In this document: positions 1 to 38,092 of the stretch, one piece after another | Layout of the letters: each line of letters starts with the position of its first letter | How positions within the stretch are numbered: the first letter of the stretch is position 1 | DNA from: Desulfobacca acetoxidans | GTDB taxonomy: Bacteria; Desulfobacterota; Desulfobaccia; Desulfobaccales; 0-14-0-80-60-11 | DNA length: 38,092 nt | Direction of reading: 5' to 3' | Assembly: GCA_020722205.1 (NCBI GenBank) | Contig: DYLF01000019.1 | Location: 1-38,092, forward strand | The notes under the pieces: generated by a model | The model's input: the letters and a program-made list of their open reading frames with translations, nothing else | Databases searched by the model: none | What the model was told of the DNA's origin: nothing | Position numbers and translations under genes: made by a program

Positions 1-1696
1 GCTCATCCAGGCGGGCCAGACCCAGGTCCCGCAGCCCCTTGGTGAAAAACCGGGCATAGAGCAGGTGCAGCACCGCGTGCTCGATGCCGCCGATGTACTG
101 GTCCACCGGCAGCCAGTAGTTGACCCGGTCCGGGTCCAGAACTCCCTGATTAAAGTCCGGGCAGGCATAGCGCAGAAAATACCAGGACGATTCCACAAAA
201 GTGTCCATGGTATCCACTTCCCGCCGACCCTCTGCCCCGCAGCTCGGGCAGGGGACCCGCCAGAAGGACGGCAAGCCGGCCAAGGGTGACCCTCCCTCCC
301 CAGTGATTTCGACTTGCAGGGGCAAGACCACCGGCAGGTCCGCCTCCGGCACCGGTACCAGGCCGCACCGGTCGCAATGGATAATCGGGATGGGAGCCCC
401 CCAATAACGCTGGCGGGAAATGCCCCAATCCCGCAAGCGATAAGTCACTGCCCGCTTTCCCAGCCCCTCCTGCTCCAAAAAGGCAATGATGGCCGCCCGG
501 GCCTCCCCCCCGAAAAGACCATTAAAAGGGCCTGAGTTTACCAACACGCCGTCCTCTTCAAAAGCCGCGGTCAGGCTCTCAGGAGTCAGGGTCTGGGCCC
601 GGGGCTGGATGACCACCTGCACAGGCAGCTCATACTTGCGGGCAAACTCAAAGTCCCGCTGATCATGGGCCGGCACTGCCATGACCGCCCCGGTGCCGTA
701 TGCCATGAGGACAAAGTTGGCCACGTAAACCGGCATATCCCAGCCGGTGACGGGATTTCGGCAATAGCGGCCGGTAAACACGCCTTCTTTGGTGATTTCC
801 TCCAAAACTCCCCGGCTGCGGTCACGGGTCCGCCAGAAGTCAACAAATTGCTGCACTTCGCCGGCCTGCGCGGTGCCGGCCGTCAGACTCAAAGCCAGGG
901 GGTGTTCCGGGGCCAGGCTCATGAAGGTGGCCCCCCACAGGGTGTCAGGCCGGGTGGTGAACACCACGATGTCCTCATCGCCGCCCACCAGGGGGAAGCG
1001 GATTTCGGCTCCCTCGGAACGGCCGATCCAGTTACGCTGCATGGTGAGCACCCTCTCCGGCCAGTGGCTGAGACGGTCCAGATCGTTCAACAACTCCTCG
1101 GCATAGGCGGTGATCTTAAAGAACCACTGGGAGAGCTCCCTTAAGACCACCGGGGTGTCGCAGCGCCAGCAGCCGCCGTCTTCTACCTGCTCATTGGCCA
1201 GCACGGTCTGACAACGGGGGCACCAGTTTACCGGGGCCATCTTCTTGTAGGCCAGCCCCCGCTTGAACATCTCGATGAACACCAACTGCTCCCAGCGATA
1301 GTAGTCGGGATCGCAGGTGGCGAGCTCCCGTTGCCAGTCATAGCTATAGCCCAGGGCCTGGAGTTGGCGCCTCATATAAGCAATATTGTCATAGGTCCAC
1401 TGCGCCGGGTGACGCCCATGAGCCAGGGCGGCGTTTTCCGCCGGCAGGCCGAAGGCGTCCCAACCCATGGGATGCAGTACGTTGAAACCCCGCATCCACT
1501 TATAGCGGGCCACCACATCGCCGATGGTATAATTGCGCACATGCCCCATGTGTATCCGTCCGGAAGGGTACGGAAACATCTCCAGGACATAGTATTTGGG
1601 GCGGCTTGAGTCCTCCACCGCCTGAAACAACCGCCGTTTTTCCCAAAAGTGTTGCCACTTTTCTTCCACCCGGCGGGGCTCATAACGAGCTTGCAT
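1..1696 (-). CDS. leuS: Leucyl-tRNA synthetase, N-terminal part (cut by window edge)
   Basis: Class I aminoacyl-tRNA synthetase that charges tRNA-Leu in the cytoplasm. About 565 residues are visible before the frame runs off the left edge with no stop; the full protein is usually 800-870 residues. The N-terminus carries the typical PYPSGxxHMGH signature (HIGH-type motif at about residues 49-52), a zinc-ribbon-like pair CPRC...CWRC, and the editing-domain signature TTRPDT. Near the edge come the second catalytic part ([12 protein letters not shown]) and an ESSWYF motif. KMSKS would lie beyond the window. The start at 1696 is chosen because GGGAG sits about six bases upstream and the protein begins [15 protein letters not shown] as family members do. 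The next gene on this strand is more than 700 bases away, so leuS probably has its own promoter. Confidence 0.97.
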
Positions 1697-2045
1697 GAGC
1701 TACTCCCGATTTATCAAGTTCTGATGGCTTTATCCTGAATAAAATTTTTCATGACCTTAGGTAGGTCGCCAGGCTATGAGGGGTTGCTTTGCAGGTTCCG
1801 GGTTCAAATCCAGAGATAGAGAGTGGGGGCGCCATCAGGTGAATATGGTGTTCAGCCGTCAGCTTAAGATAGGATGTCGCTAATAAAATCCGGTGCCCCA
1901 CGGCAACCCCGTTCATCTAACCTGGCAGAATTGCAGATGACAGAGACATCGGGTGGCACCACCGCAAGTATCCGTTCATCGGCTTCTTCTGCCTCCGGCC
2001 GGCGGACATCGAAGGGCGCAATTCAATCAAATTCAACGTTTGATA

Positions 2046-2237
2046 TTACGTTGACATCCCAAGGCTGTCAAGGTGAGATAACAATTCTCGCATTAATTTC
2101 CCCGGATAGGAGAGCAGCATCTGGTGCAGGCGGGTTTGATCATAGCGGGCAGTGGTTCTGGTTTCCCGGCCCGGGCGAATAATCTGGACGAACTGGTCGG
2201 TGGAAATCCGGAAGCTGATGTCCTCGCCCTCGAGCAA
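2046..2237 (-). CDS. Possible small protein or gene remnant
   Basis: I do not recognise this frame. It encodes about 63 residues from a TTG (LLEGEDISFRIS...), has coding-like third positions and ends in a plausible helix (YPGKLMRELLSHLDS). The frame stays open upstream to a TAA near 2320, but without an ATG or a ribosome-binding site. It may be the tail of a decayed gene. Around it, 1697-2470 holds no convincing gene. Confidence 0.22.
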   Translation of the reverse strand: MLEGEDISFRISTDQFVQIIRPGRETRTTARYDQTRLHQMLLSYPGKLMRELLSHLDSLGMST

Positions 2238-2403
2238 GGACGTCTGCTTATTTAAGCACCATAGGCATAAGTAGTCACGGGTTGCGAGGGGAGAGGCGCC
2301 TGTATTGATCCTATCTTAGCAGGCGTGGGTGGTGGTGAAGAAGGGCGCAGAAAAGGCGGCGGCACCACATGGCGCTACAACCTGAACTCCGAAGACAGTA
2401 TAG

Positions 2404-2442
2404 CCCGACGCGACCGGCCGAGGCCGGCCTGCGTCGGGTTTT
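2404..2442 (+). terminator. Hairpin followed by T-run, facing +
   Basis: Perfect outer arms CCCGACGC (2404-2411) and GCGTCGGG (2431-2438), inner arms CCGGC/GCCGG (2414-2418, 2423-2427), then TTTT. The T-run is on the + side, but the adjacent gene is the minus-strand FecR gene ending at 2471. It would therefore stop a + transcript from the gene-poor stretch, or act poorly in reverse. Confidence 0.5.
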
Positions 2443-2470
2443 GGCTGCCAACTGAAAACCGAGACCTGTC

Positions 2471-3820
2471 TTACTGAACACTGGCCGAGTTGGCCGAATT
2501 AACAATCTTGTTCACCGGGTTGATTTGACCGTTGGTGGGGTTGATCTCCACCGCCTGCCAGGTATTGCCGGCCTGAGCCGTGGTAGGGGTGACGGTCACA
2601 ACCATGGTGCCCCCTTGCACGGCCTTGCCATTCAACGCGCCGCTGGCATCGACCACCGTGCCGCCTTTGATCACCTGGAGGGAGACCCCAGAGCTGGTGG
2701 CAAGTTGGGTGCTGGTGGGGGAGGGGTTGCTATAATTATACACCGAGGCTCGATATACGTCCCCCAGATTGAATTGGCTGACGGTGATCACTTCGCTCCC
2801 GGAGGGGTGGAGCCAATCGTTGTGCAGCAGGGCATAAGGCTGGCTGGTCAAGCTTCCCATCTGGCCAAAATAAACATGAAACCGAGAGCTTTGGGGGCCG
2901 GTGAGATGCAGGTCCAGATCTCCTGCGCCGCTGCCCCATTGCATCTGGATAAAGAAAGGTGCCAGGACACTGGACGTAGTGGTGGTTGAGGACACAACCG
3001 GGGTGATGGTGGGTGGCACATATATGGCGCTGGTGGGATTGAGCACCAGGTTGCTCTGTGTGGTCTGCTGGGTCAGGGCGGTTATCTGGCTCACCGTGGT
3101 AGTCTTGCCGGCCCCCATGGTAGCGCCCGTGGGGGAAGGTTGGGAAGGCCCTCCGGCACCGCCCGCGCCGCTCACCTGTTGCTGGATCCTGAAGAGGTTT
3201 TGGATCAACTTGAGATCATCGGGGGTGATGTCCATGGGCACCGTGGGCGGCAGGTTTGCCCCCACCAGGGTGTATTGCAGCTTCTTTAGTAATACTTCCC
3301 CCGCCACCTCCGGGAAAATATTGCGCACCGACAACAGGCTGTTTTCGGTGTAAACTTCGGTTGCTTTGGGCAGTAAACGGGCGTACCACTTGGTGCCGCG
3401 CACTCCCATGATCGCGGTGTGGGTTTTGAGATGAAAATCCGGCTCCTTGCCCGGAAATATTTTGGTGACCGTGGTTTCCACCAGACCCATAAAAACCTGC
3501 ATCACCGCCCGGCGTTGACCTTTGGCGGCATCGTACATGTATTCTTCGATGGCCACCCGGCTGCTGGGGGCGATGTTCATGGTGGTGTCGTCCACAAACT
3601 TCAACTGCGCCCGGGAGGCGGATTTGGTGCGCACCACATCTCCCGCTTCCACCCCGTCCTGCACTTTGGCGGCCACTGCTGGCAGTTTGCCGCCTCTGAG
3701 GAGATCCACCCGGCCTTCCACCTCGGTAAAATTTCCCACCACTGCGGCGTCTACCTGAGACGTCGGCGCCAAGCAACAAAAACCAGTAAACATCACGATG
3801 ATAAGCAGATGGGGCCACAT
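2471..3820 (-). CDS. Secreted FecR-domain protein with C-terminal DUF2135-like domain
   Basis: 449 residues. An N-terminal signal peptide (about residues 1-25, ending VDA) predicts export. Residues about 30-190 form a FecR-type domain: GRVDLLRGG, a VRTKSASRAQLKF strand, the MNIAPSSRVAI segment and HTAIMGVRGTKW, typical of stand-alone FecR proteins rather than anti-sigma regulators. A Gly/Ser/Thr/Pro-rich linker (about 220-290) follows. The C-terminal part has WGSGAGDLDLHLTGP and a later NYS segment, like the DUF2135 domain in which a D-x-D-L-H core is followed by beta strands; that domain call is from memory of the motif. GAGGAG lies about eight bases before the ATG. No sigma factor or TonB receptor gene is adjacent, so iron signalling is not implied. 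Function unknown; probably an extracytoplasmic structural or binding protein. Confidence 0.8.
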   Translation of the reverse strand: MWPHLLIIVMFTGFCCLAPTSQVDAAVVGNFTEVEGRVDLLRGGKLPAVAAKVQDGVEAGDVVRTKSASRAQLKFVDDTTMNIAPSSRVAIEEYMYDAAKGQRRAVMQVFMGLVETTVTKIFPGKEPDFHLKTHTAIMGVRGTKWYARLLPKATEVYTENSLLSVRNIFPEVAGEVLLKKLQYTLVGANLPPTVPMDITPDDLKLIQNLFRIQQQVSGAGGAGGPSQPSPTGATMGAGKTTTVSQITALTQQTTQSNLVLNPTSAIYVPPTITPVVSSTTTTSSVLAPFFIQMQWGSGAGDLDLHLTGPQSSRFHVYFGQMGSLTSQPYALLHNDWLHPSGSEVITVSQFNLGDVYRASVYNYSNPSPTSTQLATSSGVSLQVIKGGTVVDASGALNGKAVQGGTMVVTVTPTTAQAGNTWQAVEINPTNGQINPVNKIVNSANSASVQ

Positions 3821-3857
3821 GTCTTTTTCTCCTCAGTTTAAAGTTAAGTTATTTTAA

Positions 3858-3883
3858 CATGTTTACTTAATTTAGAAAACATG
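3858..3883. repeat. Inverted repeat upstream of the FecR gene
   Basis: Arms CATGTTT (3858-3864) and AAACATG (3877-3883) around a 12-base AT-rich centre, 38 bases ahead of the FecR start codon. The position fits an operator, but no regulator is known. Between 3884 and 4178 I see no gene and no clear Pho box. Confidence 0.3.
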
Positions 3884-4178
3884 CTTTTTGGAGACCGGGG
3901 TAAAAATCTTGCCGCCTTTTCCTATTCCTACCGACAAACTTAAGCCAAGGTAAGGGGCTTTCCGAAAAAGAGCCTCGGAAAAACTTTTCGCCCCTTCCTG
4001 GTGGCTAAAAGGTTGGCGACTTGCTATTTTTCCGATAATATGTCAGACGGTTCAGCCGTTAAGGTGTCTGAACTGAATCCACGTAGAAAGTTAACAGTCA
4101 GCGGCCTCCGTCGATCTGCAGTTGTTGTTGGCGGGAAAATTCACGGTGGCGGCGGCGCTGGGTCCTGGCAGAGATTTG

Positions 4179-5003
4179 ATGACCCACAGGGTCTTGACAT
4201 ATTTGAGCCAGGCTTGGCCGTTGGTGGTGCTCTGTTTGGTGGTGTGGCTTCTCTGGGGCTGTCGCCGGGGGGAGAGTCTGACGCCGCCCCTGATCATCGC
4301 CGGTTCCACTTCGGTGCAGCCCTTCGCGGAGAAACTGGCCGAAGTCTATATGCAGCGCCATCACCAGGTCTGTATCAACGTTCAGGGAGGCGGCTCCAGC
4401 GCCGGCATCTATGCGGCCCGTCACGGTGCTGCCCATCTGGGGGCCTCTTCCCGGGAACTGGCCGCTTCAGAACGGGACTTGCACCAGATTCCCATTGCCT
4501 GGGACGGCATCGCCATTATCGTCCATCCCAGCAATCCCTTGCAAAATCTGACCGTGGAAGAACTGCGGCAGATTTTTTCCGGCCGGCTCACCGATTGGTT
4601 GGAGCTGGACGTGATTTCTCATGCCATCCATGTCATCAGCCGGGAAGAGGGTTCCGGTACCCGGGACACCTTTGAACACATCCTCATGGGAAAGGAGGAG
4701 GTCACCCCTCGCGCCCTGGTGCAGGACTCCAACGGCGCGGTGCGAGAACTGGTCGCCTCCGACCCTTACGCCATCGGCTATATTTCCGTGGGACTGGTGG
4801 ATGAGCGGGTCAAGGCGGTGCCCATCGACGGCGTCGCCCCCTGCGCGGAAAACATCAAATCCCGGCGCTATAAGTTGGCCCGGCGTTTTCTTCTGGTGTC
4901 CATGGCGTCCCCCAGTGGTCTGTGTCAATCCTTTGTTCAGTTCATTCTCAGCCCGGAAGGGCAACGCCTCCTGGAAAAGGAAGGTCTGGTGGCGATAAAA
5001 TGA
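4179..5003 (+). CDS. pstS: Phosphate ABC transporter, substrate-binding lipoprotein
   Basis: About 274 residues. It binds phosphate in the periplasm and delivers it to PstCA. The start at 4179 gives an N-terminal hydrophobic stretch ending in the lipobox LLWGC, so it is probably lipid-anchored; an upstream in-frame TTG (4122) would add an implausible leader. Phosphate-site motifs are visible: GSTSVQPF near the N-terminus, GGGSSAG, and EGSGTRDTF in the middle. The C-terminus (FILSPEGQRLLEKEG) is typical of the PstS-like family. Its TGA overlaps the pstC ATG (ATGA), so the two are translationally coupled. It is the first gene of the pst operon, which with the convergent alkaline phosphatase looks like a PHO regulon block. 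Confidence 0.93.
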   Translation: MTHRVLTYLSQAWPLVVLCLVVWLLWGCRRGESLTPPLIIAGSTSVQPFAEKLAEVYMQRHHQVCINVQGGGSSAGIYAARHGAAHLGASSRELAASERDLHQIPIAWDGIAIIVHPSNPLQNLTVEELRQIFSGRLTDWLELDVISHAIHVISREEGSGTRDTFEHILMGKEEVTPRALVQDSNGAVRELVASDPYAIGYISVGLVDERVKAVPIDGVAPCAENIKSRRYKLARRFLLVSMASPSGLCQSFVQFILSPEGQRLLEKEGLVAIK

Positions 5004-5842
5004 AATCTCAGGAAAAATTGGTGGAGGGGGTACTGCTTCTCTTGGCGCTCTCCGCCATCGCCTCCCTGGCCCTGATCACCATTTTCATCTTCCTGGAAGG
5101 GTTTCCCCTCATCCTCCATACCGGCCTCCAGAAATTCATCCTGAGCAGTCACTGGGCCCCGACCCGAGGTCATTTCGGCATCCTGGCCATGATCATCTCC
5201 TCTATCCTGGTGACCCTGGGCGCCATGGTGCTGGGAGTGCCCTTCGGATTGGCCTGTGCCATTATCCTGGCAGAGTTTTCCCCCCCCCGCCTGACCAGGA
5301 TCCTCAAACCCACTCTGGAGCTTCTGGCCGGCATCCCCTCCGTGGTCTATGGCTTTCTGGGGGTTATCTGGCTGGTGCCACTGATTCGCACCTATCTGGG
5401 AGGCCCGGGCTTGTCGCTCCTGACCGGCGCCATCATTCTAGGCATCATGGTGCTGCCCACCGTCATCAGCATTTCCATTGATGCCTTGACCGCGGTGCCG
5501 GATATGTACCGCCAGGGGTCCATTGCCCTGGGCGCCACCCATTGGCAGACCGTGCAACGGGTGGTCCTGCCCGCCGCCCGCTCCGGTATTATTACGGCCA
5601 TTATCCTCGGCATGGGCCGGGCCATCGGCGAAACCATGGCGGTCATTATGGTGGCGGGCAACGCCCTGCAAATTCCCCGCTCCCTTTTGGACCCGGTGCG
5701 CACCCTGACCAGCAACATCGCTTTGGAACTGGGTTATGCTGCCGGGCGCCACCGGGAGGCCCTGTTTGCCACCGGTATTGTACTCTTTGTGATGATCATG
5801 ATTCTGAACCTCACGGCCACTTTCCTCGCCCGCCGACGATGA
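5000..5842 (+). CDS. pstC: Phosphate ABC transporter permease
   Basis: 280 residues, a compact PstC. It forms half of the phosphate channel in the inner membrane with PstA. The sequence shows about six membrane segments. The permease EAA-type loop that contacts the ATPases is seen around AVPDMYRQGSIALGATHWQTVQRVVLPAA, followed by GIITAIILGMGRAIGETMAV, the usual PstC/PstA signature. The ATG is chosen because it overlaps the pstS stop. Instead of abutting pstA, it is followed by 108 bases of AT-rich spacer. Confidence 0.94.
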   Translation: MKSQEKLVEGVLLLLALSAIASLALITIFIFLEGFPLILHTGLQKFILSSHWAPTRGHFGILAMIISSILVTLGAMVLGVPFGLACAIILAEFSPPRLTRILKPTLELLAGIPSVVYGFLGVIWLVPLIRTYLGGPGLSLLTGAIILGIMVLPTVISISIDALTAVPDMYRQGSIALGATHWQTVQRVVLPAARSGIITAIILGMGRAIGETMAVIMVAGNALQIPRSLLDPVRTLTSNIALELGYAAGRHREALFATGIVLFVMIMILNLTATFLARRR

Positions 5843-5950
5843 GCCTCAACCCGGGGCGAGATCAAACAGAAACTCGATGCTATTTAAGTTAATGATTATA
5901 TTAATTAAAAAAATAACCACGAAAAACTGCCGAACCCAGATCGACATTTC
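5843..5950 (+). other. AT-rich spacer inside the pst operon
   Basis: 108 bases between pstC and pstA. Around 5880-5920 there is a strongly AT-rich run of T/A tracts, unlike the neighbouring genes. It holds no gene. It could carry an internal promoter or an mRNA-processing site that sets separate levels of PstA and the two ATPases, but no clear -35/-10 pair was found. Confidence 0.35.
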
Positions 5951-6787
5951 ATGCGTTTAGACCCCAAAATCGCCCAAGTGCTGGTCAAAGCCCTTCTCTG
6001 GTTCCTTACCGGCCTGACTCTGGTTATCCTCTTCTGCATCATCATCAATGTTTCAGTGGAGGGGCTGCCCCAGGTGAATCTCACTTTCCTGTCGCAGGAA
6101 CCCCAGGATATGGGGCGGGCCGGAGGGATCTTCTCCACCATCGTAGCTACTCTATACATCACTCTGGTGGCCATTGTGCTGGCCACGCCCTTTGGGGTCG
6201 GCGCCGCCATTTATCTTACCGAATATACCCGGGAGGGCTGGGTTACCCAGGTGATTCGCTTCGGGGCGGAATGCCTGGCCGGTGTGCCGTCCATCATCCT
6301 GGGTCTTTTCGGCTTTGTGCTGTTCGTCATGAAACTGAAATTAGGCTGGTCGGTGCTGTCGGGCGGCTTGACCCTGGCCATCATGGTGCTGCCCATCATC
6401 ATCCGGACCAGTGAGGAGGCTATCAAAGCCGTGCCTCCGGTGTATCGCACGGTGTGCTATTCTCTGGGCCTGAGCAAGTGGCAGGGCATCACCCGGGTGG
6501 TGCTGCCCTCCGCCCTCCCCGGCATTACCACCGGCATCATGCTGAGTGTGGGGCGGTCGCTGGGGGAGACGGCGGTTCTTTTGTTTACCGCCGGCGCGGC
6601 CCTCCGGACTCCCACCAGTCTGTTTGATTCAGGGCGCACCATGGCGGTGCATTTTTATATCCTGGCTCGTGAGGGCCTCTCTATGCCCAATGCCTACGGC
6701 ACCGCGGCCATCCTCATGATCTCCATTCTAGCCCTCAATATCGCCGCCTACAGCCTGATGCAGCGCTTTCTGAGACGCTACTCTTAA
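5951..6787 (+). CDS. pstA: Phosphate ABC transporter permease
   Basis: 278 residues. Partner of PstC in the inner-membrane phosphate channel. It has about six hydrophobic segments, starting near residue 17 (LLWFLTGLTLVILFC). The cytoplasmic coupling loop is visible as AVPPVYRTVCYSLGLSKWQGITRVVLPSALPGI, followed by GRSLGETAVLLFTAG, the PstA signature. The start at 5951 is the first ATG of the frame; the ribosome site is weak, which fits dependence on an internal signal or coupling across the spacer. The first ATPase gene starts 54 bases downstream. Confidence 0.94.
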   Translation: MRLDPKIAQVLVKALLWFLTGLTLVILFCIIINVSVEGLPQVNLTFLSQEPQDMGRAGGIFSTIVATLYITLVAIVLATPFGVGAAIYLTEYTREGWVTQVIRFGAECLAGVPSIILGLFGFVLFVMKLKLGWSVLSGGLTLAIMVLPIIIRTSEEAIKAVPPVYRTVCYSLGLSKWQGITRVVLPSALPGITTGIMLSVGRSLGETAVLLFTAGAALRTPTSLFDSGRTMAVHFYILAREGLSMPNAYGTAAILMISILALNIAAYSLMQRFLRRYS

Positions 6788-6841
6788 AAGGTTCTGGGTT
6801 CTGGGAGAAAAATTCTAATTTTCAGTGGGAACCACCCGTTC

Positions 6842-7609
6842 ATGGTAGCGGTAGAAAACAGTAAGATCATCATCCAGCAGCTCACCTTCTTTTATCGAGA
6901 TTTCCGGGCGCTGGACGGGCTATCCTTGGAGATTTGCCCCCATGAGATTTTCGGGTTTATGGGCCCGGCCAAGAGCGGCAAGACGACTTTGCTCAGGGTG
7001 CTCAACCGAATGTCGGATCTGATCGCCGGGGCCAGGGTGGAGGGGAAAGTGTGGTTGGACGGGGAAGATATCCTGCAGCCTGACTACGACGTGGTAAACC
7101 TGCGGCGGCGCATGGGCCTGGTGCTGAGCGTCCCTGTCCCCCTGCCCCGCACCATTTTTGAGAACCTGGCCTTGGCGCCGCGCTTGTTCGGGAAAAGAAA
7201 ACGGGGTGAGCTGGAAGAACTGGTGGAACAGAGCCTGGTCGCCGCCCAACTCTGGGACGAGGTCAAGGATCGCTTGCATGAATCGGCCCTGAAGCTCTCC
7301 GGAGGGCAGCAACAGCGCCTTTGCCTGGCCCGTACTCTGGCCATGCAGCCGGAAGTCATCCTGCTGGATGAGCCCACCAGCGGGCTGGACCCCATCTCCA
7401 CCGCCAAGATTGAGCAGACCCTGTCTGATCTGAAGAAGGACTACACCATCATCCTGGTGAGCAACAATACCCAGCAGATCGCCCGGGTGACGGAACGGGT
7501 CGCCTTTCTGCTCATGGGCGAGCTGGTCGAATTGGGAAACACCGCCCAGGTTTTCACTGTCCCCCAGGACAAGCGTACGGAGGACTATATCTCCGGCCGG
7601 TTCGGCTGA
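6842..7609 (+). CDS. pstB: Phosphate ABC transporter ATPase 1 (Q- and H-loops altered)
   Basis: 255 residues, usual PstB length. ATPase subunit on the inner face of PstCA. Walker A is intact (GPAKSGKTT, residues 41-49), the signature LSGGQ (152-156) is intact, and Walker B keeps the catalytic Glu (LLDEP, D176-E177). Two catalytic loops are changed. The Q-loop Gln, normally in VFQxPNPFP, is Ser96 in [10 protein letters not shown], and the switch His, normally in VTHNMQQA, is Asn208 in LVSNNTQQ. It therefore looks able to bind ATP but poor at hydrolysing it in its own site. The start fits the family N-terminus. The second PstB follows after 35 bases and carries the complementary defect. Confidence 0.92.
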
Positions 7610-7644
7610 GATCGAAAACCGTAAACACAGGGCGAAGGGAATGG

Positions 7645-8421
7645 ATGGATATGGTTGGCGAGTCTTCCCCCGAGATTATCAAGATCAAGAACCTCAACCT
7701 TTATTACGGCGATTTTCAGGCCTTGCAAGACATCAACGCCACCTTTAAGGCCCACAACATTACTGCCCTCATCGGGCCCTCAGGCTGCGGCAAGTCCACC
7801 CTGTTGAGATGTCTCAACCGCATGAACGACCTCATCGATGGCGTGAGCATCACCGGAGAGGTGTTCATCAGCGGGCAGGATATCTATAATAAAGGGGTGG
7901 ATCTGACCCAACTCCGGAAACGAGTGGGCATGGTGTTTCAACGGCCCAATCCCTTCCCTTTGTCCGTTTTTGACAATGTAGTCTATGGGCCGCGCCTCCA
8001 TGGTCGCCACAGCCACCAGGAACTGAAGGAGATCCTGGAGAGGTCCTTGGGCGCCGTGCATCTCTTTGAGGAACTTAAAGACCGACTGTCTGCCAATGCG
8101 CTGACACTTTCTGAGGAACAACAACAACGCCTATGCATTGCCCGGCTGGTGGCGGTGGAGCCGGAGATTTTGCTGATGGACGAACCCTGTTCGGCCCTGG
8201 ACCCGCTGGCCACCTTGCGCATCGAAGAACTCATGGCGGAGTTGAAAAAAGACTACACCATCATCATTGTCACCCACAATATGCAGCAAGCGGCCCGGGT
8301 CTCCGACGACACCGGCTTCATGTATTTGGGTGAACTCATGGAGTTCGGCCCTACCCCACAAATTTTCACCCGCCCCCAAAACCCCATGACGGAGGATTAT
8401 ATCACCGGCAAGTATGGCTGA
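7645..8421 (+). CDS. pstB: Phosphate ABC transporter ATPase 2 (signature motif altered)
   Basis: 258 residues. Walker [10 protein letters not shown] (about 44-52), Q-loop VFQRPNPFP with Gln99, Walker B LLMDEP (D179-E180) and the switch His211 in VTHNMQQA are all canonical. The ABC signature, LSGGQ in most PstB proteins, is LSEEQ (155-159), replacing both glycines that hold the gamma-phosphate of ATP bound in the partner subunit. This is the mirror image of the neighbouring PstB1, which suggests an obligate heterodimer. GAAGGGA lies at 7634-7640, so either 7645 or 7651 may be the start. The last 20 bases overlap the 3' end of the convergent alkaline phosphatase gene. No phoU follows. Confidence 0.92.
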
Positions 8422-9979
8422 GAGGGCGGCCTTCCTGCCACCCAAGCGCTCGCTGCTGAGTTTTTTGCCCGGGCGCCAGGGCGGCGGCCAGAACCTTATA
8501 CACTGCCGTGTTATCTACATAGCGGCCGTCAAAGCCTGTCTTGCCCCAATCAGGGTAAAACCTGGCAAAATAAGGATCGGTGCCCTCCACGAGGGAGTCA
8601 AAGACTTCCGCCCCGGCTCCCCGGGCGAAGAGAGGGACCAATTCGTTGGTGTGTTTGTTGCTATGCCATTTAACCCGAGGGATGCCGCTAACGTCAGCTG
8701 GTTGCAGGCGTTGGAAGGGGATGACCCCGGAATTTGCTCCCATTGGCAAACCGTTGCCGTGATCTGTGGTGATGATCAACAGGTTATCAGCCCAGCCGCC
8801 GTTTTTCTCAATCCAACTGACCACCCACCTTACACAGTGATTGAAATCGCGCTGCTCCTCGATGAGGCGGGAGGTTTGGTTGGCGTGGGCGGCCCAATCC
8901 ACGGCGCCGCCCTCAATGTGCAGGAAGAAGCCTTTATTCCCGCTGGCCCGGCTTTTAGTCTGTAACAGATGCACGGCCGCCTTGGTCATGGTCAACAAGG
9001 TGGGGACGTGGGGGATCGGCGGGTCATCATCCACCTTATCAGTGAGGTCATAACCGTCGCGTTTCTGCTGCAAGGTTTCAGCCACCTGCGCCACTCCCAG
9101 CAGGCGGGGAGGAAAGGGCCCAGAGCCACCCTCGGCAATGACCTCAAACTCAGCCTTGCTCTCAATTAACTTCCACCCTTGCGGGTGGGTTCCTTCATGC
9201 AAAGCGATCCAGGTGGCCCGCCCGCCCATGTATTTGGCCCGCTGGTCGGTGATGGCGGGATCGTTATAGGAGGCGATCACCAGGCGCCCATTGTGGTCGT
9301 ATTGGGGGTGGCCGGCGCCCATGATGACGTCCATGACCTGGCCGGCCAGCATGGCATTGGCAATGGCCTGGTAATTCCGGCGGCTGATGTTATGGGCGTT
9401 GCTGAAACCGGCCGGAGTGGCGTGGCACCAAGGCACCGAGGTGATGGTGCCCACCGCCTGGCCATGTTGTTTGGCCAGTTCTGGTATATTGGGGGTGAGG
9501 GGAGACCCGCCGCCGGCCGGCTCATTGCTCCAGTTGATGGCGTGGCGATAAGTTTTTTGGCCGCAAGCCATGGCAGTGACCGCGGCGGCGGAATCCGTGT
9601 AGTTTTGTCTGAGATACCGATAGGCCTTGAAAAAATAAGGATAGCCTTCCTCCTCGCCGTTGTCCGGGGTGGTGTCCCAGGCTTGGTGGGGGTCATAGCT
9701 AACCTGCGGCACCTGCCCTCCGGTGGGGAAAGTGGAGGTATTCAGGGGAAAGGTGGTCATCAAAAATTTTCTGAACTCCGGTCCGAAGTAGATGGAAGAA
9801 GCAGTACGGCCCTGGGTGTAAAGGTCAGTCATGTCCCAGGCTCCGAAGCTGGCGCCGTCGCTGATCATGATGAATATGTTTCTTGGCTGGCCAAATGCCG
9901 GGAAGGCCCAAAAAACCGCCACCACCAAAACCATGGCGGTCAACCAGGAATTTCGGATTCTGTGCATGACAAACCTCAA
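8402..9979 (-). CDS. phoA: Alkaline phosphatase, periplasmic
   Basis: 525 residues. Releases inorganic phosphate from phosphomonoesters outside the inner membrane, feeding the neighbouring Pst transporter. The signal peptide covers about residues 1-30 (cleavage after AFG likely). Metal and catalytic residues of the family are visible: Asp41 in [10 protein letters not shown], the nucleophile Ser130 in [11 protein letters not shown], the [13 protein letters not shown] metal-binding block, the TTDHGNG Asp-His pair and a C-terminal HTNELVPL His. The protein may start at residue 5 (MHRIRN). Its 3' end overlaps pstB2 by 20 bases in the opposite direction, so the two transcripts are complementary at their ends. 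The symbol is by family; PhoA-type is favoured over PhoD/PhoX because of the DSAAA motif. Confidence 0.9.
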
Positions 9980-10105
9980 TCCTTAACAGGGGTGCGGCAG
10001 GATTTCAGCGGGGGGGCCGAGCCAAGCAGCCGGATGGGGCCGAGGCGCGTGCACACCTGCAGCCCCCCGCCAGCAGAGGAAAGGAAGGCGAATAATTCTC
10101 CCTTT

Positions 10106-10981
10106 TTACTGTTTCCGGGTGTAGCGCATTTCAATATAGTTGTCGTTGACGATGCGGGCCAGGACAAATTCCTGAGCCACCTCCTGAGGGGTGATGACGA
10201 TGCCGTTGTTGGTGAGTTCCCGCGCCACCAGTTCCGGCGTATGCTGGGAAAAGATGCGGCGCAACACCTGGTGCATGGTGGCCACGTCCACGTTGCCCCG
10301 CCGCGGGAGGTCGCGGGGGATATCATTCTTAATCCGCTGGAAGAAGAAATCCACCCGATAATCGCCGGCCACACTGGGAAAGCGCACTACTTGCTCTTCT
10401 TCCGTGCCTTCATTTAAGAGTTCCTGGGGCACATAGCGCTCTATCACCCGCTGGGTCTGGTTCCATTGGGCCAGATAGAGAATGGAGACCACGTCGTAAT
10501 GGTCCAGCGGCCGCTGCTCTTCCTGCTCCACCCGGCTGGTGCCGAATCTTTTGAAGCGGTATTCAGGGGCCTCGGGGTGGCGGTTGACCACCATGTCCAC
10601 CCCGTAGGTGCCGACGGAGCAGGAAAGATTCAACTGGTTGCCATCCTCGATGGGCACCTGGTAACTCCGCAACTTTTCCAGAATCAGGCCATGGCGGTGC
10701 CCACAGAGGAGACGCCGGATCAGAGCCTGCATCAGGTGGGGGGTGGCCTGATATTTCGGCGAGAGCGCCAGGGAGGCGAGGCTTTCCACCGTCATCCCGA
10801 CATAGTAGGAGTCAAGAGTCAAACTGAGGTCAATCTTCCCCGGTTGGGTGCCACCAGGACTGTAAAGCCGCCAGATTTCCTTAAAATCAGATTCCTTTAA
10901 CAGCCCCAGAACGTTGATCAGATCAAAGGAATCCAGCTCCCGCTGTTCCAATTCCTCCATCAGGCACTTGGCGCGCATCAC
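10106..10981 (-). CDS. Conserved-looking protein of unknown function
   Basis: 291 residues from GTG 10981, or 290 from the ATG at 10978; AAAGGGGG precedes both. I do not recognise a family. It is soluble, with no signal peptide or membrane segment, and is rich in charged residues. It has an all-helical opening (MEELEQRELDSFDLINVLGLLKESDFKEIW) that could be a helix-turn-helix or dimer region, then mixed alpha/beta sequence with repeated short strands (NLSCSVGTYGVDMVVN, YRVDFFFQRI). Base composition matches its neighbours. It lies 126 bases upstream of the alkaline phosphatase gene on the same strand, so the two could share a transcript, and it is divergent from the secreted hydrolase gene at 11075. 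Confidence 0.75.
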   Translation of the reverse strand: MMRAKCLMEELEQRELDSFDLINVLGLLKESDFKEIWRLYSPGGTQPGKIDLSLTLDSYYVGMTVESLASLALSPKYQATPHLMQALIRRLLCGHRHGLILEKLRSYQVPIEDGNQLNLSCSVGTYGVDMVVNRHPEAPEYRFKRFGTSRVEQEEQRPLDHYDVVSILYLAQWNQTQRVIERYVPQELLNEGTEEEQVVRFPSVAGDYRVDFFFQRIKNDIPRDLPRRGNVDVATMHQVLRRIFSQHTPELVARELTNNGIVITPQEVAQEFVLARIVNDNYIEMRYTRKQ

Positions 10982-11074
10982 AATAGCCCCCTTTCTTTTT
11001 GTTCTATTTTAATATAATCATAGGACGATTTGGGTGCAAGCGGTCAGTTATTTTGGCAATGAGGCCGATTTAAC

Positions 11075-12172
11075 ATGAAGACTTTTGCCCGAGTAATCCT
11101 TTTTTCTTTCTATTTTTGGGCGCTGGCTTTCAGCAGCCAGAATGATTTTAAGAGTGTGAGGCCGGGGCGGGAATTCAGTTTTCCGCGGGATCACGGGGCG
11201 CATCCCGAGTTCAAGACGGAGTGGTGGTATTATTCCGGGCATCTTAACTCAGACGACGGCGAAAGATTTGGCTATCAGCTAACCTTTTTCCGGGTGGGCT
11301 TAAAAAGACCGGGTTCCCCCGCGCCCTCAGCCTGGGCAGCCCGGAACGTGTATTTTGCCCATCTGGCCCTGACCGCCCCGGGTTTGCGCAGTTTTCTGTT
11401 CAAGGAGAAGGTGGGACGCGGTGCCATGGGTCTGGCCGGTGCGGAAACAGACTGTCTCAAGGTCTGGATCGACGACTGGCAGGCCGAGGCTCTGGGAGAG
11501 GAACATCACCTTAGGGCCGGAGATGAGGAGGCGGCCTTGGAGTTGGTGTTGTGCCCTCTAAAACCACCGGTGTTGCACGGCGAGGGCGGTTATAGCCGCA
11601 AAGCCGAAAAGGGCGCGGCAGCCAGCTATTATTACTCTGTCACCCGTCTGCTCAGCCGAGGCCGAGTAACCCTCAAGGGCCGCAGTTTCATGGTGTCAGG
11701 AGAGAGCTGGCTGGACCGGGAATTTTCCACCGGCCAGATGCCGTCGCACCTGGTGGGATGGGACTGGTTCGCTCTGCAATTGAGCGACGGGGCAGAAATT
11801 ATGCTTTATCTCCTGCGCCGCCAGGATGGCGGCCTCGATGCGGCTTCGTCGGGCACCTGGGTGGATTCCCAGGGCCATGCTCACCACCTCAGATTGGCAG
11901 ATTTTGAGGTGCAGGCCCAAGGGGCCTGGAAATCTCCCCACTCAGCAGCAAGTTATCCGGCGGCCTGGGAAATCACCATCCCGGCCACCGGCTATCACCT
12001 GAGACTTACCCCCACCTACCATGACCAAGAACTGCGCACCGGCGGCGCCGCTCGCCTCATCTACTGGGAGGGGCAGGTGGCCATCCAAGGAAAAAAAGGC
12101 TCCGAATCTGTCTCGGGCCGGGGCTACGTGGAACTTACCGGCTATGCCGGGTCTTTGGGGGGCAGGTTTTGA
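11075..12172 (+). CDS. Secreted lipocalin-type hydrolase (AttH/CrtC-like family)
   Basis: 365 residues with an N-terminal hydrophobic segment of about 20 residues (signal peptide or anchor). Family hallmarks are the HPEFKTEWWYYSGHL block near residue 45, SGESWLDREFST near residue 208, and VGWDWFALQLSDGAEIMLY after it; these are typical of the AttH/CrtC-like 'predicted secreted hydrolase' group with two lipocalin-like barrels. Known members include carotenoid 1,2-hydratase and AttH-like proteins often found beside ABC exporters, but here no carotenoid or LolCDE-like gene is adjacent, so the substrate is unknown. A GC-rich hairpin follows at 12235-12263. Confidence 0.85.
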   Translation: MKTFARVILFSFYFWALAFSSQNDFKSVRPGREFSFPRDHGAHPEFKTEWWYYSGHLNSDDGERFGYQLTFFRVGLKRPGSPAPSAWAARNVYFAHLALTAPGLRSFLFKEKVGRGAMGLAGAETDCLKVWIDDWQAEALGEEHHLRAGDEEAALELVLCPLKPPVLHGEGGYSRKAEKGAAASYYYSVTRLLSRGRVTLKGRSFMVSGESWLDREFSTGQMPSHLVGWDWFALQLSDGAEIMLYLLRRQDGGLDAASSGTWVDSQGHAHHLRLADFEVQAQGAWKSPHSAASYPAAWEITIPATGYHLRLTPTYHDQELRTGGAARLIYWEGQVAIQGKKGSESVSGRGYVELTGYAGSLGGRF

Positions 12173-12234
12173 TAATGATTGTCGAAAGCGGTGAACCGAA
12201 AGGCGACAGCCGAAAGAAACATCAAAAACCCGGT

Positions 12235-12263
12235 CTGGGGGCGGGTTGGCAGCCCGCCCCCAG
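12235..12263. terminator. GC-rich perfect hairpin between convergent genes
   Basis: Arms CTGGGGGCGGG (12235-12245) and CCCGCCCCCAG (12253-12263) with a 7-base loop, 11 perfect pairs. It lies between the convergent hydrolase gene (ends 12172) and glycosyltransferase gene (ends 12306). No U-run follows on either strand, so it is probably a transcription barrier or mRNA end-stabiliser rather than a classic terminator. Confidence 0.5.
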
Positions 12264-12305
12264 CGCAGAGCCTTTGATACTAAGACTGGAAAATTGGAGA
12301 CCCTG

Positions 12306-13682
12306 TTAGCGGGTCAGCCAGCGGTCGTTGGTGAGAGTAAGGAAGGCCCAGGGTTGTACCCAATTAAGGGCGAAGAAGGCGAAGTACGAGTACAGGATGC
12401 CGTAAATAAACTCGAAGTCCCGTTCCTGGTGATAGTAATAATACATATACACCAGGGTGATGATGCCCAAGCCGGCGAAGAATTTCACCATGACGATAGG
12501 GTAGAGGACAAAGGAGACCAGGAGCAGACCCAGGAAGAGATAGGTCAGGGGAAACTCTATCTGGGTGATGAAGAAATCGACGATGGGCAGCAACCTATCC
12601 CGTTGACGATATTTGGTAAACAGATAGCCGAGCTGGACAATCGATTCCCGGAAATTGGCGCGATCCCAGCGCAGGTACATCCTGCACAGCCCGCGATAGC
12701 TTTCCGGCACCATGGTGTGGACGATGGCGGTGCGTTGGTAAGCGGAGTAATAGCCTTGGCGCAGGACAAAGTTGGTCAAGGCCCGGTCCTCACCAATATT
12801 GGCCGGTCGGCCTAAAAACGTCTGCTGACGCCAGTCTGTCAGAATGGGTCGCAGGGCGGAAGCCCGGTAAGCAGAGAGGGCGCCGGGAGTGCAGGTCACA
12901 CAGCCATACATGGACTGAGAAGCCCGCAGAAAATCAAAGGCCAGGACAAAGCGCACCGCCAGCATGCGGGCCAAAAGACTCCGGAAGCGGTTGTGCACTT
13001 TGACATTGCCGGCCACCGCCCCTATCCGCGAGTCCGCCAGCATGGGGGCAATAACCTGCTTGATGGTGTCAGGACGGATTATGCTGTCTGAGTCAATGGT
13101 GATGAAGAAGTCGCCCTTCCCCTCCCTAAAGCCGGTATACAGACCTTCTTTCTTACCCCGGTTCTGGGGGAAGTGGATGGCCTTGATAAGATGAGGAAAG
13201 CGCTGTTGGGCCCGGTGGATATACTCCCAGGTGTCGTCCTGGGAGCCATCATCGATGCAGATAATTTCCAGTCTGTCGGCCGGGTAATCAGAAGCTACTG
13301 CCGCATAGATGGATTTTTCCACCATCGCGCCCTCATTGTAGGCCGGAATGATCACCGTCACTGCAGGCAGCGGTCCGGCCGGCAATTGGTAGGGCTGGTA
13401 GCGCCACCACAACACTGTGCGGCATACCTGGAAGGCCAAGACACTCAGGGTGAACCCCGCCCCCAAGGCCAAGAGCGGTGAGGCAAAACTTTGACGGCTG
13501 AGCAGAGTCAGGTAGCCGTTGAAGGAGCCGAATTTTAAGGCCACGACGAAACAGAGCAACAGAACGGCAGGCACCAGGATTTTTAAAACCAGATCCAAAA
13601 TCTGAAGACGTTGCTCTTCCTGGCTGCGCCATTTTCCCGGCACTAAGGGCAACGCCTTGCTGGCAGTTCGCATGGTCGTCAA
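12306..13682 (-). CDS. Processive family 2 glycosyltransferase (membrane)
   Basis: 458 residues. Two hydrophobic segments near the N-terminus (about residues 28-50 and 68-90) precede a GT-A catalytic domain, then several C-terminal membrane segments (about 355-450). Catalytic motifs in order: VIIPAYNEG, CIDDGSQDDTWEY, TIDSDSIIRPD (DxD-like), GEDRALTNFVL (the general-base ED) and YLRWDRANFRES, standing for the Q/RxxRW motif of hyaluronan, chitin and cellulose synthases. The protein ends TLTNDRWLTR, common in the HAS/NodC-like group. It probably polymerises a beta-linked sugar across the inner membrane; the sugar cannot be told. It is monocistronic here, with no c-di-GMP PilZ domain. An alternative start lies four residues in. 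Confidence 0.88.
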   Translation of the reverse strand: MTTMRTASKALPLVPGKWRSQEEQRLQILDLVLKILVPAVLLLCFVVALKFGSFNGYLTLLSRQSFASPLLALGAGFTLSVLAFQVCRTVLWWRYQPYQLPAGPLPAVTVIIPAYNEGAMVEKSIYAAVASDYPADRLEIICIDDGSQDDTWEYIHRAQQRFPHLIKAIHFPQNRGKKEGLYTGFREGKGDFFITIDSDSIIRPDTIKQVIAPMLADSRIGAVAGNVKVHNRFRSLLARMLAVRFVLAFDFLRASQSMYGCVTCTPGALSAYRASALRPILTDWRQQTFLGRPANIGEDRALTNFVLRQGYYSAYQRTAIVHTMVPESYRGLCRMYLRWDRANFRESIVQLGYLFTKYRQRDRLLPIVDFFITQIEFPLTYLFLGLLLVSFVLYPIVMVKFFAGLGIITLVYMYYYYHQERDFEFIYGILYSYFAFFALNWVQPWAFLTLTNDRWLTR

Positions 13683-14103
13683 GTTCCTCGCTTCAAGCAG
13701 AATTTTATCTGAGCGCTTTAATATGCAAGGGCCTTGCCAAAAAAGGCCGGCGACTCCAGTGGTTAACTCTCTATTATTGCTGTTAAAAAAAATAGCTGAG
13801 GATTCTTCCCCCGGGCTTTAAATAAATTTTTCTCTGCTTGAGAGAGTCAGCACAAAAGCGAGATTTTTTTTCTCAAAATGAGAAAAAGACCAGCAGGGAG
13901 AATCTTGGCGCTAGTGAATTCAGGAGGTTACCTGCACCAGGAGTAGTATAAATTTTTGTGCTGTCCAGGAAGAGAGTGAAATTACTCAATTTAGTTTTTC
14001 CTAAGCCGGCGGTTCACTTATCAGCGATAATGTGATAGAGGTAAACCAAAGGCTTTTGGCGCAAGCGCAAGTTGACATTGCCAGGCGGAGATGAGAAGGC
14101 CCC
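13683..14103. other. Divergent intergenic region with perfect inverted repeat
   Basis: 421 bases between the divergent glycosyltransferase gene and the redox operon. No gene seen. At 13867-13887 there is a perfect 9-base inverted repeat, TTTTTCTCA and TGAGAAAAA, around AAA. It is not followed by a U-run in either direction, so an operator for one or both divergent genes is more likely than a terminator. GAGAAGG ahead of 14104 is the ribosome site of the plus-strand operon. Confidence 0.4.
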
Positions 14104-15546
14104 ATGAAAAAGACAGGGAATGCTCGAACTGAGACCATGGCTGAGGGACTACGACTGGAAAATGTCGGCCGGGAAGTCACCGTTCCTCCCGGAACCATTA
14201 TTGTCAAACAAGGTGATGCGCCGGAAGATTTTTATGTGGTCAAGTCAGGGCGGTTGCGGGTATTTCGCCAGTCCGCCGAAGGTATCCGCACTGAACTCAC
14301 CAACTTGGGGCCGGGCTCCTACTTCGGGGAAGTGGCCCTGGTCACTGGCCAGCCGCGCACGGCCTCCGTGGAAGCTTTGGAAGAGGCCACTCTCCTGCAA
14401 ATTTCCAAGAGCGAATTTGATTGGGTGCTGGATCACAACCCCCAATTGGCCCGGCACATCATCAAACAGATGGCCAACTGGCTGGTCTCCGGTGACCACC
14501 GCCTGGAGCAGGAAGTGGTGCACCAGGTAAAGCTCCGCCAGATCTCTTGGTTTGATTACCTCCTCATTGTGGGTGTGAGCATCGTCTTTGCCTTGATCTT
14601 CAACATGTACAACGACAATCAGATCCCTCTGGTGCACGACTGGTCTAACAAAGCCCTGCCGACCGAGATTTCCCTGGAGCAGGGCGCGGACATATACCGC
14701 AAAAAGCAAGCGGTGTTTGTCGACGCCCGCAAGAATAGTTTTTATGAGGATCGGCACATTAAGGGCGCTCTCAATCTGCCGGTGGTCTTTTTTGATCTGA
14801 TGTACCCCATGTTCAAGTTCATGATGATGCAGATGGAGCTGCCGGCTGATGCCCCCATTATTGTTTACGGCGGTACAGTGAGCCGGCGCTTCGACATTGA
14901 ATTGGCCCGCCTGCTCAAGGACAAGGGCCACGATAAGGTGATGGTGCTCAACGGCAACTACCGTGCCTGGGAGTACGCCTTTCCCCGGGAGGAAATAAAA
15001 GGGAAAGAACTTCCACCTCTGCCCCTGGGATTGGCTGGCTATCTGGAATGGCTACCGGTCAGCATTTTCGGACTTATCCTGATCCCCCAGGTGCGCCGCA
15101 GCCCTTATCTGGCGGTGTTTTGCCGGCTGCTTCTGGGAGTGATCTTCATTCAATTTGCCCTGAGCAAAATCATGCGGCCGGCGGTCTTTGCCATGAATGT
15201 GGTGGATTACGGCATGATGCCGGCTTGGGGGGTGAACTTGTGGGCCCTTATTCTCCCCTGGGCCGAACTGGTGGCCGGGCTGTTTCTGATTCTGGGCATC
15301 CGGACCCGCACCGCCGCCACCCTTATCGGCGGCATGAACATCATTTTTATGGTCGGCCTGGTCCATGCCCTGATCTATGGTCTGCCCATCAACTGCGGGT
15401 GTGTGGGTGAAGCCGGCGAGCCGGTGACCTGGTGGAAAGTCGTGAAAAACGCCGGTATGCTTTTCATGACCATCCAAATCTTTCTCTATGACCGTCTCTT
15501 TGTGTTGGATCGCGGCGGCTTCATTTGGCGGGAAAGGAAAATATGA
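14104..15546 (+). CDS. cNMP-binding / rhodanese-fold / MauE-DoxX-like membrane fusion
   Basis: 480 residues, three domains. Residues about 15-125 are a CRP-type cyclic-nucleotide-binding domain with the phosphate-binding cassette FGEVALVTGQPRTASV (Gly75, Glu76, Arg85). A membrane segment lies near 152-168. Residues about 190-300 are a rhodanese fold (FVDARKNSFYEDRHIKGALNLP), but the active-site Cys expected after IVVY is replaced: PIIVYGGTVSRR (Gly256), so sulfur transfer is unlikely. The C-terminal third (about 310-465) has four hydrophobic segments and a CGC motif (431-433) with EPVTWWKVVKNAG, as in the MauE/DoxX-like family linked to thiol-disulfide chemistry. First gene of a four-gene overlapping operon; its TGA overlaps the next ATG. 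Likely a membrane redox protein gated by a nucleotide. Ligand and partner unknown. Confidence 0.88.
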   Translation: MKKTGNARTETMAEGLRLENVGREVTVPPGTIIVKQGDAPEDFYVVKSGRLRVFRQSAEGIRTELTNLGPGSYFGEVALVTGQPRTASVEALEEATLLQISKSEFDWVLDHNPQLARHIIKQMANWLVSGDHRLEQEVVHQVKLRQISWFDYLLIVGVSIVFALIFNMYNDNQIPLVHDWSNKALPTEISLEQGADIYRKKQAVFVDARKNSFYEDRHIKGALNLPVVFFDLMYPMFKFMMMQMELPADAPIIVYGGTVSRRFDIELARLLKDKGHDKVMVLNGNYRAWEYAFPREEIKGKELPPLPLGLAGYLEWLPVSIFGLILIPQVRRSPYLAVFCRLLLGVIFIQFALSKIMRPAVFAMNVVDYGMMPAWGVNLWALILPWAELVAGLFLILGIRTRTAATLIGGMNIIFMVGLVHALIYGLPINCGCVGEAGEPVTWWKVVKNAGMLFMTIQIFLYDRLFVLDRGGFIWRERKI

Positions 15547-15926
15547 AGACAAACAGTCTGAAGCGGGCATTTGCCTTGGGGTTGACTCTGGGTTGGTTGC
15601 TGGTGTGGGGGTGCGGCGAATCCCGCCTGCCCTTTGCCGGCACCTATCGCTCGCTGGCACCCTTCGCCGATTCAGGTTATATTGACCTTCACCTCAAGGA
15701 AAACGGCGAGGCTACCTGGAGTCTGGCCCAGGAAGGCAAATCCTTTAAATTAAAATGGCGAGTGGCGGATGGCCGCCTCTGGTTCTATACCAAGGAAGGC
15801 GGCCTGATGATCGCTACCCCCGGAGAGGGGGGCCAGTATCTGGCGGTGGACCTGACCGGCGACTGGCATCCGGGGTGTCCTCCCCAGCAATGCATCAATT
15901 TCAAAAAAGTGCAGACAGGCGGATGA
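15543..15926 (+). CDS. Small lipoprotein of unknown function
   Basis: 127 residues from the ATG at 15543, which follows GGAAAGGAA and overlaps the previous stop as ATGA. The signal peptide ends in a lipobox (LLVWGC), so the mature protein is predicted to be lipid-anchored. The remainder is a small beta-rich domain (TYRSLAPFADSGYIDLHLKENGEATW...), resembling lipocalin-like or META-type single-domain lipoproteins, ending with two Cys in GDWHPGCPPQQCINF that could form a disulfide or bind a metal. No family can be named. Coupled to the MauE-like protein upstream and the secreted protein downstream, it is probably a periplasmic component of the same redox unit. Confidence 0.82.
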   Translation: MKTNSLKRAFALGLTLGWLLVWGCGESRLPFAGTYRSLAPFADSGYIDLHLKENGEATWSLAQEGKSFKLKWRVADGRLWFYTKEGGLMIATPGEGGQYLAVDLTGDWHPGCPPQQCINFKKVQTGG

Positions 15927-17095
15927 AAAGAGAAAGATTCATGGTGGGCAGGACGGCGGGTCTGCTTTGGGCAACTCTCCTGTTGGCGGTGCTGCCCCAG
16001 GTTAGCTGGGGCCTGCCACCGATCACGGAGGTAACGTCCCTCGGACTCAGCCGCCTGGAGGATACTACCTATCTTACCGTGATGGCCAACCGGGCGGTGG
16101 ACGGCAGGGTCACCCCGGTGCAGGCGGAGGGGAAAACCCATCTGCTGGTGGCATTCCCACTCGCCCGGGCCGGACGCTTACCTGCCCAGCTGGCCGGTGA
16201 CGGGGTTCTGGTGCAGCGCCTCCGGACTGAGGTCTCCACTGGGCGGGGGGTGCAGGTTATCCTGGAGATGATTCCGGAAAGGCCTTATACTTTTTGGCGC
16301 CAAGGCCGGATCCTACCGAACGGCCACTATGCCTTCATTGTGGGCCTGAAGGGAGAGAGGACTGCCGCCTGGGAGAATCCCCGCCCTGTACGATCATCCA
16401 CAGCCCAGGAAACCAGACCGGAAAGCAGGACGGAATTTGAGCCTCAAACCTCCTTGGCCTCGACGTCCCCTGGGATTGCCAGCGGGGGACGGCTGGCGGA
16501 ATTGAAAAGCCTCATGCCCAAGGCCGCCCGCCTGCTCCACTACCTGGAGAATGAGGGCTGGCACTTGAGCAAAAAGGAGGACTACGATCGTCCTGGGAAA
16601 CGCTTCAGCCAGGGGTTCTTCCTGAGCAACCCGAAACATCCGGAGATGGTCGTCAAAATCGCCTATCTGCCGGCCAATGCCCCGGGCGCCCCCCACATCA
16701 GTATGGTCACCTTGTCGTTGGAAAATCTTGCCGGAGGGACGGCTGCTGAATACCGCCACCTTCGTCAATGGAGCTTCTCCCAGATCAAAGCCAAGTATGA
16801 GGATATTGGTGACTTTTTTGATGAGGCCCTGAAACCTCTGAGGGTGAAGTTACGCCAACAGTGCCAGCAAGTGGCGCAGCGGGAAGAAGTTTTTCTGAAG
16901 GGTTATGCCTCTCAGGCCTTCCCCGGCAATCCCCAGATCGCCGATCTGGTCATGAAACACCTGCAGGAGAAAGTCAACCCCCGGTTTGAGGGAGTCCAGT
17001 ACACCGTTTCTGAGGAGCCGCTCGGCATCCTGAACCTGGTGGATTTTACTTACCTCCGGGCCTATTATCTAGACCACGGCACAGGAGGAGGATAA
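15923..17095 (+). CDS. Secreted protein with AMIN-like N-terminal domain
   Basis: 390 residues from the ATG at 15923, overlapping the previous stop (ATGA). A signal peptide covers about residues 1-30 (LLLAVLPQVSWG). Residues about 33-145 resemble an AMIN domain (TYLTVMANRAVDGRVTPVQ..., ILPNGHYAFIVGLK), the small beta module that binds the cell wall or secretins. A disordered Ser/Thr/Pro/Glu stretch (about 150-190) precedes a C-terminal domain I do not recognise (GWHLSKKEDYDRP, MVVKIAYLP, FFDEALKPLRVKLRQQCQQVAQREEVFLKGYASQ...). The stop shares its A with the next ATG (TAATG). Likely an envelope protein working with the neighbouring lipoprotein. Confidence 0.8.
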   Translation: MKRERFMVGRTAGLLWATLLLAVLPQVSWGLPPITEVTSLGLSRLEDTTYLTVMANRAVDGRVTPVQAEGKTHLLVAFPLARAGRLPAQLAGDGVLVQRLRTEVSTGRGVQVILEMIPERPYTFWRQGRILPNGHYAFIVGLKGERTAAWENPRPVRSSTAQETRPESRTEFEPQTSLASTSPGIASGGRLAELKSLMPKAARLLHYLENEGWHLSKKEDYDRPGKRFSQGFFLSNPKHPEMVVKIAYLPANAPGAPHISMVTLSLENLAGGTAAEYRHLRQWSFSQIKAKYEDIGDFFDEALKPLRVKLRQQCQQVAQREEVFLKGYASQAFPGNPQIADLVMKHLQEKVNPRFEGVQYTVSEEPLGILNLVDFTYLRAYYLDHGTGGG

Positions 17096-17319
17096 TGGCG
17101 AAAGAAATTATTATTTACGGCAAGGAGACCTGCCCCTTTACCAATCGGGCCCGGGAGGCCAAAAACCAGGAAGGTTATACGGTGATTTACCGGGATGTCC
17201 TGAAGGATGACCAGAACCTCCAGGAGATGCTCAAACTTACCGGTGGGGACCGCCGGGTACCGGTCCTGGTCGAAGCAGACATGGTCAGTATAGGCTACGG
17301 CGGCACCTGAAGAGTTTAG
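17095..17319 (+). CDS. Glutaredoxin-like UXX-star selenoprotein, UGA read as Sec
   Basis: Read to the first stop it is a 71-residue glutaredoxin-like protein: KETCPFTNRA (Cys13, CPxT motif), RRVPVLVE with the cis-Pro, and a GYGGT end. The apparent stop TGA (17308-17310) is followed in frame by AGA GTT and then TAG (17317-17319), giving ...GYGGT-U-R-V-stop. As I recall, NCBI names a family 'UXX-star (seleno)protein family 1' for this end: Sec, two residues, stop. A SECIS-like hairpin sits at 17324-17340, its loop about 20 bases after the UGA. A normal gene finder would cut the last three residues, including the reactive one. It is the last gene of the redox operon (start overlaps the previous stop), likely cytosolic, with a Cys13/Sec72 redox pair. 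The glutaredoxin fold is clear; Sec decoding is inferred. Confidence 0.8.
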
Positions 17320-17323
17320 CCAA

Positions 17324-17340
17324 GCTCGCGGTGCGCGAGC
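17324..17340 (+). promoter_or_regulatory. SECIS-like hairpin for selenocysteine insertion
   Basis: Perfect arms GCTCGCG (17324-17330) and CGCGAGC (17334-17340) with loop GTG; an alternative is six pairs with loop GGTGC. The loop starts 20 bases after the UGA at 17308-17310. Bacterial SECIS elements need a stem-loop roughly 16-37 bases after the Sec codon with a G early in the loop; both are met. It lies mostly beyond the TAG stop. Confidence 0.65.
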
Positions 17341-17359
17341 CCCTTTCACTTCGACTTCA

Positions 17360-17390
17360 GGCCAGGGTTCTTGGAACCCTGGCCTTTCTT
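17360..17390 (+). terminator. Rho-independent terminator of the redox operon
   Basis: Arms GGCCAGGGTTC (17360-17370) and GAACCCTGGCC (17374-17384), 11 perfect pairs around TTG, followed by TTTCTTGTCTGTTTT. A textbook terminator on the + strand, 41 bases after the selenoprotein stop, closing the 14104-17319 operon. Confidence 0.93.
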
Positions 17391-17732
17391 GTCTGTTTTC
17401 TTTCAGTCCCCACTTCATCCCATCATTATGCGCTAGCATCAGCTGTAATAGGGAATTATCAATGTGAAGCAGATTTAAAAAAAGGTATATCTTATTGTAA
17501 TAACGGTAGATATCCCCCCATTAACATAAATTCTGATAAACAAATAATTAGCTAAGATTATTATCCCACTAATGCTTAGTTTTAGGGTTAAAAAATTATA
17601 TAAATCACCACTTTTTATTTCCTTAAAAATAGGCTTTGGTATTTTTTGCCATAGTATTAATTAGCACAAGCTCTAATTAAATAAAATATATATAAATATC
17701 AAATGAATATATATCAATGATTAATTTTTTTC
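17391..17732. other. AT-rich gap without a gene
   Basis: From about 17440 to 17760 the base composition falls sharply to mostly A and T, in contrast with the GC-rich surroundings. No frame here looks coding: the one spanning 17331-17555 runs through the SECIS and terminator and is rejected. The stretch probably serves as promoter-flanking DNA or is a foreign remnant. Confidence 0.5.
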
Positions 17733-17761
17733 TTGACATAGGGATTTTTTTGCGATATAGG
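17733..17761 (+). promoter_or_regulatory. Sigma70-type promoter
   Basis: TTGACA (17733-17738), exactly 17 bases, then TATAGG (17756-17761), preceded by an AT-rich upstream element. The predicted transcript starts near 17768 and leads to the 3D-domain gene at 18040. Confidence 0.6.
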
Positions 17762-17767
17762 TTTAGC

Positions 17768-18039
17768 TACATTCAACAATCGTGCATATTCGACCCTTGG
17801 TAATTTACCTCACTCCTGGGAAGGTGGTGGTGGGAAGGTAGGGCCGGGGTTCTAATTAGCCTCATCGGGCTGGGAAATCAGCCCGTGGGGCAGTTGGCCC
17901 AAGACAGCAACCGAGAGCCGAAAAAACCACCGAATCCAAGACCAGGGATAGCCCTGGCGCCTCTGGGCGGATTTCCGCCATTAAATTCCCACTACCTAGC
18001 TAACACCGGCTGCATCACCATAAAACGAGGCCAATATTT
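17768..18039 (+). promoter_or_regulatory. Long structured 5' leader, candidate regulatory RNA
   Basis: About 270 bases between the promoter and the 3D-domain gene. Three clean hairpins are visible: CGGGCTG/CAGCCCG (17866-17872, 17879-17885), CCAGGG/CCCTGG (17942-17947, 17952-17957) and GGCGG/CCGCC (17966-17970, 17975-17979). GAGG near 18025 may be the ribosome site. I could not match it to the c-di-GMP, c-di-AMP, cobalamin, glycine or SAM riboswitch consensus from memory. No U-run follows the last hairpin, so control would act on translation or mRNA stability. Confidence 0.4.
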
Positions 18040-18414
18040 ATGAAGAAGATATTGCTCTGTTGTCTCTTGACTCTGGGGGTGTGCGTGCTTCCCCGAACCA
18101 CCATGAGCGTCAGTATGTCCATTGTGACGGTGACTGCTTATCACCCTGGGGTTTATGGGGGGCATAACCAGCGCCGGGTGACTGCTTCGGGGAAGAAGGT
18201 TAAAGAGGGCATGGTGGCGGTCAGCCAGGACGTGGAAAGGATGTTGAGTTTAGACTTCGGCGACCGGGTCTTGCTGCATGGTCTGGGGGTGTTTGAATTT
18301 CAGGACCGGATGAGCTACCGGAAGCGCCAAAAGGTCGACATCTTTATGAGATGTCTAAAGAAAGCCCGCCGCTTCGGCATCAAGAGGCATGTGCTACTGG
18401 TGAAACTGGCCTGA
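18040..18414 (+). CDS. Secreted 3D-domain protein
   Basis: 124 residues with a signal peptide (about 1-24). The rest is a 3D domain (three conserved Asp), the catalytic-type double-psi barrel shared with MltA and Rpf/YabE-like peptidoglycan enzymes. VTVTAYHPG opens the domain, ASGKKVKEGMVAVSQDVE follows, and the Asp residues lie in FGDRVLL, FQDRM and KVDIFM. A small stand-alone 3D protein of this kind is expected to act on peptidoglycan in the periplasm as a muralytic enzyme, though substrates are unproven for most. It has its own promoter and a long leader. Its end is 9 bases from the 3' end of the convergent efp gene. Confidence 0.85.
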   Translation: MKKILLCCLLTLGVCVLPRTTMSVSMSIVTVTAYHPGVYGGHNQRRVTASGKKVKEGMVAVSQDVERMLSLDFGDRVLLHGLGVFEFQDRMSYRKRQKVDIFMRCLKKARRFGIKRHVLLVKLA

Positions 18415-18423
18415 TCCCAACTC

Positions 18424-18984
18424 TTATTTGACCCTCTCGATATAGCTGCCGGTGCGGGTGTCCACTTTTACGCGGTCCCCGGGGTTAATGAACAGGGGCA
18501 CCTGGATGATGGCGCCGCTCTCCAGGGTTGCGGGTTTGCTGCCGCCGCTGGCTGTGTCTCCCCGCAGTCCTGGTTCGGTGTGGGTTATGGTCAACTCGGC
18601 AAAAGTGGGAAGTTCCGCCGCCACTGGCTGCTGGTTGAAAAAGAGCACCTTGAGATTGAGATTCTCCGTGAGAAAAAGACGCGCTTCACCCAGTTTCTCG
18701 GCCTCCACCCAAAGCTGTTCAAAGGTTTCGTTATCCATCAGGCAATAGCGGTCGCCCTCCCGGTAGAGAAACTGCATCTCCCTTTCCATGAAATCCGGCG
18801 CCTTTACTCGTTCCCCGGAGCGGAAGGTCTGATCCAGAACCCGTCCGGTGAGCAGATTTTTCAGTTTGGTGCGGACAAAAGCCCCACCTTTGCCGGGTTT
18901 GACATGCTGAAAGTCGACCATGAGATAGGGAGTCCCTTCGATCTCGATTTTAAGACCTTTGCGAAAATCTGCGGTGGTATACAT
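18424..18984 (-). CDS. efp: Translation elongation factor P
   Basis: 186 residues, full length. Relieves ribosomes stalled at proline runs. The KOW-like N-terminal domain carries the loop VKPGKGGAF with Lys32, equivalent to the modified Lys34 of E. coli EF-P; no epmA/epmB or other modification gene is in the window. The middle and C-terminal OB domains end with GDRVKVDTRTGSYIERVK, the EF-P family tail. It lies 8 bases downstream of the TPR gene on the same strand and could be co-transcribed with it and ftsB. Confidence 0.97.
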   Translation of the reverse strand: MYTTADFRKGLKIEIEGTPYLMVDFQHVKPGKGGAFVRTKLKNLLTGRVLDQTFRSGERVKAPDFMEREMQFLYREGDRYCLMDNETFEQLWVEAEKLGEARLFLTENLNLKVLFFNQQPVAAELPTFAELTITHTEPGLRGDTASGGSKPATLESGAIIQVPLFINPGDRVKVDTRTGSYIERVK

Positions 18985-18992
18985 CGCTGACT

Positions 18993-19451
18993 TTACCCTT
19001 GCCTAATAGAAATAGAAGTTGTTAACACCCGTTGCCATTTTTCCAAGGTAGGGAGAATCCTGGCCGCGCCCACCTTCCCACCTGGCCGCTCCCCTAAAAG
19101 GAGACGATAAATGGTTTTCATCCGACTGGCTTGGGGACGTCGTTCTTGCCGCTCATAGAGGTGCTGCAGAGTGCGGAACAGTTCGCTTAGAGTGCGGATC
19201 TTGGCCAGCACCGGCTGCAAGATTGCCTCGGCTTCGTCCCACTGGTTGAGGGCAGCCAGGGTTTGTCCCAGGACCAGCTGCAGCTCCAGGCTGTCAGGGT
19301 AGAGAGTGAGCCCGCGGCGACTGGCTTCGGCCGCCTGCGGGTACTGCCTGAGCTGGTAGTAAGTTTCGGCCAGGAGCTGGATCGCCCCCAAGCAGGGCTC
19401 TGCCTCCAGGCGTTCTCTGAGTTGTTCGAGCGGTATTTGGTGCTCTACCAT
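18993..19451 (-). CDS. Tetratricopeptide-repeat protein
   Basis: 152 residues. At least two TPR units are visible: AIQLLAETYYQLRQYPQAAEASRRGLTLYPDS (about 23-54) and LVLGQTLAALNQWDEAEAILQPVL, with a third degenerate unit around FRTLQHLYERQERRPQA. No signal peptide or membrane segment. AGGAAA lies about seven bases before the ATG at 19451, which falls inside the ftsB frame; the two frames overlap by 158 bases. TPR proteins are scaffolds, so it may be a partner of FtsB or of the EF-P it is linked to, but that is only positional. Confidence 0.8.
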   Translation of the reverse strand: MVEHQIPLEQLRERLEAEPCLGAIQLLAETYYQLRQYPQAAEASRRGLTLYPDSLELQLVLGQTLAALNQWDEAEAILQPVLAKIRTLSELFRTLQHLYERQERRPQASRMKTIYRLLLGERPGGKVGAARILPTLEKWQRVLTTSISIRQG

Positions 19452-19881
19452 GCGAGTTTCCTGGTACGGCCAGTTTTGGGGAGGAGACGGCAGCGCCGGC
19501 AGGCGCCTGCTTCGCTGGACTTTGTCTCCCGTCTAATGGGCTGAACTGGATAATGACTTCATTGGGCTTGAGATAATTCAGCTCCCGACGGATAAGGTCC
19601 TGAATCATCTCAGGATCGTGCTGGAGACGATCTATGCTCCGGGCCAGTCGGGTATTTTCCGCCAACAACCGGGCATTCTCCTGTTCCAGACGCCGTTGCT
19701 CCTGCCGGAGAACCTGGAGACGGGAAAAACCCCGATAACTGAAAAGGGCAGTAACGATTAACAGGACGGCCGTGATAACGCCGCCAAGAAGCCAGAATCT
19801 GCCGGCGCCTTCTGATTTGCTGGCCGCATCTGAAGCAGCAGGCGATGCCAAGACTCCCCCTTCTCGGCTCTTTGTTTTCAT
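19294..19881 (-). CDS. ftsB: Cell-division protein FtsB/DivIC family
   Basis: 195 residues, roughly twice the usual length. A short cytoplasmic N-terminus, one membrane segment (about 29-50), a leucine-zipper-like coiled coil (about 52-90: LRQEQRRLEQENARLLAENTRL) and the family's closing block DPEMIQDLIRRELNYLKPNEVIIQF (about 89-113). This is the bitopic septum protein that forms FtsQLB. The family normally ends about here; the last 80 residues are Pro/Ala/Arg/Gly-rich and overlap the downstream TPR gene in another frame. They look like a frame artefact or a lost stop. Within them, in the +1 frame, a TAG lies only a few codons after VIIQF. Confidence 0.85.
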   Translation of the reverse strand: MKTKSREGGVLASPAASDAASKSEGAGRFWLLGGVITAVLLIVTALFSYRGFSRLQVLRQEQRRLEQENARLLAENTRLARSIDRLQHDPEMIQDLIRRELNYLKPNEVIIQFSPLDGRQSPAKQAPAGAAVSSPKLAVPGNSHGRAPNTARTTQRTPGGRALLGGDPAPGRNLLPAQAVPAGGRSQSPRAHSLP

Positions 19882-20081
19882 CTAGCCTAAAAATGTCGGA
19901 AGATGCAACGAAAAATATCAGTGGCGAAGACTACCGCCGACATTTTTCTCCTAACTCTCAAACCAGCAAGGAAAGTGCACATCCCTTAGCAAATGCTGAG
20001 CAGGGCGATGGGAAATGACCTGACTTATATTATTTTCTGCTAGTTATAGTTGTTACTGCTTGCACCCCAGGTAAAATTTTT

Positions 20082-20110
20082 TTGACATTTTAACTCCGCC
20101 TCATTATGCT
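20082..20110 (+). promoter_or_regulatory. Sigma70-type promoter for the PagL-like gene
   Basis: TTGACA (20082-20087), 17-base spacer, TATGCT (20105-20110). It lies 40 bases ahead of the start codon, with AGGGGAAAG as ribosome site. The rest of the 268-base gap between ftsB and this gene shows nothing else. Confidence 0.65.
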
Positions 20111-20149
20111 GGCAGAAATTCAAAGGGAAACCAGAAGGGGAAAGAAATA

Positions 20150-20710
20150 ATGGGGGCTACATTGAGAATCCTGATAATCTTTTTAACCACGGCAACGGTA
20201 ACACTCTCCGGCACCAGCTCCTGGGGGATGTCACAGGAAATCGGGTTGCGTTTCGGCTATGGGAAATCCACCCGCAAGGCCTCAGTAAAACTCTATAACT
20301 TTTTTCCCCATTGGGGTGTTTTTCTCCTTAGGCCCGGCCAAACCCTGCCAGGCGGAATGGGCCTGGCCGTGGTGCTGGAAGGAGTAATCGGGGTGGCCAG
20401 GGCTGAAGAGGACGGCTGGGAATTCGGCCTGACCCCACTGCTTAAACTTACTCTGCCGATTCCGCCCAAGGCCACCCTTTTCGTGGAGGGCGGGGCAGGT
20501 ATCATCTGGGAAAACATCAACAGCCCCACCATCGCCCATACCTTCAATTTTACCCCGCAAGTGGGCGGCGGCCTGGAACTGGCTCTGTCTCCACGCTTGG
20601 GCTTTACCCTGGCCTACCGCTATCGCCATTCCTCCAATGCCGGCCTTTATGAGGAAAATTCATCCTTCAATGTCAATTTTTTCCAGGCCGGTCTGAGCTA
20701 TCATTATTGA
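20150..20710 (+). CDS. Acyloxyacyl hydrolase, PagL-like (lipid A deacylase family)
   Basis: 186 residues with a signal peptide (about 1-26) and an eight-strand outer-membrane beta-barrel look: alternating hydrophobic strands, ending in an aromatic residue (SYHY). The family motif is RYRHSSNAGLY, where His160, Ser162 and Asn163 match the HxSN of PagL (His126, Ser128, Asn129). PagL's catalytic Glu140 would align near Asn174; acidic residues E168-E169 lie closer. The family removes the 3-O acyl chain from lipid A in the outer membrane. Activity here is likely but the acid residue is uncertain. No other lipid A gene is next to it. Confidence 0.78.
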   Translation: MGATLRILIIFLTTATVTLSGTSSWGMSQEIGLRFGYGKSTRKASVKLYNFFPHWGVFLLRPGQTLPGGMGLAVVLEGVIGVARAEEDGWEFGLTPLLKLTLPIPPKATLFVEGGAGIIWENINSPTIAHTFNFTPQVGGGLELALSPRLGFTLAYRYRHSSNAGLYEENSSFNVNFFQAGLSYHY

Positions 20711-20767
20711 CCGTATCGGTGACCTGGCTTGGCAGCTCCCGCCTCGGAAATTTTTGCAATATTTTGC

Positions 20768-20799
20768 TTGACATATTCAGGAATAATTATTATATAATA
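20768..20799 (+). promoter_or_regulatory. perR promoter with palindromic operator
   Basis: TTGACA (20768-20773) and a -10 region overlapping a perfect 12-base palindrome TATTATATAATA (20788-20799). The palindrome is AT-rich like Per/Fur boxes and covers the -10 (TATATA at 17 bases, or TATAAT at 19). It ends six bases before the perR ATG, which fits auto-repression. Confidence 0.65.
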
Positions 20800-20804
20800 G
20801 GAAC

Positions 20805-21239
20805 ATGAAAGATGAGCTCATCAAAAAATTGCGATCCCGGGGACTATCTGTGACTCCCCAGAGGCTGGCGGTCTTGGGCTGGCTGGCATCCCGCCGGGAC
20901 CATCCCACCGCCGAACAGATCTTCCATGGGGTGCGCCAGGAGTTGCCAGCTATTTCTTTTAACACTATCTACAAGACCCTGGAAGTGTTGTGCCGCCAGG
21001 GTCTGGTAACGAAGGTCAACCCTTTGCACGAAGTGGCCCGTTATGATGGCAGCACACACCATCATGCCCATGCCGTTTGTCGGAGGTGCCAAGCCATTCT
21101 GGATGTGGATTGGGAGCCGGCACTGGCGCTGAGTTTGCCGGCGGACTTGTTGCCGGGTTTTCGGGTGGACGGCCAATCCGTCACCTTCTGGGGGCTTTGT
21201 GCCGGATGTCAGGAAAAACTAACCACTGAGGAGGAGTGA
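20805..21239 (+). CDS. perR: Peroxide-responsive repressor, Fur/PerR family
   Basis: 144 residues. Winged-helix N-terminus (LRSRGLSVTPQRLAVL, then FNTIYKTLEVL recognition helix) and C-terminal metal domain: HHHAHAVCRRC and LCAGCQ supply the structural CxxC pairs, with the His-rich stretch for the regulatory metal. The absence of Fur-type features and its place ahead of desulforedoxin and rubrerythrin favour PerR. The ATG begins within 7 bases of the -10 end, so the mRNA may be leaderless. The next gene begins 8 bases after its stop. It likely represses the whole cluster and is relieved by peroxide oxidation. Confidence 0.88.
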   Translation: MKDELIKKLRSRGLSVTPQRLAVLGWLASRRDHPTAEQIFHGVRQELPAISFNTIYKTLEVLCRQGLVTKVNPLHEVARYDGSTHHHAHAVCRRCQAILDVDWEPALALSLPADLLPGFRVDGQSVTFWGLCAGCQEKLTTEEE

Positions 21240-21247
21240 AAACCAAA

Positions 21248-21376
21248 ATGGGTGCAAAAACTGATGAAGTTTATGTTTGTAAGGTCTGTGGCAATAAAGT
21301 GAAGTTCCTGGAAGCCGGCGGCGGCGTCCTGGTCTGCTGCGGGGTTCCCATCAAATTGCTGGCAGGCAACCAATAA
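21248..21376 (+). CDS. Desulforedoxin-type small iron protein
   Basis: 42 residues. Four Cys ligands arranged as VCKVCG and LVCCG, the desulforedoxin pattern (CxxC ... CC) that holds a rubredoxin-like Fe(SCys)4 centre. It matches desulforedoxin and the N-terminal domain of desulfoferrodoxin; the superoxide-reductase domain is absent. It probably donates electrons to the rubrerythrins encoded just downstream. It sits 8 bases after perR and 11 before rubrerythrin. Confidence 0.88.
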   Translation: MGAKTDEVYVCKVCGNKVKFLEAGGGVLVCCGVPIKLLAGNQ

Positions 21377-21387
21377 GGGAGGCCGAC

Positions 21388-21882
21388 ATGGATAAGACCA
21401 GAGAAAATCTGTGGGCAGCATTTGCCGGGGAGTCACAGGCCAACCGGCGTTATCTCGCCTTTGCCGCCAAGGCTGACCAGGAAGGCTATCCTCAAGTCGC
21501 CCGTCTTTTCCGGGCGGCGGCGGAGGCGGAAACCATTCACGCCCACAACCATCTGAAGGCGCTTGGGGCCGTCAAGTCCACGGTGGAAAATCTTAAGGAA
21601 GCCGTGGCCGGGGAAACTGCCGAGTTTCGGGAGATGTACCCTGCCATGATTGCCACTGCTAAGGCAGAAGGCCACAAAGAGGCGGAACGCACCTTTGTGT
21701 ATGCCAATGAGGTGGAAAAAATCCACGCTGCACTCTTTCAAAAAGCTCTGGATAATCCCGCGGAGAAAAAATTGGTGGATACTTATATCTGCCCGGTCTG
21801 CGGCTATACCGTGGAAGGAGAGCCGCCGGACGCCTGTCCGGTTTGCAAGACCCTGAAAAAATTCTTCCAGCGCGTGGATTAG
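21388..21882 (+). CDS. rbr: Rubrerythrin
   Basis: 164 residues, slightly shorter than the classic 190. Ferritin-like diiron domain first: FAGESQANRRYLAF, EAETIHAHNH, and NEVEKIHAALF supply the Glu/His iron ligands. A C-terminal rubredoxin domain follows, with ICPVCGY and CPVCK. It reduces hydrogen peroxide to water in the cytoplasm of anaerobes. A strong ribosome site (GGGAGG) precedes the ATG. Third gene of the peroxide-defence cluster. Confidence 0.95.
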   Translation: MDKTRENLWAAFAGESQANRRYLAFAAKADQEGYPQVARLFRAAAEAETIHAHNHLKALGAVKSTVENLKEAVAGETAEFREMYPAMIATAKAEGHKEAERTFVYANEVEKIHAALFQKALDNPAEKKLVDTYICPVCGYTVEGEPPDACPVCKTLKKFFQRVD

Positions 21883-21907
21883 CGGTTTGCTAATGAAGGA
21901 AATGGCT

Positions 21908-22429
21908 ATGAAGTTGTTTCGCTGCCGCATCTGCGGTGATCCCTATCTGGGGGCTGCCCCTCCCAGTTTCTGCCCTTTCTGCGGCGCTCCGGAGAGATAT
22001 ATGGTGCCGGCTGAGGAATACCAGGATCGCAACTACATCCCCGACCTCAGCGACCGCTCCCGGGCTAACCTGGAGAAGGCCTTGGAGCTGGAGGTGGCCA
22101 ATGCTTCTTTTTATCTGTGCGCTTCGGCCTGCAGCCCGGAACCGGTGTCTCAGGCTATGTTCAAAGCGCTGGCTAAAGCTGAGTCAGAGCACGCCTCAGT
22201 GATTAGCAAGCTGCTGCACACCAAAAAGCCGGAGATCAGACCGGATGATAAGGCCTGCCGGAAGGAGCCCCAGGCCAACTTTGCTGAATCGCATGAACGG
22301 GAAAAGCGGGCCGTGGCCTTTTACCGCCAAGCCGCGGCGGAAGCCGTAGAAGAGCGGGTCAAAGAAGTCTTCTCGGCTCTGGTGGAAATCGAATCCTACC
22401 ATATCGGCCTCTCCGAGGCCAGGAAGTAA
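21908..22429 (+). CDS. Rubrerythrin with N-terminal rubredoxin (reverse type)
   Basis: 173 residues from the ATG at 21908, chosen because AAGGA lies seven bases upstream; ATG 21902 and 21887 are in frame but less well placed. The order is reversed compared with the gene before it: rubredoxin-like CRICG...CPFCG (about residues 5-25), then a four-helix ferritin-like domain with ELEVANASFYL, AKAESEHASVI, SHEREKRAVAFY and EIESYHIGLSE carrying the diiron ligands. Same role, peroxide reduction, probably with the desulforedoxin as electron donor. Confidence 0.88.
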   Translation: MKLFRCRICGDPYLGAAPPSFCPFCGAPERYMVPAEEYQDRNYIPDLSDRSRANLEKALELEVANASFYLCASACSPEPVSQAMFKALAKAESEHASVISKLLHTKKPEIRPDDKACRKEPQANFAESHEREKRAVAFYRQAAAEAVEERVKEVFSALVEIESYHIGLSEARK

Positions 22430-22459
22430 GCAGACCGGGGCAGATTGCTGGGGCCCGCC

Positions 22460-23179
22460 CTAAAGTTGCTCCGGCTTCTCCTTAAGGAAGGCCAGAGCGA
22501 GGCGGGCCGCCATCTGCTCCGCCTGTTTTTTAGTGCGTCCCTCTCCCTGACCGAGTACCTGCCTGCCCAACCTGACTTCCACCCGAAAGCAGCGGGCATG
22601 GTCGGGTCCGCTCTCCTCGATGAGACGATAGGTGGGAGATTTCTTGACCTGCGCCTGGGTGAACTCCTGTAGCGCCGTCTTGTCGTCTCGCCAGGCCACA
22701 GCCTCTGGGGCCGCCAAGAGGTCGGCGAACCAGCGCTTGGTGAAAGCCTTGGCTGCTTTTAGACCGCCGTCCAGGAACACCGCCGCCAAGACCGCTTCCA
22801 AGGCGTCGGCCAGCAGAGAGGTTTTTTCGCGTCCGCCTTGCTGCTCCTCACCCCGGCCCAACAAGAGATGGACGCCCAGATTCATCTGCCGGGCCAAGGC
22901 CGCCAATTGCTGGGTGTTGACCAGGGCCGACCGCCGCTTGGACAGTTCCCCTTCCGAGTCCGCAGGGAATGCCCCCAGCAACAGGTGGCTGACGGTAAGG
23001 GCCAGCACTGCGTCCCCCAGAAATTCCAGCCGTTCATTGCTCGGACCGGTCTCAGGCTGTTCGTGCACAAAGGAACTGTGCCGCAAGGCCTGATCCAGAA
23101 GGCTCAGATCCTTAAACTTGTGCCCCAGGTACTGGGCTAGCACAGACAATTCCAGCTGGCGCCCTACTGCCTCTGACAT
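22460..23179 (-). CDS. rnc: Ribonuclease III
   Basis: 239 residues from MSEAVGRQ (23179); an upstream in-frame start at 23215 adds 12 unlikely residues. Cuts double-stranded RNA, processing rRNA precursors. The catalytic domain shows NERLEFLGDAVLAL (signature) and LLADALEAVLAAVFLDGG with the metal-binding Asp and Glu. The C-terminal double-stranded-RNA-binding domain follows (about 165-233: ALQEFTQAQVKKSPTY ... GEGRTKKQAEQMAARLAL). Convergent with the rubrerythrin cluster, 30 bases apart. No era gene follows. Confidence 0.96.
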   Translation of the reverse strand: MSEAVGRQLELSVLAQYLGHKFKDLSLLDQALRHSSFVHEQPETGPSNERLEFLGDAVLALTVSHLLLGAFPADSEGELSKRRSALVNTQQLAALARQMNLGVHLLLGRGEEQQGGREKTSLLADALEAVLAAVFLDGGLKAAKAFTKRWFADLLAAPEAVAWRDDKTALQEFTQAQVKKSPTYRLIEESGPDHARCFRVEVRLGRQVLGQGEGRTKKQAEQMAARLALAFLKEKPEQL

Positions 23180-23310
23180 TTTCCTAAGTTTGCTCTCTGC
23201 CCGCAACCTCACCACGGTCCATTTTCGGCTACCGCCGAGGCGCCTGCAACGTAAGGCGCCACTGACTTAGCCAATGAATGACAAATTATTATCCCCCGAA
23301 AAATATGCTG

Positions 23311-23574
23311 TCATAGCTTTTCGATGGTTAATAACCTTGATATACTTATGTAATTACATCTTAAACACATAATTATTTCATGAGTTATTTTATCAAAACT
23401 GCTGCTATACAAACTTATAGCTGCACTTTTGCATAATTCTTGATTACCGCATAAAGGGCAAGTGGATTTGATTTTATAACAATACCGTATCAGAAGCTCC
23501 TCCGTCAAAGGCGATACCTTTTTCAGGAAAATTTTAATTTCAACTGGTGAAAGATTATGGCGGAAATATTCCAT
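23311..23574 (-). CDS. Possible small zinc-ribbon-like protein
   Basis: 87 residues, AT-rich and unlike its neighbours in codon use. CPLCGNQELC and MCLRCN give four or five Cys arranged as a possible zinc ribbon. It has no good ribosome site and I recognise no family. It may be a foreign gene or a remnant. Around it, 23216-24217 is gene-poor. Confidence 0.33.
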   Translation of the reverse strand: MEYFRHNLSPVEIKIFLKKVSPLTEELLIRYCYKIKSTCPLCGNQELCKSAAISLYSSSFDKITHEIIMCLRCNYISISRLLTIEKL

Positions 23575-24217
23575 CAGTTAACCGTATCAAGATTAATTTG
23601 AGGATGTTACCTTTTACAAAGTTTTCCGGCTCGTGGGGAGGTCTAGAGCTGAAATTACGCCGCATATATTACCCCTCTCCATCGCCTCTGACAATCCCTG
23701 CCTGAATCCCCGGGGCGCCACCTGGATCGGGTAGGGTGCCTCGACAGCAACACCTGTCATAACAGCCACGGTCCGGATAACAAGATTTAAGGGGCACACC
23801 TTTACCTTTCTTTCAGAATCTTTCTCCACTCCGCCGCCTTATCCATGGGTCACCTGGCCTGCTAAGGTCATCAGTTGCCTTTATCTATGGTCTCTCCCGA
23901 TTTTTCTTGCTCGGAATAGAGGTGCAGTGTTGGGTCAAGCTCTCTTCTCTCTGCTAACCAAATATTAACAAAAAATTTTGCATTGGGCCCTTGTAGGGAA
24001 GATAATAATTATTACTATATGGGATAACATCAGAAAGATGAGACTGCAACCCGACTGACAAACCACCAGAGGAATTCGGCGGCCAAGGCGGCTCCGGTGA
24101 TGTTCCCCAATCCTTTCCCACCGGGCTAATCTCCGGTGACTTCATAAAGCTGCTGGCTTTCAGGTAAAGGGCCGGCAGTCCCCGGGGAGGCGGCGATAAC
24201 CCCCGCCTCCTCGTCTT
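23575..24217. other. Gene-poor region with hairpin
   Basis: No convincing gene. A frame at 23614-23829 (minus) has little to support it. About 23980-24030 is AT-rich and could hold a promoter. From 24080 on the DNA is GC-rich, with a repeated CTCCGGTGA (near 24093 and 24131) and a hairpin GGAGGCGG/CCGCCTCC (24186-24193, 24203-24210) followed by TCGTCTT, just ahead of the next gene. It may be a structured leader. Confidence 0.4.
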
Positions 24218-24445
24218 ATGAACCTGTGGGGGAACAACCTGAAAATGAAAAGGAAATTATCAGGGTGGAAGCAGTGGCAGGCGGAAACGGTTTGTCATGA
24301 TCTAAAGATAGCTCGGCTCATGAATGGTTATGCCCCCCTCGAGGCGCTCAGGCAGGCCTCGGAAGCCAGCCAGGAAGAGCTGGACGCTTGTGGGCAGCCT
24401 GAGGTGGTCATTCACCCCGCCGGGGACAAAAAGCCCCCACGGTAA
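24218..24445 (+). CDS. Small protein of unknown function
   Basis: 75 residues, or 66 from the second ATG at 24245. A charged, helical protein: LSGWKQWQAETVCHDLKIARLMNGYAPLEALRQASEASQEELDACGQPEVV. GGGGG lies 12 bases ahead of 24245, which may be the real start. It has no signal peptide and I recognise no family. Base use is like its neighbours, and the next small gene starts 11 bases after the stop, suggesting an operon with it and the thioredoxin. Confidence 0.55.
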   Translation: MNLWGNNLKMKRKLSGWKQWQAETVCHDLKIARLMNGYAPLEALRQASEASQEELDACGQPEVVIHPAGDKKPPR

Positions 24446-24456
24446 GGAAAAACCGC

Positions 24457-24615
24457 ATGTGTGAGGAAAACCGGCCCAGCCCTTGGGCCTTTTTCACCAA
24501 CCTGCGGGGCCCCGAACCCTGGCCCCGAAAGATCTGCCTCTTCTTGCGCAATAATTGGCTTAAACTGAAAAATCGTCAGAACTGCTGCGGCCACCTGGGG
24601 GAACCTGGTTGCTGA
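24457..24615 (+). CDS. Small Cys-rich protein ending CCGHLGEPGC
   Basis: 52 residues. It contains FFTNLRGPEPWPRK, then a helical ICLFLRNNWLKLKNRQ, and ends NCCGHLGEPGC. I recall short proteins with a similar tail (CCGxxGxPGC) in other anaerobic bacteria, without a known function. The clustered Cys could bind a metal. A GGTAAGGAAA sequence precedes the ATG. Just ahead of the thioredoxin-like gene. Confidence 0.7.
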   Translation: MCEENRPSPWAFFTNLRGPEPWPRKICLFLRNNWLKLKNRQNCCGHLGEPGC

Positions 24616-24689
24616 CAGCGACCCCGCGGTCTCGGGGAGGCCGCCGCCGACAATAAAACGTCACCGAACTTAAAAAGGAGATCATCATC

Positions 24690-25028
24690 ATGTCAGAAAT
24701 AAATTGGCGTCAGGACTGGCAGGAAGCGCTGGCCGAGGCGAAAAAGGCCAACTTGCCCTTGTTGCTGGAGTTTTATCTTGAAGGCTGTCCTCACTGCGCC
24801 AGATTGGCCAGTGAGACGCTCACTGACCCCGCGGTGGTCAAGGCGGTCAACGAGCGCTTTATCCCCATCCGCCTGGAGGGGCGGGGACACATGGACCTGG
24901 TGCGCCAGTTTAAGGTGACCGGCGCTCCCACCACCCTGCTGTTTTCTGCTCAGGGTGAAGAAAAGCACCGGGTCACAGGTTTTTACACGGCTGCTGAATA
25001 TTTGCAGGAGCTGGCCCAGATAGGCTAA
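24690..25028 (+). CDS. Thioredoxin-like protein (CPHC active site)
   Basis: 112 residues, without a signal peptide. The active site is EGCPHCARL (CPHC, the DsbA-like dipeptide, which makes the disulfide strongly oxidising or reactive). VTGAPTTLLF holds the cis-Pro. The opening NWRQDWQEALAEAKKANLPLLLEFYL matches thioredoxin_7/YyaL-type small proteins. AAAGGAGA ahead of the ATG is a strong ribosome site. It works as a cytoplasmic thiol-disulfide oxidoreductase; partners are unknown. Confidence 0.87.
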   Translation: MSEINWRQDWQEALAEAKKANLPLLLEFYLEGCPHCARLASETLTDPAVVKAVNERFIPIRLEGRGHMDLVRQFKVTGAPTTLLFSAQGEEKHRVTGFYTAAEYLQELAQIG

Positions 25029-25073
25029 AAGCGGCCGCCACAAGAAGGACAACTCCGGAAAGCAAGGAGCAAC

Positions 25074-25475
25074 ATGGATACTCATCAATTAAAGGACTAT
25101 TTTGAGAGCACCACCGGGCATGGTGTCTTGGCCACCGCCGACGCCCAGGGTCTTTTGAATCAGGCGGTGTTTGCCCGCCCCCATGTCATGGCGGATGGCA
25201 CTGTGGCCTTTATCATGTCTCACCGCCGCACCCACCAGAACCTGCAGGAAAACCCGCATGCCGCCTATCTCTTTTTGGAGAGCGCTCCCGGTTATCAAGG
25301 CAAACGGCTTTATCTTACTAAAGTCAGGGAGGAACAGGACACGGAATTGCTCTATTCCCTGCGCCGCCGAACCTACCCGCAAGAGAAAGAAAAACTGGCC
25401 GGCCCTCGCTTTTTGGTTTTCTTCCGGCTGGATCAAATCCTACCCCTCATCGGCCTGGGGCCTTCTGCCACTTGA
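25074..25475 (+). CDS. Pyridoxamine 5'-phosphate oxidase-like FMN protein
   Basis: 133 residues. A split-barrel FMN-binding fold of the PNPOx-like group: the opening HQLKDYFESTTGHGVLATADAQGLLNQAVFARPHVMADGTVAFIMSHRRTHQNLQENPHAAYLF is the characteristic flavin-binding layout. Members include general stress proteins and small flavin reductases, and the substrate cannot be told. It starts 45 bases after the thioredoxin-like gene, probably in the same transcript. Confidence 0.82.
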   Translation: MDTHQLKDYFESTTGHGVLATADAQGLLNQAVFARPHVMADGTVAFIMSHRRTHQNLQENPHAAYLFLESAPGYQGKRLYLTKVREEQDTELLYSLRRRTYPQEKEKLAGPRFLVFFRLDQILPLIGLGPSAT

Positions 25476-25490
25476 AATTGACATCGGAGC

Positions 25491-25558
25491 TGAGGGTGTT
25501 CTGAGAGGGTCGGCCGGAGGACGAAGCTACCTCATCTTACCCCCCGGCCTCACCCTCA
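25491..25558. repeat. Nested inverted repeat between convergent genes
   Basis: Outer arms TGAGGGTG (25491-25498) and CACCCTCA (25551-25558), inner arms GGCCGG (25512-25517) and CCGGCC (25544-25549). It lies between two convergent genes and could stop transcription from both sides. No U-run follows. Confidence 0.4.
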
Positions 25559-25578
25559 ACTCAGAAAATTCTTTACCA

Positions 25579-26298
25579 TCACTTTTTGGTCTGTCCCCAG
25601 ACGGCATAAACCGCATCTGCATGTGGAACCATGGGATAGTAGCGGTCCCAGGATGGCCGGGGCCAGCCTCGGGCAGAGAATGTCCGCAGGTTGTCATAAG
25701 CCCCGGACCTTAGAAAATACTCCAACACCAACCCGGGGCGTTCCCATTCCATAATTTCCGTCCAGATCCTGATGACTTTGGGCGGAAACCAGCGGTGGGA
25801 AAAGGTGTGGATAAAAAGACCGCCCGGTTGCAGAATCCTACGTACCTCGGCAAAGACCGTGAGCGGTCGGATGAGATACTCCACGGAGGCGGTGCAGATC
25901 ACCGCGTCAAAACTGTGGTCTGCAAAAGGTAAGACCGGATCCCGGTTAAGGTCTTGGACCACATAATCATTTAATCTGGGGTTTTGGCTCAACTCCTCCC
26001 GGTTCAGACCAACTCCGGTGACCTGCGCCAATGGGAGAGACTTCGGCAGATGGGAATTCCAACTGCTCATCAGGTCCAGAACTCTGCCCCCCGGCGTCAA
26101 CAAGCGTTCATAAAGTGACGAGATGATGGCCTCCGCCTGGTCATCAATGTGGTTGACCAGCCGGGGTTTAGTATAAAATTCGGCGTCTGCCCGCTCATCG
26201 GTGCGGGCAAAGGGATCATCGGCAAAAAAGTCCGTGGGCCGCTCTGACTGGCGCGCCTGCATACCGGGGGCCGTTACAGAGAATCTGGAGCCAGTCAT
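25579..26298 (-). CDS. Methyltransferase half of a frameshifted FKBP-methyltransferase gene
   Basis: 239 residues as an isolated frame; the class I SAM-dependent methyltransferase proper starts about GMQARQSERPTDFF. SAM-site motifs are visible: GGRVLDLMSSWNSHLP (motif I, divergent) and VVQDLNRDPVLPFADHSFDAVICTASVEYL (motif IV). The ATG at 26298 has no sensible N-terminus, and its first 11 residues are the frame-shadow of the upstream FKBP part. If one C is removed from the C5 tract at 26266-26270, the two frames join as ...CNGP-GMQARQ..., a layout I recall in single proteins of this kind. Substrate unknown. Confidence 0.75.
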   Translation of the reverse strand: MTGSRFSVTAPGMQARQSERPTDFFADDPFARTDERADAEFYTKPRLVNHIDDQAEAIISSLYERLLTPGGRVLDLMSSWNSHLPKSLPLAQVTGVGLNREELSQNPRLNDYVVQDLNRDPVLPFADHSFDAVICTASVEYLIRPLTVFAEVRRILQPGGLFIHTFSHRWFPPKVIRIWTEIMEWERPGLVLEYFLRSGAYDNLRTFSARGWPRPSWDRYYPMVPHADAVYAVWGQTKK

Positions 26299-26770
26299 GG
26301 CACACCCCGCCGGTATCAGCTCTCTTACGCCGCACCTCCCTGACGGTTAATTCCAGCTCCAAAGGGTGGGGCGCCAGGGGATGGTTAAAATCAGCGGCAA
26401 ATATGCCGTCTCTGACGGCCAGGCTGCGGAAAGGGATGGTATTTTGAGAATAACCCAGGAGGAATCCCCGGGGATAAAACCTGCCCTCCCGGGGAAGCTG
26501 ATGACCGTGGGCGAAACTTGGCAGCGGCAGATATTTCACCTCCTCCTCACGATAAACCGGCACCAGACTACCATCCGGGAAGGACATCTGCACCACCGCA
26601 CCGGCCTTTTCCCCGGCTAGCGCCTGAATTAAGGCCGGCGGCATAATTTCCAGCTCCCGCCAGACATTAAGAGGAATATACAGCGTTTCTTCATGCCCCG
26701 CAAAATCGCTCTGCCAGCGCAGGCTGGCGTGCAAAATTGCCATACTTTTGGCAGTAATTATCTCAGGCAT
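26216..26770 (-). CDS. FKBP-like (SlyD-type) half of the frameshifted fusion gene
   Basis: 184 residues from MPEIITAKSM (26770), which has GGAGA seven bases upstream. The latter part resembles the SlyD-type FKBP peptidyl-prolyl isomerase/insert domain: the segment around FAADFNHPLAPHPLELELTVREVR matches the DFNHPLAG...LEVEV core. Residues after this (DTGGVCHDWLQILCNG) are typical of a linker to the methyltransferase. Then the frame goes wrong and ends 83 bases inside the methyltransferase frame. Intact, the gene would encode about 396 residues. Confidence 0.68.
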   Translation of the reverse strand: MPEIITAKSMAILHASLRWQSDFAGHEETLYIPLNVWRELEIMPPALIQALAGEKAGAVVQMSFPDGSLVPVYREEEVKYLPLPSFAHGHQLPREGRFYPRGFLLGYSQNTIPFRSLAVRDGIFAADFNHPLAPHPLELELTVREVRRKRADTGGVCHDWLQILCNGPRYAGAPVRAAHGLFCR

Positions 26771-26898
26771 GAAAAATCTCCATTTTTTTGGCAGTAAAGC
26801 ATTTTCTTCAGGTAAAATAAGCATCGATGATTATCTTGTCAAAATTTGGTTACTACCTTATCCTTTCCAGCAACAAAAATTTGCCAGGGGATTTCCGG

Positions 26899-27354
26899 AT
26901 GGAGAGTTTCAACTGGACAGAGTTTGTGGGTCTTTTTATTCACTTGGCGGGGTTTGTTATCGGCCTGGGGGCGGTCACGGTCATTGATCTGCATGGCTTT
27001 CTGGGGAGGAACTCAGCCTATTGGACGGAGGCCACCACCCGCACCCACAAGGTGACCAAACCCCTCATTTGGTTGGGCATGATACTGGCCATTGTGGGGG
27101 CTTGGCTTTTTCACCGCGGCCGCGGCTGGACCTTTCCTTTGGCTCTGCAGGCCATTATTGCTTTGGGACTCATCGTGAACGGCGTTTTCCTTTCCTTCCG
27201 GGTCAGCCCCTTCCTCTTGCAGCGGGAGCGCGACGGCCGGGCCGCAGAGCTTTTGCCCTTGGAGATGCAGCAAAAGATAACGAAGGCTTTTTTGATTTCC
27301 TTCTTCGGTTGGTGGGGGGCCTTGCTGCTGACGGTGTACCAGGTGGTTCATTGA
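26899..27354 (+). CDS. Inner-membrane protein, four membrane segments
   Basis: 151 residues from the ATG at 26899, chosen because CAGGGG lies about eight bases upstream and MESFNWTEFVGLFIHL is a good opening; an upstream ATG at 26827 would add 24 odd residues. Four hydrophobic segments are seen: LFIHLAGFVIGLGAVTVI, PLIWLGMILAIVGAWLF, LALQAIIALGLIVNGVF and ISFFGWWGALLLTVYQV. His residues in IHLAG and LHG might bind a cofactor. No family recognised. Divergent from the FKBP fusion gene. Confidence 0.75.
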   Translation: MESFNWTEFVGLFIHLAGFVIGLGAVTVIDLHGFLGRNSAYWTEATTRTHKVTKPLIWLGMILAIVGAWLFHRGRGWTFPLALQAIIALGLIVNGVFLSFRVSPFLLQRERDGRAAELLPLEMQQKITKAFLISFFGWWGALLLTVYQVVH

Positions 27355-27589
27355 CCAAGACCAGGATTATTGCCGGTAAAACCTTCGCTAGGAACCGCTG
27401 CTCCTGAACCTGCACCGCATATCCCAGGAGAGGCTCAGGCAATGGCGTCGGGTCTAGGCAAGGTTTCTGGAAGACCTAAAATAATGATGGTAAATTTGAC
27501 GTCGGCGAAAGGAAGCTTCTCTGAACTGTGCGGCTGAACAGGAAAAGTACCGGCCTCATCTGGAGGGGGCCGGGCGGCGCTATTTTTCC
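27355..27589. other. Intergenic stretch ahead of the DUF885 gene
   Basis: No full gene. The DUF885 frame is open back to a TGA near 27500 and could start at a CTG (27521) preceded by AAGGAAG, since the residues there (EKYRPHLEGAGRRYFS) look like family sequence. No other structure stands out. Confidence 0.4.
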
Positions 27590-29149
27590 ATGCTGGCCAG
27601 GGACTTTCCCACTCTCTGTCTGCAGGACGAGTTTTTCTTCTTTCCCCGGGTGAGCGAGGCCCGCCATACCTTTTATAGGGCCGCCCAGGTGGAAGAGCAG
27701 GTTATCCAAGGGGCCTGGGACGAGGTGGCGGGCCTGCTGGCCTCATTAAATCTTATCCCCTGGCAGGGTCTGGATCCGGAGGCGGCCGCCGACCTCATCA
27801 TCCTGCGGCAATCCATGCGTGGGTTTCTCCAGGAGATGGGCGCAGCGGGGGTGTGGAGCAGGGACCCCCTTTTCTACCTCAAGTCTGCCAGTCTTTCCCT
27901 ATTCCCGGTGCTATCCCGGTCTCCTCTCATTGGCTGGCGGGAGGAGGAGTGCCTGGCGGAGCTGCTGGTCAACCTCGCCAGGCTGCTGGGTTGGGGCCGC
28001 CGGCAGGTCAAAAAACTTACCCCCCCTCTCAAGGTCCTGGCCCAGGAGGCCTTTGCCGACACCGCCCGGTTCTTTACTGTAGAGGTCAGCCGCTTCTTCC
28101 GGCGATACTTTCCGAATTCATTGTGGTGGCCGCCCCTTTTGGCCGACCTCCTCAAAAAACTGGCCGCTTTTCGGGACCAGGTAATGCGGCGGCCGGTGAC
28201 TCCCGAGTTTCGCCTCGGGGCCGATGCTTTCAGGAGCCGGTTGCAGGAGATGTGGGGGGTTCAGGAGGACCTGCCGACGATTGCCGGGATTTTGGCCCAA
28301 GAACAGGAAGAGGCCACCAGGTCCTTGGAGACCCTGGCCGGCTCAATTTCTCCCTCGAGCTCCTGGCACGAGATTCTGGCAGCTTATCGTCCGCCCCCGG
28401 AGGTTCCTGCCGAGCCGCTAAAACTTTACCGCCGAGAGGTCAGGCGGCTCAAGCGTTTCTGGCAGCGGAGTCCGGTGCTGCCCCCCCTGGCAGGAACTTT
28501 GCGGGTGGCCCCCACCCCCCTTTATCTCCGCGCCCTGCGGGCGACGGCCTCCTATACCGCTCCGTGGCTTTACCAACAGGGTCTACCGGGCTTCTTTTAC
28601 ATCAGCCCCGCCGCTCAGGAGCCGGCCCACCGCTGGCGGCAGCACCGGTTTTTATGCGCCCACGAAACTTACCCCGGGCATCACTATCTGGACCTTAGGC
28701 GTCTGAGCCTCCCCTCCCTGGTGCGCCGCCAGTACGAGTCCCCCTTGTATTACGAAGGCTGGGCCTGTTACGCCGAGACCTTGTTAACGGAGCAAAAGTA
28801 TATCGTTGCTCCCCAGGAGCTGCTGATCGGCTGGCAGCGTCGCCTTTGGCGGGCCCTTCGGGGGCAGGTGGACCTGAAACTGCACACCGGGCGCCTGGAT
28901 TTGGAGGGGGCCGTCACCATTTTGGGCCAGGCCGGCTATCCCTTTCCCGCCCGGCAGGTGCTGCGCTGGGCCGTCAATCCCGGCTACCAGCTCTGTTATC
29001 CGCTGGGTCTGCGTCATCTCCTGCGTCTGCGGGAGCTCTTTGCCTCTGCCCTTAATCTGAGAGCCTGCCATGAAATCTTGCTCTCCGGCGGGCAGTTGCC
29101 TTTCTGGCTCCTGGAAAAGAGATTGCGCCAAGCCGCAGCGGCAGAGTAA
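27590..29149 (+). CDS. DUF885-family putative zinc metallohydrolase
   Basis: 519 residues from ATG 27590, probably longer by about 23 residues at the N-terminus. The metal site is HETYPGHHYL (HExxPGHH, about residues 363-372), with the downstream YEGWACYAE block supplying a further Glu, as in the family's EGWALYxE. No signal peptide or membrane segment. DUF885 proteins are all-helical, gluzincin-like and thought to be peptidases, but few have a known substrate. An ATP-grasp ligase gene follows after 55 bases, then a methyltransferase gene, so the three may act on one small molecule or peptide. Confidence 0.82.
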   Translation: MLARDFPTLCLQDEFFFFPRVSEARHTFYRAAQVEEQVIQGAWDEVAGLLASLNLIPWQGLDPEAAADLIILRQSMRGFLQEMGAAGVWSRDPLFYLKSASLSLFPVLSRSPLIGWREEECLAELLVNLARLLGWGRRQVKKLTPPLKVLAQEAFADTARFFTVEVSRFFRRYFPNSLWWPPLLADLLKKLAAFRDQVMRRPVTPEFRLGADAFRSRLQEMWGVQEDLPTIAGILAQEQEEATRSLETLAGSISPSSSWHEILAAYRPPPEVPAEPLKLYRREVRRLKRFWQRSPVLPPLAGTLRVAPTPLYLRALRATASYTAPWLYQQGLPGFFYISPAAQEPAHRWRQHRFLCAHETYPGHHYLDLRRLSLPSLVRRQYESPLYYEGWACYAETLLTEQKYIVAPQELLIGWQRRLWRALRGQVDLKLHTGRLDLEGAVTILGQAGYPFPARQVLRWAVNPGYQLCYPLGLRHLLRLRELFASALNLRACHEILLSGGQLPFWLLEKRLRQAAAAE

Positions 29150-29204
29150 AATATCCCCAGAGCACGAAAACCTGAGGAGTGGCAAATATCTTGGGCTTAA
29201 ACCA

Positions 29205-30611
29205 ATGAATTCTTTCCGTGGCTTTCATTGCGAATGGAACCTGGGCAGCCCGGGGGGCTGGAAATACCAGCGGATGTGTCAGAAGTTGGGCAAACTGGCT
29301 TGGACCCGGTTGGCCCCTCACCTTAAGTTGCCCTTTGCGCTGGATTATGACCATCCGCTGCTTGACCCGGTGCCGGGTTTTGCCGCCATGCTCCTTCGCG
29401 CCCACCGCCAGGTAAACGGCGCCACCCCCCCTTTTATCGTGCTCATGGCCGAAATCGAGACGCTGACGGAGGTGGTGGAGAACGCCCGCATGGTGCAGTA
29501 TCTGAACCGGCAAGAGGGCATTACGGCCGCCTTGGCCGCCCCCGAACACCTGAGCCTGCACCATGGCCGGACAACCCTGGAGGGCCGGCCCGTCAGCTTG
29601 ATTTATCAGGATTTCAATTGCGACACGCTGGTGGCCATCGGCAAAAGGATCGACATTAAGCCGGTAATCACCGCCATCCGCCAAGGCCGCCTGGTCAACC
29701 CCCGCGGTATGGAGCCGGTGGGCGCCAAAGGGGTGTTTGAGGCCATCACCGGCAGCGCCCGTCACCTTATGTCCGCTTCCACCCTCAGACATACTCCCTG
29801 GACCAGGCTTTTCTACCCCCGGGCCACCACCGGTCCCCAGGGAGAAGAAATACCTGATCTGCTTGCCTGGACGCGGCAGAATTTCCCCCGTCTGGTCCTC
29901 AAACCGGCACACGGCTACTCCGGCCACGGCATCTTTGTGGGACCTTTGACGGAAAAGGTTGAGGAGGCCATCGAAGTCGCCTTGCAACAGGGGAATTACA
30001 TCGTGCAGACCCTGGTGCCCGTCAGAAGCTGGCAGGAGCTTTACCCCATCCCCAAAGACAACGCCTTGCGCCTGGAGCCCCGGCAGACTGATTTTCGCAC
30101 CTTCATCACTGATGCCGGCCTGCTGGGTTTTTTGGGGCGATTCGGCGGCATCCCCACCAATGTGGGCTCCGGCGGCGGCACTCAACCGCTGGCCTTCCTG
30201 CCAGCCGGCCTCAGCCTCCGGGAGGCAGATAATCTGATTAATCGGGCCTTCGAAGCCCTGCCGCTGAGCATCTTTCAGGAGGTGCAGGCTGAAGTGGCCG
30301 AGCAGGCCACCGCCATGGGTTATGTTTATCTGTTAGGACCGATACCCCTCAGTTTGAAGCCCCGGCTTTTAACCCCCCGACACGCCGTGGAGCTTCGCCG
30401 CTATGCCGCCCACCTCTGGCAGGATGCCCTTACCCTGGAAAAGCTCTGGCAGGCCGGCGAACTGAGCCAGGTGGTGAAATTCGGCGAGGCCGAAACCGAG
30501 CTGGCCCGCCTGGCCCCCTGGGAAGGCCGGCCGGCCCTGATGGTTTCCGACGGCCTGTTTAATTTCGGCTCCGGGGCGGGAGATGGTGAGACAGTGAGCG
30601 GTAACCCTTGA
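29205..30611 (+). CDS. Circularly permuted ATP-grasp-like ligase
   Basis: 468 residues from ATG 29205. Family features: an early YDHPLLDPVPG, VLMAEIETLTEVVENARMVQYL, VNPRGMEPVGAKGVFEAITG, then LVLKPAHGYSGHGIFVG (the nucleotide-binding Lys and Gly-rich loop), DFRTFITDA and VSDGLFNFGSGAG at the end. This resembles the glutathionylspermidine synthase-like/circularly permuted ATP-grasp group, which joins a carboxylate to an amine with ATP. The substrate is unknown. No signal peptide. The 5' frame also contains upstream ATGs (29070), but these overlap the DUF885 gene. Confidence 0.78.
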   Translation: MNSFRGFHCEWNLGSPGGWKYQRMCQKLGKLAWTRLAPHLKLPFALDYDHPLLDPVPGFAAMLLRAHRQVNGATPPFIVLMAEIETLTEVVENARMVQYLNRQEGITAALAAPEHLSLHHGRTTLEGRPVSLIYQDFNCDTLVAIGKRIDIKPVITAIRQGRLVNPRGMEPVGAKGVFEAITGSARHLMSASTLRHTPWTRLFYPRATTGPQGEEIPDLLAWTRQNFPRLVLKPAHGYSGHGIFVGPLTEKVEEAIEVALQQGNYIVQTLVPVRSWQELYPIPKDNALRLEPRQTDFRTFITDAGLLGFLGRFGGIPTNVGSGGGTQPLAFLPAGLSLREADNLINRAFEALPLSIFQEVQAEVAEQATAMGYVYLLGPIPLSLKPRLLTPRHAVELRRYAAHLWQDALTLEKLWQAGELSQVVKFGEAETELARLAPWEGRPALMVSDGLFNFGSGAGDGETVSGNP

Positions 30612-30644
30612 GTAGTCAGCAGGTACTGAAAGGCGGTCAAACTT

Positions 30645-31469
30645 TTGGCCGAAGATTGTTCCTTTCCGGGCGCAACTAAACCTTTAGGGCGCGACGGCCC
30701 GCCGGTCTCCCCTGACTGGTGGCAGACCATGTTTGATGAGGTCTATCTGCTCACCGACGCCCGCAGTGTCGGAAATCAAAAGCTTACCAGCCAAGAAGTT
30801 GACCGCCTCATTAATCATCTACAACTTAATCCCCGAGAGACCATTCTGGATCTCTGCGGCGGACACGGCCGCCATGCCCTGGAATTGGGGCGGCGGGGCT
30901 TTTTGCACCTCACCGTTCTGGACTACTCCCCCCATCTTCTCCACCGGGGCCGGGAACAAGCCCGCCGCGCAAACCTGGCCGTAGCCTTTGTCCGGGGAGA
31001 CGCCCGGCGGCTGCCCTTGGCGGCCGCCACTTTTCAGACCGTGCTCATCCTGGCCAACTCCTTCGGCTATGGTCAGGACCAGCAGGAAGACGAGCAGATT
31101 TTGAAAGAATGCTCACGTGTCCTGGTCCCCGGCGGGCGGCTCTTCCTGGAGCTGCCCGACCCGCTCTATCTCCGTACCCACTTGCTGCCCCGCGCCTGGC
31201 ATGAGGCCGAGGCCGGCGTCATCGTCTGCCGGGAACGCTGGCTCTCAGAAACCTTTTTGACCTGTCGGGAGCTGGTCCTCTCCCGCCAGCGCGGCCTGAT
31301 CCGGGACTGCACCTACCGGATGCGCCTCTACGAGGCCCCCGCCATCACCGCCTCCTTACACCGGTGCGGTTTTTTGCGAGTCCAGGTGAAAGGCGGCTTC
31401 TCCCCTTACCCCGACCCCGACGAATACGGCGGCTTGAGCACACGCCTTCTGGTCACCGCCCGCAGGTAA
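30645..31469 (+). CDS. Class I SAM-dependent methyltransferase
   Basis: 274 residues from a TTG (30645), with AAAGGCGG about eight bases upstream; ATG 30729 is an alternative, but loses DWWQTMF-type residues. Motif I ETILDLCGGHGRHALELGRRG is strong (D-x-C-G-G-H-G), motif IV/V is seen in GDARRLPLAAATFQTVLILANSFGY. The WW..F..YLLTD lead and FSPYPDPDEYGG tail fit small-molecule methyltransferases. Third gene in a row with DUF885 and ATP-grasp on this strand. Confidence 0.85.
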   Translation: MAEDCSFPGATKPLGRDGPPVSPDWWQTMFDEVYLLTDARSVGNQKLTSQEVDRLINHLQLNPRETILDLCGGHGRHALELGRRGFLHLTVLDYSPHLLHRGREQARRANLAVAFVRGDARRLPLAAATFQTVLILANSFGYGQDQQEDEQILKECSRVLVPGGRLFLELPDPLYLRTHLLPRAWHEAEAGVIVCRERWLSETFLTCRELVLSRQRGLIRDCTYRMRLYEAPAITASLHRCGFLRVQVKGGFSPYPDPDEYGGLSTRLLVTARR

Positions 31470-31497
31470 AGGAACAGCCTTGGAGGATGATGTTATG

Positions 31498-32829
31498 TTA
31501 TTGCCGACGTCGGCGCTTTTTCAGGAAAAGCCTCAGAGGGGCATGGGGGAGGTCAAGCCCGGCGCGCAGTTGTTTTACCAGATAACGCCGGTAAGACTCG
31601 GGGATCGCCTGGGGATGGTTCACGACAGCCACAAAAGTGGGGGGGTGAATGTCGGCCTGGGTGACGAAAAATAATTTCACCGGTCGGCCGCGGTACAGGG
31701 GAGGCGGCGTCCGCCGGAGGATGTCCTGACAGAGCTGGTTGAGTTCGCCGGTCCCCACCCGGCGGCCGCTCTGGGCGTAAACTTCATCCAGCAGAGCAAA
31801 GATGCGGCTCAGGTTATAGCCGGTCAAGACCGACAGGGGCGCTACCGGCACATGGGGCATGAAGTCCAGGGCGGCGCTCACCGCCTCCAAAATCCTTTTG
31901 CCCGCCGCGGCCTCTTTGGGGAGCAGATCCCATTTGTTGAGGCCGATGACGCAGCCCTTGCCCTTGTCCGCCACCAGGCCGGCCAAGCGCAGGTCCTGGA
32001 GGGTAACCCCCTCCCGGGCGTCCAGGAGCAAGAGCGCCACCGCCGCCCGCTCCAGGGCCTTGATGGCTTTGAGCACCATATATTTTTCCAGACCCGGGGC
32101 GATAAGGCTGCGCCGCCGGAGGCCCGCGGTATCGATGAAGAGATAATCCCGCCCCTGCCAGGTAAGCGGCGTGTCGATAGCATCCCGGGTGGTGCCCGGT
32201 TGAGGACTGACAATAAGGCGCTCTTCCCCCATTACCCGGTTGATAAAGGAGGACTTCCCCACATTGGGCCGGCCGATCACCGCCACCCTGAGGCCATGAG
32301 GCGGGACGGCCGCCTCTGAGGGTGGGGGCAGGATGTTCCGCAGGGCTGCCAGGAGGTTTCCCAGACCGAGCCGGTGGGCGGCGGAGACCGGGTACAGAGG
32401 TGCCAGTCCGAAGCGATAAAACTCGCTGAGATGTTCTTCCCGGCCGGGGTGATCGATCTTGTTCACCACCAGCAGCAAGGGCTTGCCCTTGCTCCGCAGA
32501 TAGTCCACCACCTCGTCATCCCCGGGTTGGGGGCCGACTTTGCCGTCCATGACCAAGAGGACGGCGTCGGCCTCAGCCACCGCCACCTGAGCCTGGCGCC
32601 GCACCAGTCGGCCCAACTCGTCTTCACCGCCCACCAGACCGCCGGTGTCCACCAACAGAAAGGCGTGCTCCTCAGAGATGACCCGGCCGTAGTGGCGATC
32701 CCGGGTGACTCCGGGGGCATCGTCCACCAGGGCCTGGGCAGAGCGGGTCAGACTGTTGAACAGGGTGGACTTGCCCACATTGGCCCGGCCGATGATGGCC
32801 ACCAAAGGGAGGGGGGACGGGGGGGGCAT
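31498..32829 (-). CDS. der: Ribosome-assembly GTPase Der (EngA)
   Basis: 443 residues, full length. Acts in assembly of the 50S subunit. Two tandem GTPase domains, each with its P-loop (GRANVGKST, about 14-22; GRPNVGKSS, about 186-194) and NKxD-type motif (NKID, NKWD). A C-terminal KH-like domain follows (about 360-430: PPPLYRGRPVKLFFVTQADIHPPTFVAVVNHP...) with a basic tail KKRRRRQ. The ATG at 32829 gives the usual start. Confidence 0.98.
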   Translation of the reverse strand: MPPPSPLPLVAIIGRANVGKSTLFNSLTRSAQALVDDAPGVTRDRHYGRVISEEHAFLLVDTGGLVGGEDELGRLVRRQAQVAVAEADAVLLVMDGKVGPQPGDDEVVDYLRSKGKPLLLVVNKIDHPGREEHLSEFYRFGLAPLYPVSAAHRLGLGNLLAALRNILPPPSEAAVPPHGLRVAVIGRPNVGKSSFINRVMGEERLIVSPQPGTTRDAIDTPLTWQGRDYLFIDTAGLRRRSLIAPGLEKYMVLKAIKALERAAVALLLLDAREGVTLQDLRLAGLVADKGKGCVIGLNKWDLLPKEAAAGKRILEAVSAALDFMPHVPVAPLSVLTGYNLSRIFALLDEVYAQSGRRVGTGELNQLCQDILRRTPPPLYRGRPVKLFFVTQADIHPPTFVAVVNHPQAIPESYRRYLVKQLRAGLDLPHAPLRLFLKKRRRRQ

Positions 32830-32830
32830 C

Positions 32831-32870
32831 AGTGACCAGTTTTCAGTGATCAGTAAGCAGTTAATAATCA
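32831..32870. repeat. Short CAGT-type repeats between der and the protease genes
   Basis: CAGTGA/CAGTAA units repeat three times (CAGTGACC, CAGTGATC, CAGTAAGC) in the spacer ahead of der. The rest of the 129-base spacer shows nothing else. These look like the interspersed spacer repeats of some genomes. Confidence 0.35.
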
Positions 32871-32958
32871 GGCGTTAGCTACAGACCAAGCTTTTAGAAG
32901 AATCGGGATTTGCTAACTTCAAACCTCTGACCTCGACCCCCCACCGCCAACCTCTTTC

Positions 32959-34410
32959 TCAGTGACCGGCCCCCCTTTTCTGGGCCAGGTTTTTAGGAGG
33001 CCAGTGGCGGAGGACTTCCAAGGCCTTTTTCAGCACGGGGTCCCGATCCAGTTCGGCCTTGGCGACCGGTTGGTCCCAGGGCTTGTCCGTCAGCAACTCT
33101 CCCCGCATGTGTCGGGTCAAGGCCTCATCCCGTAGCTTCTCTCTGGTTTTGTCAGCGGGGAGGTCTGGTTCCTTCACCTCTAGGTCCGGAACGATGCCCT
33201 TCTCCTGAATGGTCTGGCCGCTGGGGGTGTAATACAGGGCGGTGGTGAGGCGCAGGGCGGAGCCGTCTTCCAAAGGGATGATAGTCTGCACCGAGCCCTT
33301 GCCGAAACTCTTCGTTCCCAGGATCAGGGCCCGTTTTTGATCTTTCAGGGCCCCGGCGACAATTTCCGAAGCCGAGGCGCTGCCTTCGTTGATCAACACC
33401 ACCAGGGGGAAAGGCGGTTCCCCGGGTTGCCCCTGTCCGGCGTAAAAGCGCATGTTCTGCTGCGGGGTCCGCCCCTGGGTATAGACGATCAGCCCCTTAT
33501 CGAGAAACTCATCCGCCACCTGGATGGCCTGTTCCAAGAGCCCGCCGGGGTCGTTGCGCAGGTCCAGGACCAAACCCTTGAAGTTGGGGAGGCGCTGCCG
33601 CATCTTTTTCAGATAAGCCTTGACGTCGCGATCCGTCTGGTCCTGGAAGTTCACCACCCGGATATAACCGAAGCCGCCGTCCAACACCCTGGCCTTGACG
33701 CTGATTATCGGAATGACTTCCCGCACGATGGTGAAATCCTGGGGCTTGGTAAAGCCCTCCCGGTTGATGGTCAGTGTCACCTTGGAACCCTTGGGACCGC
33801 GGATGGTCTTGACGGCATCCATGAGAGACATGCTCTTGGTGGGGGCGCCATTGATTCTGATGATCTGGTCGCCGGCTCTCAGCCCGGCCCGAAAGGCGGG
33901 TGTGCCCTCGATGGGGGCCACCACGGTCAGCACCCGGTCTTTCAGGGCGATTTCAATACCGATGCCGCTGAACTTGCCTTTGGTCTCAATCTGCAACTCC
34001 CGAAACTCGTCCGGGGGCATAAAGGAAGAATGAGGATCCAGGGTGCCGACGATGCCCTGAATGGAGCCATAGATCAAATCCTTGACGGGTTTGAGCTCTA
34101 CGTAATTATGCTCCACGAGAGCCAGCGCCTGGGCAAAAACCGCCAGAGGCTCATCGCCGGGCGAGGCGTATGCCGCCTGTGGAATCAGCAGGGAGCCATG
34201 AGCCCCCGGCAGCGGGGAAGAGGCGGAATAAGCGGGGTCGCAAAAGCTAAGGTGAACCAGCCCTGCCAAAAGGGAAATAGTCAACACTACTGCCCCTAAG
34301 AGCCGGCTCCTCAATCTGTTCGGCCACCTTTGCCCACAGAGCTTGACCCTGGGGGAGGGGCGGCGGTGGGTCCTTATCTGAAACGCTCGCACTTGCCTGC
34401 TGTCCTTCAT
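32959..34410 (-). CDS. ctpA: C-terminal processing protease, S41 family (active)
   Basis: 483 residues. A membrane segment near 36-54 anchors it, active domain in the periplasm. A PDZ domain (about 145-220: GIGIEIALKDRVLTVVAPIEGTP...) selects substrates. The catalytic dyad is present: Ser346 in NEGSASASE and Lys371 in TKSFGKGSVQ, 25 residues apart as in E. coli Tsp (Ser430, Lys455). LDLRNDPGG is the typical loop before it. It trims C-terminal tails of envelope proteins. A paralogue with a dead active site lies just upstream on the same strand, 48 bases apart. Confidence 0.94.
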   Translation of the reverse strand: MKDSRQVRAFQIRTHRRPSPRVKLCGQRWPNRLRSRLLGAVVLTISLLAGLVHLSFCDPAYSASSPLPGAHGSLLIPQAAYASPGDEPLAVFAQALALVEHNYVELKPVKDLIYGSIQGIVGTLDPHSSFMPPDEFRELQIETKGKFSGIGIEIALKDRVLTVVAPIEGTPAFRAGLRAGDQIIRINGAPTKSMSLMDAVKTIRGPKGSKVTLTINREGFTKPQDFTIVREVIPIISVKARVLDGGFGYIRVVNFQDQTDRDVKAYLKKMRQRLPNFKGLVLDLRNDPGGLLEQAIQVADEFLDKGLIVYTQGRTPQQNMRFYAGQGQPGEPPFPLVVLINEGSASASEIVAGALKDQKRALILGTKSFGKGSVQTIIPLEDGSALRLTTALYYTPSGQTIQEKGIVPDLEVKEPDLPADKTREKLRDEALTRHMRGELLTDKPWDQPVAKAELDRDPVLKKALEVLRHWPPKNLAQKRGAGH

Positions 34411-34434
34411 GTTTCCTGCTGTCCTATTTTCACG

Positions 34435-34460
34435 TTCTCACGGCTTACGGCTTACGGCTC
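34435..34460. repeat. Tandem CGGCTTA repeat at the end of the pseudoprotease gene
   Basis: Three near-identical 7-base units (CGGCTTA, CGGCTTA, CGGCTCA) beginning near 34440 in the short spacer. The repeat supplies the stop codon of the pseudoprotease (34459-34461). Simple spacer repeat; function unknown. Confidence 0.5.
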
Positions 34461-35724
34461 ATGACTTGTCAGCCACTTGCGGCGGTTTGCCTTTTTTCAG
34501 TACTTCCAAGGCCTGGGTGACCCAGGGGTCCATTTCCGGTGGCTGCCCGGTGATCTGAACCGCTTCCGGGCCAGGTTTGACTCCGGCCACCTCGGGTTCC
34601 AGACCCTTGCCGGTGATCTTCTGGCCGTTGGGGGTATAACAGTGGGCCACGGTCATGAGCAGGGCGGAGCCGTCTTTCAGGGGCAGCGTCCTCGTGATGC
34701 CGCACAAACCGAAGGTCTTCGCCCCCAGCAGCACCGCGGCCTGATGATTCTGCAAGGCGCCGGCCACGATCTCCGCAGCGCGGGCTGTGCCCTGATCCAC
34801 CAGCACCACTATGGGTATGGGCTGCTTGAATACCAGATCGCTGTCTTTGCCATGATAAATCTGGGTGTTTTCCACTTGCCGGCCACGGGCGCTGGTGATC
34901 ACCTTCCCTCCCAACAGTACCGAGGCGCTGCGGATACCCTGCTCCATGGACCCCCGGGCGTTGTTCCTGAGATCCAGGATCAGCCCCACCACCGGGGCAT
35001 GGTAGCGCTTCAGTTTCCGGAGGGCATCGCTCAATTCGGCGGGAGTGTCGTCATGAAACACCGGTATCCGCACATAGGCCACAGAGCCTTTAAGCATGCG
35101 GCTGGTGATGTGGCCCGGGGGAAGAGGTTCCAAAGTCACAGTCAGCTCAAGGGGTTTGATCTGAGAATTGCGCAACACATGGAGTTTCAGGGCGGTGCCG
35201 GGGGCACCCTGAAATTTGCGCAAGCCCTCCTGGGTGGTGAGATTGCGCTGCAATTGGCCGTTGATCTTCAGGATGTGGTCGCCGGGCTTCAGGTCGGCCC
35301 GGGCAGCGGGGCTGCCGTCAACCACCGACACCACCGTGAGTAAGTTATCCTTGACCACCAGTTCCAGACCGGCTTCGGCCTCCGGCCTCTTGGCACCGCT
35401 GTTCCACTCTTTGTACTCCTGGGGAGTCAGAAAGGAGGAGTCCGGGTCCAAAGCATGCATCATGCCCCTCAGCGCCCCCTGAATCATTTCCCCCTCGTCT
35501 TTCTGCCAGACATATTTCCGGTTGATCTCGTGAAGAGTTTCCGTGATCAGACGCAGGGCGTCATAATTCGAAGAGGAGGCGGAGGCTGGCGGAGAGGGGC
35601 CGCCGACCCACCAAAACAGGCCGCACAACACCAGGACGGCAAACCTCACCCGGCCGCCTCTGCGCCGCGCTAACCACTCTGACCGAGAATTTTGCCTTAT
35701 CAACATTTTACGCTCAAAGTTCAT
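34459..35724 (-). CDS. S41-family pseudoprotease (catalytic residues lost)
   Basis: 421 residues with a membrane segment or signal anchor near 27-42. The S41/Ctp layout is complete: an N-terminal helical part, PDZ domain (about 115-200, GSPAARADLKPGDHILKINGQ) and protease core. The active site is changed: where CtpA has GSASASE this has GTARAAE (Arg315 for Ser), and GxxSFGKG is AKTFGLCG (Leu340 for Lys), 25 residues apart as in the active enzyme. DPGG is NARG. It can hardly be a protease; a regulatory, substrate-holding or scaffolding role for the adjacent active CtpA is likely. It was probably made by duplication. Confidence 0.9.
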   Translation of the reverse strand: MNFERKMLIRQNSRSEWLARRRGGRVRFAVLVLCGLFWWVGGPSPPASASSSNYDALRLITETLHEINRKYVWQKDEGEMIQGALRGMMHALDPDSSFLTPQEYKEWNSGAKRPEAEAGLELVVKDNLLTVVSVVDGSPAARADLKPGDHILKINGQLQRNLTTQEGLRKFQGAPGTALKLHVLRNSQIKPLELTVTLEPLPPGHITSRMLKGSVAYVRIPVFHDDTPAELSDALRKLKRYHAPVVGLILDLRNNARGSMEQGIRSASVLLGGKVITSARGRQVENTQIYHGKDSDLVFKQPIPIVVLVDQGTARAAEIVAGALQNHQAAVLLGAKTFGLCGITRTLPLKDGSALLMTVAHCYTPNGQKITGKGLEPEVAGVKPGPEAVQITGQPPEMDPWVTQALEVLKKGKPPQVADKS

Positions 35725-35808
35725 GGCTGGTCTGCAGGAAAACTCAGGGGTTTGTCTGCAGATTACGCAAGTTACTAAATATTCAATATAATCTGTGAAA
35801 TCTGTGCC

Positions 35809-36768
35809 TTATTTTCTCTCTTTTTTCCGCCCCACCGCCTTTAAGGCGGCCTTTTTGATATCATCGGGATTAAGGCCGAAATGCTTCAGCAGATTTTCCG
35901 CTTTGCCCGACAGGCCAAAGACATCCCGGATGCCGATGCGCTGCAAGGGGACCGGGAAAAATTCGGTCAACACCTCGCTGATGGCGCTGCCCAAGCCGCC
36001 GATGGTCATATGTTCTTCGGCGGACACCAAGGCGCCGGTGAGGCGCGCCGATTCCACCACCAGCTCCCAGTCCAAAGGTTTGATACAGGAGAGATTAAGC
36101 ACCCGGGCGGCAATGCCTTCGGCTGCCAATAAATCGGCGGCCGCCAGGCAATGGTGCACCATGAGACCACAGCCGGCCAGGGTGACGTCTTGGCCCTCCC
36201 GCAACACCTGTCCCCGCCCCAAAATAAAATGGTAGGTATCGTTATCAAAAAGCACCGGGAAGGGTTGGCGGGAGGTGCGGATATAGACCGGCCCGCGATA
36301 GGCTGCGGCCCAACGCACCATGGCCCGGGTCTCCACCCCGTCGGCCGGCACCAACACCACCATATTGGGGAGCACCCGCATCAGAGCCAGGTCTTCAATG
36401 CCCTGATGGGAGCCGCCGTCCTCTCCCACCGTGACGCCGCCGTGGCTGGCGACGATCTTGACGTTGAGATCCCCATAAGCAATGCTCTGGCGGATCTGCT
36501 CCCAGGCCCGGCCGGTGGCAAAGATGGCAAAGGTGCTGGCGAAGGGGATTTTGCCGGCCACCGCCAAGCCGGCGGCCGTACCCATCATGTCCTGTTCGGC
36601 AATGCCCATGTTGAAGAAACGGTCGGGAAAGGCCCGGGCAAAAAAATGCGTCTGGGTGGAACCGGACAGATCCGCGTCCAGCACCACGATCTCCGGGTTC
36701 TCCCGCCCCAGTTGCGCCAATATCTTGCCGTATTCTACGCGCGTGCTCTGCTTCTCAGCGCCGTTCAT
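35809..36768 (-). CDS. Transketolase, C-terminal subunit
   Basis: 319 residues. The pyrimidine-binding and C-terminal domains of a split transketolase: STRVEYGKILAQLGRENPEIVVLDADLSGSTQT, FFNMGIAEQDMMGTAAGLAV (the catalytic Glu in GIAEQ), ASHGGVTVGEDGGSHQGIEDLALMR. In the pentose phosphate pathway it moves two-carbon units, using thiamine diphosphate, and needs the other half encoded just upstream. The gap to the N-terminal half is 46 bases. Confidence 0.95.
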   Translation of the reverse strand: MNGAEKQSTRVEYGKILAQLGRENPEIVVLDADLSGSTQTHFFARAFPDRFFNMGIAEQDMMGTAAGLAVAGKIPFASTFAIFATGRAWEQIRQSIAYGDLNVKIVASHGGVTVGEDGGSHQGIEDLALMRVLPNMVVLVPADGVETRAMVRWAAAYRGPVYIRTSRQPFPVLFDNDTYHFILGRGQVLREGQDVTLAGCGLMVHHCLAAADLLAAEGIAARVLNLSCIKPLDWELVVESARLTGALVSAEEHMTIGGLGSAISEVLTEFFPVPLQRIGIRDVFGLSGKAENLLKHFGLNPDDIKKAALKAVGRKKERK

Positions 36769-36814
36769 TGGTTAGCTCTTGGGCTCTGACAGGAATTCTT
36801 CCGATTCACCGCTT

Positions 36815-37654
36815 TCAGACCTCGCCCAACTCCCGCTTGGCCTGTTCGTATTCCTCCTGGGTGGGTGCCACGCCGTGATATTTGACCTGGTCTTCAAAGA
36901 TGGCTACCCCCTTGCCCTTGATGGTGTGGGCGATGATGATGCTGGGCTGGCCGGTGAAATATCGGCAGGCCTGGAAGGCTTCCAACAGCTCCGGGAAGCT
37001 GTGGCCGTTCACCTGCATGGTGTGCCAGCCGAAGGCCTCCCATTTGGCCACCAGGGGCTCGATGCTCATGACGTCCCAGGTGCGGCCGTCGATTTGCAGG
37101 CGGTTGCGGTCCAGGATGGCCACCAGGTTGTCCACCTTATAGTGGGCGGCGGCCATGGCGGCCTCCCAGACCTGGCCTTCCTGCACTTCACCGTCCCCCA
37201 GCAGGGTATAGACCCGCTGCCCGGCCCCGTTCAGACGCACTCCCAGGGCAATGCCGGTGGCCACCGAGAGGCCCTGGCCCAGGGAGCCGGTGGAAATCTC
37301 CACCCCCGGGGTGGAGAGAGCGCAAGGGTGGCCCTGCAGATGGCTCCCGAAACTGCGCAGGCGGTTGAGATCTTCCCGGGGGAAAAAGCCCAACCGCGCC
37401 AACACGGCGTAGAGGGCCGGGGCCGCATGGCCCTTGGAAAGGATAAAATAATCCCGTTGCGGCCAAAGAGGATCACCGGGTTTGAGACGCATGACCCCAA
37501 AAAACAAGGCCACCAGGATATCCGTCGCCGACAGCGATCCCCCGGTGTGCCCGGATTTGGCGTGATACAACATCTCCACTATATCCCGCCGCACCTGGCG
37601 GGCGATCTCTTTCAGTTGCAACTCGTCAGTGAGATGAGAGAATTCCTGGCTCAT
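36815..37654 (-). CDS. Transketolase, N-terminal subunit
   Basis: 279 residues from MSQEFSHL (37654); the first ATG at 37729 adds 25 residues with no family match. It is the thiamine-diphosphate-binding half: SKGHAAPALYAVLARLG, STGSLGQGLSVATGIALG and GDGEVQEGQVWEAAMAAAHY (GDGxxQEG motif binding TPP/Mg), then the flip to LVAILDRNRLQIDG. First of the two transketolase genes on this strand. Confidence 0.95.
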   Translation of the reverse strand: MSQEFSHLTDELQLKEIARQVRRDIVEMLYHAKSGHTGGSLSATDILVALFFGVMRLKPGDPLWPQRDYFILSKGHAAPALYAVLARLGFFPREDLNRLRSFGSHLQGHPCALSTPGVEISTGSLGQGLSVATGIALGVRLNGAGQRVYTLLGDGEVQEGQVWEAAMAAAHYKVDNLVAILDRNRLQIDGRTWDVMSIEPLVAKWEAFGWHTMQVNGHSFPELLEAFQACRYFTGQPSIIIAHTIKGKGVAIFEDQVKYHGVAPTQEEYEQAKRELGEV

Positions 37655-37903
37655 ACCCGCGGCCAAAAGTCGGCATTGAAAAATATCTAAACCCAGCCTC
37701 AGCACCTGGTTTTCCCAGGGCCATAGCATCTTCTTATTACATTATAGTCTTTTCCTCAAGACATTTGCAATCTCTCGTCTGGCCTGCCGGTGGGTGGTGA
37801 ACCACAAAAGTTGCACCTCCATATTTTCTTAAAAAAATGGGTGGAATTTACCTGCCTTGAATGTGTCGGCGGGTTCCCCACCATTTTCCTGAGGCAGGTA
37901 AAA
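37655..37903. other. Intergenic region with hairpin
   Basis: No gene. An inverted repeat ACCTGCCT (37850-37857) and AGGCAGGT (37892-37899) flanks about 34 bases, including GTCGGCGGG and CCCCACC, just ahead of a possible start at 37904. It could be a leader structure of the gene that begins there. Confidence 0.4.
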
Positions 37904-38092
37904 GTGATATTGACAAAGGTGGAAGAGCCCGGCCAACAGAAGGGGGATTTTCACCACCGGTTGGCTTTATCGGCCGAAGCAAATGGCCGGGCCCTTATTT
38001 TCGGACGAGCGGGGCGGTGGCTCGGCCCTGCTGGGAGGCTGCGGCCGCGGTCAAAGCGGCGTTCGGAAGAGCAGAGGTCGGCAGGGCGGCGG
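37904..38092 (+). CDS. Possible gene start, cut by window edge
   Basis: A frame open from GTG 37904 to the edge, reading MILTKVEEPGQQKGDFHHRLALSAEANG... then increasingly Arg/Gly-rich. The early residues look coding, the later ones may be low-complexity artefact. No family recognised. CAGGT precedes the GTG closely. Partial and uncertain. Confidence 0.3.
   Translation, partial: MILTKVEEPGQQKGDFHHRLALSAEANGRALIFGRAGRWLGPAGRLRPRSKRRSEEQRSAGRR

Follow-up and report, generated by a model that had tools for sequence, protein, structure and literature searches.

The window, as we call the whole stretch of 38,092 nucleotides from Desulfobacca acetoxidans that was analysed, carries on its forward strand a conserved operon whose last gene encodes a small glutaredoxin-like protein (Table 1). 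The ATG of this gene overlaps the stop codon of the gene before it (TAATG) and is preceded by AGGAGG. Amongst relatives from the same order, the upstream cluster (14104-17095) and the gene itself are kept together wherever the fetched flank sufficed, while in a more distant member of the family (L142) separate rhodanese and MauE genes precede it. Between the last gene of the operon and the next gene, at 18040, lies a strongly AT-rich intergenic stretch (17440-17790), for which the search of Rfam gave no match beyond a chance one.

With TGA translated as selenocysteine (Sec, U) the frame closes with GGC ACC TGA AGA GTT TAG, giving a 74-residue product that ends in GGTURV, that is U72-R-V followed by the stop codon. 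This ending had been proposed in the preliminary description together with a hairpin 3′ of the gene, and on re-reading the sequence the translation was reproduced and the positions of the frame, the TGA and the hairpin all proved exact.

Table 1. Positions of the selenoprotein gene, its Sec-related elements and the genes upstream of it in the window
Feature	Position	Strand	Description	Evidence
First gene of the conserved cluster	14104..15546	+	Cyclic-nucleotide-binding, rhodanese and MauE/DoxX membrane protein	Pfam; conserved synteny
Upstream operon gene	15525..15926	+	133 aa, lipoprotein-like, no Pfam or NCBIfam match	
Upstream operon gene	15917..17095	+	About 390 aa, N-terminal signal-like segment, no Pfam or NCBIfam match	Homologue directly upstream in order relatives
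UXX-star family 1 selenoprotein gene	17095..17316	+	74 codons with UGA72 read as Sec; stop TAG at 17314-17316	NF041114 match; 103 complete homologues ending alike
Codon 13	17131..17133	+	TGC (Cys) of CPFT	TGA (Sec) in 22/22 order relatives and 92/104 family genes
SECIS-like hairpin for codon 13	17148..17160	+	Intact, inside the coding region, now without its UGA	GGCC-CGGGA-GGCC, loop 18 nt after codon 13
UGA codon 72, predicted Sec	17308..17310	+		UGA in 103/103 complete family members; Sec machinery in genome
Predicted SECIS for UGA72	17324..17340	+	7-bp stem, loop GUG, 20 nt after UGA, 3′ of the stop codon	Pairing kept, stem sequence differing among relatives

Family and fold

The 74-residue protein scored 106.4 bits against the NCBIfam profile NF041114, "UXX-star selenoprotein family 1" (cut-off 72), with residues 5-74 aligned to profile positions 1-70 and the Sec included in the alignment. 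The UXX-star assignment of the preliminary description was therefore right. A match to the Pfam glutaredoxin model PF00462 also passed, with 37.4 bits. The family is already catalogued, and a 2026 review lists it as "Distant Grx-like protein 1" with two Sec residues, one in a UxxT motif and one near the C terminus (PMC13188914). The window protein shares with it the glutaredoxin-like domain of about 70 residues and the C-terminal GG[ST]-U-X-X-stop, but the usual second Sec in the N-terminal UxxT is absent and CPFT is found instead, leaving a CxxT motif and a single Sec. Neither the name nor the cut-off of NF041114 depends on that second Sec, because 12 of the 104 family genes have Cys at position 13. 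UXX-star families 2 and 3 (NF041211 and NF047338) are related small glutaredoxin-like proteins or selenoproteins, against which the window protein scored 49 and 52 bits, respectively, below their cut-offs of 100 and 97.

The AlphaFold model (pLDDT 95.9) has a glutaredoxin fold lacking the last helix. The best matches amongst solved structures are glutaredoxins, with 3ic4 at the top and 4tr0 also found, and the fold comes with an active site of the CPx[CST] type, the CPxT and VP motifs both being kept. The clostridial glutaredoxins cGrx1 and cGrx2 (PDB 7c10 and 4tr0), which superpose with a TM-score of approximately 0.74-0.77 over the query, are related to a glutaredoxin from Clostridium oremlandii that is a selenoprotein; unlike the window protein, glutaredoxins of that type have their Sec in a UxxC motif at the N-terminal active site and no terminal Sec (PMC13188914). 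Glutaredoxin 3 and NrdH (PDB 3grx and 1h75) likewise share the fold and the active-site and VP motifs with the window protein, but have only Cys and a longer C terminus with the last helix that is missing here. No signal sequence was found in the selenoprotein.

The terminal UGA and the hairpin behind it

To follow the terminal codon we used 22 relatives from the same order besides the window gene, and a phylum-wide sample of 395 genomes; the resulting family set comprises 104 distinct genes, 103 of them with a complete 3′ end. The terminal site is UGA in all 103, usually followed by two residues and a stop codon, and Cys, UAA or UAG was found at the site in none of them. Homologues with a plain stop here and never Cys or Sec had been named as the observation that would count against selenocysteine; the complete homologues carry the Sec UGA throughout. 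Within the order, every relative with a complete 3′ end has UGA72, then K, R or G, then V, and then TGA, TAA or TAG. A further 20 loci, nearly all weaker matches below the cut-off, include several that end in Sec and others with a different C terminus, with no terminal Cys form amongst them.

As the preliminary description had advised, the genome, a 2.64 Mb draft in 180 contigs, was checked for the Sec machinery; the search went family by family. selA, selB (above its cut-off), selD and a tRNA-Sec gene (selC) with a UCA anticodon are all present; their absence would have spoken against Sec. selD (G000:C43:10246-11163) is a selenoprotein gene too, with an in-frame UGA in the part that encodes the active site (AGUAAKV) and a strong hairpin behind that codon, so the Sec machinery has another evident customer in this genome.

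The hairpin behind the window gene, GCTCGCG-GTG-CGCGAGC, consists of seven perfect pairs closing a GTG loop that begins 20 nt past the UGA, as first described, and its stem length, loop and spacing agree with the model constraints for a SECIS given in PMC13188914. On its own it stands out only modestly: its energy is equalled, with the same geometry, by 27 of 1000 dinucleotide shuffles (2.7%), and a plain fold of 48 nt gives a z-score of -0.88. A scan of the window against Rfam gave no match at gathering scores. It is the relatives that turn the hairpin into strong sequence evidence for a SECIS. Behind the terminal UGA, 90 of the 103 genes have a stem of 6 bp or more, and in 76 of these 90 the spacing is 17-20 nt. 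When each gene is compared with dinucleotide shuffles of its own sequence, 68 of the 103 rank in the best 5%, against an expectation of about 5. Amongst the order relatives the stem positions vary between C-G, G-C, A-U and other pairs while the pairing is kept; this pattern is illustrative, the hairpins having been chosen by their pairing, and the independent evidence is that of the shuffle test. A role as a terminator was rejected, as no run of T follows the hairpin.

Position 13 and its coding-region hairpin

Position 13 of the CPxT motif is Sec in 92 and Cys in 12 of the 104 family genes, the window gene being one of the 12 and the sole Cys13 gene in its order. As it is nested inside a clade of Sec13 genes in the tree, Cys13 is derived there. 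The two-Sec form usual amongst the relatives had been overlooked in the preliminary description; by the placement of its sequence, the window gene is a further member of the family in a derived, single-Sec form. Across the whole tree, which was built from 69 columns and is weak in its finer branching, the label at site 13 changes nine times, at least four of these being forced by well-supported branches; on the same tree the terminal Sec site does not change at all. Sec-to-Cys changes are described as rare in bacteria, with FdhA and SelD as the main documented cases (PMC13188914). The family is therefore a useful test case: one Sec site has changed between four and nine times, with decay of the matching SECIS, and the other never. 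One genome (G266) has two paralogues of the family, L122 and L143, which differ at position 13, where one has Sec and the other Cys; the terminal Sec is present in both.

In the Sec13 genes the hairpin for codon 13 is formed by codons 18-22 (R18, A19, R20, E21 and A22), with the loop 18 nt after UGA13. Between codons 19 and 21 the third bases pair in 92 of 92 of these genes (C-G in 61, U-A in 21 and U-G in 10), compared with a mean of 78 after shuffling. Codon 20, the last two bases of which form the loop G[G/U], is CGG, CGU or AGG in 88 of the 92; CGC, CGA and AGA are never found there in the 92 genes, though 112 of the 305 Arg codons elsewhere in these genes are of those three kinds. Codons 19-21 are invariant as GCC CGG GAG in 22 of 22 order relatives, where most other invariant residues are encoded by two to five different codons. 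This signature is present in 90 of 92 Sec13 genes against 4 of 12 Cys13 genes (Fisher p = 8e-8, with the sequences treated as independent of kinship). The window gene is among the four; the signature has been lost from the majority of the other Cys13 genes.

The window has CGG GCC CGG GAG GCC here (17146-17160), identical to several of its Sec13 relatives. An intact hairpin fits with a recent change from Sec13 to Cys. We rejected the stronger statement that it proves one, since codon usage alone would yield the core signature with a probability of 0.26 and the exact five codons with a probability of 0.03; its preservation could be partly due to codon bias.

Proposed role and alternative readings

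Taken together, we put at about 93% the probability that 17095-17316 encodes a UXX-star family 1 selenoprotein, with Sec placed at UGA72 by way of the 3′ hairpin and derived from a form with two Sec residues. Sec insertion in D. acetoxidans is what we infer here from sequence. A SelB-type complex would use the hairpin to insert Sec at codon 72, after which translation would add Arg and Val and end at UAG; the protein, having no signal sequence, would be cytoplasmic. Sec72 would sit in the GG-T-U loop, at the place of the glutathione-binding GG motif of glutaredoxins, since the terminal GG-[ST]-U presumably stands where that motif is found. There it would pair reversibly, as a selenenylsulfide, with Cys13, which stands at the beginning of helix 1. 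This Cys13-Sec72 pair, already proposed in the preliminary description, is most likely the working pair, and the protein is likely to be a cytoplasmic selenol/thiol redox protein built around it. The ancestral form would have had Sec at both positions, and so a Sec13-Sec72 diselenide, until a change of UGA to UGC turned Sec13 into Cys and left the SECIS for codon 13 behind. The rhodanese/MauE operon provides the first lead to function: judging from the operon, the selenoprotein probably exchanges electrons, or sulfane sulfur or selenium, with the rhodanese/MauE membrane protein.

A different role, in which the Sec72/Cys13 protein binds or detoxifies a metal or metalloid and is not a disulfide oxidoreductase, seems to us unlikely for the window gene, although it is the least improbable of the alternatives. 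A 2026 review raises the possibility that UXX-star proteins use their Sec to bind a metal (PMC13188914), and an ACR3 arsenite efflux gene adjoins several family loci (L126, L139 and L153; the ACR3 model was tested on the neighbour of L153, and the neighbours of L126 and L139 are its blastp relatives), which suggests a metalloid role in those branches. The window operon, however, has no arsenic or mercury gene but rhodanese/MauE and secreted proteins, and the glutaredoxin fold with its active-site CPxT and VP motifs is kept. With neighbours that differ in this way, rhodanese/MauE in some branches and ACR3 in others, the substrate may also differ among the branches of the family.

As to the two Sec sites of the family, we lean somewhat towards a reading in which they are constrained differently: the terminal Sec is never replaced and the Sec of the CxxT site has been swapped repeatedly for Cys, here with the Sec machinery retained, so that the window would give a snapshot soon after such a swap, with an orphaned but intact SECIS. 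If this is true, the function for which selenium is required belongs to the C terminus and not to the glutaredoxin active site. The family offers a natural dissection of a double selenoprotein in which one Sec can be exchanged and the other cannot. Cys13 might instead be an error of sequencing or assembly, codon 13 of the organism really being UGA, as in all of its relatives from the order: a single base (TGC for TGA) separates the window from those 22 genes, the codon-13 SECIS is intact, and one wrong base at 17133 is possible in a draft of this kind. We regard this as improbable, as 11 other family genes have Cys13, several of them with a decayed SECIS, which argues that the change is a natural one, and the branch of the window protein (0.38) is longer than those of its neighbours.

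That UGA72 is an ordinary stop, closing a 71-residue glutaredoxin and followed by a terminator or chance structure, is very hard to sustain, for although the 71-residue form alone passes the NF041114 cut-off (98.3 bits) and the hairpin alone is matched by a few per cent of shuffles, UGA is invariant in the homologues while other genes of the window also use TAA and TAG, two codons further on there is another in-frame stop, variable in type, with X-[V/I] conserved in the interval, the hairpin has SECIS geometry, and the Sec machinery is complete. The gene thus almost certainly reads through the apparent stop and adds Sec three residues before the end, as the known relatives all seem to. Routine annotation would truncate it at its reactive residue, as had been pointed out at the start; the 74-residue form, which has the NF041114 family ending, corrects this.

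More than half of the family genes use UGA for the real stop as well, 9 nt past the Sec UGA (L021 and L026 are examples), so that two UGA codons lie under one hairpin; the window gene uses TAG. For the 51 UGA-stop genes with a clear hairpin, the distance to the loop is 16-23 nt when counted from the Sec UGA, but only 7-14 nt when counted from the stop UGA. The usual lower limit for the spacing of a SECIS loop is 16 nt (PMC13188914), and spacing alone could tell the ribosome which of the two UGA codons to read as Sec.
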